A DNA stretch of 64,000 bases from Oceanidesulfovibrio marinus (GTDB lineage Bacteria > Desulfobacterota > Desulfovibrionia > Desulfovibrionales > Desulfovibrionaceae): NCBI RefSeq assembly GCF_013085545.1, contig NZ_CP039543.1:3131322-3195321 (forward strand), given 5' to 3'. Positions within the stretch are counted from its first letter, which is position 1; every line of letters starts with the position of its first letter. Below, in pieces: positions 1 to 64,000 of the stretch. Below the pieces are notes generated by a model. It searched no databases. It saw nothing but the letters and a program-made list of their open reading frames with translations, and was not told the DNA's origin. Made by a program: the position numbers and the translations under genes.

Positions 1-1207
1 CCTCCACGCCTTCGCTGTCCATGGGGATGCGCGTTACGGCCTGCGCCTTGGACAGCGAGGTGATGTTGCCGGCGCCGCGAGACAGGGGCATGCCCACATA
101 TCGACCGCCCACCCGGCCCACGCTGAGGCGCAGATACTCCACAAGGCCGGGCTTGGACGGCGAGCGCCTGGCCAGCGTGACCGGCACCTCCGGCCTGATC
201 GTGCGTTCCATCCGCCCGATGTCCATCAGCAGGGGCAAAATGATCTCTTCCATGACCACGGCTGCGCTGACCGGATAGCCCGGTGCGCCGGCGAGCAGCG
301 CTCCCGGCCTGGGGGATTTCTCATCCGCCACGCCCAGCAGGGCCGGCTTGCCCGGCATGGCCGAGACGCCGTGGACCAGCACGGTGCCCAGCGAATCGAA
401 GACGCTGCGGGTGTAATCCTTGGTTCCGGCAGAGGAGCCCGCGCAGATGATGACCGCATGGCTGCCCTGCTCCAACCCCTTGGCCGCCTCCGCGCGAATG
501 GCCTCCGGATCGTCCTTGACCGGTACGGCGCGCCGCACCGCACAGCCAGCCTGCTCGGCCAGCGCGGACAGCACATAGGAGTTGGACTCCACCACCTGGC
601 CGGGACCGGGCCTGGGCCGCGAGGCAGCTTCCAGGACCTCGTCGCCCGTGGGTACGATGTACACGGACGGACGCTCCCAGACCTCCACCTCCCAGACGCC
701 GGCTGCCAGCAAGGCCCCCACGTCGTACGGCGTAATGCGGTGATTGTGTGGCAGCAGCATGTCCGTGGCGATGATGTCCTCGCCCATGCGGCGTACGTGC
801 TGCCAGGGGTAGGCCGGAGTCTCGATGTGCGCGTTGCCCTCGTCGTCGAAGCGCACGTGCTCCACCATGATCACGGCGTCGGTGCGCAGAGGTTCGCGCG
901 GCAGGGCGTGGCCCGTGTTCACGGGCACGAAGTCCTGCCCTTTGACCAGGGTGAGGGGTCTGCCTTCCCGGGCGCTGAACGTGGAGCGGGCCACAACGGC
1001 GATGCCGTCCATGGCCGCGCAATGGACATTGGGCGACGAGAGGACGGCGGTGACGGGCGCCGCGGTGACGCGTCCGGCGGCATGGCGGCTGTCGATGGTT
1101 TCGGACTTGAGGAGGGCTTCTTTGTCGAGGGCGGCGGCGACCTTCGCCACCGCCTCTTCGACAGGAATCGTTTCCAGGTAGATGCCGGCTCTATCCCTGG
1201 CGGCCAT
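1..1207 (-). CDS. moeA: Molybdopterin molybdenumtransferase MoeA (3' end outside window)
   Basis: Inserts molybdate into adenylylated molybdopterin, a late step of molybdenum (or tungsten) cofactor synthesis in the cytoplasm. I read the frame from the minus strand; it starts at the ATG at 1207 just after rny and is open to the window edge, giving about 402 residues. Diagnostic motifs are VPTGDEVLEA, ICAGSSAGTKDYT, HGVSAMPGKPALLG, AGAPGYPVSAAVV and, near the edge, PLSRGAGNITSLSKAQAV. These are the MoeA/MogA-type core and C-terminal domain motifs. In Desulfovibrio relatives this MoeA type is often fused to a periplasmic-binding-like domain; the window ends too early to tell. It lies 12 bases after the rny stop codon and is probably co-transcribed with it. 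Confidence 0.9.
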   Translation of the reverse strand, partial: MAARDRAGIYLETIPVEEAVAKVAAALDKEALLKSETIDSRHAAGRVTAAPVTAVLSSPNVHCAAMDGIAVVARSTFSAREGRPLTLVKGQDFVPVNTGHALPREPLRTDAVIMVEHVRFDDEGNAHIETPAYPWQHVRRMGEDIIATDMLLPHNHRITPYDVGALLAAGVWEVEVWERPSVYIVPTGDEVLEAASRPRPGPGQVVESNSYVLSALAEQAGCAVRRAVPVKDDPEAIRAEAAKGLEQGSHAVIICAGSSAGTKDYTRSVFDSLGTVLVHGVSAMPGKPALLGVADEKSPRPGALLAGAPGYPVSAAVVMEEIILPLLMDIGRMERTIRPEVPVTLARRSPSKPGLVEYLRLSVGRVGGRYVGMPLSRGAGNITSLSKAQAVTRIPMDSEGVE

Positions 1208-1219
1208 TGTGCGCTCCCG

Positions 1220-2782
1220 TTACTTGGCGTAGCCCACGGCGCGGCGTTCGCGAATGACCGTGACGCGGATCTGGCCCGGATATGTGAGGTTTTCTTCGAT
1301 GGACTTGGAGATGTCCTTGCAGAGCATGTAAGTGTTGTCGTCGTCCACGGCCTCCGAGTCGACCATGACGCGGATCTCGCGACCGGCCTGGATGGCGTAG
1401 GCCTTGGAGACGCCGTCGAAGTTCGTGGCGATGTTCTCCAGGTCCTCCAGCCGCTTGACGTAGTTCTCCAGGAGCTCCTTGCGCGCGCCGGGGCGGGCTC
1501 CGGACAGGGAGTCCGCGGCCTGGACAAGCACGGCCATGGCCGTCTGGGGCGGGACGTCCTCGTGGTGCGCGGCAATGGCGTGGATGATGTCCTTGGACTC
1601 GTTGTACTTCTTGGCCAGGTCGGCGCCTATGGTGGCGTGGGGACCTTCCACCTCGTGGTCCACGGCCTTGCCGATGTCGTGGAGCAGTCCGGCGCGCTTG
1701 GCGCGCTTGACGTCCATCTTCAGCTCGGCGGCCATGACGCCGCAGAGGGAGGCGACCTCCAGCGAGTGCTGGAGCACGTTCTGCGAGAAGCTGGTGCGGT
1801 ACTGGAGCTGTCCCAGCAGCCGGATGATGTCCGGATGGATGCCGTGGACGCCCACGTCGAAGGTGGCCTGCTCGCCGATCTCGCGCAGCTTGACGTCCAT
1901 CTCCTGCTCCACCTTGCGGACAACGTCTTCGATACGCGCCGGGTGGATGCGGCCGTCGGAGATGAGGCGCTCCAGGGCGAGCTTGGCGACCTGCCGCCGG
2001 AGCGGGCTGAAGGCTGAGAGGATGACGGTCTCGGGCGTGTCGTCGATGATCAGATCCACGCCGGTGGCGGCTTCCAGGGCGCGGATGTTGCGGCCCTCGC
2101 GGCCGATGATGCGGCCCTTCATGTCTTCGCTGGGCAGGGCGACCGTGGTCACGGTCTGCTCGGCCACGAAGTCGCCGGAGTAGCGCTGCAGCGCGGTGGC
2201 CATGACTTCCTGGGACTTGCGCAGGGCCAGCTCCTTGGCCTCGGTCTCGATCTGCCGGACCATCATGGCGGCCTCGTGGCGGCTGCGCGACTCCACGTCG
2301 TCCATAAGCCGCCTGCGCGCCTCTTCCTGCGTCAGGCCGGAGATCTCCTGCAACCGCTTGGTCTGCTCCTCGGCCAGCTTGCCGATCTCCTCGTCCCGCT
2401 CTTCAAGCTTGCGCTCTTTCTTGGTCAGGCTCTTTTCCAGAGAGAGGACCTCGCCCTCCTTCTGGGTGACCTTTTCCGAGCGGTCTTCGAGGCGCTCCTC
2501 TTTTTCGAGCATCTTGTTCTCGCGCTTCTTGATCTCCCGCTCACGCTCCTTGAGCTCGTCTTCCATTTCCTTTTTCTGGGCGAGTATCTCGTCGTGGGCC
2601 TGAAGCTTGACCTCTTTCTTGTGGGCCACAGCTTCCTTGCGCGCCTCTTCGATTATGCGTTTGGCAAGCTCACGGGCATCCTCCAGCCGCTTTGTGGCGA
2701 GCAGCCTGTGGAGAGCGTAGCCCCCTGCCGCGCCCACGATGATGCCCAATGCGATGAGTAAAATGCTGATGATGGATTCCAT
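1220..2782 (-). CDS. rny: Ribonuclease Y
   Basis: Membrane-anchored endoribonuclease that starts mRNA decay. The 520-residue protein has an N-terminal membrane helix (about residues 4-24), a long charged coiled coil (about 30-200), a KH domain with [17 protein letters not shown], and an HD domain with [12 protein letters not shown] and [13 protein letters not shown]. Length and domain order match the family. It is followed after 12 bases by moeA. Upstream are about 740 bases without a convincing gene, then the 6S RNA locus. Confidence 0.97.
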
Positions 2783-3522
2783 GCCTCGAGCCTCCTGTAT
2801 GGTGACGGCCCCGGTTGGACCGGAACCGATGAACGGATGCGGACCCGCCGCAACGGATGCGCATGATCTTCAGTCGTCTGGGCTCGGGACTCGGAGGAGG
2901 ACGGCGTTACACGCCGCCTTGCGGAGATGACCAGCAGCGCCTCGCTTTTGGCGGGGCGTGTTGGCTCGAGGAAGGGTAAACCCGCCGTGCTCATGTGCGC
3001 CGGCGGCAGAAACAAAGGCCCTTGATCAGGGTTTGACGTGTCCAATAATAAAGACACACGGGCACGTCGGTGCGGAGCGTTTCCCTGGTGGGCTCGCTCC
3101 TTCGCCCGGCGGCCAAGCTGTGTTGTCGTGCATTACTGATTCCATGTCGCGCACCCAGTTGAACGGGGCCTCACATTTTTAGGGCCGTGCATCCTATGCT
3201 TGTTCACGCATCGGTTCCTGTCACGGGACGCAGTTCCTGGTTTGCGCGTCGCGCGGCGCCGTTCTGGCGTTCCCCCCGTGCGGCCCTGCCGCGCCCTTCT
3301 TCCGGGCCTGCGGAGCATGCCTGTCGGCGTCGCCTCGGTCCCATTCGTAATGCAGCGGTTTCGCGTGTACCTGATGCGCCAGGTCCGGACTGTCGACGAC
3401 TCACTCGTCTTGCCCGGTGCGACGCTGCTGCATCGCGTTTACGACCGTTCCGTGTACGAATACGTGCGGCCTTTTGTACGAGCTACCTATCGCGAAGAAG
3501 ATTCACGCTGCCGTGAAAATAT
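2783..3522. other. Gene-free stretch between rny and the 6S RNA locus
   Basis: About 740 bases with several short open frames on both strands, none with a family motif or a convincing start signal. I see a small inverted repeat (GTGTC...GACAC near 3038-3057) and no clear promoter. It probably contains the rny promoter and leader. Confidence 0.5.
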
Positions 3523-3702
3523 CCCCAGAGAGCCGTGTCGCCCGAGTTTTTGAACCATGCAAGCATGGTGGGCGCCTACCGCAGACCTTCAGGCTTCCCG
3601 CTTGTGAGCGGGTCTGCGCACCAGTCCGTGGGTCTGGCACCCTGTTTTTTGATCGTTGGCTCAAAAAACACACAGACGATCACGCACACCCCAGGGCTCT
3701 TC
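3523..3702 (-). ncRNA. ssrS: 6S RNA
   Basis: Regulatory RNA that mimics an open promoter and binds sigma-70 RNA polymerase. It sits right after zapA, a common position for ssrS in proteobacteria. The minus strand folds as one long rod. The outer stem pairs AGAGCC (near 3701) with GGCTCT (near 3528). An inner stem pairs GTTTTTTGAGCC with GGTTCAAAAAC. Next GGGTGCC pairs with GGCGCCC and CAGACC with GGTCTG, and the apical hairpin is CCCGCT-CACA-AGCGGG. The length of about 180 nt matches the family. The exact ends are estimates; a covariance-model search would confirm it. Confidence 0.78.
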
Positions 3703-3729
3703 TTGATATAAGCTCGTCGTCTCTGTTGT

Positions 3730-3999
3730 CTACACCTCTTCGATCCTGGCCACCAGCTTACCGAGCCTTTCTTCCAGCTCGGCCTGCCTCCTGTTGGACA
3801 GCAGCAAGTCGTCTGCAAGTCCCAAGGCCAAAAAAATCAACAGGCGTTCTCTGCTAATCTGCCTTCCGTCGTCTAGCTTCTTGTACCGCGACTCAAGCAG
3901 GGCGACGGCTTCGTCAACCCGCTCTCTGTCCGCCTCTGCCATGAAAGATATGTTGAATCCGAGCAGAGTCAAATTATAGCGGTTCATTTCTGCCGTCAT
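3730..3999 (-). CDS. zapA: Cell division protein ZapA-like
   Basis: Small FtsZ-associated protein that helps bundle the Z ring. The 89 residues start with the typical beta hairpin (NRYNLTLLGFNISFMAEAD), followed by ERVDEAVALLESRYK and a C-terminal coiled coil. Its start overlaps the stop of the upstream zapB-like gene by four bases (ATGA), so the two are probably translationally coupled. The 6S RNA follows immediately, a frequent arrangement. Confidence 0.85.
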   Translation of the reverse strand: MTAEMNRYNLTLLGFNISFMAEADRERVDEAVALLESRYKKLDDGRQISRERLLIFLALGLADDLLLSNRRQAELEERLGKLVARIEEV

Positions 4000-4238
4000 G
4001 ACTCTTCGGGTTCCGATTCCGCCTTGAGCTTGTCGAGCAATGCGTCAATGCGGGAAAGGACAGCCTCCTTGGCGTCGCGTTCCTGTTGGAGCTCTTCGCG
4101 CAGGCGGCGCGCCTCTTCCTCGTGCGCACTGGTCCCTGTGGCGATTTCCTGCCGTAAACGGGCGTTTTCTTTGCGCAGCCCAGCGAGCGTTTCCAAAAGC
4201 TCGTTTATTTTGCTTTCTAATTGTTCCAGCAAATTCAT
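3996..4238 (-). CDS. zapB: ZapB-like coiled-coil division protein
   Basis: An 80-residue, almost wholly coiled-coil protein starting MNLLEQLESKINELLETLA with heptad leucines, like ZapB, the partner of ZapA at the septum. The four-base overlap with zapA supports a shared role. The name rests on size, coiled coil and context rather than on a catalytic motif, so another division-associated coiled-coil protein is possible. Confidence 0.7.
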   Translation of the reverse strand: MNLLEQLESKINELLETLAGLRKENARLRQEIATGTSAHEEEARRLREELQQERDAKEAVLSRIDALLDKLKAESEPEES

Positions 4239-4269
4239 TCTTCCAATCTACACGTGTTGGCTCAATATA

Positions 4270-5709
4270 TCAAGATGTCTCGTCATCCGGCATAGTTCCG
4301 CGACCCGGCAAAACCGTCTGCCGGCAGCGCGCCACGGCCAGCGCATTCTCTGGAACATCGCGGGTTATGACCGATCCGGCCGCTACCAGAGCGTGTGCAC
4401 CCACGGTAACCGGAGCCACCAGCGCCGTGTTGGAACCGATGAACGAGCCTTCCTCTATCGTCGTCAAATGCTTGTTTTTTCCATCATAATTGCAGGTAAT
4501 TGTGCCGGCGCCGATATTTACCTTGGCGCCAATGGCGGCATCTCCCAGATAGGTCAGATGGCTGGCCTTGGCCCCCGGCCCCAGGGTCGCCTTCTTGACC
4601 TCCACGAAATTCCCCACCTTGGAGTGCTCTTCCAGCACGGCGCCGGGTCTGAGCCGCGCATACGGTCCCACGCTACAGCCAGGGCCCACGCTGGCGCTCT
4701 GAAGATGCGAAAAAGAGTGCACCGACGTGCCGGCATCCACTGTGGAATCTATGATCACGCAGTGTGACTCCACCCTGGCCCCGGAGCGAATGACGCTACG
4801 GCCGTAGATCTCGCACGGGCCGGTGATCTCCGCGCCGGGCTCCACCACGGCGTGCGGGCCAATGCGCACCGATTCCGGCCAGCGCACCAGCACGCCCGTA
4901 TTCAACGCCTCCTGCGCCCTGCTCTCGGCCAGGCGGGCCTCTGCGCGGACCAGCTCGACCGGGCTGTTGATGCCCAGCATCCGGAGCACGTCGTAGTCCT
5001 CGGCCGTGCCGGCCACGGCGGCCAGAACGCCCTCCACACGCAGACCGGCATCCAGGCCATGGGCCACGAGATCGGTGATGTAGTACTCGCCGCTGGCGTT
5101 GTCGTCGGTCAGCTTGTCCAGCAGCGGCCCCACCCGGGTCATGTCCATCAGGTAGAGGCCGGCGTTGATCTCGCCGGTTGTCGGACCGTGCGTTTCAGGA
5201 TCGAAATCCTTGGCCTCGATGATCGCATTGACCTTGCCGTTACTGCGGACCACCCGGCCGAAGGCGCCGGGATCGCGCAGGGAAACGGTCAGAAAGGCAA
5301 GATCGGCCTCCTCCCCATACTCCACGAACGCGGCGACGTCCTGCGCTGTGACCAGGGGGGTGTCACCATTGATGACCAGAAGCTTGCGGATGCCCGAAGC
5401 GGCGAGGGACTCCCAGGCGACCTGCAACGCATGGCCGGTGCCGAGCTGCTGCTCCTGATGGACGAAGCGGCAGGAGCGGCCTGCGCAGGCCCCACGCACC
5501 AAGTCGGCCTCGTGGCCGATGACCACGGTTATGTTCTCGCCAAAAAGCGGCTCCAGCGAATCCAGGACATAGCCCAGCACGGGCTCCCCCAGGAGCTCCA
5601 TGAGCACCTTGGGCCTCTGAGAGTACATGCGCGTGCCCTTGCCGGCGGCCAGGACAACGGCGCCCCAGTGCTCGCCCAGGGGTCGTATGGGCGTCTGCAG
5701 ATCCTTCAT
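4270..5709 (-). CDS. glmU: Bifunctional GlmU (UDP-GlcNAc synthesis)
   Basis: Acetylates glucosamine-1-phosphate and transfers UMP to give UDP-N-acetylglucosamine for peptidoglycan and LPS. The uridyltransferase domain has VVLAAGKGTRMYSQRPKVLM, QLGTGHAL, VINGDTPLV and GEINAGLYLMD. The C-terminal left-handed beta helix has PYARLRPGAVL, VGNFVEVKKATLG, ASHLTYLGDA, NIGAGTITCNYDGKNKH and GSFIGSNTALVAPV. I chose the ATG at 5709 because a GAGGTG site lies 7 bases upstream; the frame stays open to 5769. About 479 residues, slightly longer than the usual 455. Confidence 0.96.
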   Translation of the reverse strand: MKDLQTPIRPLGEHWGAVVLAAGKGTRMYSQRPKVLMELLGEPVLGYVLDSLEPLFGENITVVIGHEADLVRGACAGRSCRFVHQEQQLGTGHALQVAWESLAASGIRKLLVINGDTPLVTAQDVAAFVEYGEEADLAFLTVSLRDPGAFGRVVRSNGKVNAIIEAKDFDPETHGPTTGEINAGLYLMDMTRVGPLLDKLTDDNASGEYYITDLVAHGLDAGLRVEGVLAAVAGTAEDYDVLRMLGINSPVELVRAEARLAESRAQEALNTGVLVRWPESVRIGPHAVVEPGAEITGPCEIYGRSVIRSGARVESHCVIIDSTVDAGTSVHSFSHLQSASVGPGCSVGPYARLRPGAVLEEHSKVGNFVEVKKATLGPGAKASHLTYLGDAAIGAKVNIGAGTITCNYDGKNKHLTTIEEGSFIGSNTALVAPVTVGAHALVAAGSVITRDVPENALAVARCRQTVLPGRGTMPDDETS

Positions 5710-5936
5710 GTAATGCACCTCGCGTGCTGTATCGCGTTCATCAGGATGGGGACTGTGTACCGTTTCCACAACGCCGCAACAAGGGCGTGGAGAGCCGTTT
5801 TATCAGGCGGTTCTGCATACTAAATTTTTCCAAAGGGATACGCATAACCAGAAACGCCATACTACCTGAACAAACATGACGATCGGCCAAGGCGGACGCC
5901 GTGGCCTCAGGGTAAAGCCATTGTCCATACGGCATG

Positions 5937-5970
5937 AAAAAAGGCAGGCCACAGTAACTGCGGCCTGCCT
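5937..5970 (-). terminator. Terminator after the atp operon
   Basis: The stem AGGCAGGCC / GGCCTGCCT with an 11-base loop is followed on the minus strand by a T run, 27 bases past the atpC stop. It separates the ATPase operon from glmU. Confidence 0.85.
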
Positions 5971-5996
5971 TGTGCGTCAGTCGTATGCGCGACGTC

Positions 5997-6401
5997 TTAG
6001 GAAACGCCGGCCGCCTTCATCCGCGAGAGGGCGCGCTGGAGCGCGACCTGTGCGCGTGCGTAGGCGATCTGGTCTGCGGCTTTGGCAAGGCGCGCCTCGG
6101 CGCGCTCCTTGGCCTTGCGGGCGCGCTCGACATCGATGTCCTCCGCCTTCTCCGCGGCTTCCGCGAGGATGGTGATCTTGTTGGAGGAGACGTCGGCGAA
6201 ACCACCGGCGACGAAGACGTACTTCGTCTTGCCGTCCTTCTTGTAGTAGAGGTTGCCGACGCTGAGCGCGGACAGGAAGGGGATGTGGTTCGGCAAAACG
6301 CCGAACTCGCCCAACTGGCCGGGAGCGCCGACATAATCCACCGACTCGCTCAGCACGAGCTTGTCAGGGGTGACTATTTCCAACTGCAGGGACTTTTCCA
6401 T
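5997..6401 (-). CDS. atpC: ATP synthase epsilon subunit
   Basis: F1 central-stalk subunit that couples rotation and inhibits hydrolysis. The 134 residues start [20 protein letters not shown], with [11 protein letters not shown] and [18 protein letters not shown] in the beta sandwich, then a two-helix C-terminus rich in Ala and Arg. It is the last gene of the F1 operon, 18 bases after atpD. Confidence 0.97.
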
Positions 6402-6419
6402 GGTGGTCTCCCCGTTCTA

Positions 6420-7853
<1,434 letters not shown>

Positions 7854-8741
7854 TTATCCTTTGAGCGCCTCGGCTCCGCCGACGATATCCATCAGTTCCT
7901 TGGTAATCGTCGCCTGGCGTGTCTTGTTGTATACGAGGGTCAAGTTTCCAACCATATCATCGCAAGCCTTGGTAGCGTTATCCATGGCTGCCATACGTGC
8001 TGCGTGCTCGGACGCGGAGGTGTCGAGCATGCCGCGATAGACCATGACCTTGATGAACCGGGGCAGCAGTTCTGCGAGCAGGCCCTTGACGTCCGGCTCG
8101 TAGATGTACTCGGTGGTGCTTCCCGGAGCCGCCTCGCCTTCCTCGGCGCCTGCTTCCGCAGGCTGGATGGGAAGGATGGGCAGGATGTTGGGCTGCTGCC
8201 TGGCCATGGAGATGAACTCGCCGAAGATCATGATGACTTCGTCCAGCTCGCCGCTCAGGTAGGCCTCGATGACCTCCGTCGCGACAGTGTTGGCGAAGCT
8301 GAAGTCGAACGAGGTCATCTGATCGGCATACTCGGCCGCGCACTTGAAATCCGTCTTGCGGATGCGGTCGCGCGCTCTCTTGCCGACTGCGTAGAACACA
8401 ACCTCTTTGCCTTCGGCCTTCTTTTCCTCGGCAAGGCGCAGGGCTGTCTTGTTCTGGTTTGCGTTGAAGCTGCCGCACAGACCGCGATCAGAGGTCATGA
8501 CAATAATGCCGACCGTCTTGATCTCGTCACGCTTGGCGAGCAGGGGGTGGGCGGTCTCGTCCACCTTGGAAGCCATATCGCCGAGCATCTCGTAGAACTT
8601 TTCCGCGTAGGGGCGGAAGCGCTCGATGCTCTGCTGCGCCTTGCGCAGCTTGGCGGAGGCCACCATGTTCATGGCCTTCGTTATCTGCTTGGTCTTTTTG
8701 ACCGCAGATATCTTGTTCTGGATGTCCCTTAAGGATGCCAT
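7854..8741 (-). CDS. atpG: ATP synthase gamma subunit
   Basis: Rotor shaft of F1. The 295 residues have the conserved N-terminus MASLRDIQNKISAVKKTKQITKAMNMVA, given here only as a landmark: MASLRDIQNKISAVKKTKQI. DRGLCGSFNAN lies in the centre, and the C-terminus has SEHAARMAAMDNATKACDDM and NKTRQATITKELMDI. An acidic, Ala/Pro-rich insertion (about residues 185-205) is slightly unusual but common in long gamma subunits. Confidence 0.98.
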   Translation of the reverse strand: MASLRDIQNKISAVKKTKQITKAMNMVASAKLRKAQQSIERFRPYAEKFYEMLGDMASKVDETAHPLLAKRDEIKTVGIIVMTSDRGLCGSFNANQNKTALRLAEEKKAEGKEVVFYAVGKRARDRIRKTDFKCAAEYADQMTSFDFSFANTVATEVIEAYLSGELDEVIMIFGEFISMARQQPNILPILPIQPAEAGAEEGEAAPGSTTEYIYEPDVKGLLAELLPRFIKVMVYRGMLDTSASEHAARMAAMDNATKACDDMVGNLTLVYNKTRQATITKELMDIVGGAEALKG

Positions 8742-8753
8742 CGATAATCCCCC

Positions 8754-10262
8754 TTAGGCGGAAAAGCCTTTCTGGAACTCTTCGATCGCGGCCTTCAGTC
8801 GGGTTTCCAGGTCCTCGTCAATGGCCTGCTTCTCGCGGATGCCCGTCAGGATGTCGGCCTTGGCGTTGCGCATGAAGTCGAGGAACTCGGCTTCGAACTT
8901 GCGGACGGCTTCCAGCGGAACCTCGTCCATGTAGCCGCGGGTACCAGCGTAGAGCGAGGCGACCTGCTCTTCAACCGACAGGGGCTGGTACTGGTCCTGT
9001 TTGAGCAGCTCGACCATGCGGGCGCCGCGGTTGAGCTTGGCCTGGGTGGCCTTGTCCAGGTCGGAACCGAACTGGGCGAATGCGGCGAGCTCGCGGTACT
9101 GGGCGAGGTCGAGGCGGAGGGTACCTGCAACCTGCTTCATGGCCTTGATCTGGGCCGCGCCGCCGACTCGGGAAACCGAGAGACCGACGTTGATGGCGGG
9201 GCGCACACCGGCGTTGAAGAGGTTGGGCTCCAGGTACACCTGACCGTCGGTGATGGAGATAACGTTGGTCGGGATGTAGGCGGACACGTCACCGGCCTGG
9301 GTCTCGATGATGGGCAGCGCGGTCATGGAGCCGGCGCCCTGGGAGTCGGCCAGCTTGGCCGCGCGCTCCAGCAGGCGGGAGTGGAGGTAGAAAACGTCGC
9401 CGGGGAAGGCCTCGCGTCCCGGAGGGCGGCGAAGCAGCAGAGACATCTGGCGGTAGGCGACAGCCTGCTTGGAAAGGTCATCGTAGATGATCAGCGCGTG
9501 CTTGCCGTTGTCGCGGTAGAACTCGGCCATGGTGGCGCCGGAGTACGGGGCGATGAACTGCAGCGGCGCAGGCTCGGAAGCGGTAGCCGAAATGATGGTG
9601 GTGTACTCCATGGCGCCTTCGCGGCGGAGGATGTCGGCCACGAGAGCGACGGAGGCTTTCTTCTGGCCCACCGCGATGTAGAAGCAGTGCACATCGGTGT
9701 TCTTCTGCGCCAGGATGGCGTCGAGGCCGATGGCGGTCTTGCCGACCTGACGGTCGCCGATGATCAGCTCGCGCTGACCGCGGCCGATGGGCGTCATGGC
9801 GTCGACAGCCTTGAGGCCCGTGTAGCAGGGCTCGTGAACCGACTTACGCTGGACGATGCCAGGGGCCTTGAGCTCCACCGGGCGGGTGTCGCTGGCTTCG
9901 ATCGGGCCGAGACCGTCGATGGGCTGGCCGAGCGGGTTGATGACGCGACCCATGACCTCGTCGCCCACCGGCACGGAGAACACCTGGCCGGTACGCTTGA
10001 CGGGATCGCCTTCCTTGATGCCGGTGTCTTCGCCGAGCAGGGCGACACCGACGTTGTCCTCTTCGAGGTTCAGAACCATGCCCATGACACCGCCGGGGAA
10101 CTCGAGGAGCTCCATGGCCATCGCGTTCTGGACACCATAGACACGAGCGATGCCGTCACCGACGTACAGGACGGTACCGGTTTCGCTCATCTCCACCTTC
10201 TGCTCGTAGTTTTGGATCTGCTCCTCAATAATCTGGCTGATCTCTTCGGCTTTGATCTGCAT
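8754..10262 (-). CDS. atpA: ATP synthase alpha subunit
   Basis: Regulatory nucleotide-binding subunit of the F1 hexamer. It has Walker [16 protein letters not shown], the region [20 protein letters not shown], and [21 protein letters not shown] prefer the ATG at 10262 (start [12 protein letters not shown], 502 residues, the usual length) over an in-frame GTG at 10274, which has its Shine-Dalgarno-like GAGGGG too close. The start region overlaps the end of atpH slightly upstream. Confidence 0.98.
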
Positions 10263-10266
10263 GACC

Positions 10267-10818
10267 CTATTCACCCCTCTTGATGTTTTCCTTCAGCATC
10301 TCCAGCTGTGCCCGGATGCTCGCATCGAGGACGCGGTCCCCGACCTTGAGCACGACCCCGCCCAGAATCTCGGGATCGGTAGCGAACTCCAGGATGAGTT
10401 CCTTGCCGGCTTGCTTTTCAAGCGAAGCCTTGACCTCTTTCTGCTTGGCCGCGTCGAGCTTGACGGCGGTAAGCAGCTCACCACGGATGACGCCTTTCTC
10501 CGCGTCGAGGAGGTCGGCGTAGTGGGCTTCAATTTCCGGCAGCAGACCGAGGCGTTCCTTGTCGGCGAGGAGCTTCATGAAGTTGCTCGCCACAGGGGAC
10601 ACCTTGGCTTTGTCGAGGAGCTTGACCAGAACGGATTTTTTGTCCTCGACGCCGAAGAGCGGGTTCTTGAACACTCGCAGGAGCTCAGGGCTCTCCGTCA
10701 CGGCTTGAGCAACGGCGGAGAGATCCGCGCCGTAACGCTCGAGCTCCTCGAGACCTTTCTGCTTACCCAAGGCGAACAGTGCCTGGGCATATCTGCGCGC
10801 GACGACGTTGCCGATCAA
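10267..10818 (-). CDS. atpH: ATP synthase delta subunit
   Basis: Peripheral-stalk subunit that joins the b subunits to the top of F1. The 183 residues have the typical start [20 protein letters not shown] and the C-terminal region [20 protein letters not shown]. It overlaps the stop of atpF by four bases. Confidence 0.96.
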
Positions 10819-11402
10819 TTGAGCACCACCTTTGTTAAGTATTTATCGATGAGCTTTTGATGCTCTTCCTTGGTCAGCCTTTCTTCGAGCACCTTCTGCG
10901 TCGCCTCTGCGACCATCTCGCCCAGCTGCTCGCGGATGGACTCCACAGCCATGCGCGACTCGGTCTCGGCAGTGGCCTTGGCCATGTCCTTGATCTGCTC
11001 CGCGGATTTCTCGGCGTGCTCGATAATGGAAGCCTTGAGCGCTTCGCCCTGGGCGCGATAGTCGTCCAGGATCTTCTTGCGCTCCTCTTCCATGTTCGCG
11101 ATGCTTTTCTCGACGTCGCTCAGACGCTTGGCCGCGTCTTCCTTGCGCTTGTCGAGCTCAGAGAGTTCGTTTTCGATGTTGTAGCGGCGGGTCTTCAGAA
11201 AATCTTTGATCTTACCACCAGCAAAGTACCAGATGATGCCAGCGACGATGACGAAGTTTACGACACGGAGAATGAAGTTCGTCCAGTCGTAGTGGTGTCC
11301 GCCGGCTGCACCGCCGTGCCCCGTCTCTTCAGCCGCGATGGCGACACCCGCAAACGCGAGGACCGCAAGGGCTGTGACCGTAATCCGAATGATTCGCTTC
11401 AA
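10815..11402 (-). CDS. atpF: ATP synthase b subunit
   Basis: Stator stalk subunit. The 195 residues begin with a signal-like hydrophobic stretch (MKRIIRITVTALAVLAFAGV) and a His/Gly-rich piece, then the membrane helix NFILRVVNFVIVAGIIWYFA, then a long Ala/Glu/Lys-rich helix. The extra N-terminal hydrophobic segment is a known feature of several deltaproteobacterial b subunits. It pairs with the b' gene just upstream. Confidence 0.94.
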   Translation of the reverse strand: MKRIIRITVTALAVLAFAGVAIAAEETGHGGAAGGHHYDWTNFILRVVNFVIVAGIIWYFAGGKIKDFLKTRRYNIENELSELDKRKEDAAKRLSDVEKSIANMEEERKKILDDYRAQGEALKASIIEHAEKSAEQIKDMAKATAETESRMAVESIREQLGEMVAEATQKVLEERLTKEEHQKLIDKYLTKVVLN

Positions 11403-11416
11403 CGCACCCTCCTCCT

Positions 11417-11833
11417 TTATCCCAGAACCTTGTCAGCAGCCTTGGCGGCCATGGAGTCCACCTGGGACCGAAGCGTTTCGAGAGCAGCCTTGGCCTGGCT
11501 CTCTATCTCACTGCGAGCCTGACTCAGGTCGGCCTGAGCCGCACTCTGGGCTGCAGAGACGATCTTTTCCTGCTCGGCCTCACCCGCGTCCTTCATCTTG
11601 ATGCGCTCGCTGGTGCCGGCCTTGCGCGCCTCGGCAAGCGCTTCTTCGTAATCTTCGAGTTTCCGCTCTGCCTGTTCGCTGAACTTTTCGATCTCGGAAG
11701 CCATGGCGTCCATCGACTGCTGGCGCTCCTGGATCTTCGCCCGGATAGGCTTAACCAGCAGGTAGTTCAGCACAAATAACGTGACCAGAAAGTTGATGAA
11801 CTGCACGATGAATGTGACATCAAGATCGATCAT
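11417..11833 (-). CDS. atpF': ATP synthase b' subunit
   Basis: Second, shorter stator subunit (138 residues), starting MIDLDVTFIVQFINFLVTLF with one N-terminal membrane helix and LLVKPIRAKIQERQQSMDAM, followed by a charged helix. It is the first gene of this operon. The a and c subunit genes are not adjacent, so the Fo genes atpB and atpE must lie elsewhere. Confidence 0.93.
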   Translation of the reverse strand: MIDLDVTFIVQFINFLVTLFVLNYLLVKPIRAKIQERQQSMDAMASEIEKFSEQAERKLEDYEEALAEARKAGTSERIKMKDAGEAEQEKIVSAAQSAAQADLSQARSEIESQAKAALETLRSQVDSMAAKAADKVLG

Positions 11834-11957
11834 GGCTCTCCCCTCGAACTTACGGCTGGCGGGTTATTGTGAATTTTTGATCAAAGTCACTGCGGCTTAA
11901 CCAATTTACCCTTGAGTGTCAAAGGCATTTTTCATTCGCGAGACCTTCATAAACCAA

Positions 11958-11985
11958 GGCCCCGCGCCGTCTCCGGCACGGGGCC
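11958..11985 (-). terminator. GC-rich hairpin after the bactofilin gene
   Basis: Near-perfect stem GGCCCCGCGCCG / CGGCACGGGGCC between the bactofilin stop and the atp operon. The T tract on the minus strand is poor, so it may be a weak or partial terminator. Confidence 0.5.
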
Positions 11986-12008
11986 CCCGTGATGATTGAA
12001 TCTTCTTG

Positions 12009-12446
12009 TCACGCTTTGCCCGCAGAATCGTTCGGTTCTTTGACGGGCTCCTGATCTGTCGGCTTTGTGGCAGTGCCCACGGCCTTCAGCTCGGTTTTCG
12101 ATTTCGACTTCCCGGCCTCGCTTGTGCCCATGCTCACTTGCCCTTCCATCACGGCACCTTCCTCGATGACCAGGACCGGCGTGTTCAGGCTGCCCAGAAG
12201 GTTCGCCGTCTTGTGCAGCACCACCTTCTTGGTCGCCAGGATCTCGCCCTGGAAATGGCCGGAAAGAATGAGCTGGCCCACCCAGACCTTGCCCTGCACC
12301 TTGGCGTCCTTGCCCACGACCAGCGTGCCTTCGGATTGGATCTCGCCGGTAAAGGACCCGTCGACGCGAACGGATCCCTGGAAGTTCAGCTTGCCCTCAT
12401 AAGCGGTGCCGCTGCCGAGAAAGGCATTGATCTCGTCTTTGGCCAT
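12009..12446 (-). CDS. Bactofilin (polymer-forming cytoskeletal protein)
   Basis: Self-assembling right-handed beta-helix cytoskeletal protein, often involved in cell shape. The 145 residues start MAKDEINAFLGSGTAYEGKL, with the repeating pattern GSVRVDGSFTGEIQSEGTLV, KVQGKVWVGQLILSGHFQGE and KVVLHKTANLLGSLNTPVLV, then a Lys/Ser-rich tail. The ATG at 12446 has a GAGGGAG site about 8 bases upstream; an upstream in-frame ATG overlaps the end of rodA and is less likely. Its position after the mreBCD-mrdA-rodA genes suggests a role in morphogenesis. Confidence 0.93.
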   Translation of the reverse strand: MAKDEINAFLGSGTAYEGKLNFQGSVRVDGSFTGEIQSEGTLVVGKDAKVQGKVWVGQLILSGHFQGEILATKKVVLHKTANLLGSLNTPVLVIEEGAVMEGQVSMGTSEAGKSKSKTELKAVGTATKPTDQEPVKEPNDSAGKA

Positions 12447-12489
12447 TGGTTCTTGCTCCCTCGCGCCGCTTGAAGGGCGCCTGCGTGGT

Positions 12490-13653
12490 TTATTTCTTCG
12501 TGGTGTACGTTGTCTCACCCTTGAACTGCAGCGACCTGTTCTGGCGGTGGCGGAAAGTAAAGCGCCGCATGGAGACGTTCTGCACGAGTCCGATCAGACA
12601 GAAGTTCACCAGGGTGGTGCTGCCGCCGTAGCTCATGAACGGCAGGGGAATACCCACAACGGGCATAAGCCCCAGCACCATCCCCATATTGATGAGGATC
12701 TGCCAGAAAAAGTAAAAGAACACGCCAGCCGCCAGGAAGCTGCCGAATCGGTCGCGGGCGTCCCGGGCTGTCGAAAAAATACTCATCAGAAACAGGGCGA
12801 ACAGGGCCAGCAATATGATGCAGCCCACGAACCCCCACTCCTCGCCGAACACGGCGACGGCGAAGTCCGTATGCTTCTCCGGCAAAAACCGCAGCTGGCT
12901 CTGCGTGCCCTGGAGAAATCCCTTGCCCCAGAGACGGCCCGAGCCGATAGCGATCTGCGACTGAATGATGTGGTAGCCGGCTCCCAGGGGATCGTTCGTG
13001 GGGTCCAGGAACGTCAGAATCCGCTGTTTCTGGTAATCGTGGAGAAAGAACCAACCCAACGGCAGCATCGCGGGCACGATTATCGCCAGCACCTTGAGCA
13101 CCCGGCCTTTGAGGCCTCTGTACAGGATGATGCCCGCCAATAGCAAGAGCAGGTTCAGCGCCGAACCCAGGTCCGGCTGGATCACCACAAGGCCGGCCGG
13201 AATCATGACCACGAAGACCGTGAAGAGGAACTCCTTCCAGCCGAGCTTTTCCGGATTACGGGAAAGCAGCCGCGCGCCCAATATAAGGACCGAGATCTTG
13301 GCCACCTCGCTGGGCTGGAAGTTGAATGCACCAAAGTCCAGCCAGCGTTTGGCGCCGTAAATCTTGGTGCCGAACAGGGGCACCGCGGCGAGCAGCAGCA
13401 GCGTGACGATGAACAGCGGCCATGCCAGCGTGTAGAACTTGTTGTAGTCGAACAGCATGAACGCAATCATGCCGCCCAGGCCGACCAGACCCCAGATGAG
13501 CTGCTTTTCGAAGTACGGCGCCAGGGCGATGCCGTCCTCCAGCCGGATGGCGCTGGCCGAGTATAGGTTCACCGCGCCGACGGCGAACAGCGCGACGGTG
13601 AAGCCGAGCAGCGGCCAGTTGAGGTACTTGATAACCCGTCTGTCTATGGACAT
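12490..13653 (-). CDS. rodA: Rod-shape SEDS glycosyltransferase RodA
   Basis: Peptidoglycan polymerase of the elongasome. The 387-residue polytopic protein (about ten membrane helices) has the SEDS motifs FGAFNFQPSEVAKISVLILG, IQPDLGSALNLLLLLAG, FAVAVFGEEWGFVG and GIPLPFMSYGGSTTLVNF. It follows mrdA by 18 bases, as expected for its PBP2 partner. Confidence 0.97.
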   Translation of the reverse strand: MSIDRRVIKYLNWPLLGFTVALFAVGAVNLYSASAIRLEDGIALAPYFEKQLIWGLVGLGGMIAFMLFDYNKFYTLAWPLFIVTLLLLAAVPLFGTKIYGAKRWLDFGAFNFQPSEVAKISVLILGARLLSRNPEKLGWKEFLFTVFVVMIPAGLVVIQPDLGSALNLLLLLAGIILYRGLKGRVLKVLAIIVPAMLPLGWFFLHDYQKQRILTFLDPTNDPLGAGYHIIQSQIAIGSGRLWGKGFLQGTQSQLRFLPEKHTDFAVAVFGEEWGFVGCIILLALFALFLMSIFSTARDARDRFGSFLAAGVFFYFFWQILINMGMVLGLMPVVGIPLPFMSYGGSTTLVNFCLIGLVQNVSMRRFTFRHRQNRSLQFKGETTYTTKK

Positions 13654-13671
13654 GTTCAGACGTCTCCGTCC

Positions 13672-15477
13672 CTAGTTGCCGGGTTTCGCCGCCTCGGCGT
13701 CCGGTTCGCCGAAGAGGTAGTTGTAAATTTCCCGCACAAGAGGACCTGCGGCCGAGCCGCCGTGACCGCCGTGCTCGATCATGCAGATGACCACGTAGCG
13801 CTTGTCGCCTTTCTGACCCCAGGAGGCAAGCCAGGCGTGGTCCCGGTGCATGTACGGCATGTCTTCCTTGTCGAGGCGCTCTGTGCCGATGCGGATGACC
13901 TGGGCTGTGCCTGTCTTGCCGCCGAGCACAGCGTCCGGCCGTTTGATGCGCCGGGCCGTGCCCTCTTCCACGGTCTTGACCATGGCCTCCAGAATGAGCT
14001 GCCGCTGGGCCTCGTCCATGGGAACATCGCCTTGCACCAGCGGTGCCTCGTCGCGCAGCAGCGAGGGCTTGTACAGCTTGCCGCCGTTGAGCAGCGCGGC
14101 CACGAAACGCGCCACCTGCAGCGGCTGGACCAGGGTAAAGCCCTGGCCGATGGCGAGGTTGAGGGTCTCGCCGCCGTGCCACGGCTCGTTGAAGCGTTTG
14201 CGCTTCCACGCGCGGGTGGGCACCAGGCCGCCCTTCTCGTGGGGCAGGTCTATGCCGGTGGGCTTGCCGAAGCCGCAGGCAAAGGCGAACTTGCTGATGC
14301 GGTCCACGCCGAGCCGCTCGCCCAGCTGGTAGAAGTAGACGTCGCAGGAGTCCACCAGCGCTTCCATCAGGTTCTCGTTGCCGTGTCCCCAGCTTCTCCA
14401 GCACCGGAACACGCGTCGTCCCAGCCGGTAGGAGCCGCCACAGAAAAAAGTCTCGTTGGGGTCCACCATGTTTTCATGGAGGGCGCAGCCGGCCACCAGC
14501 AGCTTCCACACCGAGCCAGGCGGATAGACCGACTGGATGACGCGGTTCTGCAACGGGTTGCGCGGGTGGGAGCGCAGCGCGTTCCATTGCGTCCTGGTCA
14601 GGCCCGCGGCAAAGGCGTTATTGTCGTACGTGGGCTGCGTGACCAGGGCGAGCACCTTGCCCGTGTCCGGGTCGAGCACCACGATGCCCCCGGCCTGCCC
14701 TTCCAGCAGCTTGGAAGCCTTTTCCTGCAGGCCCAGGTCGATGGACAGGGCTATGGACTCTCCGGCCCGGGGCTGCTCCACCATGAACTCCTTGAGCCGC
14801 CGGCCGGTGGCGTCCACCTCCACGCGCTTGAGCCCTTTCTCGCCGCGCAGCCTGTCCTCGATCATGTACTCAAGGCCCTGCTTGCCCACCATGTCGCCCA
14901 TGGAGAGCTCCGGGCGCTCGCCCAACTCCTTCTCGTTGGCCTCTGCCACATAGCCCAGGATGTGCGCCAGCAACGGCCCCTGCAGGTACACCCGCCGGGG
15001 ACGAATGACGATCTCCAGGCCGGGCCAGTAGATCTTGTTGGACTCGATGAGCGAGACGAGCTCGAAGTCCATATCGGGCACGAGGATCAGGCGGTCGAAA
15101 GGCTTGGTCTTGCGGCGGCCCTTGGCCATCCGCTCCTCCAGCTCCTCATAGGGGATGCTGGTCCACTCGCTGACCTGCCGCAGAGTGGCTTCCTCGTCCT
15201 CCACATCCTCGCGAACAATGGCCAGGGCATAGGCCGGCTGGTTGATGGCGAGCAGGTTGCCGGAGCGGTCGAGGATGCGGCCACGCGGTGCGTAGACCTC
15301 TTCCTCGCGCAGCTGATTCTGCCGCGCTTTTTCCTCGAAATCCGCGCCCTTGTGCACCTGGAGGTACCAGAATCGCAGGCCGAAGCAGAAGAACAGCACC
15401 AGCGTGAGGAACTGGAGCAGAATCAGACCGAGCTTGGGAGCCGGCTGACTGTCATGCGAATCAGACCGAATAGGCAT
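13672..15477 (-). CDS. mrdA: Penicillin-binding protein 2
   Basis: Elongasome transpeptidase that works with RodA. The 601 residues have an N-terminal membrane anchor (about 18-38), a dimerisation domain and a C-terminal transpeptidase domain. The active-site serine is in YPPGSVWKLLVAG (SxxK), the second motif is DSCDVYFY, and the third is GGKTGTAQV. The start overlaps the end of mreD by 17 bases. Confidence 0.97.
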   Translation of the reverse strand: MPIRSDSHDSQPAPKLGLILLQFLTLVLFFCFGLRFWYLQVHKGADFEEKARQNQLREEEVYAPRGRILDRSGNLLAINQPAYALAIVREDVEDEEATLRQVSEWTSIPYEELEERMAKGRRKTKPFDRLILVPDMDFELVSLIESNKIYWPGLEIVIRPRRVYLQGPLLAHILGYVAEANEKELGERPELSMGDMVGKQGLEYMIEDRLRGEKGLKRVEVDATGRRLKEFMVEQPRAGESIALSIDLGLQEKASKLLEGQAGGIVVLDPDTGKVLALVTQPTYDNNAFAAGLTRTQWNALRSHPRNPLQNRVIQSVYPPGSVWKLLVAGCALHENMVDPNETFFCGGSYRLGRRVFRCWRSWGHGNENLMEALVDSCDVYFYQLGERLGVDRISKFAFACGFGKPTGIDLPHEKGGLVPTRAWKRKRFNEPWHGGETLNLAIGQGFTLVQPLQVARFVAALLNGGKLYKPSLLRDEAPLVQGDVPMDEAQRQLILEAMVKTVEEGTARRIKRPDAVLGGKTGTAQVIRIGTERLDKEDMPYMHRDHAWLASWGQKGDKRYVVICMIEHGGHGGSAAGPLVREIYNYLFGEPDAEAAKPGN

Positions 15478-15934
15478 TGTTCTCCGGCTTGGTCGGCCGC
15501 AGGGCAGCGGCGAGAGACCACATCAGCGGGAATGTAAGCGCCTGGTGCACGCATTCCCAGAAAACCACGTCCTCAAGGAAGGTGTACTCCTGCAGCGCCG
15601 TCAGCATGGAGATGAGCAGATACCGCCAGACGCCGAGGACCGCGCCGAGTATGACCATGAACATGATATTGCGCGCCTCGAAGAGCCAGCGGCCTGCAAT
15701 GAACAGGACAATCGCCATGCCGTACCAGGCCAGCCCTGCACCGAAAGCGAGGCTGCCCGAGCCTTCCTGGATGAGCAGAAAGACGATGCCCAGGACGATG
15801 CTTTGGCGGTTCCGCTCCTCTTGCATGGATACGATAAGTCCGGGCACGAGCAAGTCCACGCCTGGAAAGACCGTTTGCCCCAGGAGCGCGATGACCGTAA
15901 AGCCGAACCACCACAGTATGTTACGGAATCCCAT
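15461..15934 (-). CDS. mreD: Rod-shape protein MreD
   Basis: Small polytopic elongasome protein. The 157 residues hold several hydrophobic helices (LVPGLIVSM, IVLGIVFLLIQEGSGSLAFG, MAIVLFIAGRWLFEARNIMF) and a conserved-type AFGAG/GSG region. Sequence is poorly conserved in this family, so the call rests on topology and its place between mreC and mrdA. Confidence 0.9.
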   Translation of the reverse strand: MGFRNILWWFGFTVIALLGQTVFPGVDLLVPGLIVSMQEERNRQSIVLGIVFLLIQEGSGSLAFGAGLAWYGMAIVLFIAGRWLFEARNIMFMVILGAVLGVWRYLLISMLTALQEYTFLEDVVFWECVHQALTFPLMWSLAAALRPTKPENNAYSV

Positions 15935-15961
15935 ATTTTGTAATACGATTCGTTTACGAAG

Positions 15962-16987
15962 CTACTGAACTGCTCTGTCCGTGGACCCAGTCCCTGTTGC
16001 GCCGCTGCCGCCGGTGCTGTTGCCGCCCAGGGGCGCGGGTTCGCCGGGCGCCTTCTGCAGCTCGGGCGAAATCTCAGGCGGGGAGTCCTTGCTCAAAAGC
16101 TGGTCCACCAGGGCGTCCACGTCGAGCATGACATCGCGCGAGGCGTTGCCGGTAGGCGCTTCCGGAGCCTCGGACTCGTCCACCACCTCCAGGAGCAGAA
16201 TCTCCTCCAGGGCGCGCGGGGCCACCAACGGCTCTGCCACCACCTTCTGGAACAGGGATATGTCGGAACGGCGGATGGACTGCACCCGAGCCACGGGGAG
16301 CCCTTTGGGGAACACGCCGGCAAAGCCGGACGTCACCAGGATTTCACCTTCGTAGAGCGGCGCGTTGAGCGGCACATAGGCCACGGCGAGGGGCTTGTTG
16401 GCGCCCTGGCCGATGACGATGCCCGAGGTGCGGCTCTGCTGGCCCAGCACGGCAATGCGGCTGTTGGGATCGGTGACCAGGAGAACCTGGCTGGTGAGCG
16501 GCGCGACCCGGAAAACCCGGCCCACCACGCCCGTGTCGGTCACGGCTGGCATGTCCTCCACCAGCTTGGAGTGGGAGCCCTTGTCCACCACCAGGGTTTC
16601 GAGGACTGCATAGGGACCGACGCGACGGCTGAGCACACGCGCGCCTTCCACCCGCCAGGCCGGCGGGGGATCGAACTGCAACAGCTTGCGCAGACGCCGC
16701 AGCTCGGCCGCTCCCTCACGATGGCGGGCGAGCTCCAGGTTTAGCCCGCGGACCTGCCCGCGGAGCTGCGTGTTCTCCTTCTGCACGTCCACGAGGTACA
16801 CATAGCGATGCCACAGGTCCGAGACCGAGTCCCTGACCCAATCGGCAGGCTTGAGAATAAGCCCGACGAAAGTCAGGCCCGTCGTGGTGGAGAGTTTGTC
16901 CAGGTATCCCGTGCGCAGATTCCACGTGTACAGGGTCAGGTACAGGAACAGGACGACGAAGAGTGCAACAGCGAGTCGTCGGGGCAC
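15962..16987 (-). CDS. mreC: Rod-shape protein MreC
   Basis: Periplasmic scaffold of the elongasome. The 341 residues begin with a membrane anchor (about 7-24), a coiled coil (about 65-105) and the beta domain containing VDKGSHSKLVEDMPAVTDTG, SRIAVLGQQSRTSGIVIGQG and ILVTSGFAGVFPKGLPVARV. The C-terminal 60 residues are low-complexity Gly/Pro/Ser. It lies five bases after mreB. Confidence 0.96.
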   Translation of the reverse strand: MPRRLAVALFVVLFLYLTLYTWNLRTGYLDKLSTTTGLTFVGLILKPADWVRDSVSDLWHRYVYLVDVQKENTQLRGQVRGLNLELARHREGAAELRRLRKLLQFDPPPAWRVEGARVLSRRVGPYAVLETLVVDKGSHSKLVEDMPAVTDTGVVGRVFRVAPLTSQVLLVTDPNSRIAVLGQQSRTSGIVIGQGANKPLAVAYVPLNAPLYEGEILVTSGFAGVFPKGLPVARVQSIRRSDISLFQKVVAEPLVAPRALEEILLLEVVDESEAPEAPTGNASRDVMLDVDALVDQLLSKDSPPEISPELQKAPGEPAPLGGNSTGGSGATGTGSTDRAVQ

Positions 16988-16991
16988 GAGA

Positions 16992-18137
<1,146 letters not shown>

Positions 18138-18211
18138 TCAATCACACGCTTTTTTCCGTACAACCCGGCCATGCGCTTTCCGGCGTTTTCGCCGCGAAAA
18201 GATGCCCACAC

Positions 18212-19141
18212 ATGCAGCCTGATGCTCGCTATACGAAACTTTCCGCGTACTTCCGCTCCCGCTTCGGGACGCGGGCGCAGAAAATCCCCCTTGATATCGG
18301 GGCCGGCTGCCCCAATCGTGACGGCGTTGTATCAACCCAAGGATGTATTTTTTGTAACCTTCGCGGGTCGGGCACCGGCTCCTGGAAGCAGGGCCTCGGG
18401 TTGGAGCGCCAATGGGCCATGTGGAAAACGCGCTTTGACAAGCGCTATGCTGATGCTAGCTACATAGCCTATCTGCAATCTTTTTCCAATACGTACATGC
18501 CGGTTCCCGTTCTTCGCGAACGGCTGGACGAAATCTGCACCCTGCCCGGCATTGCCGGCCTCGCCGTGGGCACCCGTCCGGACTGCCTGGATGATGAACG
18601 CCTGGGCCTCGTCGCGGCCTGCCGTGAACGCCTGGGAGACGAGATATGGCTCGATCTCGGGCTCCAGTCTTCCAATGACGCCACCCTGGTCCGCATCAAC
18701 CGCGGCCACGACTTCACTGCCTGGGCCGACACCTGCGTCCGGGCGCACGACGCCGGCATCAAAGTCTGCGTCCACGTGGTGGCCGGCCTGCCCGGAGAGG
18801 ACGCCTCGGATGTGCTGCGCACCGTGCGCGACGCCTGCGCCCTACCCGTTGCCGGCATCAAGTTCCACAACCTCCTCGTGGTTCGCGGCTCGGGCATGGT
18901 CCCCCTCTGGCGACGCGGCGCATACGAGCCGCTGGCGCGCGAAGAGTATGTGGACATGCTCTGCCAGGCTCTGCCCCTCGTGCCCGCAGAGGTCGTCATC
19001 CACCGCCTCCATGCCGATCCGGCCCCAGGCGAGCTGCTCGCGCCAGCCTGGGCTGGAGAGAAACACGCCGTACGCAACGCCATTGAAAAGGCGCTGGAAG
19101 AGCGGGACGTCCGGCAGGGATCAAACACTGTCCGCCGGTAG
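18212..19141 (+). CDS. Radical SAM protein, YhcC/TIGR01212-like
   Basis: A 309-residue radical S-adenosylmethionine enzyme. The cluster-binding region is CPNRDGVVSTQGCIFC, and further family-like motifs are QSFSNTYMPVPVLRERLD, VGTRPDCLDDE, LGLQSSNDATLVRINRGHD, VCVHVVAGLPGE and KFHNLLVVRGSGM. These match the YhcC-type group, whose reaction is not well established. I chose the ATG at 18212 (MQPDARYTKLSAYF); the frame is open upstream to 18053 but that part looks unrelated. It is divergent from mreB. Confidence 0.88.
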   Translation: MQPDARYTKLSAYFRSRFGTRAQKIPLDIGAGCPNRDGVVSTQGCIFCNLRGSGTGSWKQGLGLERQWAMWKTRFDKRYADASYIAYLQSFSNTYMPVPVLRERLDEICTLPGIAGLAVGTRPDCLDDERLGLVAACRERLGDEIWLDLGLQSSNDATLVRINRGHDFTAWADTCVRAHDAGIKVCVHVVAGLPGEDASDVLRTVRDACALPVAGIKFHNLLVVRGSGMVPLWRRGAYEPLAREEYVDMLCQALPLVPAEVVIHRLHADPAPGELLAPAWAGEKHAVRNAIEKALEERDVRQGSNTVRR

Positions 19142-19198
19142 CCCGTGTTCACATAGGGCATCGTGCCGGGCCATATCCTGCGGTGCAAATCATTCTGC

Positions 19199-19226
19199 TT
19201 GATTTCTGTATCTAATCGGATACAGT
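19199..19226 (+). promoter_or_regulatory. Promoter and inverted repeat in front of the toxin-antitoxin genes
   Basis: TTGATT (19199-19204) and TACAGT (19221-19226) are spaced by 16 bases. Between them lies the inverted repeat CTGTATC-TAATCG-GATACAG (19206-19225). Such a site is expected for autorepression by a HigA-type antitoxin. The toxin GTG is only about 7 bases past the -10 box, so the mRNA may be leaderless. Confidence 0.5.
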
Positions 19227-19232
19227 CTACTC

Positions 19233-19556
19233 GTGTACACCTTCTACCAGACAGAAGCATTCGCTGCCTGGCTCAGGAAGATCGAGAATGCCAGAGCGCG
19301 AGCCGGGGTCCTCGCCCGGATCAGGTCGGCGGAGCTTGGCGACCTCGGCGACTGTGATCCTGTGGGCGAAGGTGTGTCGGAAATACGTCTGCATATCGAT
19401 CCCGGATACCGCCTCTACTTGTGGCAGCACGGCCCGCGCGTCTTCTGGCTGCTTGCCGGCGGCGACGTGCGCTCGCGGCAGCATGACATCGACCGGGCCA
19501 AGGCCTTGCGGCGGGAAATCGAGGAGCTGCACCATGATTCCACTCAGCACATTTGA
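19233..19556 (+). CDS. HigB/RelE-like toxin of an addiction module
   Basis: A 107-residue protein with the RelE-fold features of the 'addiction module killer protein' group: YTFYQTEAFAAWLRKIENA, an Arg-rich centre (ARARAGVLARIRSAELGDLG), VGEGVSEIRLHIDPGYRLYL and VFWLLAGGDVRSRQHDIDRA. These toxins cleave mRNA on the ribosome. The start is a GTG with no clear ribosome site. The stop overlaps the start of the antitoxin frame by 23 bases, the usual toxin-first order of this group. Confidence 0.85.
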   Translation: MYTFYQTEAFAAWLRKIENARARAGVLARIRSAELGDLGDCDPVGEGVSEIRLHIDPGYRLYLWQHGPRVFWLLAGGDVRSRQHDIDRAKALRREIEELHHDSTQHI

Positions 19557-20394
19557 CGCGGCCGAGTACCTCGACAACGACGAGGTGATGGCCGAGTACC
19601 TCACGGCGGCGATGAAGGACCCGAACCCCGACGTCTTTCTGGCCGCCCTGTCCGACGTGGCCAGAGCCCGCGGCATCGCCCAGCTGGCCAAAGACACCGG
19701 CCTCGGCCGGGAGAGCCTGTACAAAACCCTCGCCCCTGGTGCGAAACCGCGGTTCGAAACCATCGTGAAGATCACCAGGGCCCTTGGCCTGCCCCTTGCG
19801 GTGCAACGCGCCGGCATGGCCCGGCGGCCGCACGGCTCGCACACATCACTGCCTCGCAAAAATGGAGCACATCGTATGAACACCGAGATCATCTGCATGC
19901 CGCCTTTGAGCGTCACGCTGGTCTGGAATGGCGAGCGTCTGAACAACATATCCCTGGACTTTGCGCCCGAGGGTGCCGCGCCCACGCCGGAAGAGGAGCT
20001 CAGCCCCCGCGGCCGGGCCTTTGCACGCGGCCTGGCCGACTACCTGGAGGGCCGCGCCGCCGACTTCGGCCTTGACCTGGATCGGGACATTCCGCTGGAC
20101 GACGTGTCCGACTTTTCCCGCGAGGTCCTGCGCACCCTGTTCCGCTCGGTGCGGTTCGGCCACACCACCAGCTACGGCGAGCTCGCCGCCATGAGCGGTC
20201 GTCCCCATGCAGCGCGCGCCGTGGGCCGGGCCATGGCCTCCAACCGCTGGCCGCTGTTCATTCCGTGCCATCGGGTGCTCTCGGCCTCCGGCGGCCTCAC
20301 TGGCTTTACCGGCGCCGGCCTGCCCATGAAACGGCTGCTGCTCGGCATCGAAGGCGCATCGTACCGCGATGAGCAGTCCGGGCGTCATTCATAA
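19534..20394 (+). CDS. HigA-like antitoxin in frame with O6-methylguanine-DNA methyltransferase (apparent fusion)
   Basis: One frame of 286 codons without a stop. Residues 1-95 (MIPLSTFDAAEYLDNDEVMA to RALGLPLAVQRA) match a HigA-like helix-turn-helix antitoxin, with QLAKDTGLGRESLYKTLAPG as the DNA-binding helix pair. A linker of about 19 residues follows. Residues 115-286 are an Ogt/Ada-type methyltransferase with SVRFGHTTSYGELAAMSGRP, the alkyl-acceptor motif FIPCHRVLSASGGLTGFTG and MKRLLLGIEG. The antitoxin start has GAGGAG upstream. The methyltransferase could also be made separately from the in-frame ATG at 19876, which has GGAG about 8 bases upstream. Either the antitoxin lost its stop codon or the two are truly fused. 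Confidence 0.8.
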   Translation: MIPLSTFDAAEYLDNDEVMAEYLTAAMKDPNPDVFLAALSDVARARGIAQLAKDTGLGRESLYKTLAPGAKPRFETIVKITRALGLPLAVQRAGMARRPHGSHTSLPRKNGAHRMNTEIICMPPLSVTLVWNGERLNNISLDFAPEGAAPTPEEELSPRGRAFARGLADYLEGRAADFGLDLDRDIPLDDVSDFSREVLRTLFRSVRFGHTTSYGELAAMSGRPHAARAVGRAMASNRWPLFIPCHRVLSASGGLTGFTGAGLPMKRLLLGIEGASYRDEQSGRHS

Positions 20395-20432
20395 AAGGGC
20401 GCGACTGCGCAAGGATATTGACTGCGAAAAGG

Positions 20433-20479
20433 AAGGAGCCGGCTCCCCCGCAGATGCGGCGGATGTCCGGCTCCTTTTT
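20433..20479 (+). terminator. Bidirectional terminator
   Basis: Stem AAGGAGCCGG / CCGGCTCCTT with a 24-base loop and a T run after it on the plus strand (an A run precedes it for the minus strand). It lies between the converging methyltransferase and the 91-residue minus-strand gene. Confidence 0.8.
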
Positions 20480-20488
20480 GTGGAATAG

Positions 20489-20764
20489 CTAAACGAGGTC
20501 CAGCAGCGCGGCGACCTTGGCTGCGCTGAGCTGGTGCGCGTCTTCGGCATCCGTGGGCAGGTTGTCCAGAAACTCCGACACCTCTTCCGGATTCTGCGCA
20601 TTGATGGTCGTCGGTTTTTCGCGTACTTCGCTAGCCGCCGTCTGTTGCGATTGCGACGCCCTGGCTTCGCGCGCCTTTCTCAGCTCGGCAACCCTGGCCA
20701 GGAGCTGTTCGGTCTTGCGAGTCTCGGCGCTGGTTGCTGCGGAATTATCGATACGAAACGCCAT
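20489..20764 (-). CDS. Small helical hypothetical protein
   Basis: A 91-residue protein starting MAFRIDNSAATSAETRKTEQ, mostly polar with a predicted helix rich in Arg and Glu (about 15-45) and an acidic C-terminus (PEEVSEFLDNLPTDAEDAHQ). The ATG at 20764 has a good GAGGAG site, which supports a real gene. No family is recognised; its layout is loosely like small export or anti-sigma proteins, but nothing in the sequence fixes a role. Confidence 0.65.
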   Translation of the reverse strand: MAFRIDNSAATSAETRKTEQLLARVAELRKAREARASQSQQTAASEVREKPTTINAQNPEEVSEFLDNLPTDAEDAHQLSAAKVAALLDLV

Positions 20765-20969
20765 GGTGATCTCCTCGTGACTGATCGTTCGTGTCCGGGA
20801 GAAATCTATGCAATCTCTATGCAAGAAGCAGAAGGACGCCGGATTTCGGGCGATTGCGAACACAACGTTGCCTGAGCCCGGAAAAACGTTCCGCCAGGGA
20901 GTCGAGGAATCGTCACAGCGCGCGCTTTTTCTTCCCTCTTGCGATTCGACAGGCTAAAAAGAAACTATC

Positions 20970-23185
<2,216 letters not shown>

Positions 23186-23197
23186 AGCACTCTGACC

Positions 23198-23235
23198 ACG
23201 GCCGGAGGGCGCGCAGCCTTCCGGCCGTTTTTTCT
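23198..23235 (+). terminator. Terminator after eno
   Basis: Stem ACGGCCGGAGGGC / GCCTTCCGGCCGT with a 5-base loop and a run of T, just past the eno stop codon. Confidence 0.88.
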
Positions 23236-23263
23236 TTGACGCAAGACTGTACGGAGATCTTTC

Positions 23264-24127
23264 ATGATTCTGCTCGACGGCAAGGCGACGGCCCAGACAA
23301 TCCGCGAGGAAATCGCCGCCGAAATCCAGACCCTGACCGCCGCCGGCAACCGCCAGCCCGGCCTGCACGTCATCCTTGTGGGTGACGATCCCGCTTCCGC
23401 CATCTACGTGCGCAACAAGGAACGCGCCTGCGAGGCCGCCCACATCGCCTCCGAGGCGCACCGCCTGCCCGCCTCCACCACGCAGGTGGAGCTCGCCTCC
23501 CTCATCCAGCAGCTCAACGAGCGCGAGGACGTGGACGGCATCCTCTTGCAGCTGCCCCTGCCCAAGCACCTGGACGCCACCCCCTTGCTGGAGGCCATCG
23601 ATCCATCCAAGGATGTGGACGGCTTCCACCCCATGAATGTGGGCAACCTGGTGCTCGGCCGCGAAGGCTTCCGCTCCTGCACGCCTGCCGGCGTCATGGT
23701 GCTGCTGGAGCGCTACGGCCTCTCCCCAGCCGGCAAGCACGCCGTGGTTATCGGCCGCTCCAACATCGTGGGCAAGCCTTTGTCCATCATGCTGGGCCTG
23801 CCCGGCCCCATGGGCAACGCCACGGTCACCCTGTGCCACTCCCGCACGCCGGACCTGGGTGCGGTCATCCGCCAGGCCGACTTCGTCTTTGCCGCCGTGG
23901 GCCGGGCCAGGCTCGTGACCGCGGACATGGTCAAGGACGGCGCGGTGGTCGTGGACGTGGGCATGAACCGCACCGACGAGGGTCTGTGCGGCGACGTGGA
24001 CTTCGAGGGACTGAAGGACAAGGTTAGCGCCATGACGCCCGTTCCTGGCGGCGTGGGCCCCATGACCATTGCCCAGCTTCTGGCCAACACGCTGATTGCA
24101 TACAAGCGCCGCATCGGCGTGGCCTAG
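23264..24127 (+). CDS. folD: Bifunctional methylene-THF dehydrogenase/cyclohydrolase
   Basis: Converts 5,10-methylene-THF to 10-formyl-THF using NADP. The 287 residues have LHVILVGDDPASAIYVRNKE, the catalytic Lys region, DGILLQLPLPKHLD, DVDGFHPMNVGNLV, VIGRSNIVGKPLSIML and TPVPGGVGPMTIAQLLANT. It is followed after 12 bases by a DUF6125-like gene. Confidence 0.98.
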   Translation: MILLDGKATAQTIREEIAAEIQTLTAAGNRQPGLHVILVGDDPASAIYVRNKERACEAAHIASEAHRLPASTTQVELASLIQQLNEREDVDGILLQLPLPKHLDATPLLEAIDPSKDVDGFHPMNVGNLVLGREGFRSCTPAGVMVLLERYGLSPAGKHAVVIGRSNIVGKPLSIMLGLPGPMGNATVTLCHSRTPDLGAVIRQADFVFAAVGRARLVTADMVKDGAVVVDVGMNRTDEGLCGDVDFEGLKDKVSAMTPVPGGVGPMTIAQLLANTLIAYKRRIGVA

Positions 24128-24139
24128 GGCTTCGCTCCC

Positions 24140-24739
24140 ATGTCACGCAATGTCGACCTCAGCGCGCTGGAGGGCTTCAGCCGCGAGGAGCTGCTCGACT
24201 ACATCGGCTCGGTGCTCTGGCAGTTCCGGCTCGTGGACGCCTTCTGGTTCCTGCGCGCCGAGGAGCGCTATGGTCTGCCGGACGCCGAGCGGCTCAACGA
24301 AGAGGTCTGGGCCATCATCGGCAAGCTCGCCGCGCGGGACATCAAGGCGCGCTTCGGCGCGTCCCACGGTATTGATGACGGCGGCCTGGAAGGCTTTGCC
24401 CGCGCCTTTGCCCTCTTTCCCTGGGCACCTCTGGCCGGGCACGAGCTCAAGCCCATGGACGACGGCTCCCTGGAGCTGACCATGGCGGAGTGCCCACCCC
24501 ACGCGGCCCGGCGCAAGCACTGCAAGACGCCGTACGCATGCAAGCACATGCATGTTGGCGAGTTCGCAGCCTTCACCCAGGAGATCGATCCGCGCATCCG
24601 CGTGGAGTGCCTATTTGCGCCGCCCGATCCGCCCGAGGCCAAGCCCAAGGGTTACGAGCATCTGGAGTGCGCCTGGCGCTTCTATCTGGATGAAGACGCC
24701 GATACCGCCACGGCTGCCGAAGCAGGGGCGTCGGAGTAG
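24140..24739 (+). CDS. DUF6125-like protein
   Basis: A 199-residue protein of unknown function. The start (LSALEGFSREELLDYIGSVL, VDAFWFLRAEERYGLPDAER) resembles DUF6125 / L-2-amino-thiazoline-4-carboxylate hydrolase-like proteins. The middle carries a cysteine-rich piece, CPPHAARRKHCKTPYACKHM, that could bind metal. It sits tightly between folD and tlyA, six bases before the latter, so it is likely co-transcribed. The family call is moderate and no reaction is assigned. Confidence 0.7.
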   Translation: MSRNVDLSALEGFSREELLDYIGSVLWQFRLVDAFWFLRAEERYGLPDAERLNEEVWAIIGKLAARDIKARFGASHGIDDGGLEGFARAFALFPWAPLAGHELKPMDDGSLELTMAECPPHAARRKHCKTPYACKHMHVGEFAAFTQEIDPRIRVECLFAPPDPPEAKPKGYEHLECAWRFYLDEDADTATAAEAGASE

Positions 24740-24744
24740 CGCGC

Positions 24745-25491
24745 ATGGCCAAAAAAATCCGCGCCGATCAGCTCGCCTTTGAGCAAGGGCTTGCCGAAAG
24801 CCGAGAGCGCGCCAAGCGGCTCGTCATGGCCGGCCAGATCCTGCTGGTCACCGGCAACGGCCTGACCGAGCCCGTGGCCAAGCCCGGCCAGCAGCTCTCC
24901 CCGGAGGCCGAGCTCCTGCTCAAGCAAGCGCCGCGATTCGTCTCTCGCGGAGGAGAGAAGCTCGCAACAGCCATCGACGCCTTCAGCCTGGACGTTGCCG
25001 GTCACGTCTGCCTGGACGCCGGCGCCTCCACCGGCGGGTTCGTGGACTGCCTGCTGCAAAACGGCGCGGCGCGCGTCTACGCCGTGGACGTGGGCAAGAA
25101 CCAGCTCCACGAAAAGCTCCTGCAGGACGGACGCGTCATCGCCATGGACGGCGTGAACCTGCGCTACGCCCCGCCGGAGCTATTACCCGAAGGGGTGGAC
25201 CTCATCGTGGCGGACCTCTCCTTCATCTCCCTGACCATGGCCCTGCCCGGCATCGCCGGGTTCCTGCGGCCCGGCGGCGCCATCGTCACGCTCATCAAGC
25301 CGCAGTTCGAGGTCGGGCCCGGCCGCACGGACAAGGGCGTGGTGCGCGACGAGGCTCTGCGCGACGAGACCGTGCAGGGCGTGCTGACCTGGGCCGAGTC
25401 CCGCGGCTTGCAGGTGCAGGGCTGCGTGCCCTCGCGCATCAAGGGGCCCAAGGGCAACCAGGAGTACCTGGCCCACCTGATCCTTCCTTAG
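24745..25491 (+). CDS. tlyA: TlyA-type rRNA 2'-O-methyltransferase
   Basis: A 248-residue S4-domain plus Rossmann methyltransferase. The N-terminal S4 part is RADQLAFEQGLAESRERAKR and VMAGQILLVTGN. The SAM motif is CLDAGASTGGFVDCLLQNGA followed by VYAVDVGKNQLHEKL, and the catalytic region is DLSFISLTMALP and LIKPQFEVGPGRTDKGVVRD. The family methylates cytidines in ribosomal RNA; the old name is hemolysin A. It converges on the rluA-type gene with 11 bases between them. Confidence 0.93.
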   Translation: MAKKIRADQLAFEQGLAESRERAKRLVMAGQILLVTGNGLTEPVAKPGQQLSPEAELLLKQAPRFVSRGGEKLATAIDAFSLDVAGHVCLDAGASTGGFVDCLLQNGAARVYAVDVGKNQLHEKLLQDGRVIAMDGVNLRYAPPELLPEGVDLIVADLSFISLTMALPGIAGFLRPGGAIVTLIKPQFEVGPGRTDKGVVRDEALRDETVQGVLTWAESRGLQVQGCVPSRIKGPKGNQEYLAHLILP

Positions 25492-25502
25492 CTGTCGTTA
25501 TC

Positions 25503-26450
25503 TCAGGATTGCCGATCCATTCCGGCCAGCGCCAGACACCGCTCGTACTCGCTTCCCAGCGCCTCGCCCCACGACGGCGGCGCTTCAGTCTCGAAGTCCT
25601 CGATGCGTAGCTGAGCGCAGTGCAGGAACAGAATTCCGGTGGGATGGTCGCCTGCCCCGTACACAGGGTCGCCCACGATAGGCAGCCCTGCCGCGGCGGC
25701 GTGGACGCGTATCTGATGCCGTGCGCCGCGGGCGATGTTCGCCTGGACAAGCAATGCTTCCTCATCGCCCAGGAGGAGCGACCCCAGCACCGTGAACCGC
25801 GTCCAGCGCGCCGGGTCCGGATCGTCCGCCTCCAGCGCACGGACCCGCATGCGGTTGGCCATGTCTAAAGCCTTTTTGATGACATGCCCGCTCCCGGCCG
25901 GGAGCTTCGCGGCGTTCTCCGGCGCGGCGAGCAGGAGGTACGTCTTGCCCACCTCGCCAGCCCCCTCCAATGTCCGGAACCGCGCCACGGCCTCCGTGCC
26001 CTGCGCCGCAGCCACCAGACCGGAGACGTCGCGGTCCAGCCGGCTCACCAGTTGCCACGCCTCTTTTTGACCTAACGCCGCGTTCTCTGCGGCACGCGTC
26101 TGCGCATCGAGCTCCGCGCACAAGCGGTCCAGCCCCGGACGCGCACCACCGGCCAGGGTTTCGCTGTCCAGCCCGGCCGGTTTGTACAGCGCCGCCCACG
26201 GCCGAGACACCGCGTGGATGCTCGCTCCCTTAGTCTCCGCGGCGACCTCTGCCTCTGCCGGCTCCGCCGCCGTCAGGGTCTCGCCCGCCCGCACCTTGTA
26301 CGCCGGCCCGCGGACCACGCCGTCCACCCGGATGTCCCAGGATGAAACGAGCCGCCGCCTGTGGCGCAGGCTCGTTTCCGGAAACAACAGCAGCAACGCC
26401 TTATCCAGCCGCTGCCCTGCGTATTCTTCTGGAATTATGGTTGATTTCAT
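25503..26450 (-). CDS. RluA-family pseudouridine synthase
   Basis: RNA pseudouridine synthase of about 315 residues. An S4-like N-terminus (EYAGQRLDKALLLLFPETSL, VSSWDIRVDGVVRG) is followed by the catalytic motif VSRLDRDVSGLVAAAQGTE with its active-site Asp, then IARGARHQIRVHAAAAGLPI and GDPVYG. The start at 26450 (MKSTIIPEEYAG) is chosen by homology; the frame is open upstream through the hairpin cluster, which is clearly not coding. The exact RNA target cannot be read from the sequence. Confidence 0.88.
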   Translation of the reverse strand: MKSTIIPEEYAGQRLDKALLLLFPETSLRHRRRLVSSWDIRVDGVVRGPAYKVRAGETLTAAEPAEAEVAAETKGASIHAVSRPWAALYKPAGLDSETLAGGARPGLDRLCAELDAQTRAAENAALGQKEAWQLVSRLDRDVSGLVAAAQGTEAVARFRTLEGAGEVGKTYLLLAAPENAAKLPAGSGHVIKKALDMANRMRVRALEADDPDPARWTRFTVLGSLLLGDEEALLVQANIARGARHQIRVHAAAAGLPIVGDPVYGAGDHPTGILFLHCAQLRIEDFETEAPPSWGEALGSEYERCLALAGMDRQS

Positions 26451-26483
26451 TTTGTAATACTTTTTGTATACGAGGACTTTCCA

Positions 26484-26594
26484 TGGGGACTCCGTCCCCA
26501 AGCCCCTGCCAGGGGAACACGGTTCCCCTGGACCCCAGATCTGGGGCCCGGGGACCATTGGTCCCCGGCGGGTGCCCGAGGGCAGAGCCCTCGG
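26484..26594. repeat. Cluster of six tandem short hairpins
   Basis: Six inverted repeats follow one another in 111 bases, most with three-base loops: TGGGGAC/GTCCCCA (26484-26500), CCCCT/AGGGG (26503-26515), CAGGGGAAC/GTTCCCCTG (26510-26530, overlapping the previous one), CCCCAGATCTGGGG (26533-26546), CCGGGGACC/GGTCCCCGG (26548-26568) and CCGAGGGC/GCCCTCGG (26576-26594). It lies between the rluA-type start and the malic enzyme terminator. Confidence 0.85.
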
Positions 26595-26621
26595 AACAAC
26601 CTGCGCGATTAACTTCTACAA

Positions 26622-26654
26622 TAAAAAGGCGCGACTCCAAAGCGGAGCCGCGCC
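26622..26654 (-). terminator. Terminator after malic enzyme
   Basis: Stem GGCGCGACTCC / GGAGCCGCGCC (one mismatch) with a 5-base loop, followed on the minus strand by a T run. It begins 30 bases beyond the malic enzyme stop. Confidence 0.82.
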
Positions 26655-26684
26655 GTGTAGGGTCGGATGGTGCGATGCTGCGCG

Positions 26685-28007
<1,323 letters not shown>

Positions 28008-28129
28008 ATCGATTTCCTCCACTGGAATCTTGAGTACGTGGGCAAGACGCTACGCAATTGTAAAGAGCGACACGGTAAGGCACACTGTTGGGGATTGCAA
28101 GAAAATCGGTTCCGTATAACACAGCACCC

Positions 28130-29767
28130 ATGAACACGCTGCTTTGCAACCTCACGCGCTTCGGCGACCTGCTCCAAACCCAACCCGTCATACATGGTCT
28201 GGCCGAGCGTGGCGTGGGCGTGGGGCTGCTCTGCCTGGAAAACTTTGCGCCGGCCACCAGGCTGCTTTCCGATCTCGACTACGTCTGCGCCTTTCCCGGA
28301 TCGCGGGTGCTCTCGCTGATGGACAAGGATTGGAAGGACGCGCTGGGGTTCCTGGATGAGTTCAAGACGTCGTTGCGGCAGGAGTTCCCCTTCGACGACG
28401 TCTTCAACCTCACGGCGACCATGCCCGTGCGGCTGCTCACGCGGTTCTTGTCCATGGGGCACGTGGAGGGCGGCCGCGGCTTTCTGCTGGACGACTTCGG
28501 CTTCTCGGTCAGCGACAACCCGTGGGTCTCCTTCCTGCTCGCCTCCTCCAAGCGACGCGGAGTCAGCCCTTTCAATCTGGTGGACCTGTTCTGGAAGGTC
28601 TCGGGCCTGCCGGATGCGCCGCGACGTTTCGCCCTGAAGTCGCCCGGACCCGAGGACACGCAGGCGGCAGCCGAGCTGCTGCGCCAGTCTGTGGAAGACT
28701 TCGGCACAATACCGGAATCCGACAACCGCTATGTGGCGCTGCAGATGGGCGCCAGCGTGGACCGCCGGCGTTGGCCTGTGCCTCATTTTGCCGAGCTCGC
28801 CGCCGCGCTGCACGCCGAGACCGGCCGCATCCCCGTGCTGCTGGGCGCCAAGGGCGAGGCCGCGCTCGGCGAGCGCTTCCAGAAGCTCTATGCGGACATG
28901 GCGCCGGGCGCGCCGTTGGTGAGCTGCATCGGCAAAACGAACCTGACCGAGCTCGCCGCCGTGCTCCTGGCGTGCGACCTGCTGGTAAGCAACGATACGG
29001 GCACCATGCACCTGGCCGCCGGGCTGGGCGTGCCTGTGGCCGCCGTGTTCCTGGCCACGGCCCAACCATGGGACACCGGACCGTACCGCGCCGGCAACGT
29101 TTGCCTGGAGCCGGCCATGGACTGCCACCCCTGCGCCTACGGCAGTGAATGCCCCCGCGACGAGGCCTGCCGCCGGGCCGTGGGACCTCGGCTGATGGCG
29201 GATCTGGTGCGCACGCGGCTGGAGACCGGCGCCTGGCCGGAGAACATGGCGCAATCCGGCGGAACGGCGCGCATCTGGGAGACGGTCTCGGACGATCATC
29301 ACTTCATGGACCTGCGCTCCCTATCCGGCCACGACAGTGAGGACCGCACGCGGTGGCTGCGCATCCAGCGGGAAACATACCGCCATCTCTTTGACAACGG
29401 CGTGTTCGAGGCCGCCGATCTGGAGCGCATCAAAAAAAAGCTCGACGCGCACAATGCGGCCACGCTCTCGCCGGGAAACCTCGCCCAGCTCCAGGCCGAG
29501 CTGACCCAGGCCGCGCAGCTTTTCATGCTGCTCACGCAGCAGGGCCGCGCCCTGGCCAGTGCGCCCATCGAATCGCTGAAAGGCAAGTTTCTCGCGACGT
29601 TCCAGCGCATCCAGCACCTTCTGGAGTCCAGCGAGCACCTCAGCGTGCTCGGCTATCTCTTCGCCTCCAACTCCCAGGAGGCAGGCCGGGATCTGGACTC
29701 CATTCTCGCCCTTACCGCACGGTACGCCGCCTGTGTGGACGCCTTGACCCGAATCGTACACTCCTGA
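28130..29767 (+). CDS. GT9 glycosyltransferase with long helical C-terminal extension
   Basis: A 545-residue protein. Residues 1-360 are a heptosyltransferase-like GT9 domain: MNTLLCNLTRFGDLLQTQPV, VALQMGASVDRRRWPVPHFA, IPVLLGAKGEAALGERFQ, LVSNDTGTMHLAAGLGVPVA and a Cys-rich MDCHPCAYGSECPRDEAC. The last 170 residues are a helical segment (RETYRHLFDNGVFEAADLER, LQAELTQAAQLFMLLTQQGR) not part of GT9. The start at 28130 is set by the GT9 N-terminus. Two small helical genes follow, so it may modify a surface or flagellar protein rather than LPS, but that is only context. Confidence 0.82.
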   Translation: MNTLLCNLTRFGDLLQTQPVIHGLAERGVGVGLLCLENFAPATRLLSDLDYVCAFPGSRVLSLMDKDWKDALGFLDEFKTSLRQEFPFDDVFNLTATMPVRLLTRFLSMGHVEGGRGFLLDDFGFSVSDNPWVSFLLASSKRRGVSPFNLVDLFWKVSGLPDAPRRFALKSPGPEDTQAAAELLRQSVEDFGTIPESDNRYVALQMGASVDRRRWPVPHFAELAAALHAETGRIPVLLGAKGEAALGERFQKLYADMAPGAPLVSCIGKTNLTELAAVLLACDLLVSNDTGTMHLAAGLGVPVAAVFLATAQPWDTGPYRAGNVCLEPAMDCHPCAYGSECPRDEACRRAVGPRLMADLVRTRLETGAWPENMAQSGGTARIWETVSDDHHFMDLRSLSGHDSEDRTRWLRIQRETYRHLFDNGVFEAADLERIKKKLDAHNAATLSPGNLAQLQAELTQAAQLFMLLTQQGRALASAPIESLKGKFLATFQRIQHLLESSEHLSVLGYLFASNSQEAGRDLDSILALTARYAACVDALTRIVHS

Positions 29768-29889
29768 TCGCGCATGTGTTTGGCATGGTTCTTGGAAAAG
29801 ACCAGTCGTGCGCATACCCCGCGCAGTTTTTGCCGGCCGCCCATGCAGCCGGCGCCGAATACCATACGCAAACACACGGAGCGTGCATC

Positions 29890-30483
29890 ATGATTGTCAT
29901 TGACGGCCAGAACACCGGTCTCACCGTGAGCAACTACGAGAACCTCGAAGATCTGCTTGTGAAGATGATGGAATCTGAGAACCTCGAAAGCCGCGTTGTG
30001 ACCGACGTGCTTGTGGACGACGAGGCGTTCAGCGAGATCTACCCGCACCAGGCCGAGGATATCGAGACCTCGTCCATCCAGAAGGTGGAGATCAAGTCCG
30101 TCTCCGTCACCGACATGGCCGTTTCCATCACCACGGAGCTGGAAACGGTCGTACAGATCATGTCCCAGGGCGGCCGCAAGGTGGCCGAACTCTTCCGCCA
30201 GGCCGACGACGCCGAGGCACTTGAGCTGTTCCAGGATCTTCTGGACGTGACCCAGAACTTCATGCGCATGATCGCCGTGCTGCGCGAGGAGTTCGACATG
30301 TCCAAGAGCACCGAATTCAACGCCGCTTCCCAGGAAATTTCCGGCGTGCTCACCGAAATTTCCGAGGTCCTGGAGAACGAGGACTGGATTCTGCTGGCCG
30401 ACCTGCTTGAGTTCGAGTTCATCCCCAGCGTGGAGAAGTGGGACCGAGTCATCTCCCTGCTGCGCCAGGACATTTCGGAGTAG
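29890..30483 (+). CDS. Helical protein of unknown function
   Basis: A 197-residue acidic, mostly helical protein starting MIVIDGQNTGLTVSNYENLE. It contains FRQADDAEALELFQDLLDVT and EISEVLENEDWILLADLLEF. It lies 122 bases after the GT9 gene and 3 bases before the next small gene. No family is recognised. The pattern and neighbours are compatible with an accessory or chaperone factor, but no motif confirms it. Confidence 0.7.
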   Translation: MIVIDGQNTGLTVSNYENLEDLLVKMMESENLESRVVTDVLVDDEAFSEIYPHQAEDIETSSIQKVEIKSVSVTDMAVSITTELETVVQIMSQGGRKVAELFRQADDAEALELFQDLLDVTQNFMRMIAVLREEFDMSKSTEFNAASQEISGVLTEISEVLENEDWILLADLLEFEFIPSVEKWDRVISLLRQDISE

Positions 30484-30486
30484 CCC

Positions 30487-30843
30487 ATGGCCCGCGCCGA
30501 AGCCGAAGCCTTGCTGGACCGCGCCCTCGACGTGGCCAATCGCGAGCTTGCCCTGCTTGAAGAGGGGGAGGTGGACGAGGCGGCCGTCCTGGCCGAGGAT
30601 CGGAGCAAGCTCATTGAACGCGCCTGGAACTCCGGCACGCTGGACGAGCTCAAGCCATTGCGCGACAAGCTGGTGCAGCTGCAGTCTATGCAAAACCGCC
30701 TGACCGACGAGGCGCGCAAGCTCCATGCCCGGATCAAGGAGGAGCTCAAACGCTCCCGGCAGGAGACAAAACGCCATGCGGGCTACGGCAGCGCCATGAG
30801 AACGGCCCCGCTCATTACGAGCGCGCTCTCCAGACGCGGCTAG
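30487..30843 (+). CDS. Small coiled-coil protein, chaperone-like
   Basis: A 118-residue coiled-coil protein (ALLDRALDVANRELALLEEG, LVQLQSMQNRLTDEARKLHA) with a basic C-terminus. Its size and four-helix style resemble flagellar export chaperones such as FlgN or FliT, but there is no diagnostic residue. It starts 3 bases after the upstream stop, so the two are almost certainly co-transcribed. Confidence 0.65.
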   Translation: MARAEAEALLDRALDVANRELALLEEGEVDEAAVLAEDRSKLIERAWNSGTLDELKPLRDKLVQLQSMQNRLTDEARKLHARIKEELKRSRQETKRHAGYGSAMRTAPLITSALSRRG

Positions 30844-30856
30844 ACAGCCATTGTTC

Positions 30857-30900
30857 GAGCGGATCGGCGCTTGCACGCCGCCGGTCCGCTCCTCTTTTTT
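30857..30900 (+). terminator. Terminator after the GT9 gene group
   Basis: GAGCGGATCGGCG pairs with CGCCGCCGGTCCGCTC (small bulge), followed by a run of T at 30895-30900. Confidence 0.82.
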
Positions 30901-31071
30901 GTGCCGGGGGGAGCGCCACACGTTCTGCCCGGCTGTCTCCGACCATTCCCCGCGCCCGACGATGCGGCTCCGCCCGGAGCCGGGCCATCTTTCTTTCGCT
31001 TCTCTTTGCAATTGCCTTTCCGAGGCGCTACCGTGGTGAGATGTTCAACATTCCATCAAGGAGTATTCCTC

Positions 31072-31467
31072 GTGAAAGAGATTAGCGTACGCCGCCTGGA
31101 AGGCATGAAGTTGGAAGCCGTTGTGAACGGCCACACCCTGCGCACCGACCTGCCACCGGAAAAAGGCGGCGAAGGGTCCGAACCCAGCCCCACCGACCTG
31201 CTGCTGGCCGCGGTGGCCACCTGCAGCAACTACTTTGCACTCATGTACTTTGCTGCGCGTGAGATGGATGCGGAAGGGTTGTCCATCGGCATAGAGTATG
31301 AGACCGACGAGAAGACGAACGAGATCACGAAGATCACCACGCTGATCACCGTGCCGGAAGGCTTCCCGGAGAAGCAACGTGCGCCGCTGGAGCGGGCCAT
31401 CCACGCCTGCCACGTGAAAAAGCATCTCAAGGAAAGCATCGAGCTGGATGCTGCGTTCGTCAACTGA
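31072..31467 (+). CDS. OsmC-family protein
   Basis: Peroxide-detoxifying OsmC/Ohr-like fold, 131 residues. The start is a GTG at 31072 with AAGGAG at 31058. The sequence has PSPTDLLLAAVATCSNYFAL and, near the C-terminus, LERAIHACHVKKHLKESIEL, giving the two cysteines used in peroxide reduction. The closer match is to the YhfA/OsmC group than to Ohr. Confidence 0.88.
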   Translation: MKEISVRRLEGMKLEAVVNGHTLRTDLPPEKGGEGSEPSPTDLLLAAVATCSNYFALMYFAAREMDAEGLSIGIEYETDEKTNEITKITTLITVPEGFPEKQRAPLERAIHACHVKKHLKESIELDAAFVN

Positions 31468-31545
31468 TCGCAGTCATACAGCACCCTATCGTTTCCATAT
31501 ATTCAGAGGGCTAGATAATACATCGCAGGAGAACAGCGATTGCGG

Positions 31546-32502
31546 TTACTCTTCGATGAACTGTGTGCGCTGGTTCCAGCGCACCGGTCGCGCATCGAGG
31601 TCCACACCGCCCCACCAGCGATTCGGCGAGTTATTCTGGAGCCAGTCCGCCCGCTCCTCCAGGAGTGCGCGTCCGTACTCCGTGAGCGAGACTGGCTCCC
31701 ACTCGCCGGCGTATCCCGCGAGCGCAGGCTCCGGCGCCTCGGCCAGACGACGCACCACCGGCCAAAACAGAGCGTCGCCCCAGAAAGGCTGCCAGTCGGC
31801 CCCATTGAGTATCCGGCGAAACGCCTCGGCCGGCGTTCCAGCACCGTCCTGCAAGGACTGGAGAATCAGCCGCTCGGTCAGAGACAGGCCCGAGCCTGTC
31901 CAGGGCAGCTCCTCCAGGTGCCGCCGCAATGCCAGAGCGAGGTACGGCAGCGGTAGATTCTCGTCCCTGGCCAGCTCAAGCACGGCCTGCGGGTCATCCC
32001 CGGAGTAGATGCGCCAGGCTCGGACGGCGCATTCCAGCTGCTGCGGCGTGACGGGCACGGCCGTTTCCTCCAGACCGGCCAGCTCCTGCGGCGTAAGCTG
32101 CCCCAGGCCGCGGAACCCCTCCCGCTCCAGAAACGCATCCGGCCGGACCATGCGCAAATCACCCGGCATGGCAGCCTTCTCCTGCATCCAGGAAAGCGCG
32201 CGGATCAGCAGCGCCTGATCGTAGAGATCGTGCTCGAACCAGAGGATGGCGGCGTCGTACTCCCCTGCCCTGCCGAGGCCTTCGTACTCTGCCCGGAGCC
32301 TTGCGTGCAGGGCGCCGCGTTCGCCGGCCCCAACCGTATCGGCAAGGTACGCGACCCGGCTTTCAAGGTACGCATCGAAATCCACACCACCGGGAACCGG
32401 CCCCTGGCAGATGGGGTCGGAGAACTCCAGGAAGTCTCCGCCCAGGCCGGCGATGGCCTCCCGAATGTCGCTGCCGCAACGGATGTGCAGAGCCCGCGGC
32501 AT
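31546..32502 (-). CDS. DUF1835-domain protein
   Basis: A 318-residue protein starting MPRALHIRCGSDIREAIAGL, with LEFSDPICQGPVPGG and DAAILWFEHDLYDQALLIRA, which are typical of the DUF1835 family (function unknown). The rest resembles the linked DUF3658-like helical part. The start at 32502 has GCGGAGG upstream; 27 more bases of open frame precede it. Confidence 0.8.
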   Translation of the reverse strand: MPRALHIRCGSDIREAIAGLGGDFLEFSDPICQGPVPGGVDFDAYLESRVAYLADTVGAGERGALHARLRAEYEGLGRAGEYDAAILWFEHDLYDQALLIRALSWMQEKAAMPGDLRMVRPDAFLEREGFRGLGQLTPQELAGLEETAVPVTPQQLECAVRAWRIYSGDDPQAVLELARDENLPLPYLALALRRHLEELPWTGSGLSLTERLILQSLQDGAGTPAEAFRRILNGADWQPFWGDALFWPVVRRLAEAPEPALAGYAGEWEPVSLTEYGRALLEERADWLQNNSPNRWWGGVDLDARPVRWNQRTQFIEE

Positions 32503-32544
32503 AAGAGCCTCCGCTCGAATCGGCGGCATCCGGACTCCGGTTTG

Positions 32545-33138
32545 CTAGCCCAGGAATCCCTTGATGCCGGTGAAAGTGATCTGCGCCGAAAGCGCCGCGA
32601 GGATGAGCCCCGTGAGCTTGGTGAGGATGGAGATGCCGTAGCGGCCCAGCAGCTTCTCGATGGCCGTGGCCACATAGAGGATGACCCCCACGCAGAGCAC
32701 AGCCGCGATCAAGGCGCCGCTGCCCACGAGCAGTTCGCCCATGGTCTGTTCCTTGGCGCCGAAGATGAGCAGCGCGCCCACCGTGGCCGGCCCCACCGTG
32801 ATGGGAATGGCCAGCGGCACCACGCTCATGTCGCCGCCCTCCACCTGGTCGCCCGGAGCCGCGGCCTTGCCCGAGACCAGGGCCACGGCGTTGAGAAACA
32901 GCAGGCTGCCCGCGCCGATGCGGAAGGCGTCCAGCGTGATGCCGAAAACGTCGAAGATGACGCCGCCGAAGTAAAAGAGCACGAGCGTGGTGATGAGCAC
33001 GGCAATGGTCACCCGCACGGCAATCTGCCGCCGCCGCGCCGGCGTGTCGTCCCGCGTCAGGGAGAGGAACACCGTGAGCACGAAGAACGGCGTGAGCAGA
33101 ACGAAGAACTTGATGAATATATTGAAAAAAGCGGGCAC
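32545..33138 (-). CDS. MarC-family membrane protein
   Basis: A 197-residue, six-helix inner membrane protein of the MarC (NAAT) family, with FKFFVLLTPFF-type N-terminus (written here in part), LTLDAFRIGAGSLLFLNAVA and the family stretch VPLAIPITVGPATVGALLIF. The likely start is a GTG at 33138 with AAGGAG six bases upstream; an earlier ATG would add an unlikely polar leader. The transported compound is unknown for most members. Confidence 0.87.
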   Translation of the reverse strand: MPAFFNIFIKFFVLLTPFFVLTVFLSLTRDDTPARRRQIAVRVTIAVLITTLVLFYFGGVIFDVFGITLDAFRIGAGSLLFLNAVALVSGKAAAPGDQVEGGDMSVVPLAIPITVGPATVGALLIFGAKEQTMGELLVGSGALIAAVLCVGVILYVATAIEKLLGRYGISILTKLTGLILAALSAQITFTGIKGFLG

Positions 33139-33253
33139 CCGGAGCTCCTTGGGTTGCGCTGGTGAATGACTGTGCGTCCCTGTCGAGCCGTCCTCGATAA
33201 TCGCTCCGCCCCCATCATGCAAGGGGTGTGATCATAGGATCATCAGGCAAGGC

Positions 33254-33937
33254 TCATCGCGACACCATCTGGTTGATGAAGCTGTTGGCCTCGTCGATGG
33301 CGCGCTCCATCTCGCGGATCAAGGAGTCCACGTCGCGCTGGACCACGTCGAGCTCGCTCTGCAAAGAGGCTATGGCCTGGGCGTTGAGATTGTGTTTGAG
33401 GAAGAGCACCTGATCGCGCAGTGTCCGGAGCACCGGCTGCATGGAGGCCTCGGCCCGGCGCATGGCGCGGATGAGCTGGTCGTACCTGGCTCTGGTTTCC
33501 CGCAGTTTGCTTGCGCTGCGGCTGCGGAGTTCGGCGCTGGTATACTGGTCCAGCTCGCCTTCCCATTCGGCGAACAGCGCCTCGGCCACATTCTCCACGC
33601 TGTTGATGCGCTTGGTTACGTCGTCTGCGCGGCCCTCCACCCTTTCCAGCGTGGCGCGCAACGTCTCGTAGCGCTGCTCCAGCTCGCCGCCGTGGAAGGC
33701 GACTACGCTGCGGAACTGCTCCAGCGCGTCGGCGAACTCCTGCTTGGCCTCCTCCTGGGAGTCGCGAGCCGACTCCACGCGATCCACAAGGATCTCCCGC
33801 TTGTGCACGCCGAACTGCTCCATGGCGTCGTAGTAGACGCTCTGGCAACCTGCTACACACGAAAGGACGAGGAGAATAACGAGGATACGCCACGAAGGGC
33901 CGTCATATCGAAGAGCTGGAACAGTTCGCTGCAGCAT
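33254..33937 (-). CDS. DUF2959-like coiled-coil lipoprotein
   Basis: A 227-residue protein with a lipoprotein signal: hydrophobic WRILVILLVLSCVAGCQSVY, with the Cys at the lipobox VAGC. The mature part is nearly all helix (ELEQRYETLRATLERVEGRA, LRTLRDQVLFLKHNLNAQAI, QSELDVVQRDVDSLIREMER). It matches DUF2959-type envelope proteins of unknown role. The ATG at 33937 has GGAG about six bases upstream. Confidence 0.8.
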   Translation of the reverse strand: MLQRTVPALRYDGPSWRILVILLVLSCVAGCQSVYYDAMEQFGVHKREILVDRVESARDSQEEAKQEFADALEQFRSVVAFHGGELEQRYETLRATLERVEGRADDVTKRINSVENVAEALFAEWEGELDQYTSAELRSRSASKLRETRARYDQLIRAMRRAEASMQPVLRTLRDQVLFLKHNLNAQAIASLQSELDVVQRDVDSLIREMERAIDEANSFINQMVSR

Positions 33938-34216
33938 GGATGCTCCGGGAGGTCTGGTGTGGTGGGACGGCGCGGCCGGCCTCGGGTGCCGGCGATTACG
34001 CGCATACCTATTCCTCAGCATAGCCCACGCCGCGGGTTGTTGTGAAGCCCGGCCGGTGTTTCCTTGTCTGTCCATTGCGTTTGCTGTGAACGCAAACGAG
34101 GCACTATCATCTTCATAACGTCATGCACGGGCCTGCACGGCAACTCGGCCTTTGGTGTTCTCTGATTATCTTTTTTATATGTTGGATAATATCCGGCAGA
34201 GGCAAACCGCCTTCCC
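33938..34216. other. Intergenic stretch
   Basis: Region upstream of the lipoprotein gene, with a T-rich piece near 34165-34185. No convincing gene is seen on either strand; it probably holds the lipoprotein promoter. Confidence 0.4.
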
Positions 34217-34248
34217 ATAAATAAGAGCCCGGACACGGCGCCGGGCTC
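34217..34248 (-). terminator. Terminator after the DUF4019-like gene
   Basis: Perfect stem GAGCCCGG / CCGGGCTC with an 8-base loop, followed on the minus strand by TTATTTAT, 32 bases past the stop codon. Confidence 0.78.
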
Positions 34249-34280
34249 ATTGCGTTTCATTCTTAAAAATATGTTGCGGT

Positions 34281-34730
34281 CTACTTGATATAATACCCGG
34301 ATACCCGCCATGTGCCACCATCGGTAAGCATGGGCGTCACCGTCTCCACGGAGTTCTTCTTGTTGGCGAACACGGTGCGGAACTGGATGATGACGTAATG
34401 GCCGTCCGGCGCGCCCGGCAGCTCGGTCGCGTACCGGGTTGTCTCCACGGTGCGTTCCGCCACTGGCCCCAGGGGTTCGCGCACAGCCTGGGCGGCGTTG
34501 GTCCAGTCGTTTTTCTGCACCCTGTCTTTGAACATGGGCGCGGCCTGGTCCCAGCTCTCTTCGTATGCGCCGCTGTCCACCAGCTTGAGCCATGCCTCGG
34601 CTGCCGGCACGGCCTTCGCAGTGGCCTTCTCCGCTGTCATCTCGTCCGTATCCGCCGCCACAGCATATTGCGGAAATGCAGCCAACATTAACAATATCGC
34701 AACAGTAAACGCAATTGCAACACTTCTCAT
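34281..34730 (-). CDS. DUF4019-like secreted protein
   Basis: A 149-residue protein with a signal peptide (MRSVAIAFTVAILLMLAAFP, cleavage probably after AVA). The mature part has AAEAWLKLVDSGAYEESWDQ, REPLGPVAERTVETTRYATE, DGHYVIIQFRTVFANKKNSV and GGTWRVSGYYIK, the pattern of DUF4019 proteins. The ATG at 34730 follows a GGGGGG stretch. Function unknown. Confidence 0.8.
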   Translation of the reverse strand: MRSVAIAFTVAILLMLAAFPQYAVAADTDEMTAEKATAKAVPAAEAWLKLVDSGAYEESWDQAAPMFKDRVQKNDWTNAAQAVREPLGPVAERTVETTRYATELPGAPDGHYVIIQFRTVFANKKNSVETVTPMLTDGGTWRVSGYYIK

Positions 34731-34869
34731 GCAAGCCCCCCAGGTAGTACATTCCATGAATAACTGTATCGTGTTATTCTATCCTTCCATTTCCTGTACG
34801 TCGTCTTTTGCATACACCATCACCACCATTGCGGCAATATCGCCGCAACATATTCGTGCCTCCCATCCC

Positions 34870-35353
34870 CTATCCATCGGGGCCCGGAGCTGAACCAATA
34901 GAGCCGGCCACTGAATCGCGGGCCTGGGGGGGCGCGCTATAGACCAAAGAACTGAGGATGGAGTCTTTCTGCGTGTGGGGATCAGGGCGCAAGGCAGCCT
35001 CTGCACCGGTTTGACTGGAGCTGCTGCGTTCTCCCCAAAGGAAGAATTCCGGCCGCGGCGACTCTGCCCAGAGCGCACGCACGCCGTCGGACACCCGGTG
35101 CTCGTCGTACCGGGTCCGGTACCGATCAATTTCAGAAAGTGTCAGGAGAATCCGACACGGTATTCTGCCGGTTGACCGTATCGCTTTGGGAAGGCGGACC
35201 CGGCTTGGCGTTCCTCCACGGGCTTGTCTGGCGGAACGCATACCGGTGGGCCTCCCTGGCACGGCTCGAATGGGCGCCTCGACACCCGTTGGCCACGCCG
35301 GCTGTTGCACACAGCATCAGAGCTGTGGTTGCGCATAGGACGACGATTCGCAT
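34870..35353 (-). pseudogene. Possible secreted protein split by a frameshift
   Basis: The ATG at 35353 has AAGGAGG 5 bases upstream and opens a signal-peptide-like frame, MRIVVLCATTALMLCATAGV, that stops at 35132 after 73 codons. A second minus frame continues to 34870 with a plausible protein part (LTLSEIDRYRTRYDEHRVSD, GVRALWAESPRPEFF). The two overlap around 35140-35160, so a single indel would join them into a secreted protein of roughly 160 residues. No family is recognised. It could also be one genuine 73-residue secreted peptide. Confidence 0.35.
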
Positions 35354-35626
35354 GGCCGCCTCCTTGCCGAATGGTTTGGCAATGCGCTCGCGTTTTCGCG
35401 CTTCCTTACACAGCAGGCGGCAGAAAAATGCATCGAGGAAAAATCAGGGAGTGGTTCGGTCATGCCCGTGTGAGAAATCCGCCAGAGCTCTCTTTCCGCA
35501 AACTGCCGCTGGTCTGGATGCGCCTCTGCATCGACGGACACTGCACGCGCCCTGGCCATCCTTTGACTCGGCTCCCAAATATGGTACCCCATAACCATAG
35601 ACAAACATCTTCCATTGGAGCCGACA

Positions 35627-35827
35627 ATGCCTGCGACTATCTATGGAAAGTCTGGTTGACCGTACACCTCCAATGCCCGTGAGGCGTACCCCGGCCATGC
35701 ATACCTCGACGTGAAGCAGAAGAAGGACGCGCTGGAGAAAATGCTCAAGCTCTCCGGCGGAAAGCGGAAGGTGCCGGTCATCGTTGCGGACGACGGCGCC
35801 GTGACCGTCGGCTACGGCGGGTCCTGA
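35627..35827 (+). CDS. Small glutaredoxin-like selenoprotein (UXX-star type)
   Basis: A 66-residue frame from the ATG at 35627 (GGAG six bases upstream) to the TGA at 35825, interrupted by one in-frame TGA at 35657-35659. Reading that TGA as selenocysteine gives MPATIYGKSGUPYTSNAREA and ends with KVPVIVADDGAVTVGYGGS. The GxSG-U-PYT pattern is a glutaredoxin active site with Sec at the first redox position and Thr at the CxxC second Cys. KVPVIV and the Gly-rich end match the thioredoxin-fold cis-Pro region. A SECIS-like hairpin follows the TGA. This resembles the small UXX-star selenoprotein families as I remember them; standard gene finders would miss it. Confidence 0.8.
35657..35690 (+). promoter_or_regulatory. 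SECIS-like hairpin
   Basis: Directly after the in-frame TGA, GTAC (35662-35665) pairs with GTAC (35686-35689), then an A-C mismatch, then CCTC (35667-35670) pairs with GAGG (35681-35684), leaving a ten-base loop that contains GT. Distance and loop size fit bacterial SelB-binding SECIS elements, which also function inside the coding frame. Confidence 0.65.
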
Positions 35828-36117
35828 GGCGTGTAGCCGCCGGCCAGGTTGGTCGGCCCTTCACAAAAACCGATTGAACACGCCGGACCGGATCTTTCCG
35901 GGCTGGCTATGCGGATATGCGCGCCGCCCTTTCGGGCTGCAACGCACTGTTGCGTCCTCTTTTCCGCCTTGCGCAAAAAGGCCGGCGGCTGGTCTTGATG
36001 CGAAAAACCGGCTACATCGTTGCTGCCCGCAGTATATGGCGCCCTGCTCCGGATGCGCGTGGCCACAACGTCCTGTCCGGCGGCGTCCTCCATACACACT
36101 GCGCGGCAAAGGCAGCC

Positions 36118-37335
36118 ATGTCCGTCACCATCATTATCCCGGCGTTCAATCTCTGGGCGTACACCCGCGCCTGCCTGGAAAGCCTGGCAAGTTGCGCCCG
36201 TGGCAGCTCGTTCCGCGTTGTGGTTGTGGACAACGGTTCCACCGACGAAACGCCCAAGGCGTGTCCGAGCCTGGGGAAGTCGCTTTTTCCCGGCGCGTTC
36301 GAGTACCGCCGGCTGGAGCAGAACCAGGGCTTTGCCCGCGGCTGCAATACCGGCGCGCAGGGCGCGGACACAGCGTATCTGCTCTTCCTGAACAACGACG
36401 TCACCGCCACGCCGGGCTGGCTCGAAATTCTTCTGCAGGCAATGCAGCGCCAGACAGGCGTACACGCGGCATCGCCCCTGCTCCTCTTTCCGGAAACGCA
36501 TCGCGTGCAGCACGCCGGCGTTGCGTTCGACCCCAACCTCCATCCCGTGCACTGCTTCAGCCAGTTCCCCGGCAACCACAAGGCGCTCCGTAGCGTCCGG
36601 GGGTTGCAGGCGCTCAGCGCCGCCGCGCTGCTCGTGCGCAAGCAGGCGTTCGAGGCAGCGGGCGGATTCTGCCAGGAGTTCATCAACGGCAGCGAGGACC
36701 TCGACCTCTCGTGCATGCTCCGCCGCAATGGGGGGCGGCTGGCGCTTGTCCCCTCCAGCGTGCTGCATCACGCCACAAGCATGACGCCCGGACGGTACGA
36801 CCACACGGCGCACAACGCGACCGTGCTGAACCGCCGGGCCCGCGGCTGCTTCGTGCCGGACCTTCACCGCCTCGCGGCCCGCGCCGGATACGGCCTGGCG
36901 CTGACGGCCTGGCTGGAGCCCTACATGGTGCGCCCCCACAACTCCGCACCCGATTGCCCTACGGACGACATCGCGGCCTTGAGCAAGGCGCTGCAGGAGG
37001 AGCCGCTCTGGGAGAAGGGCTATGCGGCTATGCTGGAGCTGCTGGCCCACGATCCGGCCGCGGCGCTGCCCTGGGCCGAAGTCCGCGCTGCCCTCTGCCC
37101 CAGCCGGCACGCCTACGAGCAGACGCTGCGGCTGGCCGTGGCGGTTGAGGATACCGCAGCTGTGAACAGATGGAAGCAGTCCCTGGCCAGGGTCATCGCT
37201 TCCATCAATAAGAAAGACGAACTGATCGAGCTAGCGCAGACCAGCCTGGAGTGGTCCCGGCAGGAAGAGCTTGAATATATTGTAAATATGTACTCGGCGT
37301 GGCTGGACGCGCATGGCGGCGGACATAGGGCTTGA
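36118..37335 (+). CDS. GT2 glycosyltransferase
   Basis: A 405-residue family 2 transferase with SVTIIIPAFNLWAYTRACLE, VVVVDNGSTDETPKACPS, YRRLEQNQGFARGCNTGAQG, LFLNNDVTATPGWLEILLQA (the DxD-like NND metal site) and FINGSEDLDLSCMLRRNGG. The last 150 residues are helical and repeat-like. I chose the ATG at 36118; the frame is open to 35917 but the added N-terminus looks non-coding. Likely acts in surface or flagellar glycan synthesis; acceptor unknown. Confidence 0.88.
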   Translation: MSVTIIIPAFNLWAYTRACLESLASCARGSSFRVVVVDNGSTDETPKACPSLGKSLFPGAFEYRRLEQNQGFARGCNTGAQGADTAYLLFLNNDVTATPGWLEILLQAMQRQTGVHAASPLLLFPETHRVQHAGVAFDPNLHPVHCFSQFPGNHKALRSVRGLQALSAAALLVRKQAFEAAGGFCQEFINGSEDLDLSCMLRRNGGRLALVPSSVLHHATSMTPGRYDHTAHNATVLNRRARGCFVPDLHRLAARAGYGLALTAWLEPYMVRPHNSAPDCPTDDIAALSKALQEEPLWEKGYAAMLELLAHDPAAALPWAEVRAALCPSRHAYEQTLRLAVAVEDTAAVNRWKQSLARVIASINKKDELIELAQTSLEWSRQEELEYIVNMYSAWLDAHGGGHRA

Positions 37336-37427
37336 GCCTGCCCGCCGCGGACGGACGATACGCCGTTCGATATGCGGGCTGGTTGCGATCTCGTCAGCCA
37401 GTATTGCGGTAATAACGAACATGACAG

Positions 37428-37458
37428 AGGGCGCCCCCTGCTCGGCAGGCGCCCTTTC
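37428..37458 (+). terminator. Terminator between GT2 and ferritin-like gene
   Basis: Stem AGGGCGCC / GGCGCCCT with a 12-base loop and TTT. It sits between converging genes and could serve both. Confidence 0.7.
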
Positions 37459-37508
37459 CGATATCAGCGTTACCGGCCTCGGCCCGAAAGCTTTGGGCAG
37501 ACGACCAT

Positions 37509-37937
37509 CTACTCCAGCAGCCCGCTGAAGGTGTCGTGGTGCTCCTCCTCTTCCGCAAGGATTTTGCGGAAGAGCTGCGCCGTTACGATGTCGCCCTCGT
37601 CCTTGGCCTTGTCGATTATCTTGCGGTAGAGCTCGATGGCCTCAACCTCGAGTCCTGTGTTGATCTCCAGCATATCCCTCAATGTTTCGCCGACGGTGAT
37701 GGGCGAAGGCTTCGTGGTGGGCTTGCCGCCGAGATAGACCAGGCGCTCGGCAATATCCTCGGCGTGCTTCATCTCCACGATCGCGATCTTCTTGATCTCA
37801 TCCTTGACGGCAAAGCCCTGAATGCCCGTCATCTGCACATGCTGCCACATGTAGGAGACGGATACGGATATCTCCCGGGCAATGGCGTCGTTCAGCATGT
37901 CCAGAAGCTCTTTCGATACCTTGGGTGGCACAGCCAT
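37509..37937 (-). CDS. Ferritin-like (bacterioferritin-type) protein
   Basis: A 142-residue four-helix protein starting MAVPPKVSKELLDMLNDAIA, with the carboxylate motifs IVEMKHAEDIAERLVYLGGK and LAEEEEHHDTFSGLLE (ExxH pairs of a di-iron centre). It resembles bacterioferritin/DPS-like iron-storage or detoxification proteins. The ATG at 37937 has AAGGAGG upstream. Confidence 0.9.
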   Translation of the reverse strand: MAVPPKVSKELLDMLNDAIAREISVSVSYMWQHVQMTGIQGFAVKDEIKKIAIVEMKHAEDIAERLVYLGGKPTTKPSPITVGETLRDMLEINTGLEVEAIELYRKIIDKAKDEGDIVTAQLFRKILAEEEEHHDTFSGLLE

Positions 37938-38535
37938 GGTCAATCCTCCTTGATGATCATTGCGGTTCATTGGCCTGCACGCAACGAATCGAGCGCTGAC
38001 GTCGAAGCCAGCCGAACCCCGGAACCGTCCACTATCCCACGTTACTCTGTATAAACCCGCATGGATGGACATCTCCTTTTCGGCCAACGCCGGCAGGAAA
38101 CAGACTGTATGGTGGTTGCGGATAAACGCCACCAAAGCGCTGGTTTCCGCAAGCATACGATCTCTATGCCACGGCGGCTTTGCCGCGAGAGCGGTCTTAT
38201 CCTTGTACCATGACGGCTCTGCAGAATGGTGGACCGCTGGAAATATACCCGATTCCTGGTCAGATCGATGACGGCAGCCTTTCCGGGCATGCGCAGGTAA
38301 GCCGCAGGTCGTGGAAGTCCCGGGAAATCGCTGCGTTCCGGTGGCATGTATTGCGGAGGGGCAAAGCGTCTCGGGCAGGCCGGACCGAGAGAGCCTTCCA
38401 GACTTCCTGTCGCGTTTTGCCGGCCAAAAATGACGCGGCCGCCCTGCATCCATATAATGTTCGCACTATCACGTCGCGGGATGGAAACAGGCGTGCGCCG
38501 GCGAGAGCTCTTCGCGTTTCTTCTTTTAACCTATT

Positions 38536-38553
38536 AAGAAGTTAAAACTTCTT
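38536..38553. promoter_or_regulatory. Perfect palindrome upstream of the ectoine cluster
   Basis: AAGAAGTT-AA-AACTTCTT, an 18-base perfect inverted repeat at the border of the AT-rich leader. It could be an operator or a small hairpin. Confidence 0.35.
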
Positions 38554-38701
38554 CCTCTCACACAAAGTCCGCGCCCAGGACAGATCGCAGCCGCACCGCG
38601 TCTCTTCAGGTCCTGGCGGCCCCAGATATCTTGTCAATATTGTAAAAACATGCCTTGGTTATTCAGCCCCCAGCGCGTTTCAAATATTAGAAATGATGTG
38701 G

Positions 38702-38726
38702 AAATTGTACGGTGTCGACCCGTACA
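38702..38726. promoter_or_regulatory. Candidate operator of the ectoine cluster
   Basis: The inverted repeat TGTACGG-TGTCGAC-CCGTACA (38706-38726) begins inside AAATTGTAC (38702-38710). The same nine bases AAATTGTAC recur at 45361-45369 in front of eutA. This makes it a candidate binding site for the MocR-type regulator encoded in the cluster. Confidence 0.4.
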
Positions 38727-39054
38727 TTTTCGTTACCATCGTGTTATATTGTTTCACTATCGCCACAATTTTCATGAGCTTAATATATTGATTTTCCTAC
38801 TTAATCTCTAAATATTGAACCATTGTATTGTTATGATTCATTAAATGTATTGCGCAATAATTGTTCTTGATTCATATTTTGGCAACATTTGGTGACGCGT
38901 TATGTCGGATCTTCATCAGTCGGCTCGTTTTTCCTGGTAGAGCATAGGGTTCGACTGTTTTAACAAATTCGTGCCGTGCCGGCAGGCTTCCGGGGCCGCG
39001 CCTCAACCGGTCCTCTTCGGCACTCCAGCACGGAATCGTTCAAAGGAGGCGGCG

Positions 39055-40248
39055 TTGAGCGACATCGCCGAAAAATGCAAGGTCGTGGCAGACGAGTGCA
39101 TCCTGCTGCGGCGTGATTTTCACCGCCATCCCGAGCTCGGGCTCGAAGAGCAGCGCACAGGCCAGATCGTCGCCGACTACCTGGCCGCGCTGGGCATGGA
39201 GGTGAGCCGTCTGAACGTGACCGGCGTGGCCGGGCTGCTGCGCGGCGGCCACCCCGGCCCGACCCTCTTGATGCGCGCCGACATGGACGCCCTGGCCATC
39301 CAGGAGGAGACCGGCGCCGAGTACTGCTCCACCATCGACGGCATGATGCACGCCTGCGGCCACGACGCCCACACCGCCATGATGCTCACGGCGGCCAAGG
39401 TCCTGGCCGGCGAGCGGGAGGCGCTGCACGGCAGCATCAAGTTCGTGTTCCAGCCCAACGAGGAAAAGGCCGGCGCCATGGCCATGATCGACGAAGGCGT
39501 GATGGCCAACCCGGACGTGGACGCCTGCGTGAGCATGCACATCTGGAACCAGCTCGAATCCGGCAAGATCGGCGTGACCGTGGGGCCGATCATGGCCGGC
39601 ATGCGCCACTTCCATCTGACCGTTAAAGGCAAGGGCGGCCACACCGCCAACCCGCAGGAAGCCGTCGACCCCGTCATCTGCTCGGCCGCGATCATCCAGG
39701 CCGTGCAGACCATCCAGACGCGCGAGATCAGCGCCCTGAGCGAGCCTACGGTGATCATGTTCGGCACGATCCACGGCGGCACCACCTCCAACGTAATCCC
39801 GGACGAGGTGGTCATGGAAGGAACCATCCGCTACCTCTTTTCTGGCGACGACAACGGGGAGAACAGCCCCAGGGGCCGGTTCGAGCGCGTGGTCGCCGGC
39901 ATCTGCGCCGCCCATCGCACAGAGTATGAGCTGGACTTCGAGTGCGGCCACCCCACCCTGGTCAACGACGCAGGCATGACCGCCATGCTGACGGGAATCC
40001 TGAACGTGGAGATGGCCAACGACCTGACCATCCAACCCATGGCCAGCCTGGCCGGCGAAGACTTCAGCGAGTTCGCGGCGCGGGCTCCCGGCGTCTTCTG
40101 CTTTTTGGGGGCAGGCGCCCCCGGTCGGACAAACTACCCCCACCACCACCCAAAATTCGACATAGACGAAAGCGTCATGAAACACGGCGTGGAGCTCCTT
40201 GTCCGCACCGCGCTACGCTACTTCGAGACGCAGAGGCAGCCCAGCTGA
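39055..40248 (+). CDS. doeB2: M20 amidohydrolase, candidate N-acetyl-diaminobutyrate deacetylase
   Basis: A 397-residue metal-dependent amidohydrolase with RRDFHRHPELGLEEQRTGQI, LMRADMDALAIQEETGAEYC, MMHACGHDAHTAMMLTAAKV, VFQPNEEKAGAMAMIDEGVM and the C-terminal GEDFSEFAARAPGVFCFLGA with PHHHPKFDIDESVM. These are the di-zinc motifs of M20D (hippurate-hydrolase-like) enzymes. Start is a TTG at 39055 with AAGGAGG five bases before. It opens the ectoine cluster and no AstE-type DoeB/EutE is present, so it is the best candidate for the deacetylation step. The name DoeB2 is from memory and context. Confidence 0.8.
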   Translation: MSDIAEKCKVVADECILLRRDFHRHPELGLEEQRTGQIVADYLAALGMEVSRLNVTGVAGLLRGGHPGPTLLMRADMDALAIQEETGAEYCSTIDGMMHACGHDAHTAMMLTAAKVLAGEREALHGSIKFVFQPNEEKAGAMAMIDEGVMANPDVDACVSMHIWNQLESGKIGVTVGPIMAGMRHFHLTVKGKGGHTANPQEAVDPVICSAAIIQAVQTIQTREISALSEPTVIMFGTIHGGTTSNVIPDEVVMEGTIRYLFSGDDNGENSPRGRFERVVAGICAAHRTEYELDFECGHPTLVNDAGMTAMLTGILNVEMANDLTIQPMASLAGEDFSEFAARAPGVFCFLGAGAPGRTNYPHHHPKFDIDESVMKHGVELLVRTALRYFETQRQPS

Positions 40249-40333
40249 AGAAGCTGGGCCACATTACCTTTAAAGTTACGAACCGTTACAGTGAAACGCC
40301 GTTGAACCATTTGAACCCAGTGAGGAGGGCAAC

Positions 40334-41383
40334 GTGAGAAAGTTGTATCTAATTGCTTTGGCTATGATCTTTGTGCTGACCGCCACAAGCGCGCTGGCCA
40401 GCGAGTACACAGGAGACGCGGTTACCGCCAAGCTGGCTTCCGAGGAGATCGAGGGCGACTTCATGACCGTGTGGGCGAACAACTTCTCGGACCACATGAA
40501 GGAGTGGTCGGACGGCAAGATCAACATCGAAGTCTACCCGTACGGCACCCTTGGCGCGACCGGCGACATCAACGAGCTCTGCCAGCTCGGCGTGGTGCAG
40601 TTCGTGTTCTCCGACTACGCCTGGATCAGCTCCTTTGTGCCCCAGGCCCAGGTGCTGGCGCTCAACTACCTCTTCCCCACCGAGAAGGTGCCCGAGATCC
40701 TGGATTGGATGGTCCGGAACGGCAAGTTCTTCCCCCTGCTGGAGAAAAAGTTCCGCGACAACGACCTGGTGCCCCTGGGCATCATGTTCGAAGGCTGGCA
40801 GTGGATGACCTCCAAGAAGGAGATCAAGACCATGGACGACGTCAAGGGCCTGAAGCTGCGCCTGATGTCCTCCAAGCTGCTGGTGGAAGACTACAAGGCC
40901 TACGGCGCCAGCCCCACGCCCATGAGCTACGGCGAGGTGTACAGCGGCCTGCAGATGGGCCTCATCGACGCCCAGGTGAACCCGCTCTTCGCGGACTACA
41001 GCATGAAGTTCTACGAGGTGCAGGACTACTTCACCCAGCTGAAGAACGAGCCCTTCATCGGCATTCCCACCGTGAACGCCGAATGGTTCGACAGCCTGAC
41101 GCCTGAAGCCCAGGCCGAGATGCGCAAGTTCTGGGCCGATTCCATCATCCCGGCCGGCAAGTGGATAATGGAGCGCAACGCCGCGGACATGGAGAAGATC
41201 AAGGAAGCCCGTCCGGAAGTGCAGTTCACGACCCTGGAAGGCGAGGCCCTGGCCGAGTTCAAGGCCGCCGCACAGACGGTCTATCCCAAGTTCGTCGAGA
41301 TCGGCGGTGACGGCGCCCAGGAAGTGCTGGACGCTCTGCTGGCCGACGTCGAAAACGCCAAGGCAGCCCTTGGCATGAAGTAA
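40334..41383 (+). CDS. uehA: TRAP transporter solute-binding protein (ectoine type)
   Basis: Periplasmic receptor (DctP family) of a tripartite transporter. The 349 residues have a signal peptide (about 1-23, ending ALA) and the family stretches YPYGTLGATGDINELCQLGV, GIMFEGWQWMTSKKEIKTMD, DVKGLKLRLMSSKLLVEDYK, GASPTPMSYGEVYSGLQMGL and IDAQVNPLFA. GTG start with GAGGAGGG upstream. The flanking eut/doe genes indicate ectoine and hydroxyectoine as ligands (UehA/TeaA). Specificity is inferred from context. Confidence 0.88.
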   Translation: MRKLYLIALAMIFVLTATSALASEYTGDAVTAKLASEEIEGDFMTVWANNFSDHMKEWSDGKINIEVYPYGTLGATGDINELCQLGVVQFVFSDYAWISSFVPQAQVLALNYLFPTEKVPEILDWMVRNGKFFPLLEKKFRDNDLVPLGIMFEGWQWMTSKKEIKTMDDVKGLKLRLMSSKLLVEDYKAYGASPTPMSYGEVYSGLQMGLIDAQVNPLFADYSMKFYEVQDYFTQLKNEPFIGIPTVNAEWFDSLTPEAQAEMRKFWADSIIPAGKWIMERNAADMEKIKEARPEVQFTTLEGEALAEFKAAAQTVYPKFVEIGGDGAQEVLDALLADVENAKAALGMK

Positions 41384-41550
41384 ATGATGGCAGCCGGCGC
41401 TGCAACGGCAGGTCCGCTGCAGCGTCGGCTGTTTACGCCCGGAAAGTCTCGCCTCGTACTTTCCATGCCTGACAACTTAACGAGCGGTGGGCGCTTCTCC
41501 CCAAGTCGCACCCTGCGCATACGCCGCTTCGAGCAATACGAGAGGATGTC

Positions 41551-42135
41551 ATGAGTGACACCGAAAATCATACGGGCAAACATGGAATACTAAGCAGAAT
41601 CAACACGCGAATCGGAATCATCATCAACGGTATTGAAGTCACCATCCTCGTGCTCTGCATTGCCGCTCTAGCCGTGTTGCTCATTGTCAACGTCTTTGCC
41701 AGAACATTTGCCCAAAGTATCTACTTTGCAGAAGAAGTCTCCCAGTTCCTGGTCATACTCATCACCTTTATCGGCGTGAGCTACGGCGTGCGCAAGGCGC
41801 GCCACATCCGCATGGGGGCCTTCCTGGACGCCATGCCCCCCAAGCTCGAAAAGGCCTTCCTCATCTTCATCTGCTTCGTCAGCGCCATCACCATGGCCGT
41901 GCTCACCTGGTACTCCTACAAGTATCTGGCCCATGCCATGAAGATGTCGCACATGACGCCCGCCCTGCGCGTGCCCAAGTGGACGTTCTATGTCATCGTG
42001 CCCATCGGGTTCGGCATGGCCTGCATTCAGTACGTCCGCACCATAATAAAGAACCTGACGGAAAAGGAGCCGTGGCAGTCCCCTGATCAGCAGAGCGAGT
42101 ACGAGGACGAAGAGATCGGGGGTGCAACGCTATGA
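41551..42135 (+). CDS. uehB: TRAP transporter small membrane subunit
   Basis: DctQ-family subunit of 194 residues with four membrane helices (about ITILVLCIAALAVLLIVNVF, FLVILITFIGVSYGVRKARH, FICFVSAITMAVLTWYSYKY, FYVIVPIGFGMACIQYVRTI). The motif GVSYGVRKARHIRM is typical of DctQ. It overlaps the large subunit start by four bases (ATGA). Confidence 0.93.
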   Translation: MSDTENHTGKHGILSRINTRIGIIINGIEVTILVLCIAALAVLLIVNVFARTFAQSIYFAEEVSQFLVILITFIGVSYGVRKARHIRMGAFLDAMPPKLEKAFLIFICFVSAITMAVLTWYSYKYLAHAMKMSHMTPALRVPKWTFYVIVPIGFGMACIQYVRTIIKNLTEKEPWQSPDQQSEYEDEEIGGATL

Positions 42136-43418
42136 TCCTGTTCGGAGTCAACCTTGCGACAATGCTGCTGATCGGGTTTCCGTTCATGGTCACCCTGTTG
42201 GCCTCGCTCATCATCTACGTCTACATCAACATGCCGGCCATTGCGCCCAAGCTGATCACCACCATGGTGCAGCAGGTCATCACCGGCGTGTCGCCGCCGG
42301 CCCTGGTCTGCGTGCCCATGTTCATTCTCAGCGCCAGCATCGTTACCTCAGGCGAGTCCTCGGCGCGGCTCATCCGCATGCTCAGAACGTTTGTGGGCCA
42401 CCTGCCCGGCGGGTTGCCCATCACCACCAACGCCAGCTGCACGCTCTTCGGCGCGGTGTCCGGCTCCACGCAGGCCACCGTGGCGGCCATCGGCGGCACC
42501 ATGCGGCCCATGCTCCTGGAGGCCGGCTACCCCAGCTCCTTCACCCTGGGGCTGATCATCAACTCCAGCGACATCGCCTTCCTCATCCCGCCCAGCATCG
42601 GCTTCATCGTGTACGGCGTGGCGACCAGCACCTCCATCGGCATGCTCTTCCTGGCAGGCATCCTGCCCGGCCTGATGATTCTCGTGCTGTTCTCGATCTA
42701 CTGCTACATCTACTCCAAGCGAAGGAACATTCCGCTGCTGCCCAAGGCGAGCTGGGCCAAGCGCGTGGGGGCCATCAAGGACGGGCTGCCCGTCATGGGC
42801 TTCCCCGTCATCATCGTCGGCGGCATCTACACCGGCTTTTTGAGCCCCACGGAGGCCGCCGCGGCGTCCGTGTTCTACGCCCTCATCCTGGAGCTCCTGG
42901 TCTACCGCAGCCTGACCTTCCCGCGGATCGTGGACTCCTTCTTGCAGACCGGCGTCATCACCGGCGTGGTCTTCATCCTCGTGGGCGCGGGCCAGGCATT
43001 CTCCTGGATGATCGGCTTCTTGCAGATCCCCCAGCAGTTCCTGCCGCCGCTGTTCGGAGCCGACCCGTCCATGATGCGTGTCATCCTCATCGTGGTCGCC
43101 TCCTACTTCGTGGCTTGCATGTTCGTCGATCCCATCGTGGCCATCTTCATCCTCAGCCCCATCTTCCAGCCCTATGTGGTCAGCGCCGGCGTCGACCCCA
43201 TCCTGCTGGGAACCCTGGTCACGCTCCAGGCCGCCATCGGCTCGGCCACGCCGCCCTTTGGCTGCGACATCTTCACGGCCCAGCTCATCTTCCGACGACC
43301 ATATCTGGAGGTTATCGGCCATTCGTTGCCGTTCCTGCTCATACTACTGCTGGCCACGGCCATATTGATCGTGTTCCCGCAGATCGCGCTCGTGCTGCCG
43401 AACATGGTGATGAATTAG
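42132..43418 (+). CDS. uehC: TRAP transporter large membrane subunit
   Basis: DctM-family permease of 428 residues with about 12 membrane helices. Family features are SPPALVCVPMFILSASIVTS, NASCTLFGAVSGSTQATVAA, SDIAFLIPPSIGFIVYGVAT, GFLSPTEAAAASVFYALILE and GSATPPFGCDIFTAQLIF. It follows uehB with an ATGA overlap and is followed 24 bases later by the stress protein gene. Confidence 0.95.
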   Translation: MILFGVNLATMLLIGFPFMVTLLASLIIYVYINMPAIAPKLITTMVQQVITGVSPPALVCVPMFILSASIVTSGESSARLIRMLRTFVGHLPGGLPITTNASCTLFGAVSGSTQATVAAIGGTMRPMLLEAGYPSSFTLGLIINSSDIAFLIPPSIGFIVYGVATSTSIGMLFLAGILPGLMILVLFSIYCYIYSKRRNIPLLPKASWAKRVGAIKDGLPVMGFPVIIVGGIYTGFLSPTEAAAASVFYALILELLVYRSLTFPRIVDSFLQTGVITGVVFILVGAGQAFSWMIGFLQIPQQFLPPLFGADPSMMRVILIVVASYFVACMFVDPIVAIFILSPIFQPYVVSAGVDPILLGTLVTLQAAIGSATPPFGCDIFTAQLIFRRPYLEVIGHSLPFLLILLLATAILIVFPQIALVLPNMVMN

Positions 43419-43442
43419 ACCCGAAGACACAGGAGAGAGCTC

Positions 43443-43880
43443 ATGGAATACAAGAACCTGCTTGTCCTGACGGACTTCTCCGAGGATGCCGAGCACGCCG
43501 TGCGCACATCCGTGGAGTTCGCCAAACGCTACGAGGCGTCCATCACCCTGCTCCATGTGATCCACGACAGCACCAACCTGAGCTTCATCCTGTCCGACGA
43601 CGAGTACCGCTCCGTGGACAACAAGATGGAAAAGCATGTGGAGCGCGCCTTCAAGGCGCTATTCGAGAAGGTCCCGGAGCTCAACTCCGTGCCCTGCAAG
43701 ACCAAGATACGGCGGGGCACGCCGTACATAAACTGCCTCTACGAGTTGGAAAAGGGCGACTACGATATCGTCTTTGCCGGCTCCCACGGCGAGTCCAGGG
43801 TCAAGCACGTGCTCATGGGCAGCACCTCGGAAAAAGTCCTGCGCAACTCGCCGGTCGACGTCTTCGTAACCAAACGCTGA
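43443..43880 (+). CDS. teaD: Universal stress protein, TeaD-like
   Basis: A 145-residue UspA-fold protein with VLTDFSEDAEHAVRTSVEFA and the nucleotide motif FAGSHGESRVKHVLMGSTSE. In Halomonas the ectoine TRAP genes teaABC are followed by the UspA-like teaD, which binds ATP and modulates the transporter; the same position here supports that role. Whether it acts in the same way in this organism is an inference. Confidence 0.88.
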   Translation: MEYKNLLVLTDFSEDAEHAVRTSVEFAKRYEASITLLHVIHDSTNLSFILSDDEYRSVDNKMEKHVERAFKALFEKVPELNSVPCKTKIRRGTPYINCLYELEKGDYDIVFAGSHGESRVKHVLMGSTSEKVLRNSPVDVFVTKR

Positions 43881-43934
43881 CCTGCTGATACAGCACGCAT
43901 TCCATGAACAAACCCATGCAACCCGAGTCCGAAA

Positions 43935-45320
43935 ATGCCTTGGCGACCCGATAAATCCATGCTCAAGCGGCCGGCGTACCTCTCGCTGGTGCAGCATGTC
44001 AGCGACGCCATCTCCCAGGGCCTGTTGGGGCCCGGCGAACGGCTGCCGGCGCAGCGGGAGCTTGCCGCCGAGATCGGCGTCAGCCTTCAGACCGTGAGCC
44101 GCGCCTACGAGGAGCTGCGCCGCCGCAACCTGGTGCAGGGCGAGGTGGGCCGTGGCACATTCGTCCAGGCGCGCGGCTACATAGAGGCCACGCCTTTCCG
44201 CGCCGACCGTCTGGCCGACACCACGGTGGATCTTTCCATCTACAAGCCCGTGGCCGCCTCCATCCACAAGGAGCGCATGAGCCGGACCCTGGCCCAGCTC
44301 AGCAAGGACGTGCCCGATGATGTGCTCTTCTCCTTCCGGCCCAACGAGGGCATACCGAGGCACATCGCGTCCGGCCGCGAGTGGCTGCGTATGTGCGGGC
44401 TGGATGTGGACCAGGACCGCGTGCTCATCACCAACGGCGTGACCCAGGGCACCACGGCCGCCCTGCTGACCGCGTGCAAGCCCGGCGGCACGGTGGTTGC
44501 CGAGGCCGTGGGCCATCACTCCCTGGCCGGCCTCTGCTCCTACCTGGGCCTGAAGCTCAAGGGGCTGACCATCGACGAGCACGGCATCGTGCCCGACGCC
44601 TTCGAGCGCGCCTGCGCCGAGTCCAAGGTCGAGGTGCTCTACCTCATTCCGAACCTAGCCAACCCCACCGTCACCCTCATGCCGGAGGACCGCCGCCAGG
44701 CCATTGTGGACATCGCCCGGGCCAACGACGTGTTCATTGTGGAAAACGACGTGCTGGGCCCGCTAGTGCCGCACAAGCCGCCGCCGCTGGCCGCCCTGGC
44801 CAAGGAGCGCACCTTCTATTTGACGAGCTTCACCAAGAGCATCATGCCCAGCCTGCGGAGCGGCTACATGGCCATCCCGCCCGGCATGCTGCTCACCACC
44901 CGCAACCGCCTGCTCGCTACCGCGTGGATGGCGACCCCTCTGATGGCCGAGATCGCCTCCCGCTGGGTGACGGACGGCACGGCCAAGGAGCTGGTGATGT
45001 GGCAGCGCAAGGCCATACATGAACGGAACCGAATCGCCGCGCACATTTTGGGAAATCTGGAGTTCCGCTCCAACCCCAACGCGATGCATATCTGGCTGTC
45101 GCTCACCGACCAGTGGAAGACGGACCAGTTCGTGGCCCAGGCGCAGAAACAGGGTGTGGCCATCGCGCCGTCCGGCCCCTTTGTGCTCGATCCTGACTCG
45201 GACGTGCGGGCGGTCCGCGTGTCCCTGGGCTCGGCCAACACGCGCAACCTCAAACGCGGGCTCCGCGTGCTCGCACAGCTCCTGAGCTTCGAGCCCGAGC
45301 TGATTCTCAACTCGTTCTGA
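43935..45320 (+). CDS. enuR: MocR/GntR-type regulator (EnuR-like)
   Basis: A 461-residue regulator. Residues 1-80 are a GntR winged helix (PAYLSLVQHVSDAISQGLLG, ERLPAQRELAAEIGVSLQTV). Residues 90-460 are a class I aminotransferase fold with ITNGVTQGTTAALLTACKPG, YLIPNLANPTVTLMPEDRRQ and the PLP-binding Lys 301 in TSFTKSIMPSLRSGYM. EnuR of ectoine users has this architecture and senses ectoine breakdown products through the PLP. It stands between the importer and catabolic genes, typical for enuR. Confidence 0.88.
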   Translation: MPWRPDKSMLKRPAYLSLVQHVSDAISQGLLGPGERLPAQRELAAEIGVSLQTVSRAYEELRRRNLVQGEVGRGTFVQARGYIEATPFRADRLADTTVDLSIYKPVAASIHKERMSRTLAQLSKDVPDDVLFSFRPNEGIPRHIASGREWLRMCGLDVDQDRVLITNGVTQGTTAALLTACKPGGTVVAEAVGHHSLAGLCSYLGLKLKGLTIDEHGIVPDAFERACAESKVEVLYLIPNLANPTVTLMPEDRRQAIVDIARANDVFIVENDVLGPLVPHKPPPLAALAKERTFYLTSFTKSIMPSLRSGYMAIPPGMLLTTRNRLLATAWMATPLMAEIASRWVTDGTAKELVMWQRKAIHERNRIAAHILGNLEFRSNPNAMHIWLSLTDQWKTDQFVAQAQKQGVAIAPSGPFVLDPDSDVRAVRVSLGSANTRNLKRGLRVLAQLLSFEPELILNSF

Positions 45321-45360
45321 TGTGGTGGCATGCATGGTTGCAGCAGGAGGCATTGCGTTC

Positions 45361-45369
45361 AAATTGTAC
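45361..45369. promoter_or_regulatory. Second copy of AAATTGTAC
   Basis: Identical to bases 38702-38710 and located in the 152-base gap before eutA. It may be a regulator half-site; it is too short to be certain. Confidence 0.3.
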
Positions 45370-45472
45370 TGACTTCAAAGCCGTTCTTGATGGAAATGAT
45401 CGTGTTGATGCCCTGACGCGCCGCGTGACTTGGCAAGAACAGCAGTTTAAATACTCATGATAACGGTGTGTT

Positions 45473-46318
45473 GTGAAACAGAACGGAATGACAGGCCGCA
45501 AAAATTGTTCTGGTGACGTACCTGCCGCGAAGAGCAGCGTCCCCATCGCCTTTGACGACGAAAGCTCCTTCACCCGGCTTGGCCTCATCCTGCTGGCCAC
45601 GGACATGACCACGGAGCAGGACTTCGCGCTCATGGCCCGCATCTGCGGCGGCGACCGGCTCCGGCTGCACGCCACCCGCGTGGCCTACGCCAACCCCGTG
45701 ACTCCGGAGAACCTCCGCGCCATGGGACCGCGCCTTGGCCAGGCGGCCGGCCTGCTCGCTCCGGTCATGCCGCTCAAGGCCGTCTACTTCAGCTGCACCT
45801 CGGGCTCGGCCGTGATCGGCGACGACGTGGTGGCTGCAGCCGTGCAGAACGCCATGCCGGCTGCGGACGGACAACCCGCGCCCAAAGCCGTCACCCCGCT
45901 CACAGCGGCCACTGCCGCCTGCTCCGCCCTGGGCGTCTCCAGGCTCTGCATGCTCACGCCATACACCGAGGACTCCACCAAAGCGGTGGTCGGCTACTTT
46001 GTGGATCACGGCGTGGAGGCCAGCCACGTCTCCTACCTCGGCCTGGGGGACGACCGGGACATGGCGCGCATCACTACCGATTCTCTGGTGCAGGCTGCCA
46101 AAGAGGCCGTAGCCAGGAGCGCCGGCCCTGCCCCCCAGGCATTGTTCATCTCCTGCACCGCATTGCGTTCCATGCAGACCGCAGCACAAATTGAACAGAA
46201 AATCGGCATACCTGTAATAACAAGCAACCAAGCCGCAGCCTGGTACTCCTTTAAAACCGCAGGTATCGACACCTCGGCGGCCCCATTCGGCCGGCTGATG
46301 ACCAAGGATATTCCATGA
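45473..46318 (+). CDS. eutA: EutA: Asp/Glu racemase-like enzyme of hydroxyectoine use
   Basis: A 281-residue protein of the Asp/Glu racemase, maleate isomerase and arylmalonate decarboxylase superfamily. The two catalytic cysteines are in VYFSCTSGSAVIGDDVVAAA and LFISCTALRSMQTAAQIEQ, and TPYTEDSTKAVVGYFVDHGV lies between them. The eutABC trio in this order is found only in clusters for 5-hydroxyectoine. The start is a GTG at 45473 with no strong ribosome site; another in-frame ATG lies 15 bases on. The exact reaction is not settled in the literature. Confidence 0.86.
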   Translation: MKQNGMTGRKNCSGDVPAAKSSVPIAFDDESSFTRLGLILLATDMTTEQDFALMARICGGDRLRLHATRVAYANPVTPENLRAMGPRLGQAAGLLAPVMPLKAVYFSCTSGSAVIGDDVVAAAVQNAMPAADGQPAPKAVTPLTAATAACSALGVSRLCMLTPYTEDSTKAVVGYFVDHGVEASHVSYLGLGDDRDMARITTDSLVQAAKEAVARSAGPAPQALFISCTALRSMQTAAQIEQKIGIPVITSNQAAAWYSFKTAGIDTSAAPFGRLMTKDIP

Positions 46319-47325
46319 CTCCCGCCGCCAACCACAGAGCCGTGACCATGCGCGACGTGCTGCGCGCCAGGCAGCGTATCGCCGCAACCATCCGGCGCAC
46401 GCCCATGGCTGCCTCAAGCAGTCTGGAGAAAATTCTCGGCGCGCCCGTGTTTCTCAAGCTGGAGCATTGCCAGGTGACCGGCAGCTTCAAGCTGCGCGGC
46501 GCGGCCAACGCCGTGTTCTCCCTGAGTGATGCGGACAAGGAGCGCGGCGTGGTGGGCGTCTCCACCGGTAACTACGGCCGCGCCCTGGCCCATGCCGCCA
46601 GGCAGGCCGGCGTCCGCTGCATCATCTGCATGTCCAGGCTCGTGCCGGCCAACAAGGTGGAGGCCGTCCGCGCCCTGGGCGCCGAGGTGCGCATCCTGGG
46701 AGAAAGCCAGGACGAGGCTCAGGAAGAGGTGGATCGGCTGGTAGCCGAGGAGCACATGATCATGCTGCCGCCCTTCGACCATCCCGACGTCATTGCCGGA
46801 CAGGGAACGCTGGGGCTGGAAACCATGGAGGATTGCCCGGAGGCGGGCACGCTCCTGGTGCCCCTTTCCGGCGGCGGCCTGGCGGCCGGCGTGGCCCTGG
46901 CGGCCAAGACCCTGGCCCTGAACATCCGCGTGGTCGGCGTGAGCATGGAACGCGGCGCGGCCATGCACGCCAGCCTGCAGGCCGGCAAACCCGTGCAGGT
47001 GCGCGAGTATCCCAGCCTGGCCGACTCCCTGGGCGGCGGCGTGGGCCTGGACAACCAATACACCTTTGCCATGGTCCGCGACCTCCTCGACGACGTGGTG
47101 CTGCTTTCCGAGACCGAGATCGCGGCCGGCGTGCGACACATCTACTGGAAGGAAGGCGAGATCGTGGAAGGCGCGGCGGCCGTGGGCGTGGCCGCGATTC
47201 TGGCCGGCAAGGTCAAGGCGAAGACCGACGCTCCGGTGGTCGCGCTGCTTTCGGGCCGGAACATCGACCACGCCCTGCACTACCGCATTATTTCCGGCGA
47301 GGACGTGGACCTCGCCGCCGAATGA
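46315..47325 (+). CDS. eutB: EutB: threonine dehydratase-like PLP enzyme
   Basis: A 336-residue fold-type II PLP enzyme. The Schiff-base Lys is in CQVTGSFKLRGAANAVFSLS, the phosphate loop in VPLSGGGLAAGVALAAKTLA, and SADSLGGG-like ADSLGGGVGLDNQYTFAMVR is shared with serine/threonine dehydratases. In ectoine clusters EutB works with EutA and EutC on hydroxyectoine-derived substrate. It overlaps the eutA stop by four bases. Confidence 0.9.
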   Translation: MTPAANHRAVTMRDVLRARQRIAATIRRTPMAASSSLEKILGAPVFLKLEHCQVTGSFKLRGAANAVFSLSDADKERGVVGVSTGNYGRALAHAARQAGVRCIICMSRLVPANKVEAVRALGAEVRILGESQDEAQEEVDRLVAEEHMIMLPPFDHPDVIAGQGTLGLETMEDCPEAGTLLVPLSGGGLAAGVALAAKTLALNIRVVGVSMERGAAMHASLQAGKPVQVREYPSLADSLGGGVGLDNQYTFAMVRDLLDDVVLLSETEIAAGVRHIYWKEGEIVEGAAAVGVAAILAGKVKAKTDAPVVALLSGRNIDHALHYRIISGEDVDLAAE

Positions 47326-47343
47326 ACAGACCAAGGAAGTGAT

Positions 47344-48336
47344 ATGGCGACTATCAAGATTCTGACGGAAGCCGAGCTCAAAAGCTGCGTACAGCTCAAC
47401 CCGGAGGCCGTGGCCTGCGTCGAAGACGCATTCCGCACCCTGGCCGGCGGCGGCGTTGTCATGCCGCCCATCCTGCGCCTGGACATCGAGGAGAACAACG
47501 GCGAGGTGGACGTCAAGACCGCCTACGTGCCCGGCCTGGACAGCTTCGCCATCAAGATCAGCCCCGGCTTTTTCGACAACCCCAAGATCGGCCTGCCCAG
47601 CCTTAACGGTCTGATGACCCTGTTCAGCGCCAAGACCGGCCTGGTGGAGGCGCTGCTCTTGGACAATGGCTACCTTACGGCCGTGCGCACCGCCGCGGCA
47701 GGCGCCGTGGCCGCCAGGAACCTCTCGCGCGAGGACTCCGAGACCGTCACCGTTCTGGGAGCCGGCGAGCAGGGACGGCTGCAGCTCGAAGCCATCAGCC
47801 TGGTGCGGCCGGTGAAGCGCGCCCGCTACTGGGCCCCGCACATCGAGTCGGCCCAGAAAGCCGCCGCGCTCATGGCCGACAGACTGAACATCGAGGTCAC
47901 GGCCCAGACCGACGCCCAGGCCGCGGTTACGGGCGCGGACATCGTGGTCACGGCCACCCCGGCTACCTCGCCCATCCTCATGGCCGACTGGCTGGAACCC
48001 GGCCAGACCGCCATCTGCATGGGGTCGGACGCCGAGCACAAGAACGAGCTGGAGCCCGCGGCCATTGCCAAGGCCGACGCCTACGTGCCGGACCGCCTCT
48101 CCCAGGTGCGCATTCTGGGCGAGCTGCACCACGCCATCGATGCCGGCATCGTGGCTCCGAACGCAGACTTCGCCGAGCTCGGCGAGGTCATCGCCGGCAT
48201 GAAGACCGGCCGCGCAAGCGACCTGGACATTGTCATCGCCGACCTGACCGGCACGGGCCTGCAGGATACGGCAATCGCCACCTTTGCTTTCCAACGCGCC
48301 ATGGCTTCCGGCTGCGGCGCCGATTTCGAATCATAA
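47344..48336 (+). CDS. eutC: EutC: ornithine cyclodeaminase-like enzyme
   Basis: A 330-residue NAD-binding protein of the ornithine cyclodeaminase / mu-crystallin family, with DVKTAYVPGLDSFAIKISPG, YLTAVRTAAAGAVAARNLSR, TVTVLGAGEQGRLQLEAISL (Rossmann Gly motif), VVTATPATSPILMADWLEPG and ICMGSDAEHKNELEPAAIAK. It fits EutC. Nineteen bases after eutB, with AAGGAAGTG before the ATG. Confidence 0.92.
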   Translation: MATIKILTEAELKSCVQLNPEAVACVEDAFRTLAGGGVVMPPILRLDIEENNGEVDVKTAYVPGLDSFAIKISPGFFDNPKIGLPSLNGLMTLFSAKTGLVEALLLDNGYLTAVRTAAAGAVAARNLSREDSETVTVLGAGEQGRLQLEAISLVRPVKRARYWAPHIESAQKAAALMADRLNIEVTAQTDAQAAVTGADIVVTATPATSPILMADWLEPGQTAICMGSDAEHKNELEPAAIAKADAYVPDRLSQVRILGELHHAIDAGIVAPNADFAELGEVIAGMKTGRASDLDIVIADLTGTGLQDTAIATFAFQRAMASGCGADFES

Positions 48337-48345
48337 GGAACTGAC

Positions 48346-49536
48346 ATGCAAAATCAGGTAACACCGACTTTGTTCTTCACCCGCGAGGAGTTTGCCGAGC
48401 GGCTGGCCAAAACCCGCGCCGCCATGGAGGCGCGCGGCATCGAGCTGCTCATCGTCACCGATCCTTCCAACATGGCCTGGCTCACGGGCTATGACGGCTG
48501 GTCTTTCTACGTGCACCAGTGCGTCATCGTACCCATGGACCAGGACCCCATCTGGTACGGCCGCGGCCAGGACCGCAACGGCGCCATGCGCACGTCCTAC
48601 CTGGACCACGACCGACTCATCGGCTACCCGGACCACTACGTCCAGAACCCGGAGCAGCACCCCATGGACTACCTCTCCGAGCGGCTCAAGGAGCGCGGCC
48701 TGGACGGTCTGGTCACCGGCGTGGAGATGGACAACTACTACTTCTCGGCCGCGGCATTCGCCGCGCTCACGCGGAACCTGCCCAAGGCCACGTTCAAGGA
48801 CGCCACGGCCCTGGTCAACTGGCAGCGCGCCGTGAAGTCCAACCAGGAAATCGAGTACATGCGCACGGCCGCGCGCATCGTGGAGGCCATGCACAAGCGC
48901 ATCGCCGAGAAGGTGGAGCCCGGCATGCGCAAGTGCGACCTCGTGGCCGAGATCTATGATGTGGCCATCCGCGGTGTGGACGGCGCCGGCGGCGACTACC
49001 CGGCCATCGTGCCTCTGCTGCCCTCGGGCGAGGACGCCTCGGCCCCGCACCTGACCTGGGACGACAAGCCCATGCGTAGCGGCGAGGGTACGTTCTTCGA
49101 AATCGCGGGCTGCTATCACCGCTACCACTGCCCGCTCTCGCGCACCGTGTTCCTGGGCACGCCGCCGCAGTACTACCTGGAGGCGGAAAAGGCCGTGCTG
49201 GAAGGCATGGAGGCCGGCCTTGCCGCGGCCAAGCCCGGCAACACCTGCGAGGACGTGGCCATCGCCTTCTTCGACGTGCTGGAGCGCTACGGCATCACCA
49301 AGGACAATCGCACCGGCTACCCCATCGGCCTGAGCTACCCGCCGGACTGGGGCGAGCGAACCATGAGCCTGCGCCGCGGCGACAAAACCGTGCTGCAGCC
49401 GAACATGACCTTCCACTTCATGACCGGCCTGTGGCAGGATTCCTGGGGACTGGAGCTGACCGAGTCCATCGTCATCACCCCGGGTGGAGCCGAGACGCTG
49501 GCCAACCTGGACCGAAGCCTGGTGATCAAGAAGTAA
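48346..49536 (+). CDS. eutD: Ectoine hydrolase EutD/DoeA
   Basis: Opens the ectoine ring to N-acetyl-2,4-diaminobutyrate. The 396 residues have the creatinase/prolidase (M24) pita-bread fold without the full metal-binding set. Diagnostic stretches are DPSNMAWLTGYDGWSFYVHQ, YGRGQDRNGAMRTSYLDHDR, GVEMDNYYFSAAAFAALTRN, FFEIAGCYHRYHCPLSRTVF and TGYPIGLSYPPDWGERTMSL, as in known DoeA/EutD. Ten bases after eutC. Confidence 0.94.
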   Translation: MQNQVTPTLFFTREEFAERLAKTRAAMEARGIELLIVTDPSNMAWLTGYDGWSFYVHQCVIVPMDQDPIWYGRGQDRNGAMRTSYLDHDRLIGYPDHYVQNPEQHPMDYLSERLKERGLDGLVTGVEMDNYYFSAAAFAALTRNLPKATFKDATALVNWQRAVKSNQEIEYMRTAARIVEAMHKRIAEKVEPGMRKCDLVAEIYDVAIRGVDGAGGDYPAIVPLLPSGEDASAPHLTWDDKPMRSGEGTFFEIAGCYHRYHCPLSRTVFLGTPPQYYLEAEKAVLEGMEAGLAAAKPGNTCEDVAIAFFDVLERYGITKDNRTGYPIGLSYPPDWGERTMSLRRGDKTVLQPNMTFHFMTGLWQDSWGLELTESIVITPGGAETLANLDRSLVIKK

Positions 49537-49636
49537 TGACGGGCGCACGTGGGAGCGGGGGTTCTTCGCTCCGCTCCCGCGCCCACTTTTGCGACATCCG
49601 CCCTCAGCCCGGCGGAGAACTCCGCGGAAGGCGACC

Positions 49637-50122
49637 ATGCCCAAGCTCGACGAGTACGACCTCAAGATTTTGCGCGTATTGCAGCAGGACGGCCGCATTA
49701 CCAAGCTGAAGCTGGCCGAGGCCGTGAACCTCTCGCCCAGCCCCACCTGGGAACGTTTGCGCAAGCTGGAGGAAGCCGGCATCATTACGGGCTACTCCGC
49801 CCGCCTGGACGTGCGCAAGATCGCACCCATCACCACGGTCATGGTCGAGGTTGTGCTCAAGCGCCACCAGCGCGAGGACTTCGAGCACTTCGAAAGCGCC
49901 ATTCAGCAGATGCCTGAGGTTGTAGAGTGCATGGCCACGGGCGGCGGCCTGGACTATATGATGCGCGTGGTAACCACGGACGTGGACAGCTACCAGCGGT
50001 TCATGGACCGGCTGCTGGAGAGCGACATCGGCATCGACCGCTACTTCAGCTACATCGTCACCAAGCCGGTCAAAAAAAGCGCCGGCCCGTCCCTGGACGC
50101 GCTTCTGGAAAAACTCTCCTGA
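49637..50122 (+). CDS. asnR: Lrp/AsnC-type regulator (AsnR/DoeX-like)
   Basis: A 161-residue feast/famine regulator. Winged helix: PKLDEYDLKILRVLQQDGRI, KLKLAEAVNLSPSPTWERLR, LEEAGIITGYSARLDVRKIA. RAM ligand domain: VMVEVVLKRHQREDFEHFES and VVECMATGGGLDYMMRVVTT. Many ectoine clusters carry such a second regulator (AsnR, or DoeX in Halomonas) next to eutD. I chose the ATG at 49637; a longer frame starts at 49589. Confidence 0.9.
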   Translation: MPKLDEYDLKILRVLQQDGRITKLKLAEAVNLSPSPTWERLRKLEEAGIITGYSARLDVRKIAPITTVMVEVVLKRHQREDFEHFESAIQQMPEVVECMATGGGLDYMMRVVTTDVDSYQRFMDRLLESDIGIDRYFSYIVTKPVKKSAGPSLDALLEKLS

Positions 50123-50237
50123 AACAGGCCGACCGGCCGAAAAAATCCTCGAAACCCCCAGCCAATTCAGAAGCACCCTCTGCGCCTCCGCTGGTAGCAT
50201 GCCGTTCAATTAATCACGCTACTAACGGAGGGCGTAT

Positions 50238-51365
50238 ATGAAGATTGGTGTACCCAAGGAAATAAAGATCAAGGAGAAGCGCGTCGGGCTGGTTCCCGAG
50301 AGCGTCGCCGAGCTGGTCCACGACGGGCACCGGGTGCTGGTCGAGGCGGCCGCCGGCGAGGGAATCGGCAAGAGCGACGAAGCGTACGCCGAGGCCGGTG
50401 CCACCATCGTACCCACGGCGGCGGAGATCTTCGCCACCGCCGACATGATCGTGAAGGTCAAGGAGCCCCAGCCGGCCGAGTGCGCCATGCTCCGTTCCGG
50501 CCAGATCCTCTTCACCTACCTCCATCTCGCGCCCGATCCGGAGCAGACCCAGGCGCTTATCGCATCCGACTGCGTCGCCATCGCCTACGAGACCGTGACC
50601 TCGCCCAGGGGCGGTCTGCCGCTGCTTTCTCCCATGTCCGAGGTGGCCGGCCGCATGTCCGTGCAGGCCGGTGCCCACTGTCTGGAAGGCACGGCCGGCG
50701 GCTCCGGCATTCTGCTGGGCGGCGTTCCCGGCGTGGAGCCGGCAAAGGTCGTGGTCCTGGGCGCGGGCGTTGCCGGCAGCCACGCCATCGAGATGGCCGT
50801 GGGCGCCGGGGCCGAGGTCGTCGCCCTGGAGCGCAGCCCCGAGCGGCTGCGCAGCCTGGACACCCAGTACGGCGGCCGCGTCAAAAACGTCTTTTCCACC
50901 AAAGCGGCCATCGAGCGCCACGTGGTTGACGCCGACCTGGTCATCGGCACGGTGCTCATCCCCGGCGCTTCCGCGCCCAAGCTCATCTCGCGCGACCTGG
51001 TCTCCCGCATGAAGACCGGCTCGGCCATTGTGGACGTGGCCGTGGACCAGGGCGGCTGCGCCGAGACCACCCGCCCCACCACCCATGACGACCCCACATT
51101 CATCGTGGACGGCGTTGTCCACTACTGCGTGGCCAACATGCCCGGCGGCGTGGCCCGGACCTCCACCTACGCCCTGAACCACGCGACCCTGGAGTACGCG
51201 CGCAAGCTGGCCGCTCGCGGCCTGGACGCCCTGAAGGACGATCCGCACTTCCTCAACGGGCTCAACATCTACCGCGGTTCCGTGACGTACGAAGCCGTCG
51301 CCCGTGACCTGGGCCTCGACTACCTCAACCCGAACCAGGCTTTGACGCTCCGACAAGCCGTATAG
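50238..51365 (+). CDS. ald: Alanine dehydrogenase
   Basis: Reversible NAD-dependent deamination of L-alanine to pyruvate and ammonia. The 375 residues start [20 protein letters not shown], with [40 protein letters not shown] (NAD motif), [20 protein letters not shown] and [20 protein letters not shown]. Its place between the regulator and the semialdehyde genes suggests it recycles alanine formed when the transaminase uses pyruvate. It is not a standard ectoine gene. Confidence 0.95.
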
Positions 51366-51375
51366 GTGGTGCGCC

Positions 51376-52887
51376 ATGGATATCATCTCTTCTCCTCGAC
51401 GCCGTTGCATGGCTGTGCGGCATCTGGACGATGCGCGTCTGCTCAAGGAGTGGGCGTATATCAACGGAAAGTGGCAAAACGCCGAGAGCGGCGAGGTGAT
51501 TGAAGTGACCAACCCGGCCGAGGAACAGGGCGGGGAAGGTTCCGTCGTTGGCTGCGTGCCGCGTTGCGGCGCGGTGGAAGCCAGGGCGGCCATAGCCGCG
51601 GCCCGCGCCGCCTTTCCGGCGTGGCGCGATCTCCTGCCGCAGGAACGCGGCCGTCTGCTGCGCGCCTGGGGCGAGGCCATGCTGGAGAACCGCGATGACC
51701 TCGCCCTGATCATGACCCTGGAGCAGGGCAAACCGCTGCACGAGGCCAAAGGCGAGATCGAATACGCGGCCAGCTTCCTGGAGTGGTTTGCCGAGGAAGC
51801 GCGGCGGGTCAACGGCGAGGTGGTGAACGGCCACCTGCCACAGCGGCAGATGCTGGTCAAACGCCGCCCCGTGGGCGTGACCGCGGCCATCACCCCGTGG
51901 AATTTCCCCTCGGCCATGATTACCCGCAAGGCAGGCGCGGCGCTGGCCGCCGGTTGCACCATGATCGTGCGGCCGGCCACGGAGACGCCGCTTTCCGCCC
52001 TGGCCCTGGCCGAGCTGGCCGACCGCGTGGGCATTCCGGCCGGCGTGTTCTCGGTTGTGCCGGGCTCGCGGGATATCGTGGCCGAGCTCTGCGCCAATCC
52101 TGTAATACGAACTGTAAGCTTTACCGGCTCCACCGAGGTGGGCCGCACCCTGCTGCGCCAAAGTGCCGACACGGTGAAGCGCATGAGCATGGAGCTGGGC
52201 GGGCACGCCCCGTTCATCGTGTTCCCGGACGTGGATCTGGACGACGCGGCGGCCCAGGCCGTGGCAGCCAAGTTCCAGACCTCGGGGCAGGACTGCCTGG
52301 CTGCCAACCGCATCTACGTGCACGCGGACGTGTACGAGGAGTTCCTCGCCCTGTTCACCAGGAAGGTGCAGGCCCTCCGCGTGGGCAACGGCCTGTCCGA
52401 GGGCGTGGACGTCGGGCCGCTGATGAACGCCCGCGCCGTGGACAAGTGCCAGCAGCACGTGGACGACGCCATGGCCAAGGGCGCGCGCCGTCTTTACGGC
52501 GGCGGCGTGCACGAGCTGGGCGGGCTGTTCTTCGACCCCACGGTGCTGGCCGACGTTACGCCGGCAATGGCCATCAGCAGCGAGGAGACCTTCGGCCCTG
52601 TCGCCGCCGTCTCGCGCTTCGGCAGCGAGGCCGAGCTTTCCGGGCTGGCCAACCACGCCGAGCTGGGGCTCATGGCCTACCTCTTCACCAACGACCACGA
52701 CCGCGTCTGTCGCATCACCGAGATGCTGGAGTACGGCATGGTGGCCGTGAACTGCGTGAAGGTCACGGGCGGGCCCATCCCCTTCGGCGGGGTCAAGCAG
52801 TCCGGTCTGGGACGCGAGGGCGGCCACTGGGGACTGGATGAGTATCTGGATACCAAATACATCTGCGCCGCGATCAAGGCGGCCTAG
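51376..52887 (+). CDS. doeC: Aldehyde dehydrogenase, DoeC-like
   Basis: NAD(P)-dependent dehydrogenase of 503 residues in the succinate-semialdehyde dehydrogenase group, which in this cluster should oxidise L-aspartate semialdehyde to aspartate. Motifs are ITPWNFPSAMITRKAGAALA, TVSFTGSTEVGRTLLRQSAD, SMELGGHAPFIVFPDVDLDD (general base Glu), KFQTSGQDCLAANRIYVHAD (catalytic Cys) and SSEETFGPVAAVSRFGSEAE. A short insert between residues 50 and 60 (EQGGEGSVVGCVPRCG) is unusual. Start at 51376 has AGGTGG; ATG 51409 is possible. Confidence 0.86.
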   Translation: MDIISSPRRRCMAVRHLDDARLLKEWAYINGKWQNAESGEVIEVTNPAEEQGGEGSVVGCVPRCGAVEARAAIAAARAAFPAWRDLLPQERGRLLRAWGEAMLENRDDLALIMTLEQGKPLHEAKGEIEYAASFLEWFAEEARRVNGEVVNGHLPQRQMLVKRRPVGVTAAITPWNFPSAMITRKAGAALAAGCTMIVRPATETPLSALALAELADRVGIPAGVFSVVPGSRDIVAELCANPVIRTVSFTGSTEVGRTLLRQSADTVKRMSMELGGHAPFIVFPDVDLDDAAAQAVAAKFQTSGQDCLAANRIYVHADVYEEFLALFTRKVQALRVGNGLSEGVDVGPLMNARAVDKCQQHVDDAMAKGARRLYGGGVHELGGLFFDPTVLADVTPAMAISSEETFGPVAAVSRFGSEAELSGLANHAELGLMAYLFTNDHDRVCRITEMLEYGMVAVNCVKVTGGPIPFGGVKQSGLGREGGHWGLDEYLDTKYICAAIKAA

Positions 52888-52965
52888 GCGTTGACCTGAG
52901 CGTCGACCAGCGGGCCGATGATTGGACCGGCCCGTCGGGCGCAGAAATACAAGGAGAATGGTTTC

Positions 52966-54348
52966 ATGGACAAGGCACGCATAGCGGAGCTTTCCGTAAC
53001 GGACCGGGCGAATGTCTTCCACCCTTCGACGCATCTGGCCCAGTTTGCACGGGGTGAAGCCCCCAACCGCATCATCACCAAGGCCGAGGGCATCTACATC
53101 GAAGACGCCGAAGGCGTCCGCAGCCTGGACGGCTTCTCCGGCCTCTACTGCGTCAACGTGGGCTATGGCCGCAAGGAAATCGCCGACGCCATTGCCGAGC
53201 AGGCGAACACGCTGGCCTACTTCCACGCCTATGTGGGGCATTCGCACGAGCCCGTCATCAAGCTCTCCGAGCGCATCGTGCGCAAGGCCGGCATGGGCAT
53301 GCAGCGCGTCTACTACGGCATGTCCGGCTCCGACGCCAACGAGACCAACATCAAGTTGGTCTGGTACTACAACAACGTGCTGGGCCGGCCCGAGAAGAAG
53401 AAGATCATCTCCCGCCAGCGCGGCTACCATGGCTCCGGCATCATGACCGGCAGCCTCACCGGCCTTGGCCTGTTCCAGGACCACTTCGATCTGCCCGTGA
53501 ACGTGATCAAGCACACCATGTGCCCGCACCAGTACTGGAACGGCATGGACGGCGAGACCGAGGAAGAGTTCAGCCAGCGCTGCGCCGACGAGCTGGAAAA
53601 GATGATCATCGCCGAGGGCCCGGATACCGTGGCCGCCTTCATCGGCGAGCCCATCCTGGGCACCGGCGGCATCATTCCCCCGCCGGCCGGCTACTGGCAG
53701 GCCATCCAGAAGGTACTGGACAAGTACGACGTGCTGCTCATCGCCGACGAGGTCATCACCGGTTTCGGCCGCACCGGCCAGTACTTCGGCAGCCACACCT
53801 ACGGCATGAAGCCCGACCTCATCGCCATTGCCAAGGGCCTGACTTCGGCCTACCTGCCGCTTTCCGGCGTTATCGTGGGCGAGCGCGTGTGGAAGGTGCT
53901 GGAGCAGGGCACGGACGAGTTCGGCGCCATCGGCCACGGCTGGACCTACTCGGCCCATCCCATGTGCGCCGCAGCCGGCAACGCCAACCTGGACATCGTT
54001 GACAAGGAAGACCTGCCGGCCAACGCCCGTGAGGTGGGCGGCTACTTCCAGCAGAAGCTGCACGAGACCTTCGGCGACCACCCCATGGTGGGCGAAGTTC
54101 GCGGCGTGGGTCTGATGGCCGCCCTGGAGTTCGTGGCCGACAAGGACAAGAAGGAACGGTTCGATCCCTCCAAGAAGGTGGGCTACTCCGTGGCCGGCGC
54201 CTGCCTGGAAGAGGGCCTCATCGCCCGGGCCATGCCCCACGGCGAGATCCTGGGCTTTGCCCCGCCCCTCATCGTGACCAAGGACGACATCGACACCATC
54301 GTGGCCAAGGCCAAGACGGCTGTCGACAAGGTGTATGCTGCTTTGTAA
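52966..54348 (+). CDS. doeD: Class III transaminase, DoeD-like
   Basis: PLP transaminase of 460 residues, expected to convert L-2,4-diaminobutyrate to aspartate semialdehyde. It has FHPSTHLAQFARGEAPNRII, GLYCVNVGYGRKEIADAIAE, RVYYGMSGSDANETNIKLVW, VLLIADEVITGFGRTGQYFG and the Schiff-base Lys in IAIAKGLTSAYLPLSGVIVG. The N-terminal pattern resembles pyruvate-using omega-amino-acid transaminases. The ATG at 52966 has AAGGAG upstream. Last gene of the cluster, followed by a terminator. Confidence 0.85.
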   Translation: MDKARIAELSVTDRANVFHPSTHLAQFARGEAPNRIITKAEGIYIEDAEGVRSLDGFSGLYCVNVGYGRKEIADAIAEQANTLAYFHAYVGHSHEPVIKLSERIVRKAGMGMQRVYYGMSGSDANETNIKLVWYYNNVLGRPEKKKIISRQRGYHGSGIMTGSLTGLGLFQDHFDLPVNVIKHTMCPHQYWNGMDGETEEEFSQRCADELEKMIIAEGPDTVAAFIGEPILGTGGIIPPPAGYWQAIQKVLDKYDVLLIADEVITGFGRTGQYFGSHTYGMKPDLIAIAKGLTSAYLPLSGVIVGERVWKVLEQGTDEFGAIGHGWTYSAHPMCAAAGNANLDIVDKEDLPANAREVGGYFQQKLHETFGDHPMVGEVRGVGLMAALEFVADKDKKERFDPSKKVGYSVAGACLEEGLIARAMPHGEILGFAPPLIVTKDDIDTIVAKAKTAVDKVYAAL

Positions 54349-54369
54349 TACGAAATTGAATTGGTAAAG

Positions 54370-54405
54370 AAAAAGGCGTCTTGCATTGAGCGAGGCGCCT
54401 TTTTT
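54370..54405 (+). terminator. Terminator of the ectoine cluster
   Basis: Stem AAAAAGGCGTCTT / GAGGCGCCTTTTT (two wobble or mismatch pairs) with a 9-base loop and a T run. Confidence 0.85.
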
Positions 54406-54540
54406 GCTTGCATTCGACGGGGCGGAGTAACCAAGCAGCTGGTGGAGTGAATACCACAAAGTATCACGAGGTGGACAAGAGTATACGGAAATTCTACCCT
54501 CCCCCAGAATCGGTATTCATTTAGACCAGGAGACCACGCC

Positions 54541-55233
54541 ATGCAAGACTTCCACCCGGAATGCGCCGTCTGCCCATACGACTGGAGTGAACGATACTGC
54601 CGCAAGGAAGGCGGCAAGGGTCCGAAAAACTGCCCCTCGTTGCGGCACAAGGCGCTGAAAGAGCGCTCCCTGGAGCTGTTGCGCGCCGACCCGGCGCTGA
54701 TGAACTTCGCTACGCAGGCGTCCTTGCAGGAGACGGCCGGCTACTCGGGCCGGGAAAAAGGCTATGCCAACATCAAACCGGCCAAGCCCCGCATTCAGGA
54801 GATCGTCGAGTTCGCCAAGCGCATGGAGTACCACCGGCTGGGCATGGCCTTCTGCATCGGCCTGCGCAAGGAAGCCGAGGTGGTCCACAAGATCTTCACG
54901 GACAATGGCCTTGAACTCGTCTCCATCTGCTGCAAGGCCGGCCGCACGCCCAAAGAGGCCATCGGCCTCACCCAGGCGGACCACGTGGACCCCTCCCAGG
55001 AGAAGGAGACCATGTGCAACCCGGTGCTCCAGGCCTTGCTCGCCAACGAACATGACGTTGAGCTCAACGTGCTGATGGGCCTCTGCGTCGGCCACGACTC
55101 CCTGTTCATCAAACACGCCGAGGCGCCTGTCACGGTACTGGCGGTGAAGGACCGGCTACTTGGCCACGCACCGCTCACGGCCGTGTACCAGTACGACGCC
55201 TACTACCGGAACCTCAAATGCCCTCTCGCCTGA
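54541..55233 (+). CDS. DUF1847 metal-binding protein
   Basis: A 230-residue protein of DUF1847 with CAVCPYDWSERYCRKEGGKG at the start, FAKRMEYHRLGMAFCIGLRK, VSICCKAGRTPKEAIGL, NVLMGLCVGHDSLFIKHAEA and KDRLLGHAPLTAVYQYDAYY. Conserved cysteines suggest a metal or cluster site; no reaction is known. It has its own region after the ectoine terminator, so a link to ectoine use is not supported. Confidence 0.85.
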   Translation: MQDFHPECAVCPYDWSERYCRKEGGKGPKNCPSLRHKALKERSLELLRADPALMNFATQASLQETAGYSGREKGYANIKPAKPRIQEIVEFAKRMEYHRLGMAFCIGLRKEAEVVHKIFTDNGLELVSICCKAGRTPKEAIGLTQADHVDPSQEKETMCNPVLQALLANEHDVELNVLMGLCVGHDSLFIKHAEAPVTVLAVKDRLLGHAPLTAVYQYDAYYRNLKCPLA

Positions 55234-55302
55234 GACACCAGCCGTGCGACAGCATGTCATAACAGGCTGTGTGCACAATAGATTACGGGCAAGAGCTCCA
55301 CG

Positions 55303-55331
55303 AAAAAGGGCCCACGCACAATGCGCGGGCC
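55303..55331 (-). terminator. Terminator after the alcohol dehydrogenase
   Basis: GGCCCACGCA / TGCGCGGGCC with a 3-base loop; the minus strand continues with a CTTTTT run, 47 bases past the stop codon. Confidence 0.8.
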
Positions 55332-55377
55332 TTTCCGGGCAAATCAGACGCGGAGCCGTAGGCCCCTTGTCCTTAAA

Positions 55378-56580
55378 TTACAGTGAGTTCCTGAAGATAC
55401 GCTCCACAACCTTCTCGTCCGCCTTGATGGGGGCAAGCGGCAGCAGCATCTTGGCCAGGGAGGAATCCATGGTCAGCTTGACCAGCGCCGGGATGTCGGC
55501 CTCGGTGAAGTAGTCGGACATGTCGGTCTTCTGGCCCACGGAGTTGAACCACTTCCTGAGGCCTTCCACAACCTTGTCGCGTTCCGCCGGAATGCCTTCC
55601 AGGTCGGGCACGATGGGCTTGAGCAACTCGGCGAGCTGCTCCGGCACTGCGTGATAGATTTCCTGAACCATGGCCGGCATGAGAATGCCCAGACCGTCGC
55701 CGTGCGTCACCTTGGCGTCGTGCGTGCTCATGGCATGCTCCATGGCGTGGGTGATGTGCAGCAGGCCAAGGTCGAAGCTGATGCCGGCGATGGCCGAGGC
55801 GTACATCAGCCAGTAGCGCGCGGTCAGGTTGCCGGGCTCCACGATGGCCTGGGGCAGATACTTGGACACGAGGCGGATGGCGTCTCTGGCCAGGCCGAAC
55901 GAGTACGGCGTGGTGGTGATGGTGGTGGCCGCCTCCAGAGCGTGGTTGACCGCGTCGATGGAGGTGGAGATGGTCTGCTTTATCGGCATGGTTGCCGTAA
56001 GCGCCGGGTCTTCGATGGTGTATGTGGCGTAGATGTGCGGAGAGTTGATGGCGGGCTTGTCCTCGCCATCGGATTGTGCCACTGCAAAGGCATCGCACTC
56101 GGAGCCGGTGCCGTGGGAGGTGTTGATCAGCAGCAGGGGCACGGCGTCGTTGATGCCTTCGCCCTTCTCATAGAAATCAACGGACTTCTTGCCGGGATGC
56201 TTCATCAGCACGGCAGCGGTCTTGGCGGTATCCATGGAGCTGCCGCCGCCGATGGCCAGAATGCAGTCGGCCTTCATTTCGAGGCCAGCCGCCGCGGCTT
56301 CCTCGCAGTTGTCATAGGTGGGGTTGGGACGGACCTTGTCGTAGTGTTTCCAGGACTTGGCATGCTTGTTCAGGGCCGGTTCGACCGTATCCCAGGCGCC
56401 GCTGGCCTTGTAGGCGCAGTTATCGGTCACGACCAGGATGTTGCCCATTCCTTTCTGGGTAAGGCCTTCGAGGATATCATTGACTTTCTGAACGGCGCCG
56501 ACGCCGAAGTAGGTAAGGGGACGTGTGGGTTGCAGGACGAAAACACGGTTGATGTCGATTTTGGCTTCCCAACTGCTCAT
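55378..56580 (-). CDS. Iron-containing alcohol dehydrogenase
   Basis: A 400-residue group III NAD-dependent dehydrogenase. It has TRPLTYFGVGAVQKVNDILE, KADCILAIGGGSSMDTAKTA (NAD site), NTSHGTGSECDAFAVAQSDG and the iron ligands in SFDLGLLHITHAMEHAMSTH with DAKVTHGDGLGILMP. The substrate cannot be read; ethanol, butanol and 1,3-propanediol oxidation all occur in the family. The ATG at 56580 has AAGGAG upstream; 48 further bases are open. Confidence 0.93.
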   Translation of the reverse strand: MSSWEAKIDINRVFVLQPTRPLTYFGVGAVQKVNDILEGLTQKGMGNILVVTDNCAYKASGAWDTVEPALNKHAKSWKHYDKVRPNPTYDNCEEAAAAGLEMKADCILAIGGGSSMDTAKTAAVLMKHPGKKSVDFYEKGEGINDAVPLLLINTSHGTGSECDAFAVAQSDGEDKPAINSPHIYATYTIEDPALTATMPIKQTISTSIDAVNHALEAATTITTTPYSFGLARDAIRLVSKYLPQAIVEPGNLTARYWLMYASAIAGISFDLGLLHITHAMEHAMSTHDAKVTHGDGLGILMPAMVQEIYHAVPEQLAELLKPIVPDLEGIPAERDKVVEGLRKWFNSVGQKTDMSDYFTEADIPALVKLTMDSSLAKMLLPLAPIKADEKVVERIFRNSL

Positions 56581-57029
56581 GACATTCTCCTTAACTATTG
56601 GTTGTCGAATAGCGTCTTTGAGTCTCATGGGCTAAGGTGCATGATATGCGACAGGCCTGCTCAGTTCGACGAATCCTCCTTAATGGCTTGCCCCGATGTA
56701 AGCGGTTTCAGTTGACGCTGCCCGCTTCAGGTCTTGCGAATGCTTTTTCACATAGCACCAAAACTTGACCCAATTATGGGCCGTAATCCAGCCGAAGCCT
56801 TCCTCATGCGGCGCGCACCCTGCAGATCATCAGAATCCCCGTCACGCAGGCATGCCCGACGCGTCCCGAAAGCTTTTGCAAGCGTGATATCAAGAAATGT
56901 CTATTGTAGGCAATACATTTCAAAAAAAACTGGTTCCGCCAGCTGAACCCACAGAACATCACGCAACTATTAGGATTCTTGGCAACTCCTCTACACCTTT
57001 TCCCATGGCGCCATGCGGGGCGATTTCCG
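56581..57029. other. Intergenic stretch between alcohol dehydrogenase and chemoreceptor
   Basis: About 450 bases with no credible gene. It must hold the promoter of the dehydrogenase, but I see no sharp box and no sigma-54 motif. Confidence 0.4.
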
Positions 57030-57064
57030 AAAAAAAAGCCGGCCAGGTGTGTCCCTGACCGGCT
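57030..57064 (-). terminator. Terminator after the chemoreceptor
   Basis: Stem AGCCGGCCAGG / CCTGACCGGCT (one mismatch) followed on the minus strand by eight T, 65 bases after the stop. Confidence 0.87.
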
Positions 57065-57128
57065 TCATCTCATATTGACGCGCGTGCCCGCGCGGCGCGG
57101 GTGTTTCTCTGACGTCCAGACGCTATCC

Positions 57129-59234
57129 CTACGGCCCTTCCCCGATATTCTTCAACCCGTCGATGAGTTGGCTCAGCTTGTTGGAAAGGCGCGCGAGCTG
57201 CTCCATGGCCACAGCCGACTCGTCCATGGCGTGCGCGGTTTCTTCGGCAATCCGGCTGATCTCGCCGGTGCCCCGCTTGATCTCCTCGGATGCCGCGCTC
57301 TGCTCCTCGGCGGCCGAGGCAATGGACTGCACCTGGCCTGCCACCTCGTCGACTAGCTGCAGAATGTTGCCCAACGCTTCGCCGGCTTGGGTAGCCAGGC
57401 TGGTGGTCGATTCCACCACCCGCCGTGTTTCCTGCATGGAATCAATCGACATGGCGGTTGAGTCCTGGATGGAGTGAATGGCGGCACCGACCTCCTTGGT
57501 CGCGCCCATGGTCTTTTCGGCCAGCTTGCGGACCTCGTCGGCAACCACAGCAAAGCCGCGGCCGGCCTCGCCGGCCCGCGCCGCTTCGATGGCGGCATTC
57601 AGCGCCAGAAGGTTCGTTTGGTCGGCAATGTCCGTAATCACGTTCATGACGTTGCCGATGGACTCGGCCTGGCTGCCGAGCTGCTCCATCTCCTGGCTCA
57701 GCTTGTCTGTTTCATGAACCAGGGTGCCGACCGAGGACACCACCTGGTCCACGATCTCCGAGCCGGAGCGCGCTTCCTCCTTGGTCCGCATGGCGCTGTC
57801 CGAGCTTTTCGAGGCGCTGGAGGCCACATCGATAACCGAGGCGTTCATCTGTTCCATGGCCGTGGCGTTCTCGGAGGCCATGTTCCGCTGCTCATTCGAG
57901 CCGCGTTTTGATTCCTCGATCTGTGCGGAGAGCTCCGTGGAGGCCGAGGATATCTGCTCCACAATCTCTTCGAGCTGCTGCGCGGCCTGGAGCATGCCCT
58001 CGGTCTTTGCCGATTCTGCCTGGCACCGCGCATCCTCGGCCTGGTCAAGCGCCTCGTTGGCCTGGGCGCTCTTGACCTCGGCCTCTCGCGTCTTGTCCTC
58101 GGCCAGGGAAATCGTTTTCACCAGCTCCTTGACCATGGTTCGCATGTTCTCGAACAAGACGGCGAACTCGGACTTGAACTTCGCCGCGTCTGGCAGGGAG
58201 TCGTAGTTTCCGGCTGCTATGTCCTTGGTCATATCCACCAGGGAGCGAATGGGACGCACAACGCCGACCGTGGCGTACAGGCCTCCCAGAACGCCGAAGA
58301 CCAGCACCACGATGCAGCCGATGATCAACACATTGATGATGGTCTGGTTGGCTGCGGCGTTGATCTCGCTGGTCTCGACCAGGGCGGCGAGCTTCCAGCC
58401 CGTCTCCTTGGAGGTGAGCACAACACCGTCGTATCCAACGCCGTCCAGCTCCAGATTGTCCAGGTCGCCGTCGGCGGTGTTGCTGATGCGCTTGTAGGCA
58501 TCGCCTTCAACGTCGCCGATCTTTTTGAAGTTGTTGTCGGAATGGTGGGGATCGGAAAGGATCGTGCCGTCATTTTGGACAAGCATCACATAGCCGGTCT
58601 CGCCTATCTTGAGATTGGATACGATCTCTGTAAGGTCGCCCAGGCTGATATCAACGGCCGAAACGCCGATGAACTTGCCGGAGTCGTTGTAGATCTTGGT
58701 GGTGACACCGATGTTCGGGACACCCTGCGTGGTGATGTACGCCGAGAGCAGCGTGGTGTCGGTGGCGGACTGCTTGGATTGCGTATACCACGGCCGGCGG
58801 CGCGGATCATAATCGGTGGCCATGACCTCCTCGGCGTTCTGCGTATACCCGCCGTCCTCGAAGCCCATGTACACGTAGGCGAAGTCCGGGTGCGCGCTCA
58901 TCATGTCGTCGCACATCCGTTTTATCAGGATCTCGGAGGGGTCCGTGGCCACGGCGCCGGCCGGCGTGGGCTTATCCTGCTCAAAGTAGCGGGTCCACTT
59001 GCCCATGGCCCCTTTGACCTCGGGCAGAGTCGCCATGAACGCGCTGGTGTACTTGGCCTGGTTCAGGATTTCGTTCACGTACCGCTGCACCAGGACGAGA
59101 CTCTCCCGCGACGACTCATGGTATCGCGTTTTCATGGCGTCCTGTATCCGAACCGAAATGGCGACAGAGACAATGGCGACAGAAATAATGATGGGCAGGA
59201 CTATTGCGGTGATCAATTTTCCACGTACACCCAC
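57129..59234 (-). CDS. Methyl-accepting chemotaxis protein with dCache domain
   Basis: A 701-residue receptor. Membrane helix 1 is at about 7-28, a periplasmic double Cache domain follows ([40 protein letters not shown]), helix 2 is [20 protein letters not shown], then HAMP, then the signalling hairpin with [20 protein letters not shown] and [20 protein letters not shown]. The Cache pocket has the R...PWY pattern of amino-acid-type dCache sensors, though the downstream Asp of a full motif is not clear. The start is the GTG at 59234 with AAGGAGG upstream. Confidence 0.94.
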
Positions 59235-59263
59235 TATACACCTCCTTGAGTGCTGTATTCTTT

Positions 59264-59290
59264 CCATCGGCATATAGTGCCCCGACTTTA
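59264..59290 (-). promoter_or_regulatory. Sigma-28 (FliA) type promoter of the chemoreceptor
   Basis: On the minus strand TAAAGTCG (59290-59283), 11 bases, then GCCGATGG (59271-59264). The FliA consensus is TAAAGTTT-N11-GCCGATAA. It ends about 30 bases upstream of the start codon. Confidence 0.75.
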
Positions 59291-59557
59291 CGGTCGAATT
59301 ACACCCCAGGAATCATTATCACGCAACATGAATTTATGGAATTATATTCATCACACTCCAGTCACACCGCCCGCACAATGAAACTTGCGGACAAGGAATA
59401 CGTTCTTTTGCAATTACTATCGATGCTATCTGATTTTCAAATTTACGCCGCGCATATCTCTACGTCATAACAACGATTCCCACATAGGATGACCAGCTGA
59501 CTCCGAAAGCCTAACGCATACGCCACTTTATTTCGTGACACAGAAATGACATGAAAC

Positions 59558-59643
59558 AAAAAGGGCCCACACGGTTGTGTGAGCCCTGAAAGGTCGGGTG
59601 GCGTCCCCAAGGGGATTTGAACCCCTGTCGCCGGCGTGAAAGG
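59558..59643. repeat. 86-bp direct repeat, left copy (partial tRNA-Glu)
   Basis: Identical over 86 bases to 61264-61349. It carries a copy of the tRNA-Glu terminator and the 3' half of tRNA-Glu including CCA (to the anticodon loop), then the sequence diverges. Such 3'-tRNA duplications are left by site-specific integration. Confidence 0.9.
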
Positions 59644-59793
59644 ATACGCTGGAAGCCTTATTTCACCGATTTTCACTCGGATTACTGGCGTGGAAAACGG
59701 GTTTTCACTGCTATGTCCCGACCAAATTTACGACTGAGGCTTTATCGAACTAAAAGGTAAACTTTTGTTTTTTCGTTAAACACAAATTAATTT

Positions 59794-59824
59794 AAAAGCC
59801 GCCTTGGCGGGCAAGGCGGCTTTT
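59794..59824 (-). terminator. Terminator of the insert gene unit
   Basis: Perfect 12-base stem AAAAGCCGCCTT / AAGGCGGCTTTT with a 7-base loop, 30 bases beyond the last stop codon. Confidence 0.88.
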
Positions 59825-59853
59825 GATCGCAGTGAGTTTAGAGAAAGCCAAAC

Positions 59854-60039
59854 TTATGCCGGTGCCGTTGAACAGCACTGCACTTTCACTTCTTCTTCCT
59901 TGCGGATCTCATGAGCAGATTTCTTAGGGGATTCCTTTTCCAGGGTAATCACCCTTGAATCTCTAAAGGGGGATTGAAAATCTTCAAACCCCGAAGGTCT
60001 AATAAACTCATAACCGCCTGGAATGCTTTTCTTTCTCAT
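59854..60039 (-). CDS. Small polar protein downstream of the 2TM-GAF gene
   Basis: A 61-residue protein starting MRKKSIPGGYEFIRPSGFED, with a charged centre (EKESPKKSAHEIRKEEEVKV) and CC near the C-terminus. The ATG at 60039 is four bases after the upstream stop, and CAGGGG within that stop region serves as ribosome site. A longer start at 60063 is possible. Its tight coupling suggests a partner, leader or regulator of the membrane protein. No family is recognised. Confidence 0.6.
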   Translation of the reverse strand: MRKKSIPGGYEFIRPSGFEDFQSPFRDSRVITLEKESPKKSAHEIRKEEEVKVQCCSTAPA

Positions 60040-60043
60040 GACA

Positions 60044-60994
60044 TTACCCCTGTACGGTTTCATTAGATATAACCATTTCTACTTGGTTTTTCAAGAGCTC
60101 AAGCATCGCGAGATGATATTTCGTAAATTGGCCAGGATGGCTACTTGTGAGAATTATAACCCCTACAGGCTTGATATCATCTTTATACCCATCTGATAAT
60201 GCCAAAGCTGTTGTTTGACATAGAGGGACAGACATCGCAGCACGATAAAACTTATCATCATCATCCTTTTTATTTTTTGAATAGTAACCAAATGTAGTCA
60301 AATCATCTATCGCAATAGGATCACCATCAACAAAGCAAGCCCCCACGTGACCAACTCCGTAGGGCCACGATCTGCTTGGCATATCTTTCTTGATTCGTTC
60401 TAACTTCATGCTTCTATATCTATAAACACACTCGAGTTTCCTTTCCTCTTCATTGGCAAGGAACACTGCGAAGTTCATATGTGCAGATCGGTTATAATTG
60501 AATATTTCACATAGGCAAGGCTTGATTGGATCCAGTAGTGTATCCAAATATGTCTTATCACTCTTTAGATCCTCAACAGATACTAATCTTAAACTTAGTG
60601 ATTTTGCATTTAAATTTACTTTCCTCAAGGCCATATGAAAATTGGAAACTTCTTCATGGTACCTTTCGTAATAATTAACTTTAGTCAAAGCCTTTTCATA
60701 AAAGGCAAAATCTTTAGCTGTGTTATATTCTGCTATAAAATATAAAAAAACTGCACTTGCTATATGAACTCCTAGCACCAATCCAAAGCTAATAGTCCAC
60801 CAAACTGAAATATTTTCTACTTTAAGATCAGCAGTAATGAGTTGACCAACATATAGCGAGAAGACGATTGGGGATACGATTGTTATCGCAATTTGAGCAA
60901 CTAATTTTATCGTTTGTATATTTGATGCGAAACGAACAACATGATGCTTTGCATTTTCGTACCGTTCTTTAATGCCCTCATGTAAGCTTCTCAC
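60044..60994 (-). CDS. Two-helix membrane protein with GAF-like domain
   Basis: A 316-residue protein. Membrane helices are at about 31-53 (LVAQIAITIVSPIVFSLYVG) and 64-89 (TISFGLVLGVHIASAVFLYF), a helical linker at 90-140, then a GAF-like domain at about 145-312: YGVGHVGACFVDGDPIAIDD, YRAAMSVPL, KPVGVIILTSSHPGQFTKYH, LAMLELLKNQVEMVISNE. It has no kinase, cyclase or output domain. The GTG at 60994 has AGAGGTGA just upstream. AT-rich codon use, as in the whole insert. Role unknown; a membrane effector or sensor in a defence or stress unit is one idea. Confidence 0.72.
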   Translation of the reverse strand: MRSLHEGIKERYENAKHHVVRFASNIQTIKLVAQIAITIVSPIVFSLYVGQLITADLKVENISVWWTISFGLVLGVHIASAVFLYFIAEYNTAKDFAFYEKALTKVNYYERYHEEVSNFHMALRKVNLNAKSLSLRLVSVEDLKSDKTYLDTLLDPIKPCLCEIFNYNRSAHMNFAVFLANEEERKLECVYRYRSMKLERIKKDMPSRSWPYGVGHVGACFVDGDPIAIDDLTTFGYYSKNKKDDDDKFYRAAMSVPLCQTTALALSDGYKDDIKPVGVIILTSSHPGQFTKYHLAMLELLKNQVEMVISNETVQG

Positions 60995-61261
60995 TACTCA
61001 CCTCTACACTCGCCCTTAAATATTGCAGAACATCTATGAACTCCCCTATTCGATGCAACGCGCACCTTGGCGCTGGCCTCATTTTCTTCCTTGTTCCTGT
61101 AGCAAGCAGAAAGGCAAATACACAAGTCTCTTTATCAGTATCGCAAACTGAAAGCCGCCCGGGCACATGCCCGCCGCCAGCGCTAGCTTTAGCCCTGATG
61201 TCTTGGCTTCAACGGGCAGAGGAAACCGCCCCTCGAATTGAGCAGCGACAAACCCAGAAAC

Positions 61262-61292
61262 AAAAAAAGGGCCCACACGGTTGTGTGAGCCC
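61262..61292 (-). terminator. Terminator of the tRNA-Glu gene
   Basis: GGGCCCACAC / GTGTGAGCCC with a 4-base loop and seven T on the minus strand. It lies inside the right 86-base repeat. Confidence 0.85.
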
Positions 61293-61349
61293 TGAAAGGT
61301 CGGGTGGCGTCCCCAAGGGGATTTGAACCCCTGTCGCCGGCGTGAAAGG
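61264..61349. repeat. 86-bp direct repeat, right copy
   Basis: Identical to 59558-59643. Here it is part of an intact tRNA-Glu gene plus its terminator, so this end keeps the functional tRNA. Confidence 0.9.
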
Positions 61350-61382
61350 CCGGTGTCCTGGACCAGGCTAGACGATGGGGAC
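61305..61382 (-). tRNA. tRNA-Glu (UUC)
   Basis: The minus strand from 61382 starts GTCCCCATCGTCTAGCCTGG and ends with an encoded CCA at 61305. The anticodon stem-loop is CCGGC-CTTTCAC-GCCGG, anticodon TTC. The T arm is CAGGGGTTCAAATCCCCTT and the acceptor pairs GTCCCCA with TGGGGAC. 78 nt including CCA. Confidence 0.97.
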
Positions 61383-61401
61383 GCAGGACGGAAAATGAAA
61401 T

Positions 61402-61475
61402 TGGCTGGGGGACAAGGATTCGAACCTTGGTTAACGGGGCCAGAACCCGTCGTCCTGCCGCTAGACGATCCCCCA
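61402..61475 (-). tRNA. tRNA-Gln (CUG)
   Basis: The minus strand from 61475 starts TGGGGGATCGTCTAGCGGCA. The anticodon stem-loop is ACGGG-TTCTGGC-CCCGT, anticodon CTG. The T arm is CAAGGTTCGAATCCTTG, with CCA encoded. 74 nt. Twenty bases upstream of tRNA-Glu in the direction of transcription. Confidence 0.97.
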
Positions 61476-61690
61476 GCGCGAGAACGAAGTCTATATATAA
61501 GCCGGAACCTCCCTGTCAACCATTTATGGCCTCCAGGACCGCTTTTTTTACAGGCGGCGTTGTTCCTGCTTTCCGCGCGGCATAAACCATGCGCGAACAT
61601 GGCTGTGGCGCCCTTCTCCCGGCCGGACTTCGCGGCGAACCGGGAGCGCTGCCAGACGCGCCGCTACGGAGTGTTTCGCGAAGCGCGGTG

Positions 61691-62116
61691 CTACACGGCG
61701 CGGGCGAGGCGGCGCGAGCGCTTCTTCAGCTTGTTGATCTTCTTGCGCAGGATCTCGCGGTCCTTGCGGGAGCTGGCCTGGAGGCGCTCCTCGCGCAGGC
61801 CGGCGATGTCCTTCTTGATGCCGGAGATCTGCTTCTTGTAGGGAGAGACGGCGCCTTCCTCGTCAACAATGCCGAAGACTTCCTTGATGGCAGCGACGAG
61901 CTCTTCCTTGCCCATGCCGGACGCGCCGGTGATCTGGGGAATCTTGTCCATGACCAGCTGGCGGAGCTCCTTGGCGGTCATCTTGTCCAGGGGCTTGCTC
62001 AGGCCCAGGCTGTCCAGGGTCAGCTCGTTCTCGTCGGCCTTCTTCTCGGCCGGAGCCTCGGTAGCCTCAGCGGCGGTCTCTTCCGTCACTTCCTGCTCTT
62101 TCGTTTCATCGCTCAT
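61691..62116 (-). CDS. Protein with acidic N-terminus and Rho_N-like domain
   Basis: A 141-residue protein. It has an acidic, Glu/Ala-rich start, a middle motif (LDKMTAKELRQLVMDKIPQI, KEELVAAIKEVFGIV) similar to the Rho_N/SAP-like nucleic-acid fold, and a strongly basic C-terminus (REILRKKINKLKKRSRRLAR). The start overlaps the end of dciA by four bases. It may bind nucleic acid; no role is known. Confidence 0.7.
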   Translation of the reverse strand: MSDETKEQEVTEETAAEATEAPAEKKADENELTLDSLGLSKPLDKMTAKELRQLVMDKIPQITGASGMGKEELVAAIKEVFGIVDEEGAVSPYKKQISGIKKDIAGLREERLQASSRKDREILRKKINKLKKRSRRLARAV

Positions 62117-62592
62117 GTGTCTTCCTCCGAATTGCGGTTTTGCTTACCGCTTTCTTGCTCTTTAAAAAATTCCACGTACTTGCGGTAGGCTTCCGCAATC
62201 GTTGGATTGTCCACAAATTTGCCTGACAGGCTGCCGATCCGGGCCGGCTTCACTGGCTTTTCCCGTACGGGAATCGTCAATCGCTCGGCATCCACGCCGT
62301 GCCTGTCGCCCAGGAGCTCGCCCTGTACCGTGTCGAACACGGGCTCTTCCAAAAATCCGTGCACCGCATCGAGTATGTCCGGCGCATGGAAGGTGAGCTC
62401 CTGCATGGCCATGACGTCCTCGACGCCGATGCGCAGCGTGGTTTTTCGTCTGCCCAGAGGCCGGCCCAGGCTCGCGACCTCCTCGCCCACGATCTCATCC
62501 CAGTGCCGCCACAGCAACACTAGGCGGAATGGCAGGTCCGCGCCAAGGCTGGCGCGGAGAAATCGCGGCAGGGTACGTCCGATTCGGTCCAT
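62113..62592 (-). CDS. dciA: DciA-type (DUF721) replication protein
   Basis: A 159-residue protein of DUF721, the helicase-loading DciA family. It has VLLWRHWDEIVGEEVASLGR and PLGRRKTTLRIGVEDVMAMQ with an N-terminal KH-like DUF721 core, followed by a less conserved tail. DciA helps load DnaB in bacteria lacking DnaC. It is translated with the downstream Rho_N-like gene. Confidence 0.82.
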   Translation of the reverse strand: MDRIGRTLPRFLRASLGADLPFRLVLLWRHWDEIVGEEVASLGRPLGRRKTTLRIGVEDVMAMQELTFHAPDILDAVHGFLEEPVFDTVQGELLGDRHGVDAERLTIPVREKPVKPARIGSLSGKFVDNPTIAEAYRKYVEFFKEQESGKQNRNSEEDT

Positions 62593-62740
62593 GACCGGGC
62601 TCCCTCGTCATCCAAGACGCGTACGCCCAGACGAAAAGTTGTCGCTCATACCAAGATAAATGCCAAAAGGTCAAGTCGAGAGCGGCCATCCTAACAGTAT
62701 TTCCCCGGCCTGACAAAGCATCCATGTTTCGGGATTCGGC

Positions 62741-62767
62741 TTGACAGAGGGAGCCAGGGCCTATAAA
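62741..62767 (+). promoter_or_regulatory. Sigma-70 promoter of sahR-ahcY
   Basis: TTGACA (62741-62746) and TATAAA (62762-62767) with 15 bases between, or ATAAAT with 16. Confidence 0.65.
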
Positions 62768-62774
62768 TAGCTGC

Positions 62775-62790
62775 ATCAAGATATCTTGAT
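62775..62790. promoter_or_regulatory. SahR-type operator
   Basis: Perfect 16-base palindrome ATCAAGATATCTTGAT, directly downstream of the -10 box and 52 bases before the regulator start. Palindromes of this kind control methionine/SAM-cycle genes in Desulfovibrio through ArsR-type SahR. Confidence 0.7.
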
Positions 62791-62841
62791 TTATCGATTG
62801 AGCCACCCGGAACACCACGAGAGATCTCCGCCACACGACCC

Positions 62842-63759
62842 ATGCTGACAGCCCTGCCCCTTTGCAAGGCGCTGGCCGACGAAACCCGGCTGCGTCTTGT
62901 CCGCCTGCTTTCCGAGTACGAGCTCAACGTGAACGAGCTCGTCTCCGTGCTGGGCATGGGCCAGTCGCGCATCTCCCGCCACCTGAAGATCCTGGCCGAC
63001 AACGGCCTGGTCTCCTCGCGCCGGGACGGGCTGTGGGTCTTTTATGAGGCGGACAAGGACAGCCCGGCCATGGAGCTGGTGACCACCCTGCGCCGGATGT
63101 TTCCGGACCAGGAGGCCGAGACCGAGGACCTGAGTGCGGCGGCGCGCGCCCTGGAGGACAGAGCCCACGCCACGACGCGATTTTTCGACTCCATCTCCGA
63201 CAAGTGGGACAAGCTCTCGCGGGAGATTCTCGGCAGCCTCGACCTTTCCGGCGAGATCGAGATGCGGTTGCCGCAATGCGGCACTGCGGTGGATCTGGGC
63301 TGCGGCACCGGCCGTTTGCTGGACGTGCTCCGGCGCAAGTCGGATTACGTCATCGGCGTGGACTCCTCATCCAAGATGCTGGATGCGGCCCGCCACAGGC
63401 TCAGCGAAAACGGCAGCCACGTATCCCTGCGCCTGGGCGCTCTGGAGCACCTGCCCGTGCGCGACGGGGAAGCCGACTGCGTCGTGACCAGCCTGGTGTT
63501 CCACCACCTGAGCGAGCCGCGCAAAGGCGTGGCCGAAGCGTCGCGCGTCCTCAAGAAGGACGGCGTCTTCATTCTCGCAGATTTTGCCAAACACCAGCGG
63601 GAGACCATGCGTTCACGCTACGGCGACCGCTGGCTTGGATTCGAGCACGAGGAGATGGACTCCTGGCTCGACACGTATGGATTTGATGTGGAGGAATCGG
63701 CCGAGTTCCCGGTGAACGAAGGCCTGTTCGTCCGCTTGTTGAAAACACGCAAACGCTGA
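62842..63759 (+). CDS. sahR: ArsR regulator fused to methyltransferase (SahR-like)
   Basis: A 305-residue protein. Residues 1-90 are an ArsR winged helix ([40 protein letters not shown]). Residues 130-300 are a class I methyltransferase with [40 protein letters not shown] and [20 protein letters not shown]. This fusion is known as SahR, which senses S-adenosylhomocysteine and represses the SAM cycle. The next gene is ahcY, 17 bases on. Confidence 0.88.
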
Positions 63760-63776
63760 AGCGCATTGGAGGAAGC

Positions 63777-64000
63777 ATGCTGAAGTCGACAGCCCCCGAA
63801 CTCGACCTGAGCCTCGACCACAAAGTCGCGGACATCTCCCAGGCCGCCTGGGGACGCAAGGAAATGCAGCTTTCCGAAAACGAGATGCCCGGTCTCATGG
63901 AGCTTCGCAAGAAGTACGGGCCGCAAAAGCCCCTCAAGGGCCTCAAGGTGACCGGCAGCCTGCATATGACCATCCAGACCGCCATGCTCATCGAGACGCT
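63777..64000 (+). CDS. ahcY: Adenosylhomocysteinase (5' part only)
   Basis: Hydrolyses S-adenosylhomocysteine to adenosine and homocysteine. Only the first 74 codons lie in the window: [20 protein letters not shown], then [20 protein letters not shown] and [20 protein letters not shown], the conserved substrate-binding start. GGAGGA precedes the ATG at 63777. Co-transcribed with sahR. Confidence 0.93.

Follow-up and report, generated by a model that had tools for sequence, protein, structure and literature searches.

A 69-residue double selenoprotein of UXX-star family 1 in Oceanidesulfovibrio marinus, with a second selenocysteine near its C-terminus and a hairpin beyond the stop codon

The window analyzed here is a stretch of 64,000 nucleotides of Oceanidesulfovibrio marinus (contig NZ_CP039543.1, positions 3,131,322 to 3,195,321). 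It carries a short gene in which a preliminary description had recognized a small glutaredoxin-like selenoprotein with a single selenocysteine (Sec). The features of the locus, in window coordinates, are the following.

35617..35620, + strand: ribosome-binding-like GGAG, six bases 5' of the ATG, read from the sequence
35627..35836, + strand: coding sequence of a 69-residue double selenoprotein, stop included (NF041114 match; 74 members read)
35657..35659, + strand: TGA of Sec11, part of G-U-P-Y-T (of 73 aligned members, 33 have Sec and 40 have Cys here)
35673..35687, + strand: first SECIS-type hairpin, AUGCC-CGUGA-GGCGU, in frame, with its loop at 35678-35682 (comparative evidence)
35825..35827, + strand: TGA of Sec67, the stop in the preliminary description's frame (TGA in 74/74 members)
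35834..35836, + strand: TAG, the stop of the frame (TGA, TAG or TAA at the same place in 72/74 members)
35839..35857, + strand: second SECIS-type hairpin, 3' of the stop, GCCGGCCA-GGU-UGGUCGGC (fold, shuffles, compensatory changes)

With TGA read as Sec, the translation from the ATG at 35627 is MPATIYGKSGUPYTSNAREAYPGHAYLDVKQKKDALEKMLKLSGGKRKVPVIVADDGAVTVGYGGSU up to the second TGA (35825-35827). Beyond it come Gly-Val and then TAG, and the product thus ends in G-S-Sec-G-V. The active site U-P-Y-T at residues 11-14 is of the UxxT type, while U67-G-V-TAG places a Sec two residues before the stop; the use of this position as a family criterion is our own reading of the name UXX-star. The protein is devoid of Cys, which leaves Sec11 and Sec67 as the only residues of such kind. 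The start codon, the GGAG, the first in-frame TGA, the G-U-P-Y-T site and the KVPVIV segment had all been described before, and each is confirmed in the sequence. The 66-codon frame ending at 35825-35827 is true only if this TGA is a stop; the relatives point to a second Sec there and to an end at the TAG at 35834-35836. The main result is a correction of the first reading: the gene encodes 69 residues instead of 66, with Sec at both 11 and 67 rather than one Sec only, and a further hairpin lies beyond the stop codon.

The 69-residue product, with Cys written for Sec, matches the profile NF041114 with 105.2 bits vs. a cut-off of 72, residues 4-69 falling on profile positions 2-70 of 70. A 67-letter version in which TGA is read as Cys reaches 101.1 bits. 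The wider profile NF041212 gives 76.9 bits (cut-off 66), and glutaredoxin PF00462 is matched by the 67-letter version, again with Cys for Sec, over its gathering score (29.2 vs. 22.9 bits). The score for the glutaredoxin 3 equivalog TIGR02181, 27.3 bits, is below its cut-off of 90. A comparison of the translation with UXX-star profiles had been proposed as a check, and it turned out positive, UXX-star family 1 being the gene's own family (105.2 bits). The product is, with hardly any room for doubt, a 69-residue member of NF041114, UXX-star selenoprotein family 1. In the accessible part of a 2026 review (PMC13188914), the only paper found in a literature search for NF041114, this family appears as 'distant Grx-like protein 1' with the motif UxxT and 2 Sec. 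There the review credits it to a 2008 marine survey, and it cites Haft and Tolstoy 2025 for UXX-star family 2 and the fusion family. No description of a Grx with UxxT was found in the accessible part of the 2008 survey (PMC2398784). Since the review already gives 2 Sec for NF041114, the kind is known, double Sec included, and the window gene is a new member of an already named family.

A single-sequence scan of genome contigs returned 6 relatives and was superseded by a search of the whole order, in which 73 of the 348 genomes, the window's own included, exceed the NF041114 cut-off. Together with one partial match below the cut-off these make up 74 members. The C-terminal codon is TGA in every one of them, and a stop follows three codons later in 72 (TGA 30, TAG 25, TAA 17), the exceptions being G065, which has CGT and a short extension, and G050, which has CAA. 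This conservation of the tail TGA and of a stop three codons on indicates that the TGA at 35825 encodes a second Sec. The N-terminal site is covered by 73 members, 33 of them with Sec and 40 with Cys; it lies outside G050, and the states of G032 (Sec) and G294 (Cys) were set by hand. Column 11 is invariant in a 72-row alignment where U is written as C, and from which the partial G050 and G286, a protein identical to another row, are omitted (the 73-row DNA alignment omits G050). A spacing of 55-57 codons separates the two sites in 71/73 members. On a weakly resolved tree, the N-terminal site switched between Sec and Cys at least 6 times. A lack of homologues with Cys or Sec at this position, or of a conserved downstream frame, had been named as grounds for abandoning the original claim. 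Neither came true, the tail and the stop being kept in relatives, and a small glutaredoxin-like selenoprotein with Sec at its active site is supported by both the relatives and the profile matches. As separate observations, the gene L084 (G032) has, if the sequence is correct, a third in-frame TGA at the position taken in relatives by the Gly of YGK, and in L124 (G065) CGT replaces the stop three codons after the C-terminal Sec, so that a short extension precedes TAG; the hairpin is kept there.

NF041212 was also run against a sample of the phylum, where 87 of 395 genomes exceed its cut-off. Sorted by eye, the best 30 loci comprise 18 with TGA and a U-x-x-stop tail, 2 tails having Ser or Thr for Sec, and 10 ordinary glutaredoxin-like proteins that end differently. 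At the tail site, Cys was found in 0/74 order members and in 0/20 tailed relatives among these best 30 loci. The window gene's own match in the order search was 90.5 bits, vs. 105.2 bits with Cys for Sec. Reading through TGA seems to lower the score of a match, and hence a Sec form of the tail should be harder to detect than a Cys form. It is about as likely as not that the indispensable residue of the family is the C-terminal Sec rather than the one at the active site.

The preliminary description placed a SECIS-like hairpin after the TGA at 35657. This claim is upheld in relatives and gains nothing from folding of the single sequence, which is close to chance: the 50-nt segment has z -0.55, with 54/200 shuffles as good, and the 40-nt segment z -0.77, with 45/200 shuffles folding as well. 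Counted from the T of TGA, a four-pair stem at nt 18-21/27-30 is present in 25/32 distinct Sec-members, vs. 4.4 +/- 2.0 upon synonymous resampling (0/1000 reach the observed number). The respective values for Cys-members are 7/40 and 5.5 +/- 2.1 (299/1000 reach it). The pair 18-30 joins two third-codon positions and is a standard pair in 25/33 Sec-members (shuffle mean 15.5, 0/2000) and in 16/40 Cys-members (shuffle mean 18.6, 1773/2000). The pair 21-27 is above shuffles in Cys-members too (23/40, mean 16.2, 22/2000), as is a slid control pair, 18-33 (7/2000), which implies that the shuffles carry some relatedness. The link between Sec and stem is partly confounded because Sec- and Cys-members are largely separate clades, and a tree-based pairs test of Sec vs. 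stem had no power.

The second hairpin, in the window alone, has a fold of -18.4 kcal/mol, with z -2.29 for 38 nt and -1.37 for 50 nt. With G required in the first two loop bases and a minimum score of 15, it was detected in 67/74 members, while 100 dinucleotide-shuffled sets gave a mean of 1.98 and a maximum of 6; by that score, 7/74 members are without a good second hairpin. The window hairpin itself scores 21, a value reached by 0/100 shuffles. RNAalifold on 73 members yields six pairs with compensatory changes at five, e.g., in 17 sequences at columns 30-44 and in 16 at 31-43. That this hairpin serves transcription termination instead of acting as a SECIS is highly improbable. A terminator would suit its location directly past the stop and its G+C richness. 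Against this, 5 or more T in the 8 bases after the hairpin occur in only 1/68 good hairpins, and such a scarcity of T-rich tails speaks against termination. Moreover, in an unrestricted search the loop starts at nt 20-26 from the TGA in 71/74 members, and the first loop bases are mostly G.

The genome is equipped for Sec decoding. Genes for selA (610.4 bits), selB (370.8) and selD (331.4) are each over cut-off, and a tRNA-Sec with anticodon TCA scores 81.8 bits. The suggested check of selA, selB, selC and selD thus came out in favor of the selenoprotein, and an absence of selB/selC, which would have spoken against it, did not come true. A second RF01852 match, at 47.1 just over threshold, is a tRNA-Ser by ARAGORN. 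The selD gene of this genome (G000:C1:325026-325961, L020) was read through one in-frame TGA and is therefore probably a selenoprotein gene itself. SelB is over cut-off in 68/73 carriers; it was not found at that level in G236 (95% complete) and in G229, G225, G215 and G221 (67-84%). Among 55 genomes without an over-cut-off family match, hand-picked for completeness, 53 have SelB over cut-off, and the co-occurrence of SelB with the family is thus uninformative.

The AlphaFold2 model based on 72 members (pLDDT 88.1, pTM 0.72) is glutaredoxin-like, with the element order E-H-E-H-E-E. The chains nearest to it are the thioredoxin-like BC3987, glutaredoxins and NrdH redoxins, with Z from 8.0 to 9.1 over residues 1 or 2 to 65. 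Foldseek against the PDB gave no match at E 0.001 or better (best E 6.6e-3), and no significant PDB hit came from a search with the single sequence (best E 0.083); the 72-row profile does find glutaredoxins in the PDB, with a best E of 2.3e-8. The tail with Sec67 is beyond the structurally aligned part of the model, and we infer that Sec67 lies close to the point at which a glutaredoxin would begin its last helix.

The surroundings of the gene were compared at the 74 loci using BLASTP clusters of ORFs of at least 70 aa within about 4 kb, or less where a contig ends. No neighbor conserved beyond 4 genera was found; the widest cluster covers 4 genera and 27 loci, 24 of which belong to genus g37. 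Partial synteny on both sides within g37 looks like genus-level gene order and not like an operon. As no cluster exceeds 4 genera, the context does not reveal a partner, and a weak association could be missed since the ORF picking is crude and includes wrong-strand frames in G+C-rich DNA. A HesB-like protein (TIGR01911) was considered as a partner, an idea taken from the HUGP/GUXX-star fusion, and was rejected: matches exist in 312/348 genomes, none over the cut-off. The window genome itself has two adjacent HesB-like frames at G000:C1:939989-940924, one with an in-frame TGA, both under the TIGR01911 cut-off.

The explanation that we favor, and hold to be reasonably probable as a whole, is a standalone double-Sec NF041114 gene with hairpin-aided recoding, whose product uses its two Sec as a redox pair. 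SelB and tRNA-Sec would decode UGA at codon 11 with the aid of the in-frame hairpin, and UGA at codon 67 with the aid of the second hairpin past the stop codon. The product would be a minimal glutaredoxin fold truncated about where the last glutaredoxin helix would begin. It may work as a CXXC-less thiol/selenol oxidoreductase whose redox residues are Sec67 and Sec11, the latter being Cys in many relatives. These would form a diselenide in turnover, or a selenenylsulfide in the Cys relatives, with Sec67 playing the part of the second Cys of CXXC. This pairing of Sec11 with Sec67 we give an even chance. The computed results cover the family, both recoded codons, both hairpins, the decoding machinery and the predicted fold, and the redox pair is inferred.

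Two simpler views of the gene account poorly for the data. That the TGA at 35825 is a normal stop and the protein has a single Sec, as was initially thought, agrees with the 101.1 bits already reached by the 67-letter version. Such a view is very unlikely in light of the tail TGA in 74/74 members, followed three codons later by a stop in 72/74, which is TAG or TAA in 42; besides, the hairpin past the stop covaries, and the NF041114 profile extends to the last residue. Two in-frame TGA in so short a frame might also suggest a chance frame or a decayed gene. With 73/348 genomes over the cut-off, both codons in place and covarying hairpins, this is close to inconceivable.

A more serious competitor to the redox pair is that the two Sec bind a metal, metalloid or organometal, and that the protein serves to trap or chaperone a heavy element. 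In its accessible part, the review (PMC13188914) names metal coordination, or contact with unknown substrates, as possible roles for the Sec of UXX-star proteins. A tail site that is TGA in 74/74 members and never Cys would suit a ligand as well, and the named family HUGP/GUXX-star joins a HesB-type domain to a UXX-star domain. HesB-type domains have a link to Fe-S proteins. The glutaredoxin fold and family resemblance argue against a metal role, and no conserved metal-handling neighbor was found in the crude scan of the 74 loci. Strict retention of the tail Sec fits the redox pair and the metal role alike. We regard the metal role as possible, though rather unlikely.

In 30/74 genes, e.g., L075 from the window's genus, one UGA is Sec and another UGA nine bases on is the stop, and a hairpin beyond both UGAs would have to tell Sec from stop. 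If the tail Sec is indispensable, the family would be a natural test of SECIS precision in UGA choice, and of selenium-only chemistry. The genes having Sec and stop UGAs nine bases apart are a ready-made system for SECIS spacing. The UXX-star family lends itself readily to experiments, given its small size, two Sec and naturally occurring Cys variants at the first site. Ordinary gene callers would miss or split such a gene, and even the Sec-aware preliminary description ended one Sec early.

As compared to known systems, the window gene is closest to NF041114 (UXX-star 1) itself, with which it has in common the UxxT site, the two Sec and the U-x-x-stop tail; nothing was found that sets the window copy apart. 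UXX-star families 2 and 3 (NF041211 and NF047338) and the HUGP/GUXX-star fusion NF045501 have the same domain but give weaker matches of 41.6, 40.5 and 40.4 bits, respectively, which do not reach the cut-offs of 100, 97 and 325, and the window gene is without a fusion. Glutaredoxin 3, mycoredoxin and NrdH redoxins resemble the product in fold (Z about 8-9, residues 1 or 2 to 65) and in the VP region. Unlike them, it has no CXXC, a Sec tail replaces the last helix, and its scores are far under their family cut-offs. In mammalian thioredoxin reductase, a Sec near the very C-terminus acts with a second redox residue. That enzyme is an unrelated protein, whereas the window product is one 69-residue domain; if the redox-pair mechanism is right, the two Sec tails would work in a similar manner.
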